Positions 1-64,000 of a stretch of 64,000 nt of DNA are shown here, piece after piece (the stretch's first letter is position 1; each line of letters opens with the position of its first letter). Source of the DNA: Verrucomicrobiota bacterium (GTDB taxonomy: Bacteria > Verrucomicrobiota > Verrucomicrobiia > Opitutales > UBA2995); assembly GCA_027622555.1 (NCBI GenBank), contig JAQBYJ010000004.1:1-64000 (forward strand). The letters run 5' to 3'. Position numbers and translations under genes: made by a program. The notes beneath the pieces are model-generated. The model did not search any database. It was given only the letters and a program-made list of their open reading frames with translations, and was not told the DNA's origin.

Positions 1-370
1 CCATCAACCAGCATCTTTGTAGTGTAATCAAGTCTTCTTTTTAGGACGCTAATTCAGAAACAAAGGGAGGCGCGGATTGTGTAGTCTTAATAACTTACGA
101 TGAGGTTTATTATAGAGACCGTAGATTCCGATAACAATGTGTTGTTGGGTTAATGCTTGTTGTTTTGCATTTAATCGGCATTCGAGGGCAGGATGTATGA
201 GAATCTCGTCAAGTCGCTGTGTTATTAATTGCTTCACTTGTAGATGCAGCACTCCGCAAGGTAGTCTTGCCGCTACCGCTGATTTACAGAGGGAAACTCT
301 GTCCTCAAAACTCATTTAGTATGACTGAAATTTTTGAGGTCTATTTCTCAGCGAGCTCAGCAATTTGTCC
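1..370. other. Leading stretch, no gene supported
   Basis: No recognisable gene. There is an 88-codon open frame on the minus strand (49 to 315) and a 60-codon frame on the plus strand, but neither shows a domain, a leader or a convincing ribosome binding site. The region lies downstream of the minus-strand symporter gene and could be its 3' untranslated region or the edge of a decayed gene. Confidence 0.4.
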
Positions 371-2005
371 CTACATGAACATCAAGTAGATCCCAACGTA
401 AACAACAGCGACTATCCCGAGCCAAAGTTTGAACTGCTTGTTCTCCGCAGTGGTAGGTTCCATTCCCATCAACCGAGTGCTCTTCATTTCCGCAAACGAT
501 TCTCGGCCATCTCCTTTCGTTAAAAAAGTGATGGCAAATAGAAGGACGAAACCAAGCACAGTTAGAAATACCGCCGCATGAAGAAAATGCATATCCAGGA
601 ATCCCAACCCCACTGAGTGAGCCCAGGCACCTATCGCTGAGTTATCCGCAACCAGCCAGAGAAACAGTCCTAGAAAGGAACCTATGACCAGGGTCCAGAA
701 ACCGGCTTTTCGATTCGGATAGGGAGAAACCAGACCTCCGATGAAACAGGCTAGCAATCCGCCGACGGAGTAAGAGTTAAACTTAGCCAGGTAATCGAAG
801 AGGAATTTGAAATGCGGGATAACCCATAACGCCCAAAACATTCCCATGATTATTATCAAAGCACCCACAACCCGACCAACTTTCACCAGCTCTTTTTCCG
901 AGGCATTTGGCCTTGCCGGTTGATACCAGTCGAGCGTGATCAAACTTGATGCAGAGCAGATATTGGAATCGACCGAGCTCATCAAAGCGGCGACCAATCC
1001 GGATAACGTGATACCGATAAGCCCACTGGGCAGCAACGAGCGCACCATCGCCGAGTAGATCTGATCTTCCGTTTCAGGAGGGGTGGTGAAAAATCCGTCT
1101 TTCAAAAGCACCAAGCCTACAATCCCGGGCATGACGATAATAAATACGGTGAGCGCTTTCAACAAAGCAGCAAACAATCCACCCATGCGACCCTGGTGAA
1201 TGCTTTTTGCGGCCATGGCCCGCTGAACGATGGTGTGGTTCATTGAGCAATAATAAAATGAATGCACGGTTAAACCAAACACAACTCCCGTCCAAGGGAT
1301 AATCGGGTGATTAGCCGGCCGAAACAACGACATCAAATCCTCCCCGCCGCTGGCCTTTATGGCGTCCATCTTTCCAAGAAAAGCACCGACGCCACCCACA
1401 GCATGCAAACCGAATCCCAGAACGAGAAAACCACCGATAACCAAAATAAACATTTGCATGAAGTCGGTAACCACAACCGCCTTCAACCCGCCTATTACAG
1501 CATACAGACCTGTAGTGACACAAAGAATAAGAATCCCTGGAACAATCGAATCCCAACCAAACATATCGCGCATGACTTGACCGCCAGCGTAGAGCGAAAG
1601 CGGGACCGCGTTTAATCCAATAAAAAGAATGGTGATAATCGAAAGAAACTTCCGTGACTCTGTACCATAGCGAATTTCCAAAAACTGCGGAGCGGTGGTA
1701 ATCCCCAAGCGAATAAAGGTGGGCAGAAAAATTAGCCCCATGAGCGCAAATCCCAGAACGCCCGCCAACTGGTAATTGGCAACCGCAATCCCGATGGCAA
1801 CTGCCAGTCCGGCCTGCCCCACGAACTGCTCCGCCGAAATATTGGTGGCAAACAAAGAGGCTCCGATCATCGGCCAACGCATAGACCGTCCCGCGAGAAA
1901 GTAGTCATTCGAATCCGAAACCTTACGCCCAATTCGAACCGTGATGATGAAAATAACAACAAAGTAGCAGGCGATTATAGAGAAATCGAACAGAGAGATA
2001 TTCAT
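371..2005 (-). CDS. Sodium/solute symporter (SSS/SGLT family)
   Basis: A 544-residue inner-membrane protein with about thirteen hydrophobic segments, the usual size for the SSS family. The family signature around residues 340-360 is clear: an SSVDSN start, then SSLITLDWY, in the position where SGLT-like carriers have SS-x-DS...SS-x-x-T-x-D. Members of this family co-import a small organic solute, often a sugar or sugar acid, with sodium. The substrate cannot be read from the sequence. The ATG start has no Shine-Dalgarno sequence, as is common here. The gene follows the TonB receptor on the same strand but is separated from it by a terminator and about 580 bases, so it is probably transcribed on its own. 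Confidence 0.9.
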   Translation of the reverse strand: MNISLFDFSIIACYFVVIFIITVRIGRKVSDSNDYFLAGRSMRWPMIGASLFATNISAEQFVGQAGLAVAIGIAVANYQLAGVLGFALMGLIFLPTFIRLGITTAPQFLEIRYGTESRKFLSIITILFIGLNAVPLSLYAGGQVMRDMFGWDSIVPGILILCVTTGLYAVIGGLKAVVVTDFMQMFILVIGGFLVLGFGLHAVGGVGAFLGKMDAIKASGGEDLMSLFRPANHPIIPWTGVVFGLTVHSFYYCSMNHTIVQRAMAAKSIHQGRMGGLFAALLKALTVFIIVMPGIVGLVLLKDGFFTTPPETEDQIYSAMVRSLLPSGLIGITLSGLVAALMSSVDSNICSASSLITLDWYQPARPNASEKELVKVGRVVGALIIIMGMFWALWVIPHFKFLFDYLAKFNSYSVGGLLACFIGGLVSPYPNRKAGFWTLVIGSFLGLFLWLVADNSAIGAWAHSVGLGFLDMHFLHAAVFLTVLGFVLLFAITFLTKGDGRESFAEMKSTRLMGMEPTTAENKQFKLWLGIVAVVYVGIYLMFM

Positions 2006-2530
2006 ACTTAAGGTAAAGAAAACGAATCTTGGAACAAAATGACATCAACACATCGCCTTCACATCGTAAAAGGAAAACTTATACCTGTCCGCAGAAAACG
2101 AAGCTTATCAAGGGCATTAAATTGAGTGTATGATAAGGATTACCTGTTCGAAATACAATGGGCTAGAGGATAAACAAATGTCACTTTGCATCCTCAAGCA
2201 GGATATCTGCCTTTTTCAATTTTCGAGTAAATCCTGTCTTCAATCCCCATTTTCGCGTACGGAAAAAACGAACAGAGAGCTGTTCATTGAAATCAAGTGA
2301 AATAGATTAGAGCGAGGATGCCACCATTAAAGGGAGGCGAGTGGTAATGGGTAAGGAGATTATAGAAAGTTTGGAGTGAATGCAGGAGCGACCTTGGTCG
2401 CGAATTGTTTGATGTGCGGAAAGAGATTAACCACAAGTATCACAAAATGAAGTGATTTGAAAAAGTCTATTTAACCACTGAGCAGGGGCTCGGCGTTCCC
2501 AGGATTCAAATCTCGACTGACAGTGTTAAC
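2006..2530. other. Intergenic region with a REP-like palindrome
   Basis: No gene is visible between the symporter and the receptor terminator. The stretch should contain the symporter promoter. The only clear structure is the short palindrome at 2383-2403, described separately. Confidence 0.5.
2383..2403. repeat. REP-like short palindrome
   Basis: The core at 2388-2401 is a perfect inverted repeat, GCGACC-TT-GGTCGC, preceded by CAGGA. The form GGAGCGACCTTGGTCGCGA closely resembles the interspersed REP sequences known from Pseudomonas and other genomes that carry RAYT (REP-associated) transposases. Only one copy is seen in this window and no RAYT gene is present, so the assignment rests on resemblance. 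Confidence 0.55.
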
Positions 2531-2564
2531 AAAAAAGAGGCCAGTCCGGTTAGGGACTGGCCTC
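2531..2564 (-). terminator. Rho-independent terminator of the TonB receptor gene
   Basis: Read on the minus strand, an 11-bp perfect stem (GAGGCCAGTCC with GGACTGGCCTC) closes a six-base loop and is followed directly by six T residues. It lies 25 bases past the stop codon of the receptor gene, the expected place for an intrinsic terminator. Confidence 0.93.
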
Positions 2565-2589
2565 GGATTATTAAGAAACTGTTTTTTTC

Positions 2590-5500
2590 TTAGTAGCTAA
2601 GCGAAGCGCGTAATTCGAAGGTGCGTTCGTCAGGAATGCGGACTACTGGAATGCCGCCATCGGGATCAGCGACAACAGGGATAAGATCTGTATCGTCCAA
2701 CAGGTTGCGCACATTGAGCTGGACTCTCAACAGAGTGTCTCGACCAAAGTGATTTCCAATTCCTCTTTCCCAACCAACCCAGGCATCGAATCTGTCTTGG
2801 GTTGGTCCATATATGGGATTAGCCAAGTCGGGTTTGAATCCGCCTTCCGGATTAACCAGAAGAGGCCGTCCGATTCCAACAACATCTTGCCAGCGGTAGG
2901 CACCACCGACATTGAAACCGGCCAACTTGGAATCCCGGTCGAATTCATAATTGGTCACCAGATTCCAACGCCATTCGCGGATTTCGTTGGTCCTTTTTGC
3001 ACCATCCTGGGCAAGCTGCAGGTTGATGGCTGTGATGGCATTACGGCCGAGCCAATTATTAATCGTCTCACTACCGGTGGCACTTAACGGGAACTGACCA
3101 TATTTCGCTAAATTAGGATTCACTTCCTCATTGATCCACTGAACAAGCAAGCCGCCGGTGTTTGTGGCAGACACCTCCTGTTGTGTAACATTCAGCATAA
3201 CCCGCCAATTGCTGGTTATATTGGCTACCGCTTCGATTTCCTTACCTTCGGACAACAAGTCGGAGGTGAAGGCCAATGCAGCGGGGATACTATTTTGAGC
3301 GTTACCAGCAGAGTCTATTCGGCTGTTTATCAGGCTCGCTACATCTTTACCTATCGGTGAATCAAACGGTTTGAAGTTTAGAAAATCGTCCGGGTTACCA
3401 GTGCCTGGCCAAGCCGACGGATTCTCCTTCACAAAGTCAACGACTTCCTCCTTAAGCTGTGTGCTAACATAGTTGCCGTATAACTGAATCAGAGGTCTAA
3501 AGCTGTTGGTTAAGCCTATACTGGTCTCACCCACTTGCAGGGTCTCATACTCGTTGTAACGAATGCTGAGCCAGTCATTGATCTCAACGGTAAAGCCCTT
3601 TTCTGTCGTATCTCCACTCACCGGTGCCAGATTCCGCCCTCTCAGGTTGACCCGCTCCTGACCGATCTGCGAGTTTTCAGATACCGCGTAGTGAAAGCTA
3701 AGTCCCAGTCCTCCGAGGTTTTTCATCCACGCGTCGGGAACGTGAGCCACAACACCCCAGTTAGCTGAATCGGAGGAGGATTTAAATGTAGGTGTAGTCG
3801 GCAATTGCCAGGCGCTTCCGTTGACGTTTCTACTACCGTCATCATTGAGAGGGGCATTGTCGTTGGTAAATACGTCCACTTCGTCCTCACGGTAGCCATA
3901 GTTCGCTACCAGATGATCATCGAGAAAGCGGCTCTGTAAGATGATGGCTTTACTTTCGATATCAATGTTCTGCTTTATCGTATTGTTATTCTGTGCTGGC
4001 GATCCGGCAACACGTTCTTCGAACCTGAAAGTACCATTTTCATAAGCTCCCGTATCGTAATTGAGGTACCGTAAGGTATACTCATCTTGCAGCTCAAACT
4101 TGGTTTTCCAATTGGACACATTGGCTCCTGCTGAACTAGTCCGATCGGCCAGACTGCCAGACACATAAACCAATTGGGCTGCGGCATAGTTAGGTACACC
4201 AAAGTCGGTTGCCGGATTCTTATTTAAACGAACACCATCGCCAACCGTTCGAAACCGGGCATCGGGAATTGGCTGAAAGTAGGAAATCGACGTGGAGCCA
4301 TCTCTTGAATTCTCATAGAGACCTGTAATGGCGTGAGAACCTAGAATCATACCCAACCAACTATCATTCTTATCGAACTTCGAAAGATCAAATTTGTAAA
4401 AGCCGGTAACACGGTGATTTTCGAGCGATTGTTCACTGGTATTGATGAATCCCCGGCTTCCCGATATCCAAACCCGACCGAAATTGGGATTTACATCACC
4501 CCAACGAGTGTGGGTATTCAAATCGATGCCCAAACCCTGGAAACGGGACCCTATAGACAACACGGCGTCAAAGTCGCTCCGGTAATCCTCCTTGTTCATT
4601 TGATAAGATAAACCGGCATTTCCTTCCAAAAAGGTTTGTTCTAAGGAGAGGTTGAACGCGTCGAACCATTCCAACTCACTCTTGTTAGGTCCGTCTATCA
4701 GTTTGTTAAAGAAGTCGAAGAAAGTAGGGTCTTGCACTACCGCATTGGTGTAGAAACCCCTCGTAGCATTTCTTGAATTACCGTTCTGATCGAAAGTATC
4801 CGGCTTTTGTGCAGTGACAGTTCCATGATTCTCAGCCGTTCCCCGCATGGCGGCAAAACTCTGTGAATTCGCCCCATTGGAAAAATCTCTTGAACGATTG
4901 CCTCCCGGTTGGATAAACACCGTGCCATCCACACCTCTGGGTAACGCCCCGCCGGCAACGCCGAATTCCGGGCCGTCGTAAACGAGAACCGGTTCAAAGG
5001 TATACCCACCAAATCCAAAATAATTGGGAAGAGTAGAAATTCTATACTCGTTGACACCTGTCGTCGACAGGTCATCCGGTACATAGCTACCAGGAACCTG
5101 GTAATTGGTACCACCGCCCCAATAAGGATTGTGCGTTGGCTTTGGAGTGCCTGCCGGACCGGGAAGGAACCACGCGCTTACCAAATCCTGCGGAGGAAGG
5201 GTACGCGGACGGTTAGCGGAAATGGAGCCTGACTCGAAGGACGCGCGGAGAGAAGTATTCTCGAACGGACGCCATTCCGTGACGGCGAAGACGCGCGCGT
5301 CGTGCTCAAAGGCAGGTTTCTGTTGGTAACTTCTTTCTTCATTCAGTATTGCGACCCTGAGAGACAACTTATCCTCAATGAGGACTTGTTCAACATCGAT
5401 TTCTGAACGATGGGAGTCGTAACTACCAAATTGAAACGAAAGTTTTCCATGATTTTCGAAAAGTGGAGTAATGGTCTGGTTGTTGATAATACCAGCTGGA

Positions 5501-6030
5501 CTACCCAATCCAAACAATGTCGCGTTCGCCCCGCGATTAATAACAACACGGGAGGTGTTGTAAGAATCCATGGCGATAACGGTTGAGAAATAGTTGCGGG
5601 TCAGGTCAGCCCTGGCAAGACCGCGAACCCGGGTATTTCGAATCGGATCTCTAAAATTTTGCTCCTGAACACCTGAGACCACATTGGTGCTGTCCGGGTT
5701 GGCAAAGTTGCCTCCAATACCACTGATTTCCGTGCCGGCCGTGTAGACGAGCAGCTCCTGCAGATCGGTGGATCCGGTATCGTCCAAAAACTCCTGGGTG
5801 ATGACACTGACAGTTGCAGCGATATCTCTCAAAGGTGTATTTAAACGTGTGCCAGCCAGGGAAGACCGGGCCAGGTAACCGACGTTCTCCTCTTCCGTTA
5901 CGTTGAAAGGATTAAGTTCGAAAACATTATCGTCGTCTTCCTGAGCGTAACTCAAGGGAAGTCCGACGGCCATTCCAAAAGCCGGAATAGCGACCAGGGT
6001 TGTTAACCATTTGTTCTTTTTAGCGTTCAT
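2590..6030 (-). CDS. TonB-dependent outer-membrane receptor
   Basis: An 1146-residue protein with a signal peptide (residues 1 to about 29, ending near SYA), a short acidic stretch where the TonB box is expected, a plug domain (about 60-180, with DIAATVSVITQEF and a downstream RG-x-N-x-x-x-FG-x-GSPAG motif), and a long beta barrel that ends in LRASLSY with a terminal aromatic residue, as usual for outer-membrane proteins. It lacks the carboxypeptidase-like domain of SusC proteins. The N-terminal pattern FELNPFNV is typical of the many receptors in Opitutae. It probably takes up an oligosaccharide or a similar large ligand, but the ligand is not known. No SusD partner is adjacent. Confidence 0.93.
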   Translation of the reverse strand: MNAKKNKWLTTLVAIPAFGMAVGLPLSYAQEDDDNVFELNPFNVTEEENVGYLARSSLAGTRLNTPLRDIAATVSVITQEFLDDTGSTDLQELLVYTAGTEISGIGGNFANPDSTNVVSGVQEQNFRDPIRNTRVRGLARADLTRNYFSTVIAMDSYNTSRVVINRGANATLFGLGSPAGIINNQTITPLFENHGKLSFQFGSYDSHRSEIDVEQVLIEDKLSLRVAILNEERSYQQKPAFEHDARVFAVTEWRPFENTSLRASFESGSISANRPRTLPPQDLVSAWFLPGPAGTPKPTHNPYWGGGTNYQVPGSYVPDDLSTTGVNEYRISTLPNYFGFGGYTFEPVLVYDGPEFGVAGGALPRGVDGTVFIQPGGNRSRDFSNGANSQSFAAMRGTAENHGTVTAQKPDTFDQNGNSRNATRGFYTNAVVQDPTFFDFFNKLIDGPNKSELEWFDAFNLSLEQTFLEGNAGLSYQMNKEDYRSDFDAVLSIGSRFQGLGIDLNTHTRWGDVNPNFGRVWISGSRGFINTSEQSLENHRVTGFYKFDLSKFDKNDSWLGMILGSHAITGLYENSRDGSTSISYFQPIPDARFRTVGDGVRLNKNPATDFGVPNYAAAQLVYVSGSLADRTSSAGANVSNWKTKFELQDEYTLRYLNYDTGAYENGTFRFEERVAGSPAQNNNTIKQNIDIESKAIILQSRFLDDHLVANYGYREDEVDVFTNDNAPLNDDGSRNVNGSAWQLPTTPTFKSSSDSANWGVVAHVPDAWMKNLGGLGLSFHYAVSENSQIGQERVNLRGRNLAPVSGDTTEKGFTVEINDWLSIRYNEYETLQVGETSIGLTNSFRPLIQLYGNYVSTQLKEEVVDFVKENPSAWPGTGNPDDFLNFKPFDSPIGKDVASLINSRIDSAGNAQNSIPAALAFTSDLLSEGKEIEAVANITSNWRVMLNVTQQEVSATNTGGLLVQWINEEVNPNLAKYGQFPLSATGSETINNWLGRNAITAINLQLAQDGAKRTNEIREWRWNLVTNYEFDRDSKLAGFNVGGAYRWQDVVGIGRPLLVNPEGGFKPDLANPIYGPTQDRFDAWVGWERGIGNHFGRDTLLRVQLNVRNLLDDTDLIPVVADPDGGIPVVRIPDERTFELRASLSY

Positions 6031-6608
6031 AGATGTATATGTTTATTTGTTAGTTGAAGTGCTTTGTATGTAGAGCGTTAGGAGCAAGCCCCTAGTTCTA
6101 GTTGCCTTGCACGGGTAAATTAAGTGTGGATTTTTTGAGACCGTTAATAGGTTTTGGAGAATGAGTAATTACTCTCGAGGTATGAGAAAAATTCTAATAA
6201 ATGAATACAAATGGAACGAAATTGGCACCATTATGGATTAAGAGATATGGAGTAGGTGTTATCGAGTCAAGACTCCATTGGCCATTTTCGGACTTTTGAT
6301 TGTAGGCTCACTCTAAAACCTCAATTAAAGGAGAAAGTCTTTATTCGTAAACACTTGGCATTGAAGGTGAAATGGAAAATTCTAAAGGACTTGGGAACGG
6401 TGGTATCACGGCCTCGTTTACAAGCTTATTGGTTATTTGTCCCAACTTGAAAGGGTGCTTCGAGTAGTATGGGGGTCCTGTTCATTCTTAATTTCAAACT
6501 ACAGATTGACTCAAATAAACACAGATCCAGACCGGGAAGCCTGAGCCTTAGGTATCTCGTAGATCCGTAGAATGGCAGTCCTAAGCAGAAAGTATTGGTT
6601 AAGCTGCT
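6031..6608. promoter_or_regulatory. Upstream region of the TonB receptor gene with two palindromic elements
   Basis: No gene is supported here. A perfect 12-bp palindrome, GAGTAATTACTC, lies at 6163-6174, about 130 bases before the receptor start. At 6279-6294 is TGGCCA-TTTT-CGGACT, which on the other strand reads AGTCCG-AAAA-TGGCCA and resembles the element upstream of the DUF1501 operon; the two neighbourhoods share GCCATTTT-(C/T)-GGACTTTTG. These are candidate operators by pattern only. Confidence 0.35.
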
Positions 6609-7583
6609 CTAGTCCCTCACCTTCAGGATAACTTTCCCGATATTTTCGTTGTTCGCCAATATGTTTTGTGCGGCCTCGGTTTCCTCTATGGGAAGTGTTT
6701 TGTAAATGATCGGCTTGATCAGACCGGACACAAGATCCGGCCAAAAGCTTTCCTCAAACCGATCATGAATGGCGACCTTCTCTTCCAGCGAACGGGAACG
6801 AAGTACAGAACCTATGACACGTTGTCGACCACGCATCAAAAGAGACAAATCGATCTCGGCTTTGGTGCCTGTAAGAAGAGCAATGATGACCAGGCGGCCA
6901 CGTGTCTTTAATAATTTCATGTTGGGCTTCAAGTAATCCGCCGCCGCAATATCTAATATTACAGCCACTCCATCTGGTGCTTCTTTTCGAATGACTGTTT
7001 CAAAATCTTCTTCTTTGTAGTTCACCGCCACATCGGCACCGAGCTGTTTACAAAAGTCGATCTTGTCCGCGCGTCCTGCGGTGACAAGCACACGACAACC
7101 CGCGCGTTTGGCCAATTGGATTCCAGCGGTCCCTACCCCACTCGCTCCGCCGTGGATCAATACGGTTTCGCCTTCTTTTAACTCACCTTCGATAAACAAA
7201 TTCAGAAAGGCTGTATAAAAGACCTCGGGCACCGCTGCCGCTTTTTCGAAATCCCAATCGTCTGGCATACGGATGAGCATGGAGGCTGGCGTTGCTACGC
7301 GTTCTGCATAGCCACCACCACCGAGTAGTGTGCAAACGCGATCACCTACCTGCCAGCGGGTTACACCCTCACCGAGTTCGGAAATGACACCGGCGGCCTC
7401 CAGTCCCATGTAAGGTGGGGCGTCGGGAGGAACCGGATACTTCCCCATTCGCTGCAGTAGATCAGCACGATTCACGGCTGAAGCATGAATATCGATGACG
7501 ACTTCACCAGGTGCGGGTGCTGGGTCGCACACCTCAGTCCAACTGATGGCGTGTGTGTCAGGATCAACGCAGATGGCTTTCAT
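6609..7583 (-). CDS. NAD(P)H quinone oxidoreductase, zinc-independent MDR family
   Basis: A 324-residue cytosolic enzyme of the medium-chain dehydrogenase/reductase superfamily, closest in pattern to the PIG3/QOR group. The N-terminal catalytic domain has SAVNRADLLQRMGKYP and GLEAAGVI, typical of quinone oxidoreductases. The Rossmann motif appears as GGASGVGTAGIQLAKRAG at about residues 144-161. The zinc ligands of the alcohol dehydrogenases are absent. Members reduce quinones or other enones with NADPH. It is a single gene. It faces away from the mannonate-dehydratase-like gene across a 360-base space that probably holds both promoters. Confidence 0.88.
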   Translation of the reverse strand: MKAICVDPDTHAISWTEVCDPAPAPGEVVIDIHASAVNRADLLQRMGKYPVPPDAPPYMGLEAAGVISELGEGVTRWQVGDRVCTLLGGGGYAERVATPASMLIRMPDDWDFEKAAAVPEVFYTAFLNLFIEGELKEGETVLIHGGASGVGTAGIQLAKRAGCRVLVTAGRADKIDFCKQLGADVAVNYKEEDFETVIRKEAPDGVAVILDIAAADYLKPNMKLLKTRGRLVIIALLTGTKAEIDLSLLMRGRQRVIGSVLRSRSLEEKVAIHDRFEESFWPDLVSGLIKPIIYKTLPIEETEAAQNILANNENIGKVILKVRD

Positions 7584-7735
7584 TTAGTGATAGGTAGAAA
7601 AGAGATGGGAGGATGTCGATGGAAACTCGGTAGGATAACAACTGTAGCCATGGTCGTGAGACCATAGATCGATTAATGGTTTTATCTCGTGAGCTTATTC
7701 GTAAATCAATGGTGTCACCACCATGGCAACAGTTA

Positions 7736-7757
7736 GCTGCACGTCCTCGCAGTGCCG
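7736..7757. repeat. Partial copy of the dispersed GCAGTGCCG repeat
   Basis: The sequence GCTGCACGTCCTCGCAGTGCCG matches one arm of the repeat doublet at 28271-28342 and the half element at 61569-61597. All three lie between genes. The surrounding space (7584-7943) otherwise holds no gene. Confidence 0.5.
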
Positions 7758-7844
7758 TTTCATTAATCCGGATTTATACCGACCGACCTGGAGGACATTA
7801 TTGATACCCGAATATTTGAACAAAAGGTTTAGAAAACAATTAAT

Positions 7845-7860
7845 TATCCAAAAATGGATT
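7845..7860. promoter_or_regulatory. Candidate operator TATCCA-N4-TGGATT
   Basis: An inverted repeat (TATCCA, spacer AAAA, TGGATT) 84 bases before the start of the mannonate-dehydratase-like gene. Almost the same element, TATCCA-ATAA-TGGATA, lies between the ROK regulator and the fucose-isomerase-like gene at 26707-26722. The shared spacing and sequence suggest one regulator, possibly the ROK protein, binds both. This is inference from two sites. Confidence 0.5.
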
Positions 7861-7943
7861 ATAATATTGATACATCCCTAAACCTTCCCTACTCATCTCA
7901 ATTCAGTAACCACCATAGAATTTAACATAGAAGGAGTTTGTTT

Positions 7944-9278
7944 ATGAATCGCAGGGACATGATGAAATTAGCAGCACTTGGCACCACAGCAGGAGCTATG
8001 GGTGCCATGAATAAGCAGGGAGAAGCGATGGCGGCGACCTATGAAAAGGGAACCAAGGGGCTCGCCCCGCTCAAGATCACCAACGTTAAAGTCTTCCTGA
8101 CGGTGCCCGACAATCAAAATTTGGTGGTGGTCAAAATTGAAACCTCTGAACCAGGATTATACGGCTTGGGATGCGCATCCTACCGCCGCAGAACTCATCT
8201 CGTTGCCGAGGCGATTGAGCGCTATTTGAAACCGTTTGTGATGGGGAAAGATCCCGATCAAATTGAGGACCTCTGGCAGACCACCTACAATATGTCCTAT
8301 TGGCGGAATGGTTCAATATTCAACAATGCACTGAGCGGAATGGACCAGGCGCTGTGGGATATTAAAGGGAAACGGGCGAACATGCCGGTCTATCAATTGT
8401 TGGGTGGGAAAGTCCGTTTTGCGGTCGATTGCTATGCCCATGCCAGAGGCGATGATTTGGAAACAGTCGAGGCAGAAGTAAAGGCGTTGATGAAAAAGGG
8501 ATTCCGACATATCCGAATTCAGCAAGGCGGATATGGTAGTGAAAACCTCTCCGGGGAACCCGATTTCAAGAAGCATGGTTTTGGATCTGCGGATGATATC
8601 TCTGTCGATACCCGCGTTTATTTAGAAAAATTGCCCGAAATGTTTGCCCATATTCGACAGACCTGTGGGAAACAAATCGAATTGCTCCACGATATTCACG
8701 AACGGATCAATCCTATCGATGCAATCCGTCTGATCAAACAACTTGAAGAGTTTGATCCGTTTTTCGTGGAGGATCCTTTTCCACCAGAAACACACCAACA
8801 CTATTTCGATATGCTGCGGGACCAAACGAGCTGCCCCATTGCGATGGGAGAGCTTTTTAATAATCCGACTGAATGGATAAGTTTGATTTCCAGTATGATG
8901 ATAGACTTTATCCGCGTCCACGTCTCCCACGTGGGTGGACTTAGTGTGGCCCGCAAAATTTCTGTCTTGAGTGAAATGTTCAATGTGAAAACCGCCTGGC
9001 ATGGACACGGAGTTTCCCCGGTAGGGCATGCGGCCAACGCGCATCTGGATTTGGTAATCCCCAATTTTGGTATTCAGGAAGTCGTAGTATTCAACCATGA
9101 TACTCAGGAAGTTTTTCCGGGATGTCCGAAAATTGAAAACGGCTATATGGTTGTGAATGAAGCGCCGGGATTCGGTGTAGATTTTGATGAAAAGTTGGCC
9201 GCAAAATTTCCCGTTTCGGAGGATCCGCTAAATTGGCCGCCCATTCGAAATGGAGATGGCACCGTTATCAGGCCTTAA
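7944..9278 (+). CDS. D-mannonate dehydratase-like enolase-superfamily protein with Tat leader
   Basis: A 444-residue member of the enolase superfamily, nearest in pattern to the ManD (mannonate/gluconate dehydratase, RspA-like) subgroup, which removes water from sugar acids to give 2-keto-3-deoxy sugar acids. Metal ligands are visible: Asp250 in LLHDIHE, Glu276 in FVEDPFPP and Glu303 in MGELFNNP. The catalytic His353 lies in AWHGHGVSP, followed by the ManD-like GHAANAHLDL...PNFGIQE. The ATG at 7944 is preferred because AAGGAG lies seven bases before it; a TTG six bases upstream is less likely. Unusually, the first 30 residues form a twin-arginine leader (NRRDMMKLAALG), which suggests export. 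It converges on the TRAP genes, whose product could supply the substrate. Confidence 0.88.
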   Translation: MNRRDMMKLAALGTTAGAMGAMNKQGEAMAATYEKGTKGLAPLKITNVKVFLTVPDNQNLVVVKIETSEPGLYGLGCASYRRRTHLVAEAIERYLKPFVMGKDPDQIEDLWQTTYNMSYWRNGSIFNNALSGMDQALWDIKGKRANMPVYQLLGGKVRFAVDCYAHARGDDLETVEAEVKALMKKGFRHIRIQQGGYGSENLSGEPDFKKHGFGSADDISVDTRVYLEKLPEMFAHIRQTCGKQIELLHDIHERINPIDAIRLIKQLEEFDPFFVEDPFPPETHQHYFDMLRDQTSCPIAMGELFNNPTEWISLISSMMIDFIRVHVSHVGGLSVARKISVLSEMFNVKTAWHGHGVSPVGHAANAHLDLVIPNFGIQEVVVFNHDTQEVFPGCPKIENGYMVVNEAPGFGVDFDEKLAAKFPVSEDPLNWPPIRNGDGTVIRP

Positions 9279-9298
9279 ATAACAATTAGGCTTTCCCT

Positions 9299-9329
9299 CG
9301 ATTACCTGGTTTTAGTAACCAAGCAATCG
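9299..9329. terminator. Stem-loop between convergent genes
   Basis: An imperfect inverted repeat, CGATT-acc-TGGTT facing AACCA-agc-AATCG, spans the end of dctM and lies 20 bases past the mannonate-dehydratase-like stop. It could terminate transcription from both sides, but no run of T follows, so the call is weak. Confidence 0.35.
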
Positions 9330-10604
9330 GGGTAACCAAAGTACGATTTCCGGAACATAGGCCATAATGAACAAGGCTCCAATAAGCGGAATCAGGAATG
9401 GTGCCACGGCAATAGATACCCGCCCAAGGGAGAGTTGAGCGACGTCACGCATGACAAAAAGGGAAAGACCCATGGGTGGTGTGTATTGACCAATCATTAT
9501 CGAAAACACCATAACCACACCCAAGTGAACAGGATCCATACCAAAGGATTGCTGAGCGATTGGTAGAAGCATCGGAGCGAGAATCAAGAGCAAAATCGCA
9601 TTCTCGATTATAGCGCCCAACACCAGGAGTACCAGGATTACCGCCAGCAGAAAACTCCACCTTTCATTAAAAGTAGAAACCAGAAATTGTGAAAGAGCCT
9701 GCGGCAGTTCGCCGACCGTCAACGCCCAGCCAAACAACATCGCCGATGCGATGATGAACATTAACTTGGCGGTCGATAGCGCTGTCTCCTCCATGATCTT
9801 CTTGAATTCGTCCCAGGAAAGATCGCGATAAACGATTGCCGCGAGGAACAACGCCCAGACGGCAGCGACTGTAGCTGCCTCGGTCGGACTGAAAATACCT
9901 AATGCCATGCCCCCAACGATAATGATCGGCGTCAGCAATGCGGGTATGGCGATAAAGCCGGCGACTAAAACGACCTTCCAACCCACCCATTCCTTGGAAT
10001 AATAATTTCGCCTCACCCCGATAACGAAAATATAGATCATTAGGCATAAAGCGATTAGCAGTCCGGGAACAACCCCCCCCAGAAAAAGGCCCGTTATGGA
10101 AACATCCGCAATAACACCAAAGAGCACCATAGGAATACTTGGAGGTAGAATCGGACCTATGGCCGACGAGGCCAGCGTAATACCAACGGAAAAGTTCGTG
10201 TCGTAGCCTTTTTTGCGCATGGCCTTCACCTCCATGGATCCGAGGCCTGCAACGTCGGCCAGAGCAGATCCCGACATCCCAGCGAAAACAAGGCTGGCTA
10301 GCACATTTACGTGACCCAGTCCGCCGGGGATTCGCCCGACCAACACATTGGCAAAATCAAAAATTCTGTCGGTAATTTTCCCGGCATTCATGGTCATGCC
10401 GGCAGCCATAAATAGGGGGATAGCCAAAAAGGTAAAATTCTCCAGGGAAAAGCCGAGTTCCAATGCTCCTTGACTCAAAGGAAAACCGTTTAGCCAGAGA
10501 TATGCGAACGCGCATGTTGCCAGAGAAAATGCCACAGGCAGACCAAGAAAGATAAGAACCAGACTTGCCGCAATTAACCAAAGAAGACCTGCGTCGAATG
10601 CCAC
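9312..10604 (-). CDS. dctM: TRAP transporter large permease (DctM)
   Basis: The 12-TM large membrane subunit of a tripartite ATP-independent periplasmic transporter; 430 residues with the start chosen here. Family patterns include GLPVAFSLA near the N-terminus, SGSALADVAGLG, ASSAIGPILPPSIPMV and FSPTEAATVAAVWAL. The GTG at 10604 is preferred over the ATG at 10655 because GGAGG lies about eight bases before it and because it starts one base after the dctQ stop, whereas the longer form would overlap dctQ by 50 bases. With DctQ and DctP it imports an organic acid, here probably a sugar acid, using a sodium gradient. Confidence 0.92.
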   Translation of the reverse strand: MAFDAGLLWLIAASLVLIFLGLPVAFSLATCAFAYLWLNGFPLSQGALELGFSLENFTFLAIPLFMAAGMTMNAGKITDRIFDFANVLVGRIPGGLGHVNVLASLVFAGMSGSALADVAGLGSMEVKAMRKKGYDTNFSVGITLASSAIGPILPPSIPMVLFGVIADVSITGLFLGGVVPGLLIALCLMIYIFVIGVRRNYYSKEWVGWKVVLVAGFIAIPALLTPIIIVGGMALGIFSPTEAATVAAVWALFLAAIVYRDLSWDEFKKIMEETALSTAKLMFIIASAMLFGWALTVGELPQALSQFLVSTFNERWSFLLAVILVLLVLGAIIENAILLLILAPMLLPIAQQSFGMDPVHLGVVMVFSIMIGQYTPPMGLSLFVMRDVAQLSLGRVSIAVAPFLIPLIGALFIMAYVPEIVLWLPRLLGY

Positions 10605-10605
10605 C

Positions 10606-11085
10606 CTATCGCCCTCCAGCCAAGTTGAAGATCGTCCGATAAATGCGGCGAACAATGGTGAAAAGCATCAAAACCGCAACGACCGGGATGATGCAAAGAA
10701 CGATGGCATATGAAATTCTGAGAGCTGGTGTTTTGTCGTAAACAATCACTTCCATAAGAGTTACACCTGCATAGGCCATAGCGACCAGAAAAACCCCAAT
10801 AACGAAGTCCCAGAAAGTATGCACCCACCTGGCGATGCGCTGTCCGAAAAGATCATCGATAAGATCCACGCGCGCATGGGAATCTCGATACAACAAGGTA
10901 TAAGCTCCAACGTAGGTCATCCAAATCAAAATCATCGTCGAAATTTCCTCTGTCCAGGACAAGGGGGCATTCAGAACATAACGGGTAAAGACTTGCAAAA
11001 CCGAAAGAACTAACAGGGCAACGATCGAAAACTGAAGAAACAAAATATCATATTTTATACTTTTCAGTTGATGGAATAATTTCAT
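10606..11085 (-). CDS. dctQ: TRAP transporter small permease (DctQ)
   Basis: The four-TM small membrane subunit of the TRAP transporter, about 159 residues from the ATG at 11085; an in-frame ATG at 11130 would add 15 residues, and neither has a clear Shine-Dalgarno sequence. The pattern QVFTRYVLNAPLSWTEE after the first membrane segment is the hallmark of the DctQ family. Transcribed before dctM, with its stop codon one base from the dctM start, so the two are translationally coupled. The solute-binding gene dctP is divergent, less than 75 bases away, and the shared space must hold both promoters. Confidence 0.9.
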   Translation of the reverse strand: MKLFHQLKSIKYDILFLQFSIVALLVLSVLQVFTRYVLNAPLSWTEEISTMILIWMTYVGAYTLLYRDSHARVDLIDDLFGQRIARWVHTFWDFVIGVFLVAMAYAGVTLMEVIVYDKTPALRISYAIVLCIIPVVAVLMLFTIVRRIYRTIFNLAGGR

Positions 11086-11155
11086 GGTCAAAGTTTCTTT
11101 CAAGTAATAGTATGATGTATTAAAAATCATATTACAGATTTACCAGCAAATTCAA

Positions 11156-12190
11156 ATGAGTATTTCCAAGTTGTTTTATTTTTGTGCAAGAAAACGAGCA
11201 GTAGCAATGCTCACTGTAGGGTTAGTTTCAATAACCCATGCCTTTGCAGCCAGCTTCTCACCTAAGGTAATGCGCCTGGCCCACGTCTATCAGCTCGATT
11301 CGCCTAGTGGTATTGGCCTGCAGGCTTTCGCCGAGAAAGTGGCTGAGTACAGCCAGGGCCGTATAGAAATGAAAGTCTTCCCTGCTGGCCAGCTCGGTTC
11401 GAACCGAAATATTTACATCAGCACAAAAACGGGCGGTATTGACTTCTGCGTTCCAAACTTCCCCATGCTTTCCGATATTGTTCCGGAAATGACCATTATG
11501 ACTTCGGGATATTTATTCGACAATTTTGATCAAATTGAACGAGTAATGGCTCATCCCCAATTGGGACAAAAATGGAACGAGGAGATCATTGAGAAATGCC
11601 ATATACGGATTCTCGGTTCGTATTATTATGGGAAACGCGTGGTAACTACCGGAAAGACGCCGTTTAAAAGTCCTGACGAAATGAAGGGTCTGAAAATCCG
11701 GGCCGTTCCAAACCCCATGTCATTAGCGGTGATCAGAGGGCTTGGAGGCAATCCAACTCCCATGCCTTTAAAAGAAATTTTCATCGGCCTCAGTCAGGGC
11801 ATCATTGATGGGCAGGAAAATCCTTATCCAACCATTTGGTCCAACAAATGGTACGAGGTGCAGAAATATGTCTTAGAAACTAATCACCAGCTAAACGCTA
11901 TCCCTTTTGCGATTTCAGAAAGATCCTGGAAAAGCTTGAGCCTGGAGGACAGGGCTGCTGTCGAAAGGGCCAGCAAAGAAGCAATGGATATTATGAGCGC
12001 GCTTACGCGCCAGTTTGAGAATGAAATCGCCGAAAAGCTCCAAGCCAAAGGTATGATCATTGTACCCTATTCGGAATTGGATATTGACGCATTTAAACAA
12101 TCCGTTCGGGAATCGATTAAGTCTAAATTCGATGGGAAGGTCTGGCGCAGAGGTTTAATGGAAGAAGTACTGGCCGCTGGAAAAGAATAA
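11156..12190 (+). CDS. dctP: TRAP transporter solute-binding protein (DctP)
   Basis: A 344-residue periplasmic binding protein with a signal peptide ending near residue 31 (THAFAAS). DctP-family patterns are clear: AHVYQLDSPSGIGLQAFAE at the mature N-terminus, FPAGQLGSNR, the ligand-contacting Arg in GLKIRAVPNP (about residue 180), and GIIDGQENPYPTI. The GLKIR arginine usually salt-bridges a carboxylate, so an organic acid is expected. The presence of a mannonate-dehydratase-like enzyme next door favours an aldonate or uronate. Divergent from dctQM. Confidence 0.92.
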   Translation: MSISKLFYFCARKRAVAMLTVGLVSITHAFAASFSPKVMRLAHVYQLDSPSGIGLQAFAEKVAEYSQGRIEMKVFPAGQLGSNRNIYISTKTGGIDFCVPNFPMLSDIVPEMTIMTSGYLFDNFDQIERVMAHPQLGQKWNEEIIEKCHIRILGSYYYGKRVVTTGKTPFKSPDEMKGLKIRAVPNPMSLAVIRGLGGNPTPMPLKEIFIGLSQGIIDGQENPYPTIWSNKWYEVQKYVLETNHQLNAIPFAISERSWKSLSLEDRAAVERASKEAMDIMSALTRQFENEIAEKLQAKGMIIVPYSELDIDAFKQSVRESIKSKFDGKVWRRGLMEEVLAAGKE

Positions 12191-12215
12191 ATGAGGCCGC
12201 CCCTCCAAAAGGAAT

Positions 12216-12941
12216 TTATCTAACCGAGCTATAGACGGACTCGCGGAATCGTTTGCCAACATCCCAACTGAAATCCCGCGCACGCGTCATAAACAGACCG
12301 AAAAGGTTCATCTCGGGATCTATCCAAAAATGTGTGTTTGCTACTCCTTGCCACCCATAAATCCCCTTTGACGCCCCCATTCCATCCGCTTCAGGATCTT
12401 CCAAAACGAATAGTGACAATCCGCGGTAAAAGCCAACCAGAGCGGGTTCGGCTCGTTCTTCAATTGGAAAGCCTTCTGAATGTTTTCCGGTCATTATTTC
12501 TATGCTTTTCGGCGAAAGGATTTCTCTGCCTTCAAAGCTTCCACCATTCAGCAACATCCGACAGAATTTTGTATAATCAGACATGGTTGAGACGAGTCCA
12601 ATGTCTCCAAAGTAGGCGTGATTGTCTTCGTTAAATGTAACCCAGCTCAAATTACTCGTGAAACCTTTAAGGTGTCCGGAGTTTACAAATACGGGCTGAA
12701 ACAAGTTACTTCTTTCTTCGTCGGTCACGTAGAATTTCGTGCTTTTCATCCCAAGAGGATCGAAAAGCCTCTCTTTCAAATATTCGTAGAAACTCTGTCC
12801 GGTGATGGATTCCACAACACATCCCAACAAGGCTTGATTTAATCCATACTGGTATGCCGTCCCCGGTTCAAATTCGAGAGGAAGCTTGGCGACCGCATCT
12901 ACAAAGTCTTCCAGGTTGTCATGTTTCTTGGTACTCGGTTA
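12216..12941 (-). pseudogene. Serine hydrolase (beta-lactamase class C/esterase-like), N-terminal half missing
   Basis: An open frame of about 241 codons runs from a stop at 12939-12941 to 12216. It matches the C-terminal half of the beta-lactamase-related serine hydrolases: a YQYGLNQALLG stretch in place of the Y-x-N region, then ITGQSFYEYLKERLF, DPLGMKSTKFYV, and near the end YGWQGVANTHFWIDPE, the usual G-W-x-G...DPE block. The catalytic S-x-x-K segment and everything before it (about 150 residues) are absent, and the 160 bases upstream encode nothing similar. No start codon with a binding site is visible. It is almost certainly a remnant. Confidence 0.82.
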
Positions 12942-13103
12942 ATGATGCGAACCAATGTAATAAGAATAACCTGACCTATGGCTTAGCAGGGCAAGAGCGC
13001 GTGCCAAGCCGTAGCCCTAGGGTCTAGGTTGGTCTCGCTCTGCCACAAAGTTTGAGACATGTTCGATATTAGAACGATTCGGAAAGGTTTTTATGATAGG
13101 CCA

Positions 13104-15497
13104 CTAATCGACAAAGATCAGCTCGTTGGACAAAAGCAAAGCTTGGGCATAAAGTTCCCATCCTGAGAGTGGCTCTTTCGCTTCAGAATCCTCAGTGCTT
13201 TTTACAACAACAGAACTAGCAGTGAAAGCTTCAGCATTCGATATGAACTCAACCCCAATTTGAATTTCCTCCTTGGTCGCATTTCGCTGAAAAACCACCT
13301 TATAATACTCACCGATCTGCGACTCTACGTCCTCCCCTGCTTCAAGGCCGATTCGGTCCGCCAGAAATTTAGCCTGCCGAATTATAAAAGGACTATTCAT
13401 AAGAAACAGGGCTTGTTGGGGAACAATGGTTTCGAATCTCTCCGGAGCGGTCGCGTTAGGACTGGGATGGTCAAAAGTCCGAAAAATGCCAGCTGGTTCC
13501 GTTCTATCAAAGTAACTGTAAACCGTTCGACGATTGGTCGTTGGATCCAAAAGATCTTGCTGTAGTCCGCCCATGGTCCGATCCAGGTTTCCGGATACTT
13601 CAAGCAAGGTGTCGCGAAGGGACTCAAAATCCAACCTTGTCCTGGGAAAGTGATGCCAGAAGAGATTTTCAGAATCTGCAGCCACAGACTCCGGGTTGGC
13701 TGTACTCGATTGCTGATAGGTATTGGATAGCACAATCATTTTGTGCAACGCCTTCATGGACCAACCTGATTCGATAAACGAGGCAGCCAACCAATTTAAT
13801 AAATCGATATGATCCGGCTCGGGCGTCCTTACACCAAAATCGCTGGGCGTATCCACCAGTGGGGTACCCATATGCCATCCCCATACTCGATTAACAAAAA
13901 TGCGAGCAGTTAACGGATTGTTGGCATTCGCAATTTCGCGAGCCAGATCCAGTCTTCCGCTACCAGTCGTATAGGGTTTTCGTTTTTCTCCAGCGAGTAC
14001 TTCAAGGTAACGCCGAGGAACCTCCTCTCCCAGGTTTTTCGGATCTCCCCGTTTATAAATGGGAGAGTCCTTAGGCTCCGCAATATCGACTAAAGCATGT
14101 GCCCGAAAAGGTGTCCCTGGGTGGGTGAATTCAAGGTCCCCAATTTCTTTGGTGAGTTTAGTCGTTTCCGCCCCAATTTTTCGATCAAGCCACTCGGCAA
14201 CTTTTTCGCGATCCGGATTCAGCGGTGTTCCTGGTTCGGTAAGAAAGGCCCAGACGGTTTCAACGCCTGCCTGGTCGTCATTCAGGGCGTCTTTGAATAA
14301 TTGATTGTAATGCACAATCCCTGGCAGGGGATCCGCACTGGCAAAAATATCGAACCAATCTTTCAAGAGTGGTTGAGCTCGTCCTTCATCTGTTTCCAGG
14401 TATTCGATCCAAAGCCGTAGAAGTTCCGGACTGACTCCTTTACTTTTGGCAAAAACTACGAATTCGGCCTCATCAACAATTGTTTTTCCTTCTTCAACAG
14501 CTCCCAGGAAATTTCCGGCCACAGAACGCTCGTTCAACAACCATTTGTCGATCGTCTCTTCCGTCTTTTCTTCAATCAGTTTTTGTAACCGCGCTATTTC
14601 AGCCAAATAAGATTCATGATCTTCTTTGTTTTCTGGATAACGAATAATTGGCAATTCCTTAGGCAACTCGGAGGAGTTAAAGATACCATGAAGTGAATAA
14701 TAATCCCGGGTCGGAATCGGATCAAACTTGTGATCATGGCAACGAGCGCATGTAACCGTCAGTCCCTGTAGTCCTCGCGTGACCACATCGATCTGATCAT
14801 CGATTATAAAATCTTTTCTCCTGAAAAAGGAATTGCCTAAGGTCAAAAATCCGAGAGCCGCTAGTTCTTTTTTATCTTCACCCAGGTCCAACTGATCGGC
14901 CGCAATTTGCTCCAGTATAAAGCGATCGTAAGGTTTGTCCTCATTGAATGCTTCTATCACGTAGTCGCGATAGGTGTGAGAATATTTATAACGGTTACCG
15001 TCTCGAAAATTTGGTCGTCCCTCAGAATCGGCATAACGCGCCACATCCAGCCAATGTCTCGCCCAACGTTCGCCAAAAGCAGGTGAAGCCAAAAGACGTT
15101 CTACGAGTTGTTCATAGGCATTGGGCGAGTCATTCTCCACGAACGACTGCATTTCTTCAAATGTGGGTGGCAGTCCTGTAAGATCATATGTCACCCGCCG
15201 AATAAGGCTGCGTTTGTCAGCAGGGGCATTTGGTTTCAACCCACGCTCGCGAAGTTTATTTAGAATAAGCGCGTCCACTTCGTTACCTGAGCCAACATGA
15301 ACTGTGGGAAGCTCAGGTTTTTGCAAGGGGATGAAAGCCCAGTGCGTATCCGCCGCAGCCATATTAAAGGCAGGTTCGACTGGAGATTGCTGAGTCTCCG
15401 GGGAGGAGGCAAAACCGATTGCACTTCCAATCGCCAAGCCGATTACCCCAATCCAAACAGATATCATCCGGTTCATTTTTTCAGACGGGGAGTTCAT
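13104..15497 (-). CDS. DUF1549/DUF1553 (PSCyt2/PSD1) protein, copy 2
   Basis: A 797-residue exported protein with a signal anchor (residues 12-30). It carries the PSCyt2 domain (DUF1549, about 55-265) with [32 protein letters not shown] and a CARCH heme-binding type motif followed by DHKFDPIPT, and the PSD1 domain (DUF1553, about 515-770) with RIFVNRVWGWHMG, TYQQSS, RLDFESLRD and PQQALFLMNSPF. It lacks the PSCyt1 cytochrome domain found in the longer paralogue at 55.6 kb. The family is typical of Planctomycetes and Verrucomicrobia and is usually paired with DUF1501 proteins; its role is not established. It is a tandem paralogue of the gene five bases upstream and last in the operon. Confidence 0.88.
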   Translation of the reverse strand: MNSPSEKMNRMISVWIGVIGLAIGSAIGFASSPETQQSPVEPAFNMAAADTHWAFIPLQKPELPTVHVGSGNEVDALILNKLRERGLKPNAPADKRSLIRRVTYDLTGLPPTFEEMQSFVENDSPNAYEQLVERLLASPAFGERWARHWLDVARYADSEGRPNFRDGNRYKYSHTYRDYVIEAFNEDKPYDRFILEQIAADQLDLGEDKKELAALGFLTLGNSFFRRKDFIIDDQIDVVTRGLQGLTVTCARCHDHKFDPIPTRDYYSLHGIFNSSELPKELPIIRYPENKEDHESYLAEIARLQKLIEEKTEETIDKWLLNERSVAGNFLGAVEEGKTIVDEAEFVVFAKSKGVSPELLRLWIEYLETDEGRAQPLLKDWFDIFASADPLPGIVHYNQLFKDALNDDQAGVETVWAFLTEPGTPLNPDREKVAEWLDRKIGAETTKLTKEIGDLEFTHPGTPFRAHALVDIAEPKDSPIYKRGDPKNLGEEVPRRYLEVLAGEKRKPYTTGSGRLDLAREIANANNPLTARIFVNRVWGWHMGTPLVDTPSDFGVRTPEPDHIDLLNWLAASFIESGWSMKALHKMIVLSNTYQQSSTANPESVAADSENLFWHHFPRTRLDFESLRDTLLEVSGNLDRTMGGLQQDLLDPTTNRRTVYSYFDRTEPAGIFRTFDHPSPNATAPERFETIVPQQALFLMNSPFIIRQAKFLADRIGLEAGEDVESQIGEYYKVVFQRNATKEEIQIGVEFISNAEAFTASSVVVKSTEDSEAKEPLSGWELYAQALLLSNELIFVD

Positions 15498-15502
15498 GAA
15501 CG

Positions 15503-17878
15503 CTAATCGACAAACATCAGTTCGTTAGACAAGAGCAACGCCTGGGCGTATAGTCCCCAGCTTGAGAGTGGTTCTTTAGCCTCGGGATCCGTTGAACTGT
15601 TTCCAGCCATCGATTCCTTATAAGCTTCGGCATTCGAAATAAATTCAACACCGGTTTGAAGCTCCTCCTTTGTTCCTTCCCGCTGAAATACAACTTGATA
15701 AAATCGATTGATCCGGGATCTGATATTGGCCTCCTCCTTACCAATTCGGTCAGCGAGGATTCTCGCCTGTCGAATAGTAAACGGGCTATTCATGAGAAAC
15801 AAGGCTTGTTGGGGTACAATCGTTTCAAACCTGGCCGAAGCAGTCGCATTGGGACTGGGGTGATCAAAGGTTCGAAATACACCAGGCGGTTCTGATCGGT
15901 CAAAAAAACTGTAGACGGTCCGCCGGTTAGACGCAGGATCCAAAATATCTTGCTGCACACCACCCATGGTTCGATCCAGGTTGCCAGACACTTCTAATAA
16001 GGTATCGCGCATAGATTCAAAATCCAACCGTTCACTTGGGAAGTGATGCCATAGAGTATTTTCGGAATCTGCTGCCACTGACTTCTGATTGGGCTTGCTC
16101 GATTGCTGATAGGTATTGGAAAGCACGATCAATTTGTGCAGCGCCTTGATGGACCACCCTGACTCGATAAACGAAGTGGCCAACCAATTCAGAAGATCAA
16201 TTTGCACTGGCTCAGGGGTTCGAACCCCGAAATCGCTCGGCGTATCCACCAGTGGGGCACCCGTGTGCCATCCCCATACTCGATTTACGAGGACTCGGGC
16301 AGTTAAGGGATTGTCAGGAGTAGCAATTTCCTGGGCCAATTGCAGCCTTCCACTTCCTTCTGTGTATTGTTTTCTATTTCCCCTTGATAGTATTTCTAGA
16401 AACTGACGGGGAACAATATCCCCCGGAGTTCCAACGTTTCCTCGTTTAAAGATGGGAGAATCTGTTGGTTCGGATACGTCGGCTACAACGTGGGCACGAT
16501 AGGGTGTTCCCGGATGGGTCCATTCAACCGCATCACGCTCTTTCATGATGTCACCGGCGTTCTCAGGTTCTTCAATCTTACGCACAATCCATACCTTGAC
16601 CACCACACGATCCGGATTAAGAGGCGTGCCTTCCTCTTTCAAAAAATTTCTTACCTCGTCATAGCCGTTTTTCCCATCGAGAGCATTTTTGAACAACTGG
16701 TTGTAATGCGCAACCCCGGCTTCTCTGTCGTTTTTGGCATACTTTTCAAACCAATCACTCAAAACTGGATGGGAGCGTCCTTCTTCTGTTTCCAGGTAGG
16801 CAATCCAGCTTCGCAACAAATGAGGACTCACGTTGTTAGTTCCGGCAAACACTGTGAAATCCCCCGTGACACTACCATCATCCTCGATCGTCATGGCTTC
16901 TTCATAAGAATTCAGAAAATCTCCCGCATGATGTCGTTCGTTTAACAACCATAGGTCGATGACTTCCTCCGCTCTTATATCAATTCGTTTTTGGATTTTC
17001 GCTACTTCAGCTAAATAAGATTGGTAATCTGCTTCACTTTCAGGATGCCGAATCACAGGCATTTCCGTCGGAACTTCGGTTGAGTTGAAAATACCGTGAA
17101 GCGAATAATAGTCACTGGTCGGAATAGGATCAAACTTATGGTCGTGACAACGTGCGCAGGAAACAGTGAGTCCTTGCAAGCCTTGGGTTATCACGTCGAT
17201 CTGATCATCAATCAAATCATTCTTTGCCATTAATTTCCCCAAGGTGAGAAAGCCCAAAGCTGCCAACTCACTGTTGTCCTCTCCCAAATCCAACTGGTCG
17301 GCTGCAATCTGTTCCAAAATGAATTGGTCATAGGGTTTGTCGTCGTTAAAGGCTTCGATCACATAATCGCGATAAGTATGAGCGTAGGCATAACGGTTAC
17401 CGTCACGAAAGTTGGGCCTCCCTTTGGTATCAGCGTAACGCGCTATATCCAGCCAATGTCTTCCCCAACGCTCACCGTAAGCAGGTGAAGCCAGTAGCCG
17501 ATCGACTACTTTTTCGAAAGCATCCGCGGATTCATCCGCTACAAAGGATTGTACCTCTTCATAAGTGGGAGGTAGTCCAATAAGGTCATAAGTCACACGT
17601 CGAAGGAGGCTTCGTTTGTCAGCAGGACCATTTGGTTTCAATCCACGCGTTTGAAGATTCGCTAAAATAAACGCATCCACTTCGTTGCCCAAGCCAACAT
17701 CGACTGAGGGAAGCTCTGGCTTTTCCAAAGGGATAAAAGCCCAGTGCGTATCCGCAGACGCCATATTGAATGCCGGAATCTCAGAGCGTTCCTGCGTCTC
17801 CAGAGAGGAGGAAAAAGCAATTGCGCTTCCGATAAGCAGACCGAATGGAGCAAGCAAATATGATTTCCTTAACCTCAT
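15503..17878 (-). CDS. DUF1549/DUF1553 (PSCyt2/PSD1) protein, copy 1
   Basis: A 791-residue exported protein from the ATG at 17878, four bases after the stop of the DUF1501 gene; a start at 17920 would overlap that gene. It has the same architecture as the next gene: signal peptide, PSCyt2 with the [11 protein letters not shown] block, then PSD1 with [13 protein letters not shown] and PQQALFLMNSPF. The two are alike over their whole length, with many identical blocks, and differ mainly in the central region (about residues 290-450), so they arose by tandem duplication. The heme-type CxxCH motif suggests electron transfer outside the cytoplasm. Confidence 0.88.
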   Translation of the reverse strand: MRLRKSYLLAPFGLLIGSAIAFSSSLETQERSEIPAFNMASADTHWAFIPLEKPELPSVDVGLGNEVDAFILANLQTRGLKPNGPADKRSLLRRVTYDLIGLPPTYEEVQSFVADESADAFEKVVDRLLASPAYGERWGRHWLDIARYADTKGRPNFRDGNRYAYAHTYRDYVIEAFNDDKPYDQFILEQIAADQLDLGEDNSELAALGFLTLGKLMAKNDLIDDQIDVITQGLQGLTVSCARCHDHKFDPIPTSDYYSLHGIFNSTEVPTEMPVIRHPESEADYQSYLAEVAKIQKRIDIRAEEVIDLWLLNERHHAGDFLNSYEEAMTIEDDGSVTGDFTVFAGTNNVSPHLLRSWIAYLETEEGRSHPVLSDWFEKYAKNDREAGVAHYNQLFKNALDGKNGYDEVRNFLKEEGTPLNPDRVVVKVWIVRKIEEPENAGDIMKERDAVEWTHPGTPYRAHVVADVSEPTDSPIFKRGNVGTPGDIVPRQFLEILSRGNRKQYTEGSGRLQLAQEIATPDNPLTARVLVNRVWGWHTGAPLVDTPSDFGVRTPEPVQIDLLNWLATSFIESGWSIKALHKLIVLSNTYQQSSKPNQKSVAADSENTLWHHFPSERLDFESMRDTLLEVSGNLDRTMGGVQQDILDPASNRRTVYSFFDRSEPPGVFRTFDHPSPNATASARFETIVPQQALFLMNSPFTIRQARILADRIGKEEANIRSRINRFYQVVFQREGTKEELQTGVEFISNAEAYKESMAGNSSTDPEAKEPLSSWGLYAQALLLSNELMFVD

Positions 17879-17882
17879 TTTG

Positions 17883-19316
17883 TTAGGCAATGAGTTCGTG
17901 CACAACATTTCCGTGCACATCAGTCAGTCGAAAATCCCGTCCGGCGTAGCGGTAGGTAAGTTTTTCATGATCGAATCCCATCAGGTGCATGATTGTCGCC
18001 TGCAGATCATGAACATGGACACGATTTTCAACGGCAGCAAATCCGAATTCATCGGTAGCTCCATGAACGTATCCTCCACGAACACCTCCACCAGCCATCC
18101 ACATGCTGAATCCATGGTTGTTGTGGTCCCGTCCGTTCACCTTCCCCTGGTTGGCCCCCGGTACCGATAGTTCAACTACAGGCGTGCGTCCAAATTCGCC
18201 ACCCCAGATAACCAGGGTATCATCGAGCAGGCCGCGCATTTTAAGATCTTTCAACAAGGCTGCGATTGGCTTGTCGCACTCTCCACACAATCTACGGTGT
18301 TCGCTGTTGTTATCATCGTGGGTGTCCCAAGGTTGACGGAAACCCGTCCACACCTGAGTAAAACGCACACCACGTTCAGCCAGGCGCCGGGCAATCAAAA
18401 GCTGCCGTGCCTGAACTCCTTCGCCATACATTTCGCGGATATATTTCGGCTCTGTCGAAATATCAAAAGCATCGGTCGCTTCCATCTGCATCCGGTAAGC
18501 CAACTCAAAGGATTGAATTCGAGCACCAAAGCGGCCATCGTCAGCTCGTTGCGCAGCATGGAATCCATTTATCTTGTTAAGTAGGTCGAGTTGCTTCCGC
18601 TGAGTACCGTAATCGGTATGGTCGTTTTGAATGTTCTCCAGAAGCTTATCGATATCCTCATGTTTGGTGTCGATGTAGGTTCCCTGGAACGCACCTGGTA
18701 AAAAGGCATTTTGCCAGTTTGCTGCATCCCCAACCGGATAGCCGTTCGGACACAGTACCACGAAGCCCGGAAGATTCTGATTTTCATTTCCCAGTCCGTA
18801 AGTCAGCCATGACCCCATGCTCGGTCGTGCCAATCGAGCATCCCCGCAATTAAGAAGTAAGAGAGATGGCTCGTGATTGGGAACGTCTGTGTACATCGAG
18901 CGAACCAAACAAATATCGTCCATGCATTCACCGACATGGGAAAATAATTCACTGACCTCGGTTCCGTTTTCTCCGTAACGACTAAATTTAAAGGGCGAGC
19001 CAAAAGCTGCGCCAGTGGTGCGCTCAGTCTTCAGGGTAACCGGCAAAGCTTTTCCATGCCATTCATTCAGCAACGGCTTAGGATCAAAAGTATCAACCTG
19101 GGAAGGCCCTCCATTCGCAAAAATTTGGATGACGCGTTTGGCCTTTGGCGCAAAGTGCGGAGCTCGTGGATCCAGTGTTGTGATGGTGCCTGAATCACTT
19201 GCTGCGGCCTGATTTCCAAAAATAGATCCAAGGCTCAGTGCACCAAAGCCCATGCCACAACGGTTTAAAAACTCTCGTCGCGTATAGGCAAAATCTTCTT
19301 GGGGATGGTAATCCAT
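17883..19316 (-). CDS. DUF1501 secreted protein (alkaline phosphatase/sulfatase fold), Tat leader
   Basis: A 477-residue protein with a twin-arginine leader (TRREFLNRCGMGFGALSLG). DUF1501 is related to the alkaline phosphatase/sulfatase superfamily. Visible family patterns are KRVIQIFANGGPSQVDTFDPKP, MYTDVPNHEPS, WTGFRQPWDTHDDN, VIWGGEFGRTP and GRDHNNHGFSMWMAGGGVRGG, with conserved Asp and His residues that could bind metal. It is first in the operon with two DUF1549/DUF1553 genes, the pairing seen throughout PVC genomes. The function is unproven; a role in processing modified glycans is often assumed. Confidence 0.9.
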   Translation of the reverse strand: MDYHPQEDFAYTRREFLNRCGMGFGALSLGSIFGNQAAASDSGTITTLDPRAPHFAPKAKRVIQIFANGGPSQVDTFDPKPLLNEWHGKALPVTLKTERTTGAAFGSPFKFSRYGENGTEVSELFSHVGECMDDICLVRSMYTDVPNHEPSLLLLNCGDARLARPSMGSWLTYGLGNENQNLPGFVVLCPNGYPVGDAANWQNAFLPGAFQGTYIDTKHEDIDKLLENIQNDHTDYGTQRKQLDLLNKINGFHAAQRADDGRFGARIQSFELAYRMQMEATDAFDISTEPKYIREMYGEGVQARQLLIARRLAERGVRFTQVWTGFRQPWDTHDDNNSEHRRLCGECDKPIAALLKDLKMRGLLDDTLVIWGGEFGRTPVVELSVPGANQGKVNGRDHNNHGFSMWMAGGGVRGGYVHGATDEFGFAAVENRVHVHDLQATIMHLMGFDHEKLTYRYAGRDFRLTDVHGNVVHELIA

Positions 19317-19813
19317 GGGGAAAAGTTGGTTTATTCAAACTTTAGCTACTTAGAATGCATTTATAACAGGCGGACGCAAGGAATTAATAGCCATTTTTGG
19401 ACTTTTGGGATATGGTATTATTTTTGAGATCATCCTCGGCCGTCTCTAAAAGTTAGTTAAAAAAAATATGCATGATTCTCAAGGTTGGCACCGTGTCAAA
19501 AGACAAGGCGGTATTTGTTTGAAAACAATGGGGATTTTGAATGGTTCCTATCTTTTGGACAAGGTAATTTAATACTCATGAATATTATAACATCGGTTAT
19601 GTTCCGACCGACACAACTGACCATCGCTCCTTTGAAGCCGGGACTGGCGGGGGATTACCAGCAAAACAGCGCAGATGCTGGATTCATTAATGGACCATAC
19701 TGGCATCGAAAAATTGAGTAGAGATTGATATTTTTACCAAGAAGTTAATATCTACTTTTTCAGTAAGCTCCAAGCTTTGAGGAATGGACCCGCTTGCGAT
19801 TCAAAGACTTCGC
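19317..19813. promoter_or_regulatory. Upstream region of the DUF1501 operon
   Basis: No gene is supported; a 78-codon plus-strand frame lacks any recognisable feature. At 19388-19403, about 70 bases before the DUF1501 start, is TAGCCA-TTTT-TGGACT. On the other strand it reads AGTCCA-AAAA-TGGCTA, related to the TATCCA-N4-TGGATA candidate operators and to the element at 6279-6294. It may be an operator of the same or a related regulator. Confidence 0.3.
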
Positions 19814-21262
19814 CTAAGTACCGCAGAACGTTTGATGGACGATTTCTTCTGGTCGCGGAGGTGTTTCGAGATCCGCGTAGTCGGCCTGCTCGGTATAAGG
19901 ATTGGCTAGCGCTTCAACGAGACGATTGAACGGAGCATAGTCGTCAGCATAAGCGCTTTGAATAGCCTGTTCAACGCGGTGGTTACGCGGAATCAGGATC
20001 GGGTTCGCCGAACGCATGTCGGTCAGGTGATTAGTGAAGTCGGCCTCGTTCTTCCAGGAGTTGAACCATGTATTAAAAGGCTCAGTATCTGAAAATAATG
20101 CGCTTATTTCTTCAGTAGATTCTCCAGCGGCAACTCGCGTGAGCTGACGAAAGAAAATCGTAAAATCAACTTTTTGGGAGGCGAGTAATTCGAGGCATTC
20201 TTTAATGAGCTCCACAGGAGCTTCAGGCGGGAGGCCCAATTTGGCACGAAAACGATAGATGTATTGCTCGCCGAATTGATCCGGAAATTTGGCCAACGCG
20301 GCTTCGGCCAACTTGGTTGATTGGTCCGCATCCCCTGACAGCAGCGGCAACAAGGTTTCTGCAAAACGAGTAAGGTTCCAGAATCCAATGTTGGCCTGAT
20401 TGCCCCAGGCGTAGCGAGCACCCCTGTCAATAGAACTGAACACGCATTGCGGATGGAAGGCATCCATAAAGGCACAGGGACCATAGTCGATTGTCTCCCC
20501 CGATATGGCAAAATTGTCGGTGTTCATTACGCCATGAATAAATCCGAGAGAAAGCCAGTGAGCGATCAGGTTTGCCTGCGCGATAACAACGGACTCCAAC
20601 AAAGCAATATAAGGATCATCCGCTTTGGCAGCATCAGGATAATGGCGAGCAATAGCAAAATCGGCGAGTAGTCCCAGAGCCTCGGTATCGTTGCGTGCAT
20701 GAAAATACTCGAATGTTCCGACTCGTATATGACTGGCCGCCACGCGGGTAAATACGCCGCCGTCGATAAGCCCTTCCTGGCGCATGACTCGTTCACCGGT
20801 ACGAACCGCCGCAAGTGCCCTTGTGGTGGGTACACCTAAAGCGGCCATGGCTTCGCTGACAATGTATTCACGGATCACGGGACCAAGCGCAGATTTGCCA
20901 TCACCACTCCGTGAAAAAGGGGTACGTCCGGAACCCTTCAACTGAAGATCGTATCGTGTGCCTTCTGTATCCAGAACTTCACCAAGCAGGATGGCGCGAC
21001 CATCACCGAGTTGTGGTGCGAATCCACCAAACTGATGGCCGGCGTAAGCCTGGGCAATCGGCTGGGCACCATCGGGAACCGCGTTGCCCGAAAGCATCGC
21101 AAGACCCTCGGCTGATTCCAACCAGTCGATGTCAATTGACAACTTTGCCGCCAGTTCCCGATTGATACGAATCAGCTTGGGATCCGAAACCTGGGCTGGC
21201 ACCTGACTCGCATAAAAACGTTCTGGCAGATTAGCGTATGTGTTGTTGAAGGAAATACTCAT
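19814..21262 (-). CDS. selO: SelO family protein adenylyltransferase (YdiU/UPF0061)
   Basis: A 482-residue pseudokinase-fold protein that in characterised members transfers AMP to target proteins in response to oxidative stress. Conserved blocks are present: AQAYAGHQFGGFAPQLGDGRA, LQLKGSGRTPFSRSGDGKSALGPVIREYIVSEAM (nucleotide and catalytic region, about 105-140), GVMNTDNFAISGETIDYGPCAFMD (metal-binding Asn and Asp, about 245-268). Length matches the bacterial family. The following genes on the same strand include a methionine sulfoxide reductase, which fits a redox-stress theme, but they are upstream and separated by 86 bases. Confidence 0.95.
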   Translation of the reverse strand: MSISFNNTYANLPERFYASQVPAQVSDPKLIRINRELAAKLSIDIDWLESAEGLAMLSGNAVPDGAQPIAQAYAGHQFGGFAPQLGDGRAILLGEVLDTEGTRYDLQLKGSGRTPFSRSGDGKSALGPVIREYIVSEAMAALGVPTTRALAAVRTGERVMRQEGLIDGGVFTRVAASHIRVGTFEYFHARNDTEALGLLADFAIARHYPDAAKADDPYIALLESVVIAQANLIAHWLSLGFIHGVMNTDNFAISGETIDYGPCAFMDAFHPQCVFSSIDRGARYAWGNQANIGFWNLTRFAETLLPLLSGDADQSTKLAEAALAKFPDQFGEQYIYRFRAKLGLPPEAPVELIKECLELLASQKVDFTIFFRQLTRVAAGESTEEISALFSDTEPFNTWFNSWKNEADFTNHLTDMRSANPILIPRNHRVEQAIQSAYADDYAPFNRLVEALANPYTEQADYADLETPPRPEEIVHQTFCGT

Positions 21263-21348
21263 AGTTCCATAAAACTTAGGTCAAAAGCTAAGCGGTTTAT
21301 TCAATGAGATGTTATCCATTCGGATGTCCCATCTCTCTTTCGATCATA

Positions 21349-22167
21349 TTAATATTCTTGGTTAAACTTCCTCACTTTGGCGACCGCATTTACCGCGGCG
21401 GACAAAATACACTCATTCAGTCCGGGATGGATGTAAATCATGTCTGCCAATTCTCGCACATCGTTTTTCAAATGCATAACGGCAAGCACTTGATGCATCA
21501 AGGTACAGGATTCCGGACCTACAAGATGACAACCGAGTATGGAATAATCCGCCGGGGAAACGAGCAGTTTGATTCGTGGATAATCGATCCGCATTGCCAT
21601 GGCACGGGCACTGGCGAGCCAGTCTTCGAATACAAAAACATACGGCGTGCCAGCATCCTTGAGTTGCTCTTCGGTCAACCCAACTGAGGCGACTTCCGGA
21701 TTGGAAAATACAGCATGGGCAATCTGCTGTTCGTCGATTGGCTCATCACTGTTTTTGATAAATTTATGCCGCTGATAACGAACCTCAAACGCGGCCGCAT
21801 GTTGCAACATGTAACGTCCATTCCCGTCTCCAGCTGCGAAGATTCCGTCAACCGCAGTCTGCAAATGTGCATCGACCGGATGGAACCCTTGCTCGTTGGC
21901 TGCGAGCCCGGTTTTTTCAAGTTCAAGTGCCTCGGTGTTTGGTCGACGTCCGATCGCGAAAAGCACGCGTTCAGCTTCGCGAACCCGGTTGGCCGCCTCA
22001 GCGAAACCAATAAGCAATTTCGATGGCACGCAGCCACGGTTCGGACAAGCCCCACCAAGCTTGTCACGCTCCACCAGAACAGTCTTCAAACCCGATTGTG
22101 CCGCCGCGATAGCGAGACCCGAGGCGCGGCCACCCCCAACAACTATGAGATCAAACGTTTCTGTCAT
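21349..22167 (-). pseudogene. Dihydrolipoyl dehydrogenase/mycothione reductase-like protein with large internal deletion
   Basis: A 272-residue frame against about 460 for the class I pyridine nucleotide-disulfide oxidoreductases. The start is normal: FAD-binding VVGGGRASGLAIAAA and the redox-active disulfide in CPNRGCVPSK. After about residue 63 it jumps, in frame, to ERVLFAIGRRPNT, which normally lies about 250 residues from the start, and then continues normally through FAAGDGNGRYMLQHAAA and the dimerisation domain to YIHPGLNE with the active-site His-Glu pair. The NAD-binding domain and part of the FAD domain are gone, so it cannot work as a normal reductase. It starts three bases after the MsrB-MsrA gene, so it is the second gene of that operon. 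Confidence 0.85.
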
Positions 22168-22170
22168 GGC

Positions 22171-23166
22171 CTATGAGTCGGCTTTCAACAGATTTCCAAA
22201 CAGATCGCGGAATTTTTTAAGTTTTGGCTGGATCACCGCGGCACAGTATCCGCCTTGTGGATTCAAGCGGTAATAGTCCTGATGATTATCCTCGGCCGGA
22301 TAAAATGTCTCGAAAGGTGCCAACTCCGTTACAACCGGATTTTCCACCAGTGCTGCCACCTCATCCTTAATAGCAGATGCCTGCTCGAGTTCTTCGTCGT
22401 TTTGATAAAAAACTATACTTCGATACTGTGTCCCTCTGTCAGCTCCCTGCTGGTTCAAAGTAGTCGGGTTATGAGTTCCAAAATGGACCTTTAAAAGATC
22501 CGCGTAAGAGATTTCGCCCGGATTGTATTCCACTTGTATCACCTCGGCATGTCCGGTCGCACCGGAACATACCTCGTGGTATTTAGGGTTGGCAGACTGT
22601 CCTCCGGCATAACCACTGGTGACACTGACAACACCTCGCAATTGTTGAAAAAGTGCTTCAGTGCACCAGAAGCACCCACCGCCAAAAGTGGCCAGTTTTG
22701 TCTTTGGAGCCGGTTTCGAATCGCTCTCAAATTTGGTCAACGAAATTGCATTAATGCAATAACGCAGCCCACTGGGTTCTGGCCCATCTGGAAACACATG
22801 TCCGAGGTGAGCGTCGCAGGTATTACAGGTAACTTCTATCCGCGTCATACCATAACTTCCGTCGTTGTGGTGCGCGATGGCGTTATCGGTAATGGGCTGG
22901 GTGAAAGATGGCCAGCCTGTGCCGCTATCAAACTTCTCTGTGGAATCAAAGAGCGGGGTGTTACAACATAGGCAGCCATACTTTCCAGGCTCATGGAGCT
23001 CACACATGCCTGAGCTGAACGCTCGCTCAGTCCCTTTAAGTCGAGCGACTTGAAATTGCTCAGGAGTGAGTATCTCACGCCATTCCGCTTCCGTTTTAGA
23101 AACCCTGCGATCAGGATCAGGGTTTCCGTTGCTGACAAAGTTGAGAACGTTTTTCCAATTTAGCAT
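22171..23166 (-). CDS. msrBA: Bifunctional methionine sulfoxide reductase MsrB-MsrA fusion
   Basis: A 331-residue fusion that repairs both R- and S-methionine sulfoxide. The N-terminal MsrB half (about 20-145) has four zinc-binding Cys in two pairs (CLCC and CNTC regions), GTGWPSF and the catalytic Cys137 in RYCIN. The C-terminal MsrA half (about 158-315) has the catalytic Cys165 in [16 protein letters not shown] and [10 protein letters not shown]. The ATG at 23166 is used; a TTG at 23181 would add five residues. No signal peptide is evident, so it is probably cytosolic. It is first in a two-gene unit with the truncated disulfide oxidoreductase. Confidence 0.93.
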
Positions 23167-23282
23167 AACAGGTAGTCGCAATGGAGTTAAAATACTTACT
23201 TCAGATTCCGGTCCGTAGCCAAAACAGCTAACACCGAACCAGGGTGTTACGAGGTAATAACCGTTTTACCAGTTTCCAAAAG

Positions 23283-24707
23283 TTACACGCCACCAAATGA
23301 AACATGCTTTGTTTCAAGGTAAGCTTCGATACCCTCAGAACCTAACTCACGTCCCCAGCCACTTTGCTTAAAGCCACCAAAGGGACAACTGCTCGTGGCA
23401 GGAACCGATTCGTTGATACCAACGGTTCCCGCTTCCAGTTGCTCGGCTAAACGCAATGCCCGGTTCAAATCCTTTGTAAACGCGTAAGCGGCCAAACCAT
23501 ATTCGGTATTGTTCGCCAGAGCCACTGCTTCCTCCTCTGTATCGAAGGGTACGACCGGAGCTACAGGTGCAAAAATTTCTTCTGTTAAACAACGCGCATC
23601 GGATGGAAGGTCTACCAGAACCGCAGGTGTTATAAAGACTCCCCGTCCTTCAACAGCGGTTCCTCCGCATAGTAAGGTTGCGCCTTTGGCTTTTGCATCC
23701 TCAACAAATTGCAAGGCTGCCCCACGTCCAGCTTCATCGATCAAAGGTCCAATTTCTACTCCCTCTTCCAATCCATAACCAACTTTCAGGGCCTTGGTTC
23801 GTTCAACAAATTTTTCTACAAAGGCGTCGAGGATAAGTCGCTCCACATAAATGCGATTCGATGCGATACAGGATTGGCCGGAGTTACGGAATTTGGTGAT
23901 AATCGCGCCATCGACCGCTTTGTCGAGGTCGGCATCGGCGAACACCAGGAGAGGTGCGTTACCTCCCAGTTCCAATGAAAGACGGGTGCAGGTTTTCGCT
24001 GCTCCTTCGATCAGCTTTTTTCCTACTTCGGTGGAACCGGTGAAAGAAATCTTTCGGCACAACGGATTTTCCAGCATTTCATTTCCAATGTCCGAGGCCT
24101 TACCAACGACCAATTGGAAAACGCCTTTGGGGAATCCAGCAGCTTCAATACACTGAGCCAACTTGACTGCGCAAACCGGCGTGGCGGAAGCAGGCTTTAA
24201 AATGACTGGGCATCCGGCGGCTAAGGCAGGTCCTACTTTTCGCAACGATAAAACCAGAGGAAAATTCCACGGAGCGATCGCTCCAACCACACCCACCGGA
24301 TGCTTGAGAATAAGATGCCTCTTGCCAGGAGTTTGGTTTGGCACACTACGCCCATAGGAGCGGCGAGCTTCTTCCGCGAACCATCGAATATGATCAATTG
24401 CCATACCGACCTCGCCTTTGCTCTGTGGGAGTGGTTTACCGTTTTCAAGGGTTATGTCGTGGGCAATTTCTTCAGCGCGTTTGCTGACTTCTGCGGCAAG
24501 CTTTAACAGGAGATCACCTCGGGCCATGCCAGTCGTAGCTGCCCAACCGGCGCGAGCTGCTTCGGCGTCTGCAATGGCTTTGTGAATGCCCGCTCGATCA
24601 ACCGTGGCTACTTCGGCGAACGCTTCGCCTGTTCCTTTATCAATAACGGTCAGTTTTTTCTCACTGTCGACCCATTCGCCGTTTAAATATAATCCGTATG
24701 TGTCCAT
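23283..24707 (-). CDS. NAD(P)-dependent aldehyde dehydrogenase (succinate-semialdehyde type)
   Basis: A 474-residue aldehyde dehydrogenase of the GabD/lactaldehyde dehydrogenase group. The oxyanion Asn148 lies in PWNFP, the general base Glu246 in LELGGNAP and the nucleophile Cys280 in NSGQSCIASNR. The C-terminal FGGFKQSGWGRELG block is complete. It oxidises an aldehyde to an acid; the closest family members act on succinate semialdehyde, lactaldehyde, glycolaldehyde or related three- and four-carbon aldehydes. It follows the transaldolase-like aldolase by 69 bases on the same strand, so it may oxidise the aldehyde that enzyme releases. A perfect inverted repeat TCGAAA-CT-TTTCGA lies at 24723-24736, 16 bases before the start, and may be a regulatory site. 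Confidence 0.9.
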   Translation of the reverse strand: MDTYGLYLNGEWVDSEKKLTVIDKGTGEAFAEVATVDRAGIHKAIADAEAARAGWAATTGMARGDLLLKLAAEVSKRAEEIAHDITLENGKPLPQSKGEVGMAIDHIRWFAEEARRSYGRSVPNQTPGKRHLILKHPVGVVGAIAPWNFPLVLSLRKVGPALAAGCPVILKPASATPVCAVKLAQCIEAAGFPKGVFQLVVGKASDIGNEMLENPLCRKISFTGSTEVGKKLIEGAAKTCTRLSLELGGNAPLLVFADADLDKAVDGAIITKFRNSGQSCIASNRIYVERLILDAFVEKFVERTKALKVGYGLEEGVEIGPLIDEAGRGAALQFVEDAKAKGATLLCGGTAVEGRGVFITPAVLVDLPSDARCLTEEIFAPVAPVVPFDTEEEAVALANNTEYGLAAYAFTKDLNRALRLAEQLEAGTVGINESVPATSSCPFGGFKQSGWGRELGSEGIEAYLETKHVSFGGV

Positions 24708-24776
24708 GGTATTTATTATTGGTCGAAACTTTTCGAAAGCTCCAACTTCATTTCTCCGTGCAGGTTAACTCCGGGC

Positions 24777-25439
24777 TCAAAATTCGGGCGTCTTATCCCA
24801 GGCATCTTGAAAAATCCCTTCGCCCATAGTTGTGTAAGGGTTCCGGAAGCTCTCGTTGTAGACAGCGACTCCAGCCGTTATGCAATGAGCCCCGGCAATT
24901 GCCACATCACCAATCTGTCGTGCGTTACGAACAGCTGCCGCGATGATTTCTGAAGGATATCCGAATTTATCCAGCATGGTTCGAACTTCACCAATGAAGG
25001 TATCAGGTGAATCACCGAACTGATCTTTCCATCCAAGAAAGGGGCTTATAAAGGATGCACCTGCCCGGGCCGCATGCCATGCCTGGGCAACGGACATGAT
25101 CAAGGTGGCGTTCGTTCGAATGCCATCTTTGGAAAGTTCTCTTATGGCGGTAAATCCTCCCTCACAGGCACCTACTTTGATGACAAAATTGGGAGAAAGC
25201 GCAGCGAGCTCACGGCCTTGATCTACGATTTCCTTACACTTAGTAAAATGGGGATTTACTTCTACACTTACTGGTTTGTCGGTGCCATGGACCATCTCGG
25301 CGATCTCGGCGATAACCGTGCGAAACGGTTTACCTGACACCATAACATGCCTGGGGTTGGTTGTAAGTCCATCCATGTCCCAAGCTTCGAGAGCATGGGC
25401 AATTTCTTCTGTAATCGCGCTATCAAGGAATAACTTCAT
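24777..25439 (-). CDS. Transaldolase/fructose-6-phosphate aldolase-like protein
   Basis: A 220-residue TIM-barrel class I aldolase of the small TalC/FSA type. The N-terminus MKLFLDSA, the TTNP motif at residues 26-29, the Schiff-base Lys88 in FVIKVGACEGG, and ISPFLGWKDQFGD are family features. Several normally conserved positions differ: TTNPRHV in place of TTNPSL, KVGACEGG in place of KIPVT-x-EG, and an unusual C-terminal part with HCITAGVAVYNESF. This suggests a substrate other than fructose 6-phosphate. The gene lies between the aldehyde dehydrogenase and the ROK regulator on one strand and faces the isomerase gene, as expected for an isomerase-aldolase-dehydrogenase pathway. Confidence 0.85.
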   Translation of the reverse strand: MKLFLDSAITEEIAHALEAWDMDGLTTNPRHVMVSGKPFRTVIAEIAEMVHGTDKPVSVEVNPHFTKCKEIVDQGRELAALSPNFVIKVGACEGGFTAIRELSKDGIRTNATLIMSVAQAWHAARAGASFISPFLGWKDQFGDSPDTFIGEVRTMLDKFGYPSEIIAAAVRNARQIGDVAIAGAHCITAGVAVYNESFRNPYTTMGEGIFQDAWDKTPEF

Positions 25440-25501
25440 ATTATTGGATTGTTTTTTCGTTAAATAAATGTGTGTGAAATTGCACGTTGCACCAAAACTG
25501 G

Positions 25502-26644
25502 CTAAGTCAGATTGGGTCTTAATCGATCCACACTTGAAGTGGTGGGATAAAGCTCATGAAAACATCGTTGGGTCGCTCCAATAGCAGCTGCAAAAGAACC
25601 AACCTGAGAATACAACAAAGAGACCTTGTCTGCGATGTCGGATAAGATAAATCGGCGAAATGTTTCCTCGACATACGGCCAAATCTCTCCGTCTGGTTCC
25701 AACAGCGCTCCAATCAAAATAATAGCTTCGGGGTCCAGCAAGGTGGCCAATGAAGCGGCTTGGGCGCCTAAAAGTTCGCCGACTAATTTGGCCTTTTCTT
25801 TGGAAAGCTTGAAGTCTTTTCCTTCACCATCCACATCCAAAGCTTTTTCGGAAACCACCTCCTGAAAAGTTTTCCATTCAGAAACAGGCTTGTGGCTTGG
25901 AACAGGCGAGTATCCAGCTTCGCCTGATAGACCATGGCTTCCATCCAAGAGACGACCATCAAGCATAATGGCAGAACCAAATCCGCTTCGCACTGCCAGG
26001 CAGATAAAATCGGACATGTTCTTTGCAGCTCCAGAACTCCATTCGGTCAATGCATAACAGCGGATGTTGTTGTCGACCACACAGGGAAGGCCCGAGTGGT
26101 TTTCTACGAGTTCCCGGATGGGTATGTTTTTCGCTGCTTCAATAAAGTCGTAATGTATAAGCGTCCCTGATTTTCGGTTGATAATACCTGGAGCGGCCAC
26201 GCCCACACCGAGAACTTTGGTTTTTGAATCTTTAGCAGCCTCTAATCCTTTATCAATAAATCCAAGGATATGATCGATCAGTTTTTGAGGGTCCTTCATC
26301 GGCAATAATTTTTGATGCTCCTGAAAAAGTACCTTTCCGGCAAAGCTCACCAACACAACCCTCATCCGCTTGGCCTCAAAATCCAGCCCAACAAAACTAC
26401 CGTAACCAGGATTGGCGCTCAAAGGAATAGGCACACGCCCTCTTCGCTCAGTCCCATTCATAGTTTCAAGAATCAATCCTTCATTGATCATTTCCATGAC
26501 AACTTCGCACAAGCGTGATTTGCTCATTTGTAAGTTTCTACCCAGCTCGAGTCGCCCAATGGACCCTTTAAGGCAGATGTGTTGAAGCAAAATGTTTTTC
26601 CTCATCTCCATTTTCTCAGAGACGGTATGAGCCTTTAAAACCAT
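25502..26644 (-). CDS. ROK family transcriptional regulator
   Basis: A protein of about 380 residues (386 from a GTG at 26662) with an N-terminal winged helix-turn-helix (about 10-75; RLELGRNLQMSKSRLCEVVMEMINEGLI) and a C-terminal ROK sugar-binding domain starting at FVGLDFEAKRMRVVLV. The zinc-binding CxCGxxGC motif of classical ROK proteins is missing; the matching place reads GEAGYSPVPSH. It probably represses the flanking sugar genes until a sugar or sugar phosphate binds. It is divergent from the isomerase gene, and the candidate operator at 26707-26722 lies in the shared region. It begins the minus-strand unit with the aldolase and the aldehyde dehydrogenase. Confidence 0.88.
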   Translation of the reverse strand: MVLKAHTVSEKMEMRKNILLQHICLKGSIGRLELGRNLQMSKSRLCEVVMEMINEGLILETMNGTERRGRVPIPLSANPGYGSFVGLDFEAKRMRVVLVSFAGKVLFQEHQKLLPMKDPQKLIDHILGFIDKGLEAAKDSKTKVLGVGVAAPGIINRKSGTLIHYDFIEAAKNIPIRELVENHSGLPCVVDNNIRCYALTEWSSGAAKNMSDFICLAVRSGFGSAIMLDGRLLDGSHGLSGEAGYSPVPSHKPVSEWKTFQEVVSEKALDVDGEGKDFKLSKEKAKLVGELLGAQAASLATLLDPEAIILIGALLEPDGEIWPYVEETFRRFILSDIADKVSLLYSQVGSFAAAIGATQRCFHELYPTTSSVDRLRPNLT

Positions 26645-26706
26645 TGTACTTTTCTTTATCACCTAGGAAAGATAATCGAACAGGAACGAAAAAGGTCAAT
26701 GATCAT

Positions 26707-26722
26707 TATCCAATAATGGATA
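26707..26722. promoter_or_regulatory. Candidate ROK operator TATCCA-ATAA-TGGATA
   Basis: A perfect 6-4-6 inverted repeat in the divergent promoter region between the ROK regulator and the fucose-isomerase-like gene, 121 bases before the isomerase start. It matches the element at 7845-7860 in 14 of 16 positions. The position beside a regulator gene and the second copy before a sugar-acid dehydratase support an operator role. Confidence 0.55.
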
Positions 26723-26843
26723 TATAGTCCTTGACTCTTTTTTCCGGTAAACAACATGCTCAATCTATCGAGGTCAAAGATTCATTTGTTAATAAAATAA
26801 AATTACCCTGTTCTTATCAGATAGCCTGAACGGACAAGCAAAG

Positions 26844-28211
26844 ATGAGCTCTTCAAAATCAGATACAAATATAAAAATTGGATTACTTTTTCTGGGGCGT
26901 AAACGCCCGGGTTTCGATATGGATTGGGGTGCCGGAATGGAGATTAAGGTCCGCAACGCGGTCAATCAATCGGGCTTTGAAGTGTTCGAACCATCTCAAA
27001 AAGCGGTAGACGATGCTTCGCTTCGGAAAGTTGTAGGAGAATGCAAGGAAGCCAGAGTAAATGTACTCATCCTGCTCCAAACAACCATGGCCGATGGACG
27101 GATGGCACCCACCTTGGCTCAGATCTGGCCTCATCCACCCATATTTTGGGCAACACCTGAAAATCAGGAAGGCGATATGATCAGCTCTTGCTCGCTCGTG
27201 GGAGCTCATGTTTGGGCTACCAGCTTCCGCCATCTGGGCCGCTCTTTCGAACTGCTGAAAGGAAATCCTGAGGATTCAGAAACCCAGGCCAGGCTGGACA
27301 CTTCCGTTCGGATTGCAGGTATTATTGAAAAACTACGCCACATCCGTGTCGGTGTCGTAGGGGGACAGGCACCCGGTTTTATTTCCATGACGACCGACCC
27401 ATTTGTCATGCATCGCGGTTTGGGTGTTCAACTGCAGACCTACAGCCTGATCGAATTCCAAACGGTAGTAAACGAGCTCAGCGAAGAAGCCGTTGCTGCA
27501 GATGTTAAAAAAGCCAAGGCACTAGGCCTCGAGTATAAAGACGCCAGCGAAGAGGATCTTCCTATGGCCTCACGACTTTACCTGGCCATGCGCCACTTCT
27601 TTAAAGAAGAGAACCTGGATGTGCTCGGTGTGCGCTGCTGGCCCGAGATGCCCAACACGTTTGGACAGTGGCCCTATCTTGGAATGGCTCGACTGGCCGA
27701 CGAAGGAATGGCTATCGCCTGTGAGGGCGATGCAGATGGTGGAATTGGGGCCTTGATTGGTGAAATGCTTGGAATGGGTCGCTGCTACATTTCCGACTGG
27801 CTCGAACACGATGAGGAAACGATCACCCTCTGGCATGTCGGCGCTGCCCCACCCTCGCTTTGCCCTCCCTGCGGTGAACCGGGTGCTGCCAAAATCGCCA
27901 AACATTTTAACGTCAAAAAACCTACCGTTGTCGAAGGGGAACTGAAAGCAGGTATGCCGCTTACTTTATTCCGCCTTTGGAGATTGGAAGGCGAGTATCA
28001 CCTCAGCTCGGTTGACGCAGTAAGTGAAAAACCTCGTCGAAAACTCATGATGAGCAATGGACAGGCTCGTTTGTTAAATCGCAAACCCAACGAATGGTTC
28101 GAAGACATGTGCTACGCAGGCATGCCTCATCACCTAAATGTATTTGAAGGCAATCACACAGCCAAACTGAAACGACTTGCCAGAGTAGCCGGCATCCAAT
28201 GGCACGGATAA
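26844..28211 (+). CDS. L-fucose/L-arabinose isomerase-like protein
   Basis: A 455-residue cytosolic protein of the FucI/AraA-like fold, seen in IGLLFLGRKRPGFD at the N-terminus, LILLQTTMADGRM (about 74-86), an acidic metal-site segment EMPNTFGQWPYLGMARLADEGMAIACEGD (about 264-292), and a C-terminal segment with CPPCGEPGAA and a terminal HHLNVFEGNH. The family interconverts aldoses and ketoses using a divalent metal. The exact sugar is unknown; homology to fucose isomerase is distant and the protein is shorter than FucI (about 590). It is first in a plus-strand unit with threonine-synthase-like and SerA-like genes and is divergent from the ROK regulator. Confidence 0.78.
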   Translation: MSSSKSDTNIKIGLLFLGRKRPGFDMDWGAGMEIKVRNAVNQSGFEVFEPSQKAVDDASLRKVVGECKEARVNVLILLQTTMADGRMAPTLAQIWPHPPIFWATPENQEGDMISSCSLVGAHVWATSFRHLGRSFELLKGNPEDSETQARLDTSVRIAGIIEKLRHIRVGVVGGQAPGFISMTTDPFVMHRGLGVQLQTYSLIEFQTVVNELSEEAVAADVKKAKALGLEYKDASEEDLPMASRLYLAMRHFFKEENLDVLGVRCWPEMPNTFGQWPYLGMARLADEGMAIACEGDADGGIGALIGEMLGMGRCYISDWLEHDEETITLWHVGAAPPSLCPPCGEPGAAKIAKHFNVKKPTVVEGELKAGMPLTLFRLWRLEGEYHLSSVDAVSEKPRRKLMMSNGQARLLNRKPNEWFEDMCYAGMPHHLNVFEGNHTAKLKRLARVAGIQWHG

Positions 28212-28270
28212 ACTATCAAAGATTCCAGATTTGTATGCACCTCATTTTAGTAACTTTTCCAACCATACGG

Positions 28271-28342
28271 CGGCATCGCGAGGACGCGATTGCCCTACCG
28301 ATTCAGCACTCTTGGGTAGGGCCACTGCGTCCCGCAGTGCCG
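28271..28342. repeat. REP-like doublet (BIME-type inverted repeat)
   Basis: Two arms face each other: 28271-28299 begins CGGCA and ends GCCCTACC, and 28315-28342 begins GGTAGGGC and ends TGCCG. Each arm also folds on itself (TCGCG-AGGA-CGCGA and CTGCG-TCC-CGCAG). The element fills the 189-base space between the isomerase and the threonine-synthase-like gene. Related doublets lie at 43426-43504, 45165-45224 and 47699-47767, and single arms at 7736 and 61569. Confidence 0.7.
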
Positions 28343-28400
28343 AACGCCGCGAGAACTATTGAACCCCGGATATAAGCATTTTAAACGACCAAAGGACTTT

Positions 28401-29639
28401 ATGAACTCAAACGATAATCTCACAACCGAACGCCCGACCTTCGTTACGCACCTGGAGTGTGGAATGGAGGGCGATCATTATGCGGCCGATGAAATTCATG
28501 GCCTCTCCAAAGCAGGGAAACCGCTCCTGGTTCGCTACGATCTGGATGGTATCAAGAATGCGGTTACCAAGGAAGAATTGGCCAGTCGACCAGCCGACAT
28601 CTGGCGTTACCGCGAATTTCTTCCCGTAAGGAAAAAAGAAAACATCGTCAGTTTAGGTGAAATTCACACTCCCATTATTGAGATACCCAAACTTGCCGCC
28701 GGCAAAGGTCAACTCCTGGTCAAAGACGAAGGACGACTCCCGACCGGATCCTTCAAAGCACGCGGACTTTGCGTGGCTGTTTGCATGGCAAAAGAACTTG
28801 GTATCACCAAAGTAGCCATGCCGACCAACGGTAATGCCGGAGCAGCTCTGGCCGCATACGGAACGCGCGCCGGAATGGATTCTTACATTTTCTGTCCGGA
28901 CGATACGCCAACGATTAACGTTCGCGAGATCGCCGCCCAAGGTGCAAAAGTCTGGAGAGTAAATGGACTCATTAACGACTGTGGTCGCATCGTCGGTCAA
29001 GGCAAGGAGGCCATGGGCTGGTTTGACTTTTCAACGTTAAAAGAACCCTACCGCATTGAAGGTAAAAAGACTATGGGTCTGGAGCTGGCCGATCAAATGG
29101 GCTGGAAAGTACCCGATGTGATTTTCTACCCGACTGGCGGAGGAACTGGCCTGATTGGCATGTGGAAAGCTTTTAACGAATTAGCGAAAATCGGTTGGCT
29201 CACTGGTAAGCTTCCAAGAATGGTCGCCGTTCAAGCGACAGGTTGCGCGCCCATAGTAAAAGCCTATGAAGAAGGTACCGAGCACGCAGAACTTTGGAAG
29301 AATGCTCATACCGTGGCAGCCGGCATCCGTGTTCCTATTGCTGTAGGCGATTTCTTAATTCTGCGAGCCGTACGAGAAAGTGGCGGGTTCGCCATTGCGG
29401 TTGATGACGACTCGATCTCAGCTGGACTCGACGAAGTTTCCAAAGTGGAAGGATTACTCTTATGCCCCGAAGGAGCAGCTACCTATGCGGCCTATAAACA
29501 ATCCCTGGAAAAAGGGTTAATTTCCCCGGATGACACCGTAGTTCTTTTCAACTGCGCCACCGGACTCAAATACAAATTGCCTCCAGCAGAAGATACCCTG
29601 GACTGCACCCAACCCATCAATTACCAGGACTTGTTGTGA
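28401..29639 (+). CDS. Threonine synthase-like PLP enzyme
   Basis: A 412-residue fold type II PLP enzyme. The start at ATG 28401 is preferred because AAAGGA lies just before it. The PLP lysine is in LPTGSFKARG, followed by the usual PTNGNAGAALAAYG; the phosphate-binding glycine-rich loop reads YPTGGGTGLIGMWKAF. Threonine synthases and their paralogues carry out beta/gamma replacement or elimination on amino acids, usually phosphorylated ones. Position between a sugar-isomerase-like gene and a SerA-like gene suggests a paralogue with a catabolic or specialised role, not housekeeping threonine synthesis, but this is inference. Its stop overlaps the next start (GTGA). Confidence 0.85.
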   Translation: MNSNDNLTTERPTFVTHLECGMEGDHYAADEIHGLSKAGKPLLVRYDLDGIKNAVTKEELASRPADIWRYREFLPVRKKENIVSLGEIHTPIIEIPKLAAGKGQLLVKDEGRLPTGSFKARGLCVAVCMAKELGITKVAMPTNGNAGAALAAYGTRAGMDSYIFCPDDTPTINVREIAAQGAKVWRVNGLINDCGRIVGQGKEAMGWFDFSTLKEPYRIEGKKTMGLELADQMGWKVPDVIFYPTGGGTGLIGMWKAFNELAKIGWLTGKLPRMVAVQATGCAPIVKAYEEGTEHAELWKNAHTVAAGIRVPIAVGDFLILRAVRESGGFAIAVDDDSISAGLDEVSKVEGLLLCPEGAATYAAYKQSLEKGLISPDDTVVLFNCATGLKYKLPPAEDTLDCTQPINYQDLL

Positions 29640-30610
29640 AACGAATTCTGGTAACTGAAGCCGTAAAAGGCGAAGCGATGGATCAGCTCAGAAATGAGGC
29701 TGACCTGGAGGTGATCTTTGAACCAGGTTTATGGAATGACCCAGTTGCGCTGACAAAAGCCATAGCTGAGGCCGATGCGATCATTGTTCGCAACCAGACT
29801 CAGATTACCGCAGACCTGATCGCCGCAGCTCCGAAGTTGAAAATCATCGCTCGAGCGGGAGCTGGTCTCGATAATATCGATACGGATGCCGCAACTGCAG
29901 CCGGGGTAGTCGTCAGTTTCGCACCCAGTGAGAATTCACTATCGGTTGCGGAGCTAGCTATGGGTCTGTTTATTTCCCTGGCTAGAAATATTGCGACAGC
30001 CGATAGGGACATTCGCAATGGGAATTGGAACCGCGCGCTATTCACCGGCTCCGAGCTTTCAGGAAAAACGCTCGGTGTAGTCGGTATTGGAAGGATCGGT
30101 ACCCTCGTAGCTCAACGCGCCAAAGCGTTTGGCATGAACATTGTTGCGCACGATAAATTTGTAGATCAAAACGCTTCGCATTACACTGACCTTGATGTTT
30201 CCTTTGTGGAGCTCGACGAGCTTCTGGCGCAAGCCGATTTCATAACCGTGCATCTGCCACTTCTTCCTTCTACGCGACAGCTTTTTAATAAAGAGCTTTT
30301 TGCGAAAATGAAATCATCCGCGTTCTTCGTAAACACATCGCGAGGTGAAGTGGTCGATGAAACTGCGTTGGCAGACGCACTGGAGAATGGAATCATTGCG
30401 GGTGCCGGATTGGATGTCAGAGAAACGGAACCGCCAAAAACCGGAGATCCAATCATAGTATCGGACAAGACTGTCCTTACTCCGCACATAGCAGCATTCA
30501 CCAATGAAGCTCAGGAACGTGTTGTTGCTTCGGTTTGTCGAGACGCAGCCGCAGTATTACGAGGCCAAGCTGCGGTAGGATTTTTCAACTTTCCGGAACC
30601 CAAGGATTAG
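29636..30610 (+). CDS. D-2-hydroxyacid dehydrogenase, phosphoglycerate dehydrogenase (SerA)-like
   Basis: A 324-residue NAD-dependent 2-hydroxyacid dehydrogenase without the C-terminal ACT regulatory domain of housekeeping SerA. The NAD-binding motif GVVGIGRIGTLVAQRAKAFG is at about residues 146-165, the substrate Arg in NTSRGEVVDETAL (about 234), the catalytic Glu in AGLDVRETEPP (about 262), and the catalytic His in LTPHIAAFT (about 283). It oxidises or reduces a 2-hydroxyacid/2-oxoacid pair; the substrate is not known. The GTG start at 29636 overlaps the upstream stop by four bases, so it is translationally coupled to the threonine-synthase-like gene. Confidence 0.9.
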   Translation: MKRILVTEAVKGEAMDQLRNEADLEVIFEPGLWNDPVALTKAIAEADAIIVRNQTQITADLIAAAPKLKIIARAGAGLDNIDTDAATAAGVVVSFAPSENSLSVAELAMGLFISLARNIATADRDIRNGNWNRALFTGSELSGKTLGVVGIGRIGTLVAQRAKAFGMNIVAHDKFVDQNASHYTDLDVSFVELDELLAQADFITVHLPLLPSTRQLFNKELFAKMKSSAFFVNTSRGEVVDETALADALENGIIAGAGLDVRETEPPKTGDPIIVSDKTVLTPHIAAFTNEAQERVVASVCRDAAAVLRGQAAVGFFNFPEPKD

Positions 30611-30686
30611 TTTTTTTTCGGCGAGCCAATCAACCCGGCTGCAGTATTGGAGCATATTAACCTTATTCTGTCGCTGAATATGGTGG

Positions 30687-30709
30687 GGCGGTTTTTGGCC
30701 CAAACCGCC
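30687..30709. terminator. Stem-loop between convergent dehydrogenase genes
   Basis: A perfect 8-bp stem, GGCGGTTT facing AAACCGCC, with a seven-base loop lies between two convergent genes. Only a short T run follows on the plus strand, so termination is likely but not certain. Confidence 0.5.
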
Positions 30710-30772
30710 GTTTCCACGTCGGTTCGCTAAACCGGAATAGTTGCGACTATTTATAGTTAAAATGGTCAAAGA

Positions 30773-31729
30773 CTATAGATTCACGCAATTAGTGACTTCA
30801 CCGTCCTGGAAAGCTTTTAAGTTATCGGCCGCCATACTCATTAGTCGGCTGCGAGCAGCTTGGGTAGCCCAAGCAGTGTGGGGTGTAATGAAACAGTTCT
30901 TGGCGCTCAGCAATGGGTTGTTAGGATCGGGTGGTTCGGTGGAAAGTACATCGAGTCCGGCACCGGCAATGCGACCTTCGTTCAATGCTTTTGCCAATGC
31001 CTCTTCATCCACCAGTTGTCCTCGACCAGTGTTGATCAGGATGGCCGTTTTTTTCATCTGCTGAATGCGCTCTTCATCAACCAGGTTTTCTGTTTTCTCG
31101 GTCAGAGGGCAGTGCAACGTGACAATATCACTTTCGCTGAACAATTCTCCGAGGCTCCTCCACGAAACACCCGAAGGCAAAATTTTGGTGAAATCATGGG
31201 TATAGGCGGTCACATCCATGCCAAAGCCATGGCCGATTTTCGCACACGCCTCCCCAATCTGTCCAAATCCTATGATGCCCAGCGTCAGGTCTTTTAATTC
31301 AATTAACGGATGATTCCAGTAACAGAAATCAGGGCTTCGTGCCCATCCACCTGCCTTGGCATCGGCAGATTGTTCAGCAATACGGTGAGTAAAATTCAGA
31401 ATGTGGGCAAAGACCATTTGAGCCACCGACTCGGGGCCATAGCCAACTACATTGCAAACCGGAATATTTAGTTCAGTCGCTGCATCAACATCGACGATGT
31501 TAACGCCGGTCGCGAGGACACCGATGTATTGGAGCGATTCCTCGTTATGTATAATTTCCGAGGAGACAAGGGCTTTGTTGGTGATAAGCGCATCGCAACC
31601 TCGAGCTCGCTCAACAGCTTCTTCGGGCGTCGAACGGTCGTAAACCGTAAGGTCACCCAACGCTTCAAACTCTGCCCAACTGAGATCACCCGGGTTAAGT
31701 GCATATCCATCTAAAACTACAATTTTCAT
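30773..31729 (-). CDS. D-2-hydroxyacid dehydrogenase, glycerate dehydrogenase/hydroxypyruvate reductase type
   Basis: A 318-residue NAD(P)-dependent 2-hydroxyacid dehydrogenase. The start at 31729 is preferred because AGGA lies seven bases before it and it is 14 bases after the RraA-like stop. NAD-binding GIIGFGQIGEACAKIGHGFG (about 147-166), active-site Arg in NTGRGQLVDEEAL, Glu in GLDVLSTEPP and His in FITPHTAWAT are all present. The N-terminus MKIVVLDGYALNPGDLSW is typical of glycerate dehydrogenases (HprA), which reduce hydroxypyruvate to glycerate. It is co-transcribed with the RraA-like gene. Confidence 0.9.
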   Translation of the reverse strand: MKIVVLDGYALNPGDLSWAEFEALGDLTVYDRSTPEEAVERARGCDALITNKALVSSEIIHNEESLQYIGVLATGVNIVDVDAATELNIPVCNVVGYGPESVAQMVFAHILNFTHRIAEQSADAKAGGWARSPDFCYWNHPLIELKDLTLGIIGFGQIGEACAKIGHGFGMDVTAYTHDFTKILPSGVSWRSLGELFSESDIVTLHCPLTEKTENLVDEERIQQMKKTAILINTGRGQLVDEEALAKALNEGRIAGAGLDVLSTEPPDPNNPLLSAKNCFITPHTAWATQAARSRLMSMAADNLKAFQDGEVTNCVNL

Positions 31730-31743
31730 ATATAAATCCTCGT

Positions 31744-32490
31744 CTACCATTCACCATGGCCGCTAAACTTCTCCTTCACGGCTTTACCAAAAGCATTACC
31801 GGCTTCATTAATATTGTCGAGGATTATGCTTGTTGATTTTCCGCTCGAGGACCTCGCGGCGGGGATAACGGTATTGCATTCGTTCTGATCCATAAAAATA
31901 GCTGCATCCAATAATCGTTCTTCATCTTCAGCTGGTATCGCCATAAACCCATGCTTGTCGGCATGTATCAATTGTCCGGGTTGAATCGTTTGCCCAAACA
32001 CTTTAACCGGACAATTCCACTCTACAGGCGTACTGTAGGCATGCCCGACGCACAATCGCTTCGCCAGGGCTTTAAATCCTGCATTTGTCATTTCATCCAC
32101 ATCGCGAATGGCACCATCGGTAATCGTACCAACACAACCCAAGGCTTTGTGAATGTTGCTGTTCACTTCACCCCAAAACGACCCGATGGTCCTCGGTTTG
32201 TCGAGATCCTGAATCACGACAATCTTGGGACCCGGAAGGCTCGCGACATATTCACGATACTTTGCCCAGGTAAGGGCTTTGTTTTCCGCATGACTGGGAT
32301 TCGAAGGTTCGATTCTGAGGGTTATAGCGTATCCGACCATGGGGCCCATCTGTGGCATGAAGTCGGTCGTCGGCTCTATATTGAAAGCATCTCGGGTTCG
32401 ATCATGCCGGGTAATTTGTTCCCAGCCATTATAAATGGTCGGAGTATTCCAGCGTTTTAAATGGAGAAGTGTCGAGTGTGATAAAGGCAT
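31744..32490 (-). CDS. RraA-like 4-hydroxy-4-methyl-2-oxoglutarate aldolase/oxaloacetate decarboxylase
   Basis: A 248-residue member of the RraA/HMG aldolase family, whose enzymes cleave 4-hydroxy-2-oxo acids or decarboxylate oxaloacetate with a divalent metal. The diagnostic segment CVGTITDGAIRDVDEM (about 119-134) carries the metal Asp and substrate Arg, and an upstream SFWGEVNSNIHKALG supplies the helix before it. RraA itself (RNase E regulator) lacks this full active site, so the enzyme role is preferred. It is first in the minus-strand unit with the hydroxypyruvate reductase. It is divergent from an HpcH/HpaI aldolase gene; the shared space has an inverted repeat. Confidence 0.85.
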   Translation of the reverse strand: MPLSHSTLLHLKRWNTPTIYNGWEQITRHDRTRDAFNIEPTTDFMPQMGPMVGYAITLRIEPSNPSHAENKALTWAKYREYVASLPGPKIVVIQDLDKPRTIGSFWGEVNSNIHKALGCVGTITDGAIRDVDEMTNAGFKALAKRLCVGHAYSTPVEWNCPVKVFGQTIQPGQLIHADKHGFMAIPAEDEERLLDAAIFMDQNECNTVIPAARSSSGKSTSIILDNINEAGNAFGKAVKEKFSGHGEW

Positions 32491-32520
32491 GATTTAAAAA
32501 CTAATTCAATTTAAACGGAT

Positions 32521-32571
32521 CATTCAAGACAAGCCGTCATCCTTAATCACGATCAGCTTGTATCTTGAATG
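32521..32571. promoter_or_regulatory. Inverted repeat in divergent promoter region
   Basis: CATTCAAGA-CAAG at 32521-32533 faces CTTG-TA-TCTTGAATG at 32557-32571; the outer nine bases pair perfectly over a total of 51 bases. It sits between the RraA-like and HpcH/HpaI genes and could bind a dimeric or tetrameric regulator of both. No regulator gene is next to it. Confidence 0.4.
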
Positions 32572-32622
32572 TACCAGACAATTGAGATAGGCAGGGCTTA
32601 ATAAACACCTATCCATTCAATT

Positions 32623-33393
32623 ATGCGAACAAGTAAAGTTAAGAAAATCTGGAAAGACGGAGGCCTCGCCCTCGGGACCCTTATTAAGTCTATCGATCCG
32701 GTTCATTCGGAGGTACTCAGTCAGATGGATTTTGATTTCCTTTGGTACGATCTGGAACACTCGGACAAAAGCGTCGAAACCTTTGCAAACCTCACAAGAG
32801 CAACTCGCGTTGGAGACGTGGATATTCTGGCCCGACCCGCTCGCTGGGAATACATGCGTATGGGAAGAATCCTGGAAGCCGGGGCAACCGGCATCATGTA
32901 TCCACGGTGTGAATCCGTAGAGGAAGCCAAAAAAGTAATCCAATTTTCAAAATTCTTTCCCATAGGTGAACGTGGGTTTGACGGGGGCAATGCAGACAAT
33001 AACTACGGACAATACCCGGCTGATGGCTACACCGATGCGGCTAACGCTGAAACCTGGATCACCATTCAAATCGAATCACCTGCCGCCCTACCCCATGTTC
33101 GGGAAATCGCAGAAATCGAAGACGTTGATTGCATTTTTCTTGGTCCAGGTGACATGTCATTGATGAACGGTATACCCGGCCAGACGAAAGACCCGTCTAT
33201 TCTTTCAATAGCAAAACAGATCGCAAACGACACCCTCGCAGCCGGCAAGGCGTTTGGCACCATGATATTCGATATGGATAACGCAAAGTTCATGCAGGAC
33301 CTCGGAGCCACCATGCTCATCCATGGTGCAGACATCGTGAACTACAAGAACTCCCATATAAAGCTACTCGAAGACTATAAGAGCCTTAGATAA
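32623..33393 (+). CDS. HpcH/HpaI family class II aldolase
   Basis: A 256-residue TIM-barrel aldolase that cleaves 4-hydroxy-2-oxo acids to pyruvate and an aldehyde (as in HpaI, GarL, RhmA). The pattern is complete: GTLIKS near the N-terminus, YDLEHSD, the pyruvate-binding Arg in ARPARWEYM, GATGIMYPRCESVEEA with the metal-site region, PIGERGFDG, IQIESPAA with the metal Glu, and IFLGPGDMSLMNG. With the hydratase at 38.3 kb it could form the last two steps of an HpaH-HpaI type pathway. It is followed 43 bases later by a Gfo/Idh oxidoreductase on the same strand. Confidence 0.9.
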   Translation: MRTSKVKKIWKDGGLALGTLIKSIDPVHSEVLSQMDFDFLWYDLEHSDKSVETFANLTRATRVGDVDILARPARWEYMRMGRILEAGATGIMYPRCESVEEAKKVIQFSKFFPIGERGFDGGNADNNYGQYPADGYTDAANAETWITIQIESPAALPHVREIAEIEDVDCIFLGPGDMSLMNGIPGQTKDPSILSIAKQIANDTLAAGKAFGTMIFDMDNAKFMQDLGATMLIHGADIVNYKNSHIKLLEDYKSLR

Positions 33394-33436
33394 CTTTTCG
33401 ATTGTTCGCTGCCAAAGGGTTGGTTAGACCCTGAAC

Positions 33437-34426
33437 ATGGAAAAAGTTAGATGGGGAATTATTAGCACTGCGAATATCGGCCTGGCACGCGTTCTTCCTG
33501 GCATGTTGCAATCTGAAATTTGCGACATTGCAGCCATGTCGTCACGCGATATCAACAAAGCCAGGGCGGCTGCCGATAAATTGGGTATCCCCAAAGCCTA
33601 TGGCAGTTATGAAGAGTTGCTGGCCGATCCTGATATCGACGCTATTTATAATCCCTTGCCCAATCACTTGCACGTCGATTGGTCTATCAAGGCACTCAAA
33701 GCAGGGAAGCATGTACTTTGTGAAAAGCCTCTGGGGCTTGATACCAAGGATGCCAGTCGTCTGTTGCATGCCGCTGCGGATTACCCACACCTTAAAGTAA
33801 TGGAGGCCTTTATGTATCGCTTTCATCCTCAATGGATCCACGCAAAAGACTTGGTGAAAAATGGAAATATCGGAGAACTAAAAACCATCCACTCCTTCTT
33901 TTCCTACTTCAATAATGACCCCAATAATGTTCGTAATAGAGTGGACATTGGAGGAGGCGGGCTCATGGACATTGGCTGCTACAGCATATCCCTGGCGCGC
34001 TTTCTTTTCGGCAAACAACCCAAACGCGTCATAGGTATCGTCGACAGGGATCCAGAATTTAAAACCGATCGAATGACATCAGGTGTGCTCGACTTTGAAT
34101 CTGGAACCAGCACCTTTACCTGTTCAACCCAGCTCATCCCCTACCAACGTGTCCACATTGCAGGTACGACAGGTAGAATCGAAATCGAAATACCTTTCAA
34201 CGCACCACCCGATGCCGAAACGCGCTTATGGATTCATAGCAACGAAGGAATCGAGGAAAAGCGTTTTCCAATATGCAACCAGTATCAACTTCAGGGAGAC
34301 GCATTCTCCAAAGCAATTCTTGAAAACACTCCAACCCCCACTCCTCTGGCAGACGCCATTGAAAACATGACCGTCATCGACGCCCTATTCGAAAGCGCCG
34401 AAAACTCGACCTGGGTGACTCTGTAG
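33437..34426 (+). CDS. Gfo/Idh/MocA family oxidoreductase
   Basis: A 329-residue NAD(P)-dependent sugar or polyol dehydrogenase. The N-terminal Rossmann domain starts with WGIISTANIG, the CEKPLG motif with the conserved Lys is at about residues 95-100, and the C-terminal domain has FMYRFHPQW and GGGGLMDIGCYSISLARFLFG, with the catalytic His region replaced by the YS-x-x-LA pattern seen in xylose/dihydrodiol dehydrogenase-like members. No signal peptide is seen. It lies between the HpcH/HpaI aldolase and a Tat-exported isomerase on the same strand. Confidence 0.9.
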   Translation: MEKVRWGIISTANIGLARVLPGMLQSEICDIAAMSSRDINKARAAADKLGIPKAYGSYEELLADPDIDAIYNPLPNHLHVDWSIKALKAGKHVLCEKPLGLDTKDASRLLHAAADYPHLKVMEAFMYRFHPQWIHAKDLVKNGNIGELKTIHSFFSYFNNDPNNVRNRVDIGGGGLMDIGCYSISLARFLFGKQPKRVIGIVDRDPEFKTDRMTSGVLDFESGTSTFTCSTQLIPYQRVHIAGTTGRIEIEIPFNAPPDAETRLWIHSNEGIEEKRFPICNQYQLQGDAFSKAILENTPTPTPLADAIENMTVIDALFESAENSTWVTL

Positions 34427-34469
34427 TTCGATTCGGAGCACCGTTTGCTAGGGAGTCCAGGAGAAAGAC

Positions 34470-35480
34470 ATGTTGGTAATTGGGCTTGAGCCAGGCTTGG
34501 CCGTCACTGTAATATCCGTTATGTCTTATCAAGATCGCTTTCCCTGGACTGCAGCTTTCCATTCGGAAAAGAAGGAAACATTTTGCTTTCCCAGACGTAC
34601 TTTCCTCGCCAAGTTAGGAGGGATCGGGCTGGGTATATCCGCCCTATCAGGGACAGCGTGCCGCGCCGCGCCAAAGCTGATGGCACGACCCGCCTGCCAG
34701 ACAAACGCGTGGCCCATATCTAATGGAATGGATGATTTGATCTCTGTTCTCAAGACGATAAAAACTCTGGGGTTCCGGGGCTATGAGACATCCTTTCGGA
34801 ATGTACAAGAAACGTTTTCAAACCCAGAGCTGGCAAGAGCGAAGTTGGAAGCAACCGGTCTGGAGTTTGTTGGCATGCACATCGCCGCGCCAGACCAGTA
34901 TGAGCCGGAGACCTCCATCCCGCCATTCACTTTCCTGCAAGAGATGGCCGATGGTGCGAGCGGCCTGGGTGCAGAATACTTGATACTAAGCGGTCGAGGA
35001 GTTGCGGTCGAAGGTCAGCTTGATCGCGCTGCCTTGAAACGAAAAATAGATGCGCTTCTCAAGATAGGTGAGTACTGTCAAAGCAAGGGCGTTAAACTCA
35101 CTTATCACCATCATGTAGATGACTTTCTTCTAGGGGGAGCCGAAATAGATGATATACTCGAGCGTAGCGATCCGGCCTTGTTTAGTGTATGGCTTTGCAC
35201 CGATGCTGCGATCCAAGCGGAGGTCGACCTTGTAAATTACTTTATCCACCGCCACAAACGCATCGCCGGTATTCATGTCAAAGATACTCGCGACGATAGG
35301 CAGGTAATTCTCGGACAAGGAGTTCTTGATGGGGTAGCTCTCGCAGAGAAACTTCAAAAGGCGGCATGGAGCGGTTGGCTGCTAGTTGAAGAAGAGCGGG
35401 GTCGGTACCGCAAAGAATGGCCAGGCACGCCTGCTGTCCAAGAGGCACGGCAACATATGAAGCAAGTCTTCGGAATCTGA
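34470..35480 (+). CDS. Sugar phosphate isomerase/epimerase (xylose isomerase-like TIM barrel) with Tat leader
   Basis: A 336-residue protein with an AP-endonuclease-2/xylose isomerase-like barrel. Barrel patterns include LGFRGYETSF, FVGMHIAAP, the metal-site LTYHHHVDDF (about 210-219), LCTDAAIQAE, IAGIHVKDTRD and LVEEERGRY. A twin-arginine leader (PRRTFLAKLGGIGLGISALSG) ends near residue 66. The ATG at 34470 is preferred because GGAG lies six bases upstream, giving a long n-region before the twin arginines; ATG 34524 lacks such a site. In PVC bacteria such exported isomerases occur with Gfo/Idh and ThuA proteins, as here, and are thought to act on keto-sugars. Substrate unknown. Confidence 0.85.
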   Translation: MLVIGLEPGLAVTVISVMSYQDRFPWTAAFHSEKKETFCFPRRTFLAKLGGIGLGISALSGTACRAAPKLMARPACQTNAWPISNGMDDLISVLKTIKTLGFRGYETSFRNVQETFSNPELARAKLEATGLEFVGMHIAAPDQYEPETSIPPFTFLQEMADGASGLGAEYLILSGRGVAVEGQLDRAALKRKIDALLKIGEYCQSKGVKLTYHHHVDDFLLGGAEIDDILERSDPALFSVWLCTDAAIQAEVDLVNYFIHRHKRIAGIHVKDTRDDRQVILGQGVLDGVALAEKLQKAAWSGWLLVEEERGRYRKEWPGTPAVQEARQHMKQVFGI

Positions 35481-35555
35481 ATTCAGGCTCTTGTCGCAGG
35501 AGTAGGACTTTGGAAATCCAGAACCGCTGCTTAACTTGAATGATTGAAATCTGGT

Positions 35556-35803
35556 CTATGGAATTTTCCCTGAAACCAGATCAGCAATAGCTGCGAATAT
35601 ATCTGCAGTGTTGATAAGAACGTCTTGGGTAGTTCTACTATCGTCATACTTGGGCTAGTGGATATGAATGGAACTGCAAATCCACCGTTGAAGATGGTCT
35701 GTTTGTCACCGCGAAATTGTCCATTCAAGGCCATAAATCGTCTGAGAGATAGACGATAATATTTGGAGATGCCTGAACATCCAGAAACAGAAAGCGAAGA
35801 AGA
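35556..35803 (-). pseudogene. Sulfatase remnant with internal deletion and frameshifts
   Basis: Read on the minus strand just after the ThuA stop, one frame gives a leader-like LNLLRFLFLDVQA followed by SPNIIVYLSDDLW, the N-terminal strand and metal-binding Asp pair of sulfatases. About 250 residues, including the active-site CxPxR, are then missing, and the next frame gives NGQFRGDKQTIFNGGFAVPFI, the late sulfatase block (usual form RG-x-K-x-x-x-x-EGG-x-RVP). A further frame change gives INTADIFAAIADLVSGKIP before a stop at 35556. Three frames of one family in the correct order show a decayed gene. It probably formed the second gene of the ThuA unit. Confidence 0.85.
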
Positions 35804-35804
35804 T

Positions 35805-36776
35805 TTAGTCCTTTAGCGTGAACGTCCGTTTATTGGCTTTCTCGGTGCTTGGAAAATCGACAGGGATCGCTTGAGTGACCTTGCCAGTCGCTGCCCATTC
35901 GGTGCCGCGCAGGAAGGTGGTGATAAAACTAACACCTTCCAGGGCTGGCGTGTCGTGGCCGAGTGTGGTGTGAAAGACGCGCCCCTTGCCGTAATTGATT
36001 ACCATCAGAGACGGTTCGTGGCGGTCGCTAGGAGCATTTTCGGTCGTATCCTTACCAGTAGCGAGAACAGTCATATTCTCAGCCGGACCGCGGAGGGTTG
36101 CGTAGCATTCGTCCTGTGCTGTGAGCCAACGTTTCGGCAGCCCTTTTGTGATCGGATGACTGGAATTTCGCACGGTGATTTGAAACTCATGTTGCTTTCC
36201 ATGGCCACCCGCTTTGCCGGATGGATCTTCATCGCGTACGAGCTCTCCGTCATGATTATAGTAAACGTAAGGACCACTTTCCGGTGTACGTCCACCCCAC
36301 CCGCCGAGGCCGATCATTCGGTTGTATTCGTCCCACTGCCCAAACGAGTTGTCTGCAGCGTGCACCGACACAAAACCTCCGCCATTCTTCACGTAGGCTT
36401 CGAACGCGCGTTGGGTTTCGACAGGCCAATCAGCAGCGTTATTGCCGAAGTTTGAGATCACAACATCGTAGCGGGCAAAGGAAGGATTAAAACCTGGATC
36501 CGCCTTGGGTTCTCCCAGGTCTTCCGTTTTTCCCACGCCAGCGAGCGGCAGCCAGGCGCCTTCTTTTGTTTCGCCTTTCCAGGTATATCGAGTGCGGTCG
36601 ATATCGACTTCGAAGAGTCCGGACTCCTCGAGGTATTGTTTCATCATGATCGTCGACTTGGGCCAGACAGTATGGTTATTCTGACCGTCCATGATCAATA
36701 CTTTGAATTTGGCTTCAGCACTTACGGCAAACGCCACGAAGCTGAGAGAAAAAAGAAATCTCGTTATTGTTTTCAT
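35805..36776 (-). CDS. Secreted ThuA-domain protein
   Basis: A 323-residue protein with a Sec signal peptide (residues 1-22, ending SAEA) followed by a ThuA-like domain of the glutamine-amidotransferase fold: FKVLIMDGQNNH at the mature start, YDVVISNFGNNAADWP, GGGFVSVHAADNSFGQW (about 132-148) and GRVFHTTLGHD (about 273-283). The ThuA family is linked to trehalose and keto-disaccharide use and to glycan degradation in Bacteroidetes and PVC bacteria; the biochemical role is mostly unproven. It lies directly before a broken sulfatase gene on the same strand. Confidence 0.88.
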   Translation of the reverse strand: MKTITRFLFSLSFVAFAVSAEAKFKVLIMDGQNNHTVWPKSTIMMKQYLEESGLFEVDIDRTRYTWKGETKEGAWLPLAGVGKTEDLGEPKADPGFNPSFARYDVVISNFGNNAADWPVETQRAFEAYVKNGGGFVSVHAADNSFGQWDEYNRMIGLGGWGGRTPESGPYVYYNHDGELVRDEDPSGKAGGHGKQHEFQITVRNSSHPITKGLPKRWLTAQDECYATLRGPAENMTVLATGKDTTENAPSDRHEPSLMVINYGKGRVFHTTLGHDTPALEGVSFITTFLRGTEWAATGKVTQAIPVDFPSTEKANKRTFTLKD

Positions 36777-36896
36777 TAGGGAAATAAGGATTCTAATCCA
36801 AGCTACTCAAAAGCTTCATCTGATAATGTCTATCCTTTAAGATAAGCGCATAGGTCGAAATCACATCACAACAACCCAGCTTCTGAAAGGATGAAT

Positions 36897-38222
36897 TTAC
36901 GGCCTTGTTGTTGGCCAGGAAATCGAACCGGATTCATCGAACTCATAGGGTCTCGGTTGGCCAATAATGGTCATGTCTTTTCTTTCAGAAATTTCAGGAA
37001 GGAATGCGGACGACAACCAGATGGTATCCAATGATTTTGTATTCAGGATATGGACGATTCGTTTTTCTTCTGATAGCGACCCAATACTCGATCGAATAGC
37101 CAGTGAAATGGCGTCTCGATCCGAGACAGCAATGATCGGAAGTCTCGCTCCCTGTGTGACACCTGCAGTGATGGCGTTGGTATAGGCACTCGACAAATCC
37201 ACTTTGTCTGCCGCACGCTTGCACATAAAATCGGCCATTCCCATGCCGAGGGAATTGCCGGCTGTTTTTTTGGAAAGATCCCTCACAATAATTCTTCCAA
37301 TCGATGGTGCATCAGCTCGCCTCAATCCACTGGCTGAACGTCCGGTTACATTAGGGTCCATGCCAGCGCCACTGACGTCCTTTCCCAGTTCGTCAACGAC
37401 CAGAATGTCTATTTCCGAAACTAAAAGGCGGCCCATGATCGATTTGGCAAACACAAGCATTTCCTTTTCCCGATCAAAAAACAAATCCGGCGATATGGCT
37501 TCAATTCGAGCGACTTGGCTGTAAGCATTTTCGACCAGGCCAACTCCAAACAGGATCGGCGCCTTGTCTAATATGACGGCTGCAGCCTCGGGCACTACCT
37601 TCGCAAAGGCTCCAAACCCCAGCCGATGTAAGCCGGCCGTTCCAACGTGTTTGCCAAGACCGATCACCATCATTTTGAGTAATCCGCTTTCATAGTCACC
37701 GGCAAAGCTCGTGTGCGCCTTTATGCGGTTGCAAACGACAATTCCATCGGACTCGAAAGCAAGGCGATCACAACAAACCGGGGTATTGCCTTGAATACGA
37801 CCCAGCTCAACCACGTCCATCGAAGCGCGAACCGGGGCTCCTATCGTTGCCTCAGTAATTCCGAGATTTTCCAAGACCGCAACCTGGCCTTCCGCCGTTG
37901 CCCCACCATGACTGCCCATAGCTGGCACCAGGAACGGGTTGGCTCCCCACGCCAACAATTGACTGACGATTGCCTGCAGGGTTTCAACCATACCATGAAT
38001 GCCTCGACTCCCTGCCGTAACGGCAATCTGTTTTCCCTTTAAATCGAGGGTCGAGAACGGAGCCAATGCATCCAAAACCGCCTGGCGAATATCGCTGACC
38101 TGTTCATCGGGAAACCGTTGCTTTACCTCCACCATGGAAGGGATCTCAATCTCCCCGGTATCAGCAATGGTTGGAACGTAATTCTGGATGGAAAGACTGG
38201 AATTAATTGGGTTCATGGGCAT
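36897..38222 (-). CDS. LarA-like nickel-pincer cofactor-dependent isomerase homologue
   Basis: A 441-residue protein of the lactate racemase (LarA, DUF2088) superfamily. It carries the N-terminal IAVTAGSRGI, GANPFLVPAMGSHGGATAEGQ and NRIKAHTSFAGDYESGLLKMMVIGLGKHVGTAGLH (about 168-202), where the Lys and His residues would hold the nickel-pincer cofactor. LarA homologues racemise or epimerise 2-hydroxy acids. No larB, larC or larE cofactor-synthesis genes are in the window. It follows the hydratase gene by 35 bases on the same strand, so the two likely act on related hydroxy or oxo acids. Alternate ATG two codons downstream. Confidence 0.82.
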   Translation of the reverse strand: MPMNPINSSLSIQNYVPTIADTGEIEIPSMVEVKQRFPDEQVSDIRQAVLDALAPFSTLDLKGKQIAVTAGSRGIHGMVETLQAIVSQLLAWGANPFLVPAMGSHGGATAEGQVAVLENLGITEATIGAPVRASMDVVELGRIQGNTPVCCDRLAFESDGIVVCNRIKAHTSFAGDYESGLLKMMVIGLGKHVGTAGLHRLGFGAFAKVVPEAAAVILDKAPILFGVGLVENAYSQVARIEAISPDLFFDREKEMLVFAKSIMGRLLVSEIDILVVDELGKDVSGAGMDPNVTGRSASGLRRADAPSIGRIIVRDLSKKTAGNSLGMGMADFMCKRAADKVDLSSAYTNAITAGVTQGARLPIIAVSDRDAISLAIRSSIGSLSEEKRIVHILNTKSLDTIWLSSAFLPEISERKDMTIIGQPRPYEFDESGSISWPTTRP

Positions 38223-38257
38223 TTGAATTATGGGGGGTTCTAAAAGAAATCACCGGG

Positions 38258-39040
38258 CTATACAAACTGAATAGATACCTTTCCCAGATCAGCAAAGTCC
38301 GCAGTAATAGTGTCGCCCACTTCGGCCCACACCGGCCGCACAAAAGATCCGGCCAACAGCATTTGACCTGGCTCGAGGGAATAACCGAGGGAGGATTGTT
38401 TGTTCGCCAACCAGGCAACTGAATTTGCCGGGTGATCCATAACACCGCAGGAAAGTCCGGTCTCTTCGATCTTGTTATTCCGATAAAGAATACCTGGCAC
38501 CAGCCGCAGGTCTATACTGTATGGATCCAGACGTTTGTCTCCCAGGACGATGCCAGCGCCAGCGCCATTGTCGGAAATCGTATCATATACCTTCCGCGGC
38601 TCGTCGACCCGCGCATCAATAATCTCAATACTTGGCACAACGCACTCCGTTGCATCCATCACTTCTTCCATGGTTATGCCCGGCCCCTTGAGTGCTTTCT
38701 TGAGGATAAATGCCAATTCCAATTCGACGCGGGGAACACAATAATTGGCGCGGGGTACCCGTCCTCCATTCTCGATCATGAAATGCTCGTAGAGAAAACC
38801 GAAGTCCGGTTCGTCGATATTGGATGACCGCTGCATGGCGGCCGAGGTCAGTCCGACTTTGTAACCAATAAGCTTGGCACCCGAAGCCTGCAACCGCCGT
38901 GCGACTTCTCCAGATATTGCATAAGCATCCTCAAACTCGATATGCGGATACATAGCCGACGGTCGTTTCGTTTGAACCTTGGTTTCGTTGGCTTTTAAGA
39001 GGGCTTCTACAACCTCAATGCGTTCATTTTCACTAAGCAT
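38258..39040 (-). CDS. 2-oxo-pent-4-enoate/2-oxohept-3-enedioate hydratase-like protein
   Basis: A 260-residue enzyme of the MhpD/HpaH group of the fumarylacetoacetase superfamily. The metal-binding ELELAF segment lies at about residues 105-110, preceded by GYKVGLTSAAMQ and followed by PSIEIIDAR and DNGAGAGIVLG, all typical of these hydratases. They add water to 2-oxo-enoic acids to give 4-hydroxy-2-oxo acids, the substrates of HpaI-type aldolases; one such aldolase is at 32.6 kb. It is the first gene of a unit with the LarA homologue. Confidence 0.88.
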   Translation of the reverse strand: MLSENERIEVVEALLKANETKVQTKRPSAMYPHIEFEDAYAISGEVARRLQASGAKLIGYKVGLTSAAMQRSSNIDEPDFGFLYEHFMIENGGRVPRANYCVPRVELELAFILKKALKGPGITMEEVMDATECVVPSIEIIDARVDEPRKVYDTISDNGAGAGIVLGDKRLDPYSIDLRLVPGILYRNNKIEETGLSCGVMDHPANSVAWLANKQSSLGYSLEPGQMLLAGSFVRPVWAEVGDTITADFADLGKVSIQFV

Positions 39041-39087
39041 TGTTTAGTTCTTTCAGCGTGGTGTGATAATGTGAATGAAAAAATCCT

Positions 39088-39942
39088 TCATTCTTTAGCA
39101 GATGGGGATTCAACCCAGTCAGTTTCTAAAAAGTCCTTCAGCTTTGGACTGAAGTTGCCATTCAGATCGCCTGTGGCTAAAACAAAGGCCATCCCACCAT
39201 CGGAAGCATCGAGCCCATTTTCTTTGTGTTTCGCTGTTGCACGGAAACGGGAATGCACCCATCGGTATTCTTCGCACGGCGAGTCTTTCAACCATTCTAC
39301 AAGATCCCACCGAAGGAAAGTCTTGCCGCCGAATTTATCCAGACCTTGTTTCTCCGTGAAGAAGTACTTCGCACCCAGGGCGATACAGTCATCTTTACCG
39401 CGTGAAGGCGACCCATCTTCCAGTTTCCATTTATCGGCCTGCTCATTGATTTCCGAATGGGAAACAAGAATGCAGTACTGCCGCTTCTCGGGGTCGGCTC
39501 GCAAGAGGGCCTGGTAAGCAAGTTCGAAGGGACCCGCCTGGACGTACCAGAATTTACTGCCTTCATGACTTTTGTTAATTTCTTCTTTCGCATGTTCAAC
39601 GGCGGCCTCCAGCTCACGCTGTGCATCGAAAAAGACCTCCTCATTGAAACCAAACCTCCTCGCACCTCCGATAGTACTTTCATAATTCTCGGCCTCTTTC
39701 CACTCATAGGTCTTATCGAGCCGGTTGTTGTAGTCGAAGTGAACCAACTTGTCCTGCCATCCCATCTTGGCAAAGATGGAAAGCGCCAACGCGGTGGCTG
39801 CCCAGTCATCCGGATCAACCCGGTTCCCGTCAGAGCTCCAGCCAATGCGGTCATTTTTTCCAGGGAGCGGAGCGGCACCCAGATTCTGTAGTGTTAAGCT
39901 CAACAACAGCGCAAACAGAGAAATCCTGATCAATGGGTTCAT
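39088..39942 (-). CDS. Secreted protein of unknown function
   Basis: A 284-residue protein with a Sec signal peptide (residues 1 to about 23). The ATG at 39942 is chosen because an AAAGGAAAT site lies before it; the start falls two bases after the stop of the sulfatase remnant, so the two were one operon. The mature protein opens with NDRIGWSSDGNRVDPDDWAA, an Asp-rich motif that could bind a metal, followed by HFDYNNRLD and a segment YCILVSHSEINEQAD. This resembles PVC proteins annotated only as hypothetical, found near sulfatases. I do not recognise a defined family. It may act on the same substrate as the lost sulfatase. Confidence 0.6.
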   Translation of the reverse strand: MNPLIRISLFALLLSLTLQNLGAAPLPGKNDRIGWSSDGNRVDPDDWAATALALSIFAKMGWQDKLVHFDYNNRLDKTYEWKEAENYESTIGGARRFGFNEEVFFDAQRELEAAVEHAKEEINKSHEGSKFWYVQAGPFELAYQALLRADPEKRQYCILVSHSEINEQADKWKLEDGSPSRGKDDCIALGAKYFFTEKQGLDKFGGKTFLRWDLVEWLKDSPCEEYRWVHSRFRATAKHKENGLDASDGGMAFVLATGDLNGNFSPKLKDFLETDWVESPSAKE

Positions 39943-39944
39943 TT

Positions 39945-40398
39945 CTAATTTCCTTTTTTCTTGGATGGCACCGGCAGGTACATTTCTGATAATTTCGGGA
40001 CCGAGGTTCGAAGCGCATCTATGGCAGAAGCATATTTCTGGTTGTTTATTTGATTCGTCCATTCATGGGGATCTTGCGCGCTGTTATAAAATTCCTCCTG
40101 GTCGTCGCGGTAGCGAATATAGCGAAACACCTCAGTTCGAATGCTTATATACCGATCACCAAAAGCAGTGATAGCCGTACTCTTCCATGCGGCAATCGGA
40201 TTTTCAAGCAGAGGTACCAAGGAACGTCCGTCCAAATAGCGAGGAGGCTCAATACCACACAGTTCGGTTAGGGTCGGATAAATATCTTGCAGGGATACAA
40301 ATCGTTCGGACTGCCCACCCGCTTGGGTAATTCCCGGAACCCGAAACATCATAAGGCAATGAGTAGCCTCTTCCCATAGCGTCATTTTCTGCCAATTG
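39945..40398 (-). pseudogene. Sulfatase, C-terminal fragment
   Basis: A frame of about 150 codons corresponding to the last third of a sulfatase of the iduronate-2-sulfatase/choline-sulfatase type. It starts inside [13 protein letters not shown], matching HWAKRTLWEEST in the intact sulfatase at 60.1 kb, and goes on with [25 protein letters not shown] and the usual [13 protein letters not shown] ending. The active-site domain is absent and the sequence before residue Asn is unrelated. The missing N-terminal third of the same family is at 43.0-43.4 kb, beyond the toxin-antitoxin segment. Confidence 0.85.
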
Positions 40399-40427
40399 CT
40401 GAGGCAACTGGATGCGTCCGGAGCTGG

Positions 40428-40577
40428 TTAGATCAGACCACTGTTATTATCCTTGAACCGGGTAAAAAATTTCCACTCATCTTCTTCAATTTCCTCGAAG
40501 ACCTTGGCAGCGGGGGCAACCTGACTACCGACACGCACATAGCTGCGATCGCAGTAGAAAAACAAGGGGAAGTTCAT
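40428..40577 (-). CDS. Small hypothetical protein (49 aa)
   Basis: A short ATG-to-stop frame with protein-like composition: FFYCDRSYVRVG, then AAKVFEEIEEDEWKFFTRF and a DNNSGLI end. It has the acidic-aromatic balance of a real small protein, but no binding site precedes it and no family is recognised. It lies in the segment that interrupts the sulfatase, after the second copy of the 130-bp repeat, in the place where a third cassette gene would be expected. Confidence 0.4.
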   Translation of the reverse strand: MNFPLFFYCDRSYVRVGSQVAPAAKVFEEIEEDEWKFFTRFKDNNSGLI

Positions 40578-40958
40578 AGTTGCGACTCAGACTTCGCCCG
40601 ATTCGAAGGACTTAAATGGAGCAATCCGATTGCCTGAAAAATGAAAGCATTTCGATTTTCTCAAACGCCAGCACTCTATTAGAAACCCAAACGACTCGGC
40701 ACCGCAATCAGTAGTTCTACCATTGCAGGGATAAAAAACCGCAGTGACATGACCACAAGAGCCCAATCGCCGGGACACGCGACCACCTCAGCCATGGTTA
40801 TGATGACCCGGACTACCAGGTATTGTGCGATGCAGTGCAGACTGATATCCCAACGCTTCTCGAAACGATCGAGGATATTCTAGGTAATCTTTCTTCAGAT
40901 TGACCGTACAAGTATGAGGACATCCTATCACCCTCTTAAATGTTAAGATGTTTATTAT
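40578..40958. other. Gene-free stretch in the interrupting segment
   Basis: Several short frames occur on the minus strand, but none has a recognisable domain or start site. The stretch links repeat copy A to the small 49-residue frame. Confidence 0.4.
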
Positions 40959-41092
40959 GGTCACGTCGCCTTCAAGGAAAAATCCGGAAACCATGTATTG
41001 ACCTATACTTTCACCAACTTTTCGAAATACTGAACAACCCGCCATCGCATTAAAACGCTATGGCGAGACACGGCTAGGACAGGCACTTTTCC
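40959..41092 (-). repeat. Diverged 130-bp repeat, copy A (after higBA)
   Basis: This copy begins 30 bases past the higA stop (minus-strand order) and aligns along its length with copy B at 42050-42179. Shared blocks, read on the minus strand, are GAAAAG-x-TGCC, CCTAGC, TCG-x-CATAG-x-GTTT, AATGCGA-x-GGCGGGTT, CGAAAAG, and at the end CTTGAA-x-GCGAC-x-TGACC. By eye about two thirds of bases agree. A perfect stem CGCCAT/ATGGCG is inside this copy. Confidence 0.75.
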
Positions 41093-41122
41093 GACATTTT
41101 CCTTTTAGAAAATCCCAATCAG

Positions 41123-41428
41123 TTATCCAACAAGAGGAACCACTTCTTCGGCAATGCGATGGCCGCTCTCTCGTTTGGCCTTGCGGATGTCATACTCTGC
41201 CTGGAGCCGGAGGAAATAGCCTTCCGAAAGCCCAAAATACCGTTCCAGTCGTAAGGCGGTGTCTGCCGTGATGCTCCGACCCTCCCTTAGGATGGCGTGG
41301 ATGCGCGTGGCCGGAACATGAATGTCCTTGGCGAGCCTGTAAGCGGTTATCTGCATCGGCTTCAAAAATTCTTCCTCCAGAAGTTCGCCGGGAGTGCAGA
41401 GGGGAATCTGTTTCGTTAAAGTCTTCAT
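41123..41428 (-). CDS. higA: HigA-type antitoxin
   Basis: A 101-residue XRE-family DNA-binding antitoxin. The family start is typical: PGELLEEEFLKPMQIT, then AYRLAKDIHVPATRIHAILREGRSITADTALRLERYFG, a complete helix-turn-helix (about 25-65). The ATG at 41428 comes two bases after the higB stop; a start at 41497 would overlap higB. It neutralises the HigB toxin and probably represses its own operon. Toxin-first order is the normal arrangement for higBA. Confidence 0.93.
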   Translation of the reverse strand: MKTLTKQIPLCTPGELLEEEFLKPMQITAYRLAKDIHVPATRIHAILREGRSITADTALRLERYFGLSEGYFLRLQAEYDIRKAKRESGHRIAEEVVPLVG

Positions 41429-41430
41429 GG

Positions 41431-41712
41431 CTAATGGTAATCGACAATTTCGACTTGGTGGGCTCCGTCTTGTTTCCACAGGAAGCAGACTCGCCATTGT
41501 TGGTTGATTCGTATGCTGAGTTGGTTTTTTCGATTCCCGCGCAGTTCTTCAAGACGATTCGCGGGCGGAATTCGCAGGTCGCCCAGCTTATCCGCGATAT
41601 TGAGTTGCAAGAGTTTCCGGTGGGCGACCTTCTGGATATTCGTGGGTAGCTTGCGAGAAAAATGGCCCTCGAACACCTTGCCGGTCTCCTCACAACGAAA
41701 GCTCTGTATCAC
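41431..41712 (-). CDS. higB: HigB-type (RelE superfamily) toxin
   Basis: A 93-residue toxin of the HigB/killer-protein group, which cuts mRNA on the ribosome. Features are VIQSFRCEETGKVFEGHFS at the N-terminus, a middle RKLLQLNIADKLGDLRIPPANRLEELRG, and the conserved end SIRINQQWRVCFLWKQDG followed by VEIVDYH. The GTG at 41712 matches the usual family start (M-I-x-S-F); an upstream TTG at 41721 is less likely. A good -35 box TTGACA lies on the minus strand at 41743-41748, so the promoter is very near the start and the message may have almost no leader. Confidence 0.92.
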   Translation of the reverse strand: MIQSFRCEETGKVFEGHFSRKLPTNIQKVAHRKLLQLNIADKLGDLRIPPANRLEELRGNRKNQLSIRINQQWRVCFLWKQDGAHQVEIVDYH

Positions 41713-41721
41713 ACCTAACAA

Positions 41722-42049
41722 TAATTCCGTCTGCCGTAATCATGTCAAGCGTAACTATACTCCTTTTTTCTACTCCTTTGCGGTAAAGGCAGTTTGTCAA
41801 AAGTTGCTGACGTCCTTTGCTGACCTTTTGCAAAACTTCCGACCTCATAGGAGCCAATAAAAGATTCCTGATTTCCAAAGCTTCAACATCCAGTCTTTCA
41901 AAATAAGGAGGCATGTGCGCGCTCAAAGGTTTCCTGGAGTTATTAAGCGAAAAATGGTAACCATACTGACGCGCGAACACCAACGTCGGGAAGGAATGGG
42001 CAAAAAAGACAGGCAAGGTTGATATTGTTATTATGCGCTGCTTTCTTGT
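41722..42049 (-). other. Spacer before higBA
   Basis: About 330 bases between repeat copy B and higB. A 121-codon frame (41690-42055) covers most of it, begins inside the repeat and overlaps the start of higB, but has no recognisable domain, so I do not call it a gene. The higB promoter candidate lies at its end. Confidence 0.4.
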
Positions 42050-42179
42050 GGTCATGTCGCTTTCAAGGGCAAAATTCGCGAATCATGTGTGGAAACTTAT
42101 AGCTTCTTCATCTTTTCGAGGTTAACCCGCCGTCGCATTGAAACACTATGTCGAGGCAAGCTAGGCCCGGCACCTTTTC
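42050..42179 (-). repeat. Diverged 130-bp repeat, copy B (after vapC)
   Basis: This copy begins 14 bases past the vapC stop in minus-strand order and has the same orientation as copy A, so the two are direct repeats, each placed immediately after a toxin-antitoxin operon. Blocks shared with copy A are listed there. No inverted 7-bp core sites of the integron attC type could be identified with confidence. Confidence 0.75.
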
Positions 42180-42193
42180 AGTTCCCATGTAAA

Positions 42194-42595
42194 CTACTTT
42201 CTTGCATCGAGTGTTTTAACAGACCGATATTTTAGAATCCGTTCGTCTGCAGTGACCAAGGTCAACCCGTGTTCCCGGGCGGTAGCGACTAGAATGCGGT
42301 CGGCGGGATCTTTGTGAAACGCTCCCGGCAGTTGATAGGCTCCCATAGCAGCCGCGTGCGACATTTCAAGCGAGCCGCATTGCAGGGCCTCAAGAGAATC
42401 TTTGATCCAAGACTCCAATTTTCCGTCAAGCTCAAGCGATCCCGCGTCAACGAGTCTGGCAATCTCCAGGGAAGAAAGCGTGGCTACAAACAGGCCCGTG
42501 TCTGTGTTTTCCAGGACCCGCCGTGCTTTGGGTCCTATTCGATCCGGCTCCACCTGGGACCACACCCAGACATGTGTGTCCAACAATAGATTCAT
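42194..42595 (-). CDS. vapC: VapC-type PIN-domain toxin
   Basis: A 133-residue PIN-domain ribonuclease. Catalytic acids are visible: Asp6 in LLLDTHVWVW, Glu43 in SSLEIARLV, and Asp residues in HKDPADRILVATAREHGLTLVTADERIL (about 94-121). The ATG at 42595 overlaps the antitoxin stop (ATGA); the in-frame ATG at 42610 would extend further into the antitoxin gene. It is inhibited by the protein of the preceding gene. Its stop lies 14 bases before repeat copy B. Confidence 0.93.
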   Translation of the reverse strand: MNLLLDTHVWVWSQVEPDRIGPKARRVLENTDTGLFVATLSSLEIARLVDAGSLELDGKLESWIKDSLEALQCGSLEMSHAAAMGAYQLPGAFHKDPADRILVATAREHGLTLVTADERILKYRSVKTLDARK

Positions 42596-42825
42596 ATCGA
42601 AGATTCCCACTCCGAATCGAAATCACTGTGGACGATGTCGCCCTTGATCCGCATGCGCGACTTGAGAGCCCCGAACTTGCGCGGAGGCGGATTGTCATAA
42701 ACCGGCTCGATCCGGGCCAACGGATGCCCGCGACGTGTAACTAGGACCGGTTCGCGGGTCCGCTGAGCTTCCTTTAAAATCGCAATACACCGGGCCTTAA
42801 ACTCTGAAATCAAAATCGTCTTCAT
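42592..42825 (-). CDS. vapB: Phd/YefM-type (VapB) antitoxin
   Basis: A 77-residue antitoxin with the Phd/YefM fold: ISEFKARCIAILKEAQRTREPVLVTRRGHPLARIEPV is the standard N-terminal DNA-binding and dimerisation region (about 6-42), and the rest (FGALKSRMRIKGDI) is the toxin-binding tail. It overlaps vapC by four bases. A 12-bp palindrome, ACTTG-GT-CAAGT, at 42851-42862, just upstream, could be its own operator. Confidence 0.92.
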   Translation of the reverse strand: MKTILISEFKARCIAILKEAQRTREPVLVTRRGHPLARIEPVYDNPPPRKFGALKSRMRIKGDIVHSDFDSEWESSI

Positions 42826-42850
42826 ACAAAATTGTCAACTAGGTCCAGTG

Positions 42851-42862
42851 ACTTGGTCAAGT
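42851..42862. promoter_or_regulatory. Candidate vapBC operator
   Basis: A perfect ACTTG-GT-CAAGT inverted repeat 26 bases before the vapB start. Phd-type antitoxins bind such short palindromes to control their own operon. The assignment is by position and symmetry only. Confidence 0.35.
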
Positions 42863-43027
42863 CCTAAAACGCAGCCAAAAGAGTAGCCATTTGGCGAAGC
42901 CGAATATCGGTACTCCCTTGGCGTGAGACTTCATGATTCTTCATTTTCCGTTGGTTCTTATCGGCCCGACCAACCCTGACACGCTAGGTAAATATGAAAT
43001 ATGAACATTGACCCTATTATTGTTCCC

Positions 43028-43387
43028 CTAGTAGCCATTTTGCTGAAAAAACTCCGGCAGTAGAACCGAGTCGTTCAGTATCGGGTTATGTATAAACGAA
43101 CTACTATTGATATAATTACCTGAAGTCGACGGTCTGATCCCGCTCATAATGGCCGACCTTGAAGGACCGCAAGCCGGGGCCGCGCAATGCGCATTGGTAA
43201 AAAGCATGCCTTGAGAAGCCAGCTTCTCCATGTGAGGCGTTTTGGCCTGGGGGTTGCCTTTCAGCATCCCCGTCCAGTCATTCAAATCATCGATCGCGAT
43301 GAAGAGGATGTTGGGTTTTCCGTCATTGGCACTGCTTAAGGCACAGCCCAGTAAAACGGACAGAAGTAGTGAGATGGTTGGTTTCAT
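43028..43387 (-). pseudogene. Sulfatase, N-terminal fragment
   Basis: A 119-codon frame with a signal peptide (residues 1 to about 21) and the first quarter of a sulfatase: PNILFIAIDDLNDW with the metal-binding Asp pair, then the active-site block AACAAPACGPSRSAIMSG-type region with C-G-P-S-R, the C-x-P-x-R motif modified to formylglycine in this family. It stops at EFFQQNGY, where the next residues should carry the GK-x-x-H block. The matching C-terminal third is at 39945-40398. It is closely related to the intact sulfatase at 60.1 kb (IAIDDLNDWTG, QAKTPHMEKLA). Confidence 0.87.
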
Positions 43388-43425
43388 ATATTTTATCATC
43401 ATCTGGTATTACTATTAATTCTAAT

Positions 43426-43504
43426 CGGTCAGCTCGGCGATCTGACCCTACCCTTCAACTTTTTATATTCCAACGATGGTAGGGCGCTATCGCCGAGAGC
43501 GCCG
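43426..43504. repeat. REP-like doublet
   Basis: Left arm 43426-43452 (CGGTC...CCCTACC) and right arm 43478-43504 (GGTAGGGC...GCCG) are inverted copies agreeing in about 20 of 27 positions, separated by 25 bases. It fills the space between the dimethylformamidase-like gene and the sulfatase fragment. Same family as 28271-28342. Confidence 0.68.
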
Positions 43505-43527
43505 CTATGGTTTGCCAGAGATTAGGC

Positions 43528-45129
43528 TTAAGATTTAGAACGAATCATGCGTTGGAAGAGGTTGTGAGTAATTTGCTGGACGCGGGGATCGACTCCTTGT
43601 TGAGCGACTCCATGCCTGACCGGAGTTTTGTGACCCGGAGGGCTGGATAAACCATTGGCCCACCAGATGGTGGCGGCATTAAACACGATATTACCTTTGG
43701 GGCCGTCGTAGATCGTGGCGGTGTAATGGCCCGGATTTTTGCCGTTGATCAAGGTCTCGCCTTCAGCAACGACCTGCATCCCGGGCAGGTCCATCATCGG
43801 GGCGCCGTGCCATTCCCAGCCGACCAAGCCTTTGATAGAATCTCCCTTCTTCATGCCGGACCCTTTAAAGAGCCAATGGTCCGGCAGAGTACAGGTCCAA
43901 TCGCCGGCTCCCCTGACCGGAGGAGTCGTCCGATTTCCCATCAATAAAGCACCATCCGGCCCCATGACGGGTTCGAAGCCGTCCTGATTGACGTTTCGCC
44001 TTGCGTCTCCGCTTCCATATTCGGGCGGAAAGAACCAGCCTTCCCGACGAGTGACGCGGTTCGGCGTACCGTTTCCGGAAGGCAGCAGGGGAACAACACA
44101 GAGAACGGCATTGGCACTCAGAAAGGCGAGGTTCACCCCTTCATCACGTGCTTTTAGAACGTTGTCGTACATCTGCAAGGACCAGTACTCATCGTGACCC
44201 ACTGAAATGAATCCTTTGGTGCGCAGCAAGCTAGCGGGATCGGCATGGGTGTCGATATTTGAAATGTAGGAAACATCGTAGCCATGTTGCTCCAGCCAAA
44301 AGGCCAAGGGAAATTCCCAGGGCCGGTATTCACCGGAACCCACGGATGCTTTGATCCGATTAACGGGGTGGGTGAACAAGGCATAAGGACGATCGAAGCT
44401 CACGGATCCACTGGGCACGCTGGTAGTGGATCGTCCTTCATGTGCTGAATAAATCGAAAAATCAGTCGGCCACCGGTTGTAAGCGGACCAGGTCAGATCG
44501 CTGCATTGAAACAGCAGATCGCAGGGACGATCATCGCGCACGATGAAGATAACGTAGCTTTGGATTCCACTGAACTCTCCTGTCAGTTTCCCCAGGTAAA
44601 CACCGCTCAACCACTCGTCGGGTATGGTCAATTCCACCGAGGGTTCCCACTGGCATTCGTGCAAGTAGTTTTCGCCGACGGGTGGCACCGGTTGCGGGGC
44701 GCCTTTGAGTGAGTCGTATCGTCTGACCAGCCGAGCTCCATCTCCGTTGTAGTAACCGGTGCGAAAGATCTCCAAATTGAACTCGGTCTCCGGATCCGTG
44801 CTCACCATAATCTGCAACTTCTCACCCGCCCGGACGCTGTTGGCCGAGCAGTAGCCTTCAATCCAAGGGCAGCGTCCGCTGGTCACGTTGCTTCTTCCTA
44901 TGGTGGGGTCGGTAAGGGTATTGGTGAGCAACCAGTCGCGCGTTCCGGGTTTGGCGTTCTCGAGTTGTATCAAGTTTCGTCCTGCCTGTCCTGAGCTTGG
45001 CGAAGGCGATTGCCCAAATATATTAGGAACACCAATCGCGCTTGTGGCAAGGCCCAGGCCTGCGGCGGCCGCCCCTTTGAGTAGATCACGGCGATGGATG
45101 CCGCGTTTGGGTTTGTGTGATTCGTTCAT
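43528..45129 (-). CDS. N,N-dimethylformamidase beta subunit-like secreted protein, Tat leader (A)
   Basis: A 533-residue protein with a twin-arginine leader (HRRDLLKGAAAAGLGLAT). The body matches the large-subunit-like domain of N,N-dimethylformamidase: an N-terminal beta-sandwich (about 90-200; FNLEIFRTGYYNGDGARLV, GVYLGKLTG, IQSYVIFIVRDD) and an alpha/beta part with TWSAYNRWP, PLAFWLEQHGYDVSYISNID and GHDEYWS (about 220-340). Most homologues have no tested function; amide or glycan-linked substrates are possible. The leader and about 150 bases upstream are nearly the same as those of the next gene, while the bodies differ. Confidence 0.8.
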   Translation of the reverse strand: MNESHKPKRGIHRRDLLKGAAAAGLGLATSAIGVPNIFGQSPSPSSGQAGRNLIQLENAKPGTRDWLLTNTLTDPTIGRSNVTSGRCPWIEGYCSANSVRAGEKLQIMVSTDPETEFNLEIFRTGYYNGDGARLVRRYDSLKGAPQPVPPVGENYLHECQWEPSVELTIPDEWLSGVYLGKLTGEFSGIQSYVIFIVRDDRPCDLLFQCSDLTWSAYNRWPTDFSIYSAHEGRSTTSVPSGSVSFDRPYALFTHPVNRIKASVGSGEYRPWEFPLAFWLEQHGYDVSYISNIDTHADPASLLRTKGFISVGHDEYWSLQMYDNVLKARDEGVNLAFLSANAVLCVVPLLPSGNGTPNRVTRREGWFFPPEYGSGDARRNVNQDGFEPVMGPDGALLMGNRTTPPVRGAGDWTCTLPDHWLFKGSGMKKGDSIKGLVGWEWHGAPMMDLPGMQVVAEGETLINGKNPGHYTATIYDGPKGNIVFNAATIWWANGLSSPPGHKTPVRHGVAQQGVDPRVQQITHNLFQRMIRSKS

Positions 45130-45164
45130 GTTTGTCTTGGGGTAAATCCTATATCAGCTAATTT

Positions 45165-45224
45165 GGTAGCCGAGCCGTCCGAATTTCATTGATCAACGGC
45201 TCGATCGCCGTTTCGAGCCCTACC
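45165..45224. repeat. REP-like doublet upstream of gene A
   Basis: GGTAGC-CGAGCCGTCC faces CGGCTCG...GAGCCCTACC. It aligns with the element at 47699-47767 and lies at the same distance (about 36 bases) from the start of a Tat-leader gene, as part of a duplicated upstream region. Confidence 0.65.
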
Positions 45225-45311
45225 ATTCGACGGCATACGCGCCTTTTGGTTGGGGTAAATTTTGTCGGGGCTAACTTGCCGCTGAAGGGATCTGAAAAAT
45301 GGCATCGCATC

Positions 45312-47663
45312 CTATTCGCCTTTCCGCTTCACGCCAAAGTGGTGCAGCACGTTCCTGACAAGCATGCTCATTTTCTCGTCGTGGTAGAGACCCCACGCCG
45401 TTGCGATCGAACCGGTATGGAAGACGCGTCCCCCTTCGGGGCGCTCCCAGTAAATGATTTCGGCAATGGTCTCCTCACCGCCGACTCGGGGTTGGTGACT
45501 CTCAGCGTTGAAATCGAGGACTTTGCGCGACGCCTGGCTACTGGCGATAGTTATGATGCCTTCGGGTTCGACCAGTCCCTTGATGACCGGATCCGCTGTG
45601 GCTCGCTGCAAAGTCGATAGGCGCACATCAAACTCGTGGCCTACGGCTCCCATATCTTCGCTGATAAACCCAAAGGTATCTCCCTGCTTCAGCTCAATCT
45701 TGTGCGGCTGGTTGAACAGAAAATGATCCGACTGCTCCACCCGGTAGGGTTGAAACGCGCCGCCCCACCCAATACAGGTTAGCCCCACATTTTTCCAGGC
45801 AGGATAACCACAGAAGCGCATCAGGCTGCCGAGCTTGAAATCGTGACTGTGATAAAGTTCCCCCACCTGAGCGTTGGCACGTCCACCAATTCCGGTTCCA
45901 TATTTGCGGCATTCCATCACCTCGCCGGTGTCATCAAAACTGACCCTCCAGAACATGGTGTTTCCCGACATCACCAGGGCCGCACCACCGGACTTCAGGT
46001 ACTTGTCGAGTCCATCATAAGCGGGGGCCGACCAGTACTCACTGTGCCCATTGAGACACACGGCCTGGTATCCTTCGAGAACCTCCGGGTTTCGATCAAG
46101 ATCGTGGTCAGTGATGACATCGTAGTCGTAGCCGTGCTTGTCCAGCCAGAGATGCAGGAAACGCTCCCCGCGGAGTAAGTGGCTGTATGAATCATTAATA
46201 TAGGTTTTGTTTGGGCCAGCTGCCGGCCACGGTAAATTCAATCCAATTTTGTAGGTCGGTTGCCCAGCGCGGTGATCCCGGTAACAACTGTAGGTTGCTG
46301 CGTCCGGGTGACTGCTTTCCAGACCTCCCGTACCCAGGCGAGTCAACTCCGGTCCATGATTGACCGGGAACGGAGCCGAGTTGTAAGCCAGCCAGGTATT
46401 CGACGAGACAAGCACCAAAAGCGGCGCTTTGGGCCGCGATTCGGGGCGCCGCACGATGAAGGTGGTGAAGTAGCGCATGGACTTGCCATCCACCTCGAAA
46501 TCAAACCGTCCCGCGTAGACTCCGGATTTGGCGTCGGCGGGAATCTTGAAGCGATGGCTCACGTCCCAGTGAGCATTGTACAGTTCGTCGGAGGCCAATC
46601 GCAGCCCGTGGCCGCGTTTCGGATCTTGAGTTGGATCGTAGGACGTGGCGTGGCGACCAATCGCCGAGGCATCAAAGCTGGGGCCGCCAATCATCCAGGT
46701 ACCCAGGTTAATGATCTGACCGTGGCGGCCGTCCGCACTCGCATCGGTGACCCGAGTGCCACGCTCTTCAGTGAAGGGCCAGCAAGCTAACACGGAATCA
46801 TCCTTGGGAGCTGTCAGTCCTTGATCGGCGAATAGTTGTTGAATCTGCTCTTCGTTCAGCGCCTCGTCATAGATCACACACATGGCGAGATCGCCGTCGT
46901 AGAAATTCGAGGTCTTGCCTTGGTTACCAAAAGCGCCCAACCGAAGCGCAGTCTGCCCCGGTCTGACGACTCCGGTGAATAAGAACTCTTCCGCCAGCTT
47001 GCCGTCGACGTAGATGCGTTTTGTCTTTCCATCCCAACTGGCCACAACGTGATGCCAATTCTGAACGCTGATAAGCCCCCGCTCGGTTTGATGAAGCGAC
47101 GCGGGATCGTGTTTCCCACCCGACCCTGTCATGAAAGCGATGCGGCCCTCGTTGAGAAACAGTCCGATACCACTGCGCTCGGGAAAGTCGTGCTGAGTAA
47201 TCAGTCCCTGCCATCCCTCCAGGCTGAACGGACGGATCCAGCCTTCCAAGGTTAGCTCAGTCAGCCGTCTCTCATCGGGCAGCCCCTTGGCCACATGCAC
47301 GTATGACCCGGGATGGATGGGCTGAGATTTGGGATTCTCGACCTGCACCCTTTCAAGAACGGGATCATCGTCTCGATTCTCCGGCTCCGGCCCCAGTTGC
47401 ACGACGGATAGGTCATAGGGAACGCTGCTGCTGACTCGGAATTCGATTTCCTCACCCGCAACAATGCTCTTCTGGGCGTAGGCATGTAAACCGGGCAGGT
47501 CCACCGGCCAATGTACGGGAATTGTCGACCCCTTCTCACTCCCTTGCCCAAAGGCTTTAGGAATGCCGATCGCGCCCGTGGCAAGACCCAGGCTGGCGGC
47601 AGCCGCCCCTTTGAGTAGATCACGGCGATGGATGCCGCGCTTGGGGTTGTGTGATTCGTTCAT
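45312..47663 (-). CDS. LamG plus N,N-dimethylformamidase beta subunit-like secreted protein, Tat leader (B)
   Basis: A 783-residue protein from the ATG at 47663, chosen because it gives the same leader as its downstream neighbour (NESHNPKRGIHRRDLLKGAAA). After the leader comes a beta domain, then a LamG/concanavalin-like domain at about residues 115-280 (LTLEGWIRPFSLEGWQGLI, WHHVVASWDGKTKRIYVDG, GDLAMCVIYDEALNEEQI), which usually binds sugars. The C-terminal half is the dimethylformamidase-beta-like part with SNTWLAYNSAPFP, FLHLWLDKHGYDYDVITDHDL and NGHSEYWS. It is likely exported and acts on a carbohydrate-linked substrate. It is paralogous to the next gene but with an added LamG domain. Confidence 0.82.
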   Translation of the reverse strand: MNESHNPKRGIHRRDLLKGAAAASLGLATGAIGIPKAFGQGSEKGSTIPVHWPVDLPGLHAYAQKSIVAGEEIEFRVSSSVPYDLSVVQLGPEPENRDDDPVLERVQVENPKSQPIHPGSYVHVAKGLPDERRLTELTLEGWIRPFSLEGWQGLITQHDFPERSGIGLFLNEGRIAFMTGSGGKHDPASLHQTERGLISVQNWHHVVASWDGKTKRIYVDGKLAEEFLFTGVVRPGQTALRLGAFGNQGKTSNFYDGDLAMCVIYDEALNEEQIQQLFADQGLTAPKDDSVLACWPFTEERGTRVTDASADGRHGQIINLGTWMIGGPSFDASAIGRHATSYDPTQDPKRGHGLRLASDELYNAHWDVSHRFKIPADAKSGVYAGRFDFEVDGKSMRYFTTFIVRRPESRPKAPLLVLVSSNTWLAYNSAPFPVNHGPELTRLGTGGLESSHPDAATYSCYRDHRAGQPTYKIGLNLPWPAAGPNKTYINDSYSHLLRGERFLHLWLDKHGYDYDVITDHDLDRNPEVLEGYQAVCLNGHSEYWSAPAYDGLDKYLKSGGAALVMSGNTMFWRVSFDDTGEVMECRKYGTGIGGRANAQVGELYHSHDFKLGSLMRFCGYPAWKNVGLTCIGWGGAFQPYRVEQSDHFLFNQPHKIELKQGDTFGFISEDMGAVGHEFDVRLSTLQRATADPVIKGLVEPEGIITIASSQASRKVLDFNAESHQPRVGGEETIAEIIYWERPEGGRVFHTGSIATAWGLYHDEKMSMLVRNVLHHFGVKRKGE

Positions 47664-47698
47664 GCTTATTTCGGGGTAAGTTCTATATCTGCAACTTT

Positions 47699-47767
47699 GG
47701 TAGGGACGGATCGCCAAGCCGTCCGAATTTCATCGACCAACGGCTCGCTCGGCGATCGAGCCCTACC
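47699..47767. repeat. REP-like doublet upstream of gene B
   Basis: GGTAGGGACGGATCGCC faces GGCGATCGAGCCCTACC across a central CGTCCGAATTTCATCGACC. The arms are inverted copies of each other and belong to the GGTAGGG...CCCTACC family. Confidence 0.7.
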
Positions 47768-47846
47768 ATTCGAGGGCATACACGCCTTATTATTAGGTAA
47801 TTTGCGTTAGTTTTCCAAGAGTCCATATTTGTGTTCCAGCCTGCGG

Positions 47847-50108
47847 CTACCGTGCCTGCGATAAGTAGGCGACGATGTCTGCAAGATCGTCAGGACTTAA
47901 AAGGGCATCAAACACCTCAGGCATGAGGGATGTATTTGAATACTGAGCTTCAATAATATCCGCGGTCTGTATGGTAACTTCCGCTCCCGGTGCAGCAGAG
48001 AGGACCATGGTTTCCTCGGTTTCATCCGTAATAATACCGGAGAATTCACCCTCCTTGGTGCGGACGTGCACCCTCTCGTAATAACGAACGATGGAAGAAC
48101 TTGGAAAAACAATGGCTTCCAATAGATCCCACTTGCCCCGCATGGCGCCAATGTTTGTTAGATCCGGACCAAAATGCAGTCCTTGATCACCCATTCTGTG
48201 ACAGGTGATGCACAGCGACTTGGAGGCATCGGCAAAGAGTTTCTCTCCACCCTTAGGATCTCCCTTTGTCTGACTGAAATGTGCTCTTAGCTCCCCCATG
48301 CGCGTATACTGATGAGCTACTTTGACAGGATCGGTGTCGACCGGATCGGCCTGGAGAATATCGGGCCGGACATTGGGATTGGGACCACTCTGGGCAACCT
48401 CCGCCATGATTCGGAGTTGTTTCGCCAGGGGATGATTTTCGGAAACCTCTTCCGCGACACCCATTTCAAACAGCGCGTAGGTGATGGCGTGCTTTAGAAA
48501 CGGATCGAGTTCACCGAGGCCTGCTTTCAGCAACGTGCTCATCGAGGAGCGGTCGCCGATTCTGCCCAGCGCCATGGCGGCCAGTCGGCGAATATGAGCA
48601 TCCTCAGAAGTGATTGCCTTCTGTAGTGCCGGCACCGCAGCCTGATCTCGCCAAAGAGAAGCGCTTTGGATGGCCACCGAGCACTCGTCCGCACTGCCAT
48701 GATTGATTCGCTCCCGTAAAACTTTGCGCGCCGCAGAGCCATCGATGCGATGGAGCGACCACAAGGCAGGCACGCCAGCCTTGGCCGTACGCAGTTCATC
48801 GATATTTTCTTCTCTGGCCAAAGCTTCGATGGCGCGGTTCACGACTACCGGTCGTTCATCGGAAAGGTAAGCGACGGAGGGCTGATCCCAATTCAGCTCA
48901 TAGCCTCGCGGATCTTCCTGAACTACTGCATCTGTTTTTCGGATACGATAAATACCACCAAGGACATGCGGCTTGGCTACCTGCGAAGTCGGACAACACA
49001 TCATATACCAGCTTCCCGTATCTGCTACGAGCAAACTGCCGTCGGCATCTTCAATCACATCGGTCGGATGAAAATCCGTCTGATCGCCTTCGAGAAGCAC
49101 CTCCGCTTCCGAAGCAAAGGTCGAACCGGAGCGACTCAACGGGTATCTGGATATCCTTCGCAGGTTAAAGTCGGCGCAAAGCAAGTCTCCTTTGAGCCCC
49201 AAGGCATTGTTCCTGGCCATGATTACTCCGGAAGGGGCCGCAGCTCCTGTATGCGTCATCACAGGCAAAAAATCTCCCGTTTGAGGATGACCCGACAGGA
49301 CAGCTGGGTTTTTCCTGCCATACACACCGCCGTAAACCGAATGCAATATACCGTCGCGCTGTCCGGGGTGAGTCGCCGGAAGAACGAAAAACGTTCCACT
49401 GAGAAAGCGCTCGCCCGTTTCACTGAATGCCAAGCCAACCGGGTTGTTCATACCGCCCGTCATGACGACTTCCAATTCACTGCCATCCGGTCGGGCTCGA
49501 AAGGCATGAGGCGCCTTTGACTGATGCACCTTACCATTTCCAAGGACAAAGTTCTGCTCATCATAAGCTCCCTTGGTCCAATAAAAATAGCCGTCCGGAC
49601 CGAGGTAAGGACCATGCAAGTCATTAGCGCAGCGTTCTATGGTTCCGCTGTTAAACCAGGACACTCGTTCATCGGCTACATGGTCGCCATCGTTGTCGCT
49701 GAATTTCCATATATTTGGTGGGGCTCCTACATAAACGTCTCCTTTATAAACCAGAATGCCTTCCGGAAATGGTACCTCCTCGGCAAATACCGACGACTCA
49801 TCGAAGACCCCGTCGCCGTCGGTATCGACCAGGCGCAGAATGCGGTGGCTCGGTTCCGCCAGCTGAATCGGCCCCACTCGGGTGTCTCCGGAACTATCCG
49901 TGACATACAAGCTGCCATCCTCATCGAAATACATATGGATGGGCCGATCGACGAGGGGTGGTGCTGCCGCTAGTTCGAGCGTGTAGCCGTCCGGCAGGGT
50001 AAAGTTGTGCGGAGGAAAGGAAACGGTCTCAGCGCCCATGGCTCTGAGTGAGAAATTAGTGCCCAACAGGGCCACTCCAATCGTGATAAGAAAGCGAACC
50101 AGGTTCAT
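47847..50108 (-). CDS. PVC-type heme-binding CxxCH protein (dehydrogenase-like propeller, HEAT repeats, cytochrome c)
   Basis: A 753-residue periplasmic protein with a signal peptide (1 to about 26). An N-terminal beta-propeller (about 35-390) of the putative membrane-bound dehydrogenase type has repeated D-x-DGDG motifs (VDTDGDGVFDESSVFAE, FSDNDGDHVADERV). HEAT-like repeats follow (about 400-560; AAVPALQKAI, IRRLAAMALGRIGD). The C-terminal cytochrome c-like domain has one heme site, CITCH (about 636-640), with FGPDLTNIG and a final DDLADIVAYLSQ. This is typical of Planctomycetes and Verrucomicrobia; it is thought to oxidise sugars and pass electrons out, but few members are tested. Confidence 0.9.
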   Translation of the reverse strand: MNLVRFLITIGVALLGTNFSLRAMGAETVSFPPHNFTLPDGYTLELAAAPPLVDRPIHMYFDEDGSLYVTDSSGDTRVGPIQLAEPSHRILRLVDTDGDGVFDESSVFAEEVPFPEGILVYKGDVYVGAPPNIWKFSDNDGDHVADERVSWFNSGTIERCANDLHGPYLGPDGYFYWTKGAYDEQNFVLGNGKVHQSKAPHAFRARPDGSELEVVMTGGMNNPVGLAFSETGERFLSGTFFVLPATHPGQRDGILHSVYGGVYGRKNPAVLSGHPQTGDFLPVMTHTGAAAPSGVIMARNNALGLKGDLLCADFNLRRISRYPLSRSGSTFASEAEVLLEGDQTDFHPTDVIEDADGSLLVADTGSWYMMCCPTSQVAKPHVLGGIYRIRKTDAVVQEDPRGYELNWDQPSVAYLSDERPVVVNRAIEALAREENIDELRTAKAGVPALWSLHRIDGSAARKVLRERINHGSADECSVAIQSASLWRDQAAVPALQKAITSEDAHIRRLAAMALGRIGDRSSMSTLLKAGLGELDPFLKHAITYALFEMGVAEEVSENHPLAKQLRIMAEVAQSGPNPNVRPDILQADPVDTDPVKVAHQYTRMGELRAHFSQTKGDPKGGEKLFADASKSLCITCHRMGDQGLHFGPDLTNIGAMRGKWDLLEAIVFPSSSIVRYYERVHVRTKEGEFSGIITDETEETMVLSAAPGAEVTIQTADIIEAQYSNTSLMPEVFDALLSPDDLADIVAYLSQAR

Positions 50109-50156
50109 GACAAAAAGAAGTTCTTAGAGTTGAAAAGAGGTAAACCCAAACGTTTC

Positions 50157-50275
50157 AAAAAACCGAGATGTGATGAAGAGCAAGGCGCAGTTCGCCAGCC
50201 CGCGCGGGAGCGTAGATTACTACGTGACCAAGCGGGTTGCGGGCTGGAACGCTGCTCTTCGCGCATGTCGGTTTT
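50157..50275. repeat. Large imperfect palindrome of about 119 bp
   Basis: The left arm runs AAAACCGAGATG...GAAGAGCA...GCCAGCCCGC and the right arm is its inverse, GCGGGCTGG...TGCTCTTC...CATGTCGGTTTT, with a TACTACGTGACC centre. It would fold into a long hairpin. It lies 49 bases before the heme-protein gene start, in a 655-base space with no gene, and looks like a separate repeat family. Confidence 0.7.
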
Positions 50276-50763
50276 AGGCTTCATAAGCGCGTTTTTCTAA
50301 GGTCATTTTTTGTGCGGTTCGATAATTCACTATAAAATTTCGTAACAAGTTGTATTTTAATTCCTTAACTTGGCGCTTTTAAAGCCGTTTGAAACCTTGG
50401 GTAAACTGAAATCCATCATAGGGCGAAAGCGAAAAGACTAAACAACTGGCCAATCCCCGACCACTGTAAAATCGGCCTCGTAAAAAGAGGCGAAGCACAG
50501 AATTGTAGGGATGGATTAAGTAATAGTTGCTTGTTTTGCTTTCGGCAATCAACAAGCAAAGGTATGCATAAAGGGTTAATTTATCGACAAATGCATTCTT
50601 CCACCTAATTCGAGGGGACCTTCTTTGACCAGCTTGCGGCTGTGAGCCAATCCACAATTTGGTTCATTTGCATTATTATAGACCTCATGTGCATATGATT
50701 GTGAATCGCGCCCGACCGAATTCTCTCAAAGATTAGAGGGAAATCATTGCGCACATCCCACTC
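50276..50763. other. Intergenic region
   Basis: No gene is visible between the palindrome and the next plus-strand gene. A 92-codon minus-strand frame shows no family or start signal. The stretch probably holds the promoter for the 50.8 kb genes. Confidence 0.45.
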
Positions 50764-51390
50764 ATGAATGTCCCATCGAAATTCCGTTCTGCCCCATTGT
50801 TTATGTCCCTTTTCGCCGCGCTTTTTCTATCCACCTGTCTGGTTGCGCAACCCAAAGCGCCCCTTCATCCCCAACCTTCGCGTATCACCCCTGAAGCGTG
50901 GCGGACGGCTCGCCAGGAAATTCGATCCGCTTCCCTGGAAGCGAAAATCGACTACCTGCTCGATCGAGCGGAGATCGAAGATATCATCACCATCTATGCC
51001 TATAGCGTCGATACGCGCAACTGGCCATTACATGGTGAAATTTTCAAAGAGTCGCTCCAGATGCGCAGAGACGATGGCTACCCAAAGGTCGACAATCAGG
51101 AGAGACTGAAATCACTGGACAAGTTTTTCCAGCGTTTCACAAGCACGCAGCATCTTGGATTCCCGCTCGCGATAATGATAGAGCAAGACTCTGCCTATGC
51201 CGTTGCTTCCCTACACGCGCGGCACTACGACGAGAATGGCGATCCGATCGATAACACGCTGCTTTTCGGCCAATATGAATTTTGGTTTGAAAGAACTTCT
51301 GAAGGATGGAAAGTTAACAAGCTCGCTCAGGTGAATCGCACTCGGATAAACACTTCTGAAGCGAAATTCCCTGAAGAGAAATCACCCTAA
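50764..51390 (+). CDS. Exported SnoaL/NTF2-like protein
   Basis: A 208-residue protein with a Sec signal peptide (1 to about 28, ending VAQ) and an NTF2-like fold of the SnoaL_4 type: KIDYLLDRAEIEDIITIYAYSVDTRNW at the start of the domain, HLGFPLAIMIEQDSAYAVASLHARH in the strands, and FGQYEFWFERTSEGWKVNKLAQ at the end. The family covers small-molecule dehydratases, isomerases and ligand binders; the exact role is unknown. The next gene, an AraC regulator, starts 20 bases after its stop. Confidence 0.78.
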   Translation: MNVPSKFRSAPLFMSLFAALFLSTCLVAQPKAPLHPQPSRITPEAWRTARQEIRSASLEAKIDYLLDRAEIEDIITIYAYSVDTRNWPLHGEIFKESLQMRRDDGYPKVDNQERLKSLDKFFQRFTSTQHLGFPLAIMIEQDSAYAVASLHARHYDENGDPIDNTLLFGQYEFWFERTSEGWKVNKLAQVNRTRINTSEAKFPEEKSP

Positions 51391-51409
51391 AACCGCCTAA
51401 AGAAAAACC

Positions 51410-52300
51410 GTGAATACTTCATCTACGTCGAACTTACTCCGTATCCCGGGCGATCTTGCTGGCGAACCTAACAGTCGCTTCCTGCAAGCCGGTGGGCTCT
51501 GTTTCGGCGAATACCATCAACGCGTCGAACAAAAGCCGCGCAATATATTCGTGACGGAGCACACGCTCATTTTCGTTTCCAAGGGAGCGAAGGAGTTTCG
51601 CTTTCCGGATAAGGAAATCATAGTCGAGGCGGGCAAAGCCATTTTTCTTAAACGTGGCTGCTACCTGCTTTGCGAGAGTGTGCCCGACCATTCCAGATAC
51701 GAGAGCATATCGATTTTCTTCAACGAATCAGCAGTCCAGAAATTTTGGCTCGGTCTCGATCTTTCGGATACGAATTCCAGCTCGGTTTCTCCCGAGAACA
51801 GTGAAATGGTGATCCTCGAAATGTCTCCGGCCCTGGAACATTTTCGTGATACGATCATGAGCTGCTTCAGCTACGAGGGAAGTTTTCTGGAACAGCTCCT
51901 CACAATGAAATTACACGAGCTGCTACTCCTCTTGCTCGACACGCCCATCGCAGGCGAGCTGAAGGCTTTCTTTGGCGAAATATTCGACGAGAAACGCACC
52001 GACCCCGAGTATATCGTTTCCGAAAACGTGCTGACTCCTCTCAGTCTTGAGGACTACGCCCGACTTTCCAATCGTAGCCTCTCCTCTTTTAAACGCGCTT
52101 TCAAACAGAAGACCGGCCAAACTCCCGGAAATTGGATTCTGGATAATCGCTTGAAGCATGCGCGGATGCTGGTGCAAGCCACCGGCAAGACCATCAGTGA
52201 AATCGGAGGCGAAAGCGGGTTCAATAACGCATCCAGCTTTATTCGATCCTATCGCACACGATTCGGAGTGACGCCGGTTGCGGATCGCAAATCCGCTTGA
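51410..52300 (+). CDS. AraC family transcriptional regulator
   Basis: A 296-residue regulator with a GTG start. The N-terminal half is a cupin-like sensor (EFRFPDKEIIVEAGKAIFLKRG, about 65-85), and the C-terminal half has the double helix-turn-helix of the AraC/XylS family (about 205-292): SLEDYARLSNRSLSSFKRAFKQ and then ISEIGGESGFNNASSFIRSYRTRFGVTP. It probably activates the neighbouring exported-protein genes. Ligand unknown. The following start overlaps its stop by four bases. Confidence 0.92.
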   Translation: MNTSSTSNLLRIPGDLAGEPNSRFLQAGGLCFGEYHQRVEQKPRNIFVTEHTLIFVSKGAKEFRFPDKEIIVEAGKAIFLKRGCYLLCESVPDHSRYESISIFFNESAVQKFWLGLDLSDTNSSSVSPENSEMVILEMSPALEHFRDTIMSCFSYEGSFLEQLLTMKLHELLLLLLDTPIAGELKAFFGEIFDEKRTDPEYIVSENVLTPLSLEDYARLSNRSLSSFKRAFKQKTGQTPGNWILDNRLKHARMLVQATGKTISEIGGESGFNNASSFIRSYRTRFGVTPVADRKSA

Positions 52301-52392
52301 ACGATCGCAAGAGCACGATTTGCACATGGTTTGAACGTTCAAGCATGAGCTTTTTTGTAGAAGTCTTTGTCAGCGATAGACAGTCTTTTTCC

Positions 52393-52938
52393 ATGAGTTT
52401 ACATAGACCCAACTTTTTGCTGTGCCGCTTTTTCTTATTCGCCTTGATGATTTCGGGACTCGGCCAGGCACCCCTAAACGCGGAAATACCCAAAAACATG
52501 GCTAAAGATGTACACATCGAAACCTCCCACGAATTCGATCTTCCGGCAGACGCCGTTTGGAATCTGATCGCAGGCTTCGACACGTTGCCTGACTATCACG
52601 CAGCCGTTCCAGAAAGTCGCTTGGAACACGGAGGCGCCGTTCGCTATCTTACGATTTCCGACGACGCGGGCGGAGGCATTGTTGTTGAGCGTTTGGTGTA
52701 TTTCGATGATAACGCCATGACTTTCAGCTATAAAATCATCAAACTCATCGGCAGCCCGATGCCTTTCCGGAATTACCAGGCCTGGGTAAAACTCGAGTCT
52801 ACCGGCAAGAATTCCTGTAAGCTCAATTGGAACAGCTCTTTTAATGTAGAAGGTGCGAGTAAGAAGGAAGCCGAAGAGCTTGCGCTTGTTATCTACCAAG
52901 GTTGCTATGATGGGATCACGCGCGTCCTTGCCAAATAG
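52393..52938 (+). CDS. Exported SRPBCC (polyketide cyclase/START-like) protein
   Basis: About 181 residues from ATG 52393, which gives a Sec signal peptide ending near LNAE; frames open back to 52297 would give an odd non-signal extension. The domain is an SRPBCC lipid- or small-ligand-binding fold: HEFDLPADAVWNLIAGFDTLPDYHAAV at the start, GGIVVERLVYFDDNAMTFSYKII in the middle, and the C-terminal helix KEAEELALVIYQGCYDGI. The family binds hydrophobic ligands in a deep cavity. Export of such a domain is less common. Start position moderately uncertain. Confidence 0.72.
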   Translation: MSLHRPNFLLCRFFLFALMISGLGQAPLNAEIPKNMAKDVHIETSHEFDLPADAVWNLIAGFDTLPDYHAAVPESRLEHGGAVRYLTISDDAGGGIVVERLVYFDDNAMTFSYKIIKLIGSPMPFRNYQAWVKLESTGKNSCKLNWNSSFNVEGASKKEAEELALVIYQGCYDGITRVLAK

Positions 52939-53140
52939 GCTAACAAAGAATTAAACAAGACAAAGCACAATATTATCATCCGTCTCTCTAACTCAAAACC
53001 TCTTCCAGGAAATGCTCAAAACCTCTAAACTTCAATCCAGACTTTTTTAGCTCCATCTAGGAGTCCTTTTGATGTTAATGTTTTGGACTTGCCCCTTCCT
53101 TCTCAGTAATAAGAACCCATTGGATTTCGTATCAACAACC
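52939..53140. other. Intergenic region
   Basis: No gene is supported; it separates the SRPBCC gene from the next secreted-protein gene and may contain a promoter. Confidence 0.4.
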
Positions 53141-54253
53141 ATGAATAAACAGTTCCCCATTTATCTCTTTGTGGCCCTCGTCCTGGTGGCGGCCGCACCC
53201 TTCTCGAATGCACAACGGGCGGCAGCCGCGCAAATGCAGCCGGTATTCGATCCTGGATGGGAGAAGGATGAATTTCCGCCGAACGCGGTAAGTTACAAAA
53301 CGCCTGAAGAGATTATGGCCATTTATAAGCGCGGCGAGGCGGGGCGCACTTATGCGGAAGCGAGCGACGCTCTGTCCTTTCCCAAGCAAGCCGACGGCAT
53401 CCTGCGCATCGTGGGGACGGGCCACAGCTTTACCGCGCCCGGCTATAGAACCTTGCCCGCCATCACCCGTGCCGCTGGTTTCGAGCAGCCCCTTTCCTTG
53501 CACAATGGCGGCGGGCGCACGGGCAGCGTGAGCTACAAGTGGGAGCAGGAAAACGGCATTTTCGAATTTGACGGTAAGCCCCTGCCCAAGCTCCTGGCCG
53601 CAATTTCCAACGCGGAATGGGAGGCGATGATCTGGGGCCCCTACAGCGGTGATCGTCCGAAATTCTACACGAGCTGGATCGATTTCTGCGAACAATACAA
53701 CCCCGGCATGAAGTATTTTCTCATCGACGCCTGGCCCGCGCTCGGACAGGTCCAGATGGTCTTCAACCTCAAAGCAAACCCGGAATCTGAAGCGTTCTTC
53801 ACCGACGAAGTCTACGATCAGCTCAGCGCCCACGCGAACACTGCCTTTGCAGGCCTTGTGAAAACGCTGCGCGAAACAACCAAGGAAGTCTATATATTCC
53901 CGACACACGCCGCTATGACAGAGGCGGCCAAGCGGTTCATCCGGGGCGAACTTCCGGGCGTCGAAGGCCTGTATAAAGTGATTGGCGGAAAAGAACATTC
54001 TATCTGGGCAGACCAACGCGGCCACTTGGGCCCCGGCTTCGATCGCCTGGAGGGCTATGTCTTCTACGCCACGCTTTACGGCAAATCCCCTGAACTCATT
54101 TCAGCTCCCATCAAGTTCGACAAGACCCCAAGCTTCATGAGCTCCGACCTCGACAAAATCTTCCGCGAAATCGCCTGGAAGGCGGTAGTGGAACATCCTC
54201 TCTCCGGTGTTGCAGACAAGAACGGAAATGGCATCGGCGATCATCTGGAGTAA
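53141..54253 (+). CDS. Secreted protein of unknown function, SGNH-like N-terminus
   Basis: A 370-residue protein from ATG 53141, with a Sec signal peptide (1-24, ending SNAQ). A start at 53069 would only add a non-signal extension. The mature protein has RIVGTGHSFTAPGYRTLPAI, a G-x-G-H-S pattern like block I of SGNH hydrolases, then HNGGGRTGSVSYKW like block II, and IFPTHAAMTEAA further on. The rest is not recognised. It may be a hydrolase of the SGNH superfamily. It ends with GVADKNGNGIGDHLE, 22 bases before a truncated esterase-like frame. Confidence 0.6.
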   Translation: MNKQFPIYLFVALVLVAAAPFSNAQRAAAAQMQPVFDPGWEKDEFPPNAVSYKTPEEIMAIYKRGEAGRTYAEASDALSFPKQADGILRIVGTGHSFTAPGYRTLPAITRAAGFEQPLSLHNGGGRTGSVSYKWEQENGIFEFDGKPLPKLLAAISNAEWEAMIWGPYSGDRPKFYTSWIDFCEQYNPGMKYFLIDAWPALGQVQMVFNLKANPESEAFFTDEVYDQLSAHANTAFAGLVKTLRETTKEVYIFPTHAAMTEAAKRFIRGELPGVEGLYKVIGGKEHSIWADQRGHLGPGFDRLEGYVFYATLYGKSPELISAPIKFDKTPSFMSSDLDKIFREIAWKAVVEHPLSGVADKNGNGIGDHLE

Positions 54254-54275
54254 CTATAAGCGAGTCCACAATAGA

Positions 54276-54650
54276 ATGAAAAATATAGCTATATACAAAA
54301 ACGACTGGCGACTGTTCGTCCTGTTGATTACTTCGCTGATTTCTGTAAAGGCATCCATTGGCAATCCGCAAATTGAGGCTGCAGGATCCGGGGACGCACT
54401 CGATGCGGTTTTGGCCTACGTTGATGCCAATGGCTTACTCGAAAATGAAACGCCGGTAGTCAAAAAACAGCGCTACCTTTCCACCGTTATTTCAGCCCAG
54501 AACAGGCTAGGTCGGGAGCTCTCCCACGTGACGACTTTCTATCCCGGCAAGTTGCCCATTGGAGATGATGGCGTCCACTACAGCTCCGAGGGCTACCTCA
54601 TGCTCGGGAAAGCAACCGCTTCGGCGATCGAGGAATTTTACAAACATTAA
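54276..54650 (+). pseudogene. Truncated carbohydrate esterase (SASA-like), signal peptide plus C-terminal end
   Basis: A 124-codon frame (from ATG 54276) with a signal peptide, an RYLSTVISAQNRLGRELSHV segment, and a typical sialate O-acetylesterase/SASA-domain end: LPIGDDGVHYSSEGYLMLGKATASAIEEF with the catalytic Asp and His (D-G-x-H). The rest of the esterase domain, including the block with the catalytic serine (usually GQSN), is missing, so about two thirds of the family length (about 270-300) is gone. It could be a deletion remnant or a small inactive relative; remnant is preferred. Confidence 0.6.
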
Positions 54651-54676
54651 TCGAAGGCTCTTTTTCTGAATTTGTA

Positions 54677-55573
54677 ATGAAAAAAATCTCCTTAACCGCA
54701 TTCACGCTTTTTGTATTCACATTTACCTGTTTAGCGGCAGATAAGTCGAGTCAGGATACCTATCCCCTCGGGGTCTTCAATTTCGACTTCGCCCGACTGG
54801 GCGAGGACGCAGCCAGTCAGATTAGCGAATTGAAATCGATTGGCTATGGTGGATTGGTTCTGAATTTAACGAATCCAAAAGAACTTAAGACGCTGGAGCG
54901 GTATCAATCGGTAGTCGGCGATGACGCATTTGAGGTATACGCAGGCTATGTCGTCATTGCTTTCGAAAAGGACATCGCTGCGCAAAATGCGTACCTTGAT
55001 AATGTAATTAAGGCCCTTAAGAAATCGGACGCAAAGCTGTGGGTTATCCTGCGAGTACGGGGCGGGCAAAAAGTCGAAGGCAAGCAGGCCTTAGACTTCC
55101 TGCGCTCGTTGGCAGAACGCACCAAAGCGGGAGGGGTCGAGCTGGTTATCTATCCACATTGGTCCGGCGGCGATCCCCGCAACGTCTGCCTCATCGAATC
55201 AGCGGAGGATGCCATACCGTTTGTTGAAGCAGTAGATAGCGACAACCTTTTCATTTCGCTCCATCTCTGTCATGAAATCAAGGCTGGCAATGGACACCGG
55301 CTCAATGAAGTGGCGGCAAATATCAAGCCCTGGCTTCGACTGCCTTCGATCAACGGCGCCGACATAGATGCGGTGAATGAGGCGGAAGGATGGAAACGCG
55401 GTATCCAGCCTTTGACCCAGGGCGATTACGATTCGTCTCAGTTGCTGGAAGCCCTGAAATCAATCGGATATAAAGGACCGGTAATCTTGCATACCTGGGG
55501 CCTCCAGAAAGCGGCTGCGGATCATCATCAAACGTCGTTCAAGCGATTCCAGGAAATGGTGGATGCGCTTTAA
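54677..55573 (+). CDS. Exported sugar phosphate isomerase/epimerase-like TIM barrel
   Basis: A 298-residue protein with a Sec signal peptide (1-20, ending CLA) and an AP-endonuclease-2-like barrel: FDFARLGEDAASQISELKSIGYGGL at the start, YAGYVVIAFEKD, VELVIYPHWSGGDP (about 154-167), LHLCHEIKAGNG with candidate metal-binding His and Glu, and GYKGPVILHTWG near the end. It is a paralogue of the Tat-exported isomerase at 34.5 kb. A fragment of a related gene is at 59.9 kb. Substrate unknown. Confidence 0.82.
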   Translation: MKKISLTAFTLFVFTFTCLAADKSSQDTYPLGVFNFDFARLGEDAASQISELKSIGYGGLVLNLTNPKELKTLERYQSVVGDDAFEVYAGYVVIAFEKDIAAQNAYLDNVIKALKKSDAKLWVILRVRGGQKVEGKQALDFLRSLAERTKAGGVELVIYPHWSGGDPRNVCLIESAEDAIPFVEAVDSDNLFISLHLCHEIKAGNGHRLNEVAANIKPWLRLPSINGADIDAVNEAEGWKRGIQPLTQGDYDSSQLLEALKSIGYKGPVILHTWGLQKAAADHHQTSFKRFQEMVDAL

Positions 55574-55641
55574 AGCTTTTATGCGGGCGCGTTCCTTGCG
55601 CCTTGATGTTCTCTTAATTGTATCGGAGCATTATTAAAATT

Positions 55642-58416
55642 ATGAGGATACCCCGCCGACTGATTTTTGCTGCCTTTATAGTAGGGCAAAGTCTGTTCGC
55701 GGCAGAGGGCGCCAGCGATCCCAATCAAACTGCCGGAGTCAGCTTCGAGCAAGACATCGCTCCGATTCTTGAAGCTAAGTGCCTGGGATGTCACAACCCG
55801 AACCAGCTGAAGGGCGATTTTTCCATGGCTACCCTCGAAGAAATTCAGGCGGCCAGTGAGGAGTACGTGGTTCCAGGAAACGCGGCTGACAGCATGCTCT
55901 ATTGGATTACCTTGCCTCTGGACGAAGGGGAAGCGCCTGAAATGCCAGAGGAGGGAGACGCATTGACCGAAGAGGAAACGAAGAAGCTGGCTGCCTGGAT
56001 CGATGCAGGAGCGGAGTGGCCCGAAGGCCTGGTTCTCAAAGAAGCATCGAAGGCGGATGAAAACTGGTGGTCATTTCAACCGGTTTCCGAAACTGAGCTT
56101 GATTCGATTGATGCATTTATCGAAGCGGAGCTCAGGGAAGAAGGATTGGTGATGAATCCTGAGTCAGGCAGGCGCACGGTGATTCGGCGAGTGACATTGG
56201 ACCTGACCGGCTTGCCGCCGACTCCGGAGGAAGTGGAGACATTTATAAACGATCCTGATCCACGTGCTTATGAAAAACTGATTGATAGCTTGCTGGCATC
56301 ACCCCGCTATGGTGAGCGCTGGGCGCAGCACTGGTTGGATGTCATTCGTTGGGCGGAAACCGTGGGTTTCGAAACCAATATCCAGCGACCCAATGCATGG
56401 CCTTACCGAGACTGGGTGATTGAATCCCTCAACGGAGACCTGCCCTATGATCGTTTCATTTTTGAACAGCTCGCCGGTGACACGGTGGGCGAAGACGCTG
56501 CGCTGGGTTTCCTGGTTGCCGGTCCGGCAAATCTTCCTCCCCAAGTCGGTCGGGACGAGGCCGCCATGCGGGGCGCCAGGCAGGACGAGCTAGACGAAGT
56601 GGTCCGTACTGTTGGTCAGGCTTTTCTGGGAGTCACCATCGGTTGCGCTCGGTGCCACGATCACAAATTTGATCCCATCCTGCAAAGTGATTACTATTCG
56701 ATGCAGGCGATCTTCGCCGGACTCGCCTACGGTGAGCGACGCCATCGTGGACCAGAAAATGATGCTTGGACCTCCGATATTCCCAGAGCAAGAGAACAAT
56801 TGGAAACGACCCAAGTGGAACTTGAAGCGTTGCGTAAGAAATATGGCTTGCGCAAAGCGATAGAGGACGTCCACACGGATTCCATTCTACCTGTTAGAGC
56901 TCAGGCCATTCGTATGCGGATAGAGGCAACAGGTAATGGAAAGGAGGCTTCGCTTTATGAATTCGAAGTTTGGTCAACGAAGGAAGGAAACATCGAATCC
57001 ACCAATGTCGCCCTGGCTGAGAAGGGTGCTCAACCATCGGCTTCCAGTTTTGCATTGGCTAATCAATCGCGCCACTTCGACAATTTGGTCGACGGCTCGA
57101 TTGACAAGCGTCAGGCCTTTCCCTGGGTTTCGAAGGAAACCGGTCCGGCTTGGATCCGTGTAGATTTTGCTGAATCCGCCACGATCGACCGGATTATTTG
57201 GCATCGCGGGAGTAGCATACCTGCGGCCTACGTCATTGAAGTGCTTCCTCCCGATTCGGATAAATGGCACGAGGTCGCACACACGCGAGACCGTCTTCTC
57301 AGAAGCGACGACACGCGCAAGGCTGATGCAGTCCATTTTGAGTCACTCGATCAGGAGGAAACGCAACTGATTGTCAGAAAAACGGCGGCTCTTCGCTCTG
57401 CGGAAAGAGAGCTAGCCCGTCTATCGGCTGGTCCCCGGGTATACGCGGCAAGCTTCACCGAGAATCCGGAAGCCACCTACCTGCTTCGGCGTGGGGATTC
57501 CATGCAACGACTGAACGAGGTTCTCCCCGACATTCCCAAAGTTCTTGGAGAACTTGCTATCGCCGCGGATGTGCCCGAAGCCGAACGTCGCCTTGCACTG
57601 GCGAACCATCTGACCCAACCCAATCACCCGCTTACAGCGCGGGTCCTGGTTAATCGTGTCTGGCAACACCACTTCGGTACCGGTCTTGTCGAAACGTCTT
57701 CAGATTTCGGGTACATGGGGGCGGCGCCTTCTCATCCAGCGCTTCTCGACTGGCTTGCGGGAACCTTTGTCGCCGAGGGTTGGTCGCTCAAAAAACTCCA
57801 CCGGCTTATTCTTAGTTCGAAGACGTTTCGGCAATCCAGTTCACCGCAGACGGAGGCCCTGTCGGTGGACGCTGACTCGCGACTGTTGTGGCGGTTTCCG
57901 CCACGGCGTTTGGAAGCCGAAGCTCTGCGTGACTCGATCCTGAGTGTGAGCGGAAAATTGAATTTTGAGATGGGTGGGCAAGGATTCGATTTTTTCAATC
58001 AACGCGGCGGACTCTCGGACTACCTGCCGAAGGAAACCTTCGATGAGAGTGGTTGGCGGCGTATGATATACGCCCACAAGGTTCGCATGATATCGGTCGA
58101 TATTTTCGGAGCCTTCGATTGTCCCGAGGCCGGACAAATGAAACCAAACCGCACTCGCTCCATCACGCCCGTGCAATCACTTGGGTTGCTTAATAGCCCA
58201 TTTGTTAATCGTCAAGCTGCGTACTTTGCCGAGCGCCTTTATCAGGAAGTTGGCGACAACCTTGACGCTCAAATAGATCGAGCATTTTCACTAGCCCTTT
58301 CCCGACCTCCTTCACTCAACGAACGTCAGCAGCTGATTGCCTTGGCTGAAGATCATGGTCTCGAGCAGGTTTGCCGTGCCATTTTCAACACCAGTGAATT
58401 TGCTTTTCTTCAATGA
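55642..58416 (+). CDS. PSCyt1-DUF1549-DUF1553 (PSD1) protein with discoidin-like insert
   Basis: A 924-residue exported protein from ATG 55642 with a signal peptide. The N-terminal PSCyt1 cytochrome domain (about 40-125) has the heme motif CLGCH in [19 protein letters not shown]. The PSCyt2/DUF1549 domain follows (about 170-370) with [15 protein letters not shown] and a second CxxCH in [13 protein letters not shown] region at about 435-570 ([32 protein letters not shown]) resembles an F5/8 discoidin fold and could bind sugars. The PSD1/DUF1553 domain (about 640-900) ends it. It is coupled by an ATGA overlap to a DUF1501 gene. Confidence 0.9.
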
Positions 58417-59870
58417 AACACTTTACCAAACAAGCCCGACCTCTTCTTGATCGCCGAAAATTTCTATCCGGCGCCGTCCAAGGCCTTGCCGGTATCGCTC
58501 TCACGACTTTGTTGGCTGAAGAGCGCGCCCGTGCGGCTTCGCCGATCATAGACCCAACACAGCCCTTCGCCTCCCGCAATCCGCATTTCAAGCCCAAGGC
58601 GAAGAACGTGATTGTCGTCTTTTGCTCCGGTGCGCTGAGCCATATCGATACTTTCGATTTCAAGCCTGAGCTTATTCGCCACCACGGTAAGCCCCTGCCA
58701 GGTAACGAAAAACTCGTATCCTTCCAGGGGCCGAATGGAAACCTTACTCAGCCGCTTTGGAAATTTCGCCCCCGTGGTCAGTCGGGCAAGATGGTTTCCG
58801 ATCTTGTTCCGCATATCGGCGATATGGCCGACGAGTTGTGTTTCATTCACTCTCTGACAAATACATCGAACACCCACGGCCCTGCGGAAAATCTCATGAA
58901 CACGGGTTTCACCTTTGACGGGTTCCCAAGCATGGGAGCCTGGGTGAACTTTGCGCTAGGTACTGAAAATCAGGACCTGCCAGCTTTTGTGGCCATTGAG
59001 GATCCTCGTGGAAATCCACAGTCCGGTCCCAATAACTGGGCCAGTGGTTTTCTTCCTCCGGCCTTTCAGGGTACGCCCTTCAGCAGCACAAAACCGATTC
59101 GTTATCTCAATCGGCCAACCACAATCAGCTCTGCCTCGGACGAAGCGACGCGGAAGGCCATTGGCTTTCTTGACGAGCAAAACGCACTTAACTACCCCGG
59201 TGACTCAGAATTGGCTGCCCGGATATCCAGCTACGAACTGGCTGCCCGCATGCAGCTATCCGTTCCCGAAGCGGTGGATCTTAAGTCTGAGCCAGAATAC
59301 ATCCGAAAGCTCTACGGAGCGGACAGTTCCAATCAACTCAAAGCCGACTTCGCCAATAACTGCATTCTCGCTCGTCGCCTAATCGAACGCGGCGTTCGCT
59401 TCGTTCAACTTTTCAACGGTGCCTATGCGTCAGGGGGAGAACTGAATTGGGATGGTCATAGTGAGCTCAAGGATCAGTATGACGTGCACGGAGAGATCCT
59501 CGATCAACCGGTTGCAGGACTGCTCAAGGACCTGAAGCAACGGGGTCTCCTGCAAGACACCTTGGTCGTCTTTGCGACTGAGTTCGGACGTATGCCAATG
59601 TTCCAAATGGGTACCTACGGGCGCGACCACAATCCTTACGGTTTCACGTGTTGGATGGCTGGCGCAGGGGTGAAGCCAGGCGTTTCCTATGGCGCTACCG
59701 ACGAATTCGGTTTCAAAGCCACAGAAAATATCTGCACCCCTCACGACTTTCACGCGACCATCCTCCATCTCCTCGGTCTGGATCACGAGAAACTTACTTT
59801 CTATCACAATGGAATCGAGCGCCGTTTGACCAATGTTCATGGTCATGTGATTCGAGATATACTGTCATGA
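58413..59870 (+). CDS. DUF1501 secreted protein
   Basis: A 485-residue protein with an N-terminal leader ([20 protein letters not shown]) of twin-arginine type. DUF1501 blocks are complete: [89 protein letters not shown]. It overlaps the DUF1549/DUF1553 gene by four bases, the standard PVC pair. It is a paralogue of the protein at 17.9-19.3 kb. Confidence 0.9.
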
Positions 59871-59893
59871 ATTGCCGGCGGGTAACGGGGGCG

Positions 59894-60040
59894 ATTTGAC
59901 GAAGTCGCGGTCAAGATCAAACCCTGGATCCGACTACCTTCGATCAACAGTGTCGATGTCGGTTCAGTGAATGGGTTGAATAAATTGCAACGCGGCATAC
60001 ATATACAGCCGTTGGCTTCGGGAAATTACGATTCATCCCG
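59894..60040 (+). pseudogene. Fragment of an exported isomerase gene
   Basis: A frame of about 49 codons reads FDEVAVKIKPWIRLPSINSV, then RGIHIQPLASGNYDSS. This lines up with LNEVAANIKPWLRLPSINGA and RGIQPLTQGDYDSS in the isomerase at 54677-55573 (about residues 211-256). It has no start and no barrel, so it is a gene remnant between the DUF1501 gene and the convergent sulfatase. Confidence 0.8.
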
Positions 60041-60051
60041 GTCTCCGGACC

Positions 60052-61473
60052 TCATCGGTTCGAACCTTTTTCGAATTCCGCATAGAGTGGCGTACCCGAT
60101 CCACTACTACCGGGAGGTATGGCGGCGTTGTGTTTGGGGATCCATCGGCCGAGGTCCCGGATAAGAGCACGATGTTCCGGGCGGGCCGCAAGGTTCACGC
60201 GTTCGCGCTGGTCGTTGCGATGATCGTACAATTCCTCCGAGCCATCGTCATAGCGAATGTAACGCCAATGTTCTGAGCGGATACTGTGGTTATTGGGTCC
60301 AAACGTGGTTATGGCTGGACGCTCCCAGACAGCATTGGGTCTGGTTAGTAAGGGCCTCAAGCTGACTCCATCCAGACCTTCTTTTGCCGGAAGCGAACAG
60401 AGATCCACCAGGGTGGGATAGATGTCGATGAGACCCACTGGCCTGGATAACGCTTGGTCCGTGAGCAGGCCCGGCCCGGCGATCATCATGGGGACGCGGG
60501 TTGATTCCTCCCAAAGCGTTCGCTTGGCCCAGTGCATTTTTTCACCCAGGTGAAAGCCGTGATCACTCCAGAGCACAATGAGAGTGTTGTCCCGCGCTCC
60601 ACTTTGCTCCAGGCCGTCCAGCACTGTGCCCACGCAATGGTCGACAAAAGAAATACAGGCCAGGTACGACTGCACCAGTGGTTTCCATTCATTGGCTCCC
60701 ACAACCCAGTCATGCTTGGGTGCGACGTGACCCCAGGTCAGTTCTTTGGCATACTCGGAAAGCTGGTCACGATCAGTAGCCAGGACCTCCGGCATTTCAA
60801 GCGTTTCAGGAGGATAGAGATCGAACCATTTCTGTGGCACATAAAGCGGGACGTGCGGATTGGAAAAACCGATGGCCATAAAGAAAGGCTGATCTTCATC
60901 CGCCAGCTCTTTCAATCGATTGGCTCCCCAAAGCGCGGTCTGAAAATCCTGCGTGTCCTCATCTTTATCAAACCAGGGTCCCCAGTCCCAGGCTCTATTT
61001 GTGTTCGAGCTCAATTGCTTTTTCGGCCTGGGCACGGGCAAGGTGGCGGACACGATTTCGTCAAAGGAATTTTTCTCTTCTTGCAGAGATTGCCCATGAA
61101 AGATCTTCCCCCGGGTTGTGAGGTAATAGCCCTGTTGTTTGAAATACTGAAACATCGTTTCCGCATCGCCATTTTCGGAAGCCCCTCTCAATCCGGGTTG
61201 CAGAAAATAGATCCCGGTGTTCGAAGGAAGTAGCCCCGAGATCATGCTGACCCGGGCCGGATTACAAATTGGTGCCTGGCAATGGGCGTTGGTGAAAAGC
61301 GTTCCGCGCTCCGCGAGCTGATCCATGTTTGGAGTCTTAGCCTGAGGGTGTCCTCCATAGGCACCGGTCCAGTCGTTCAGATCGTCGATGGCAATGAACA
61401 ATACGTTCAATGGCTTGGCTTGAATGGATAAAAAAAGAAATAGCAGGGTAGCTAGAATGATTAAACTTCTCAT
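60052..61473 (-). CDS. Sulfatase (iduronate-2-sulfatase-like)
   Basis: A 473-residue exported enzyme with a signal peptide (1-19, ending IQA). The first metal-binding block is VLFIAIDDLNDW. The active-site motif is CNPAR in CQAPICNPARVSMISG (about 65-80), where Cys becomes formylglycine. Next are GKIFHGQ (about 122-128), GFSNPHVPLYVP and WSDHGFHLGEKMHW. The type is that of iduronate-2-sulfatase and choline-sulfatase relatives that remove sulfate from glycans. It would need the formylglycine-generating enzyme, not seen here. It ends about 12 bases from the isomerase fragment. Confidence 0.93.
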   Translation of the reverse strand: MRSLIILATLLFLFLSIQAKPLNVLFIAIDDLNDWTGAYGGHPQAKTPNMDQLAERGTLFTNAHCQAPICNPARVSMISGLLPSNTGIYFLQPGLRGASENGDAETMFQYFKQQGYYLTTRGKIFHGQSLQEEKNSFDEIVSATLPVPRPKKQLSSNTNRAWDWGPWFDKDEDTQDFQTALWGANRLKELADEDQPFFMAIGFSNPHVPLYVPQKWFDLYPPETLEMPEVLATDRDQLSEYAKELTWGHVAPKHDWVVGANEWKPLVQSYLACISFVDHCVGTVLDGLEQSGARDNTLIVLWSDHGFHLGEKMHWAKRTLWEESTRVPMMIAGPGLLTDQALSRPVGLIDIYPTLVDLCSLPAKEGLDGVSLRPLLTRPNAVWERPAITTFGPNNHSIRSEHWRYIRYDDGSEELYDHRNDQRERVNLAARPEHRALIRDLGRWIPKHNAAIPPGSSGSGTPLYAEFEKGSNR

Positions 61474-62017
61474 ATAAAAGTGAACCTTACAGGACAGATT
61501 AGAATGTACACAATCTCAACCTCTCATCATCCCTTTTGCTGGGTGTAATTTTCCCTGCACCCGAAATAGGTTGGGCGACTGCGTCCTCGCAGTGCCGCTG
61601 ATTAGGCCCCACCTAGATGGGTCCATGGAGGTACAGTTTGATTTCTCCCTAAAGGGGTGTGATTTCGACCTGCCCTTCGACCCCGTGTAGTCCTTTGTCT
61701 CCCGTATCACTGCACTGGGTATGGTAATGAAGAGTGCCCAAAATAGGAGAGGCGTAGCGCACCTTCCACTGCTCTCCACCCGCCCAGAAAGCGGGCACGA
61801 TCCTTTGCGTTGGACAAAACTTTTCTTCAATCCACCAGACCGATTTAGATTAAAGTCAGCACAGCTTCTGGCAAGCTACATTCCGCCAAACGCGCAATAA
61901 ATTCAGTGACGATTCGATTTCTGAATTTTGGGTTAGCATCCGTCCCACATTTTTCTTTAATAACAACCTTCTTGGCGATCGATGAACTTTTTCGATAAAT
62001 CTCAACGGTTATAAATT
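61474..62017. other. Divergent intergenic region
   Basis: The space between the sulfatase (minus) and the second symporter (plus) contains their promoters and the repeat half at 61569-61597. A 104-codon minus-strand frame shows no domain. Confidence 0.45.
61569..61597. repeat. Single arm of the REP-like repeat
   Basis: GGTTGGGCGACTGCG followed by TCCTCGCAGTGCCG matches the right arm of the doublet at 28271-28342 almost base for base. No partner arm is adjacent. Confidence 0.6.
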
Positions 62018-63736
62018 ATGTTTGGTCTTCACATCGTGGATATCGCAGCAATTGCGCTTTATTTCCTGGGCATCACTTCCCTCGGAATATGGTCAGCCAA
62101 GGGAGTTAAATCACTATCGGAATTTGTGATGCCCAGGAAGTTCGGCAAACTCATGATGATGATGCACAGCTTCGGCACCGGCACTCATTCGGATCAGGCG
62201 GTGAGCGTGGCATCAAAGACTTTCACTAGTGGATTGTCGGGCATCTGGTATCAATGGATGTGGTTGTTCGCCACTCCGTTTTACTGGCTGATTGCGCCGA
62301 TGATGCGCCGCTTCCGAGCGATGACTACGGCGGATGTGTTTGAAGCGCGGTATGACCAGTCTGTTTCGGTGTTGTTCGTGCTGGTCGGCTTAACGAAATT
62401 CATGATGGTGATCGGCATGATGCTGAAAGGCTCGGGAGTGATTATCGAAGCAAGTTCCGGCGGCGAGCTGCCGGAGGATTGGATGATTCTGATCATGACA
62501 GTGATGTTCGTAACCTACGGCTTGGCGGGAGGCTTGAGCGCAGCGATCGTAACGGATTTTGTGCAAGGTCTTTTAACGATTTTGTTTTCGTTCATTTTGT
62601 TGCCTGTGGTGCTCAATGCAGTAGGCGGCTTGTCCGGTCTGAGAACTGCGCTGCCGGAAGTAACGGGCCGGGACGACATGCTCTCATTGGTAGCACCGGG
62701 CGAAATCGGCGTATTTTTCATCCTGGTGATCGCGACAAACAGTCTGCTTGGCGTGGTCGTGCAACCACACAACATGGGAACTTGCGCCGCCGGGAAATCG
62801 GAGATTGAAGGAGCCGTTGGGTTCATGGGGGGCAACATGATCAAACGGTTTTGCACGGTGGCGTGGTGCCTGACCGGGTTGGCTGCGATTGTTTATTATA
62901 AAGGGGATGTCGGGCATCCGGATCAGGTCTACGGAATGATGGCACGTGAGTTTTTGCCGATTGGAATGCTGGGAGTGTTTATCGCGGCTTTGCTGGCAAC
63001 GGTTATGGGATCGTGCGACTCGTTTATGATCGCCGCCTCCGGATTGTTTACACGAAACATTTATCAACACTGGAAGCCGGAGAAATCTCAGACCCATTAC
63101 CTTTGGGTGGCCCGTGTTTCAGCTCTGATCGTAGTAGCCGGCGGCGTCCTTTTGGCATACACCGCCGAAGGTGTTGTTAAAATGCTCGAGCAGATGTGGA
63201 AAGTAGATGCCATGATGGCAATGGCCTTCTGGCTGGGCGTGTTCTGGAGAAGAACGACGGTGGCTGGAGCCTGGGCGGCTACGTTGTCCGCGCTGCTGGT
63301 CTGGACGATTACGAGTCAAGGGTGGTTCGGACATTGGCTGGGCGGCTTTAACTGGGCGGTCGAAAGCGGGTTTATCAGAGAAAGCATACAAAACGGTATG
63401 ACGGTGCGGACGCTCTGGTTGCCTTGGCAGATGCTGGCTTATATTTCAGCCGGCTTTGCTGCAGGGATTATCGTGAGCCTGTTTTCCAAACCGGTGGCAG
63501 CGGAAAAACTGGAACGGTTTTATAATCTGCTGCGCACGCCTGTATCGCCTAACGAAATCCTTACCGAGCCTTGCCACCTGCCCGAGGACGCGAAGCCCGG
63601 GGACCGTAACGTATTTTTTCCACATAGTAGTTTTGAGATTCCGCGGCCAACCTGGCGTTCGATGAGCGGTTTTTTCATCGCGTGGCTGATGGTGGTAGGC
63701 ATTATCGGCGGCGTTTGGCTATGGGTGGCAAATTAA
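62018..63736 (+). CDS. Sodium/solute symporter family protein (second, divergent)
   Basis: A 572-residue membrane protein with about thirteen hydrophobic segments of the SSS superfamily, distinct from the protein at 0.4-2.0 kb. Visible are DIAAIALYFLGITSLGIWSAKG at the N-terminus, a long loop with DVFEARYDQSVSVLFV, and MGSCDSFMIAASGLFTRNIYQHW in place of the usual SS-x-DS signature. A polar C-terminal extension (about 500-550) ends in one more membrane segment. It has an incomplete signature serine pattern, so transport of a different or larger solute is possible. The sulfatase start follows 31 bases later, suggesting co-transcription and uptake of the desulfated product. Confidence 0.88.
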   Translation: MFGLHIVDIAAIALYFLGITSLGIWSAKGVKSLSEFVMPRKFGKLMMMMHSFGTGTHSDQAVSVASKTFTSGLSGIWYQWMWLFATPFYWLIAPMMRRFRAMTTADVFEARYDQSVSVLFVLVGLTKFMMVIGMMLKGSGVIIEASSGGELPEDWMILIMTVMFVTYGLAGGLSAAIVTDFVQGLLTILFSFILLPVVLNAVGGLSGLRTALPEVTGRDDMLSLVAPGEIGVFFILVIATNSLLGVVVQPHNMGTCAAGKSEIEGAVGFMGGNMIKRFCTVAWCLTGLAAIVYYKGDVGHPDQVYGMMAREFLPIGMLGVFIAALLATVMGSCDSFMIAASGLFTRNIYQHWKPEKSQTHYLWVARVSALIVVAGGVLLAYTAEGVVKMLEQMWKVDAMMAMAFWLGVFWRRTTVAGAWAATLSALLVWTITSQGWFGHWLGGFNWAVESGFIRESIQNGMTVRTLWLPWQMLAYISAGFAAGIIVSLFSKPVAAEKLERFYNLLRTPVSPNEILTEPCHLPEDAKPGDRNVFFPHSSFEIPRPTWRSMSGFFIAWLMVVGIIGGVWLWVAN

Positions 63737-63767
63737 CATTTTTTGGGTGAAAGAAACAGCGTTGAAC

Positions 63768-64000
63768 ATGAATAAGCGGCCAAATGTAATACTTTTTATT
63801 GCCGATGGTATGCAGTCGTCGACAGTGACAGCAGGCAGCGCATGTTTGACACCTAACTTTGATCGACTGGCGAGCCGCGGGGTTCGATTCGGGCGAGCCT
63901 ATTGTTCGACACCGACCTGTTCGCCATCGAGGGCCAGTTTGATGACGGGACTCCTTCCTCACAATCACGGAGTGCTGGAGGTTGAGCACGGTCGGGACGC
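63768..64000 (+). CDS. Sulfatase, N-terminal part (runs off the window)
   Basis: A frame open to the window edge. It begins MNKRPNVILFIADGMQS, the first sulfatase strand with a metal-site Asp, and has the active-site block TPTCSPSRASLMTG with C-S-P-S-R at about residues 51-55. There is no signal peptide in the visible part, unlike the sulfatase at 60.1 kb, so it may be cytosolic, acting on an imported sulfated compound. This would fit its position just after a symporter gene. Confidence 0.88.
   Translation, partial: MNKRPNVILFIADGMQSSTVTAGSACLTPNFDRLASRGVRFGRAYCSTPTCSPSRASLMTGLLPHNHGVLEVEHGRD

Follow-up and report, generated by a model that had tools for sequence, protein, structure and literature searches.

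A disulfide oxidoreductase gene behind msrB-msrA, shortened in frame and very probably being lost

Directly behind a fused msrB-msrA gene in a Verrucomicrobiota genome lies an open frame of 272 codons, in which the first 64 and the last 208 codons of a class-I flavin disulfide reductase are joined in frame. Is this a gene on its way out, a new small protein with a redox disulfide, or a product of the assembly? An earlier note on the same stretch of 64,000 nucleotides (the window, here always the whole of the DNA analysed) offered the first two readings and called for a check of the third. The frame carries a deletion, intact relatives of the gene exist, and within the same genus the gene is broken in other ways in some genomes and absent from one. 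We consider it very probable that the 272-codon frame is an early pseudogene, a recent loss-of-function allele of a gene for a class-I pyridine nucleotide-disulfide oxidoreductase, and the case overall is most likely one of ordinary gene decay, neatly documented.

The locus comprises the following features:

19814..21262 (-), ydiU/selO-like gene, downstream, synteny anchor (ORF list)
21349..22167 (-), disulfide oxidoreductase gene with a 564-nt in-frame internal deletion (ORF, Pfam, structure matches, alignment)
21352..21975 (-), C-terminal 208 codons kept, with the end of the NAD domain (AIGRRPN), the FAD GD motif (GDGNGR) and the dimerisation domain with HPGLNE (Pfam, alignment)
21967..21978 (-), junction zone, exact cut ambiguous within a short repeat (GCTGAACGC in the window; GCTGACCGC at the left flank in the related genome G004) (alignment)
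21976..22167 (-), N-terminal 64 codons kept, with GGGRASG (residue 11) and GGACPNRGC (residue 38) (alignment, motif positions)
22171..23181 (-), fused msrB-msrA, intact, 336 codons from TTG, immediately upstream (ORF, Pfam, NCBIfam)

The shortened frame contains no additional stop or frameshift, and its two parts retain recognisable portions of the parent fold. The N-terminal FAD dinucleotide motif (GGGRASG), the redox-active CxxxxC (CPNRGC, inside GGACPNRGC) and the His-Glu motif of the dimerisation domain (HPGLNE, at 247) are all present. Pfam places Pyr_redox_2 on the frame in two stretches, the best of which spans residues 63-126 and profile positions 226-288 of 291, and finds the dimerisation domain PF02852 near complete (residues 149-255, profile 1-107 of 110). 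Solved dihydrolipoyl dehydrogenases align as two collinear blocks with approximately 190 residues skipped between them; with 2eq7, for example, query 5-93 corresponds to chain 2-85 and query 60-261 to chain 248-448. Open reading frame, Pfam, structure matches and alignment thus agree with the earlier description of an FAD N-terminus with redox disulfide fused in frame to late FAD and dimerisation segments.

In the ortholog alignment, 188 codons (564 nt) are gone whichever of the four closest relatives (G004, G005, G235 and L046) serves as reference, so that the 'about 190 residues' of the earlier note was accurate; measured against the more distant G474, G572 and G036, the loss comes to 552-588 nt. 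The deleted part corresponds to G004 residues 66-253 and includes both the ATGSRP motif (G004 137) and the second dinucleotide fold VIGGGFIG (G004 171), the former being absent from the frame of G000, the genome of the window. The second dinucleotide fold of the NAD(P)H domain and the ATG motif, by which a functional class-I enzyme is recognised, are therefore missing from the 272-residue frame. By the domain borders of the fold, what is left of the protein retains almost nothing of the NAD(P)H domain and is missing a large share of the FAD domain; rather than tracking these borders, the cut runs through the FAD domain. With the one domain mostly gone and the other much reduced, the product should not catalyse NAD(P)H-linked disulfide reduction, and judging from the lost domain the removal of 564 nt would be disabling. 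The ancestral enzyme presumably reduced a disulfide with NAD(P)H and, going by gene order, may have fed the methionine sulfoxide reductases; the shortened product has presumably lost any such function.

The junction falls at window position 21975/21976. In relatives, the flanks of the breakpoint share a direct but imperfect repeat (GC-GA-CG in form, at most about 9 nt), of which GCTGACCGC is the left-hand copy in G004 and GCTGAACGC the copy kept in the window; the repeat is weaker in some relatives, for instance G235. Such a repeat would be a usual substrate for short-repeat deletion and is probably too short for an assembler to collapse. We envisage a deletion of the slipped-strand or annealing type between two short direct repeats that match imperfectly (approximately 9 nt, GCNGANCGN-like), an event that would have removed 564 nt and kept the reading frame by chance.

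A more trivial origin has to be considered, namely that the gene is full-length in the sampled population and that the contig skips its middle through an assembly, amplification or strain-mixture artefact. The genome is indeed a draft of 238 contigs, and amplification chimeras can arise at short repeats. Yet the sequence shared by the breakpoints is imperfect and at most 9 nt, below the word lengths that assemblers usually employ, which makes the collapse that the earlier note wished to see checked unlikely. Moreover, the contig measures 106 kb, with the junction approximately 22 kb in from its nearer end, and a search for the missing middle on the other contigs of the genome returned only paralogs at no more than 33%. 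Since other breakages of the same gene in relatives also make a real deletion likely, we regard an artefact as improbable.

The shortened gene does not stand alone. The fusion upstream scores above the cut-off of NF004042, the NCBIfam model of the bifunctional MsrB/A protein, and the oxidoreductase frame begins 3 nt past its stop codon, which bears out the coupling to the MsrB-MsrA gene that had been proposed. Outside the genus, msrBA or an msrA-containing gene directly precedes the intact oxidoreductase in G235 and in G474. The latter belongs to the same class but another order, and there the msrA-containing gene and the intact oxidoreductase occupy L048 805-1464 and 1504-2856. The pairing thus reaches beyond the order and probably predates the genus. 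It is not general, as an Msr gene lies within the examined stretch at two of 12 loci with an intact gene (L042, L043, L046 and L048-L056), the last seven of which are only 36-38% identical and perhaps not orthologs. On the downstream side, 19814..21262 is presumably a ydiU/selO-like gene. Two adjacent long genes at window 15503-19316 presumably represent the DUF1549/DUF1553 and DUF1501 pair typical of Planctomycetes and Verrucomicrobia.

The decisive evidence for decay comes from how the locus has fared across the genus. Among the five other genomes, one has the gene intact, one has it with a stop, one retains a remnant, one lacks it and in one (G003, 75% complete) the locus was not found. The intact gene, in G004, follows the end of an msrA part; the rest of an msrB-msrA gene ends another contig, so the two are presumably joined. 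In G005, msrB without the MsrA part is followed by an oxidoreductase gene that a single in-frame TGA splits into 318 and 143 codons. A selenocysteine reading of this TGA was ruled out: its alignment column holds varied residues in relatives and no Cys. The G001 locus has a frameshifted 5' remnant after msrB, with residues 4-150 in four pieces and three frames, and the remainder of the gene was not found there. Finally, on the single contig of G002, msrB directly precedes ydiU, and a search with the intact protein against 7 kb at the locus gave nothing better than E 0.24. The msrB frames adjoining the lesion are open in G001, G002 and G005. G001 and G005 are drafts, in which the TGA of G005 or some of the frameshifts of G001 could be sequence errors; the G001 remnant nonetheless lacks most of the gene. 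The coexistence of intact, stop-split, remnant and absent states in one genus points to repeated loss, and the gene seems to have been lost several times there, with the window representing one stage.

The Msr gene at this locus also varies. The MsrA half is absent in G005, G001 and G002, where msrB stands alone (L034 3616-4110, L096 1771-2271 and L097 4706-5239), and the fusion occupies 22171-23181 of the window. In both genomes that combine msrB alone with a trace of the oxidoreductase (G005 and G001), the oxidoreductase is broken. G005 additionally has genes between the oxidoreductase and ydiU that are absent from this position in the window (L034 5519-7389), which we take to be a Crp-like regulator and two small haem-protein-like genes.

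Searches beyond these loci were run at several depths. The genome of the window has no second copy of the oxidoreductase gene but does encode three full-length paralogs, with identities of at most 33% over the C-terminal part and at most 51% over a short N-terminal stretch. Two of these score above the dihydrolipoyl dehydrogenase cut-off of NCBIfam, so the cell still has related activities; the third passed no NCBIfam cut-off among the families listed at E 1e-80. A genus search covering six genomes, including that of the window, found orthologs in G004 and G005, and a scan of named genome records added JAJFLS010000014.1 (L046, 71%) and a fragment at a contig edge (L047). Across the order, five of 273 genomes (that of the window included) match at E 1e-90 or better, the search contributing G235 (75%, msrB-msrA directly upstream) and G036 (55%). 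The copies in G004, G235 and L046 are full-length and free of stops, and those of G004 and L046 cover nearly the whole NCBIfam profile. Neither of the two full-length relatives checked reached an NCBIfam cut-off among the families listed; the best score of the full-length relative P0001 was to TIGR01350, at 343 bits against a cut-off of 408.8. In a sample of the phylum, 53 of 387 genomes match at E 1e-60 or better, giving 54 matches, and each of the 53 besides that of the window is an open frame of at least 457 codons with no internal stops. At this threshold, and with up to four candidates scored per genome (short forms of distant relatives could fall below it), the frame in the window is the sole in-frame short form seen.

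Does the retained part still evolve as a coding sequence under constraint? Protein trees give too little support (32-64%) to settle the order of the close relatives; a nucleotide tree joins G004 and G005 at 75%. A codon model written for the purpose was applied to 264 retained codon columns in five species on the tree (G000,(G004,G005),(G235,L046)), and a single omega over this tree was 0.045. The dN/dS comparison over the retained parts that had been recommended gave an omega of 0.073 on the G000 branch against 0.040 in the background (likelihood ratio 1.61, p = 0.20) with saturated synonymous sites, and so neither proves nor excludes residual function. Separate tests of the G004, G005 and G235 branches gave p = 0.74, 0.89 and 0.49. 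An omega this low, with no significant excess over the background, means that G000 was under constraint along most of its branch. When part of a branch is allowed to be neutral, the best-fitting neutral share is 2% for G000 (95% limit approximately 14% by interpolation) and 0% for G004, G005 and G235. Because synonymous sites are saturated, the profile is shallow, and making the whole G000 branch neutral lowers the fit by no more than 4 log units. In the four relatives, the stretch that G000 has lost is under constraint as well (omega 0.061, against 0.034 for the retained part).

Tests by region are conflicting and unreliable. Omega on the G000 branch is lower in the N-terminal part (0.006 against 0.043, p = 0.057) and higher in the C-terminal part (0.139 against 0.038, p = 0.041); taken by itself, the left-over FAD segment gives a non-significant 0.132 against 0.056 (p = 0.21), and the dimerisation domain gives p = 0.019 in a degenerate fit at a parameter bound. 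Where the four remaining close relatives agree, G000, G005 and G235 have the same number of changed columns (7 of 169 each), with G004 at 4 of 166 and L046 at 25 of 187. Five of the seven changes specific to G000 fall in the left-over FAD segment (5/49 conserved columns there and 2/120 elsewhere, Fisher p = 0.022), and the other two lie one before it (1/40) and one after, in the dimerisation domain (1/80). In the same segment, G004, G005 and G235 together have 3 of 135 columns changed, against the 5 of 49 in G000 (p = 0.032). These counts use the Pfam border of the dimerisation domain; an earlier, hand-drawn border had given six of seven and p = 0.004. The clustering, which involves small numbers looked at post hoc, is only suggestive. 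One of the altered positions is in the GD motif, which reads GDGNGR in G000 and GDVNGR in G004, G005, G235 and L046. Either the deletion happened late compared with the separation of the species, or constraint still acts on the product, and the tests fit both.

These observations bear on the second reading of the earlier note, that the 272-residue product is a working mini-protein: a dimer with a redox disulfide, acting as a dithiol carrier or as a partner of MsrBA without NAD(P)H. The kept frame, the close spacing to msrBA, the Cys pair, the dimerisation domain and the low omega on the G000 branch would all accord with such a role. Against it, none of the other phylum matches is a second short form, the cut passes through the FAD domain, most changes at conserved residues are in the left-over FAD segment (the V to G in the GD motif among them), and three of the five other genomes in the genus have the gene broken or lack it. 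Fold prediction is uninformative here, with a mean pLDDT of 33.8 for the 272-residue protein and a poor 52.5 even for a full-length control, from alignments of only five and four sequences. The mini-protein reading is without positive support, and we hold it to be quite improbable. Its most specific form, in which the in-frame deletion gave a flavin- and NAD(P)H-independent dithiol protein selected as the dedicated redox partner of the MsrB-MsrA fusion, is more improbable still. The points that speak against decay (kept frame, kept Cys pair and HPGLNE, intact msrBA, low omega) fit recent loss as well as residual function. The first reading, a decaying gene, is the one that the series of intact, TGA-split, remnant and absent states favours.

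The locus provides a tidy example of a gene caught during loss, with several states in one genus. It also serves as a warning, in that an in-frame deletion leaves a frame which a gene finder will probably call a protein. Disulfide reductase genes linked to msrBA occur elsewhere in the order and, in one genome, in a different order of the same class; the losses suggest that such a reductase is dispensable in this genus.

Among known systems, the closest are the class-I pyridine nucleotide-disulfide oxidoreductases (the group of dihydrolipoyl dehydrogenase, mycothione reductase and mercuric reductase), with which the 272-residue frame has the FAD motif, CxxxxC, the GD motif and the HPxxxE dimerisation domain in common, and from which it differs by the loss of 188 codons and, with them, of the ATG motif and almost the entire NAD(P)H domain. 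As with bacterial pseudogenes in general (PMC2916853, PMC522871), a presumably disabled copy stands against intact orthologs, and related genomes carry several different lesions. What differs is that the frame happens to have survived here, so that automatic gene calling would probably accept it. The deletion resembles the RecA-independent deletion between short direct repeats (PMC5426353) in that the stretch between the repeats is lost; it differs in that the repeat here is imperfect and is reconstructed from relatives rather than observed before the event.
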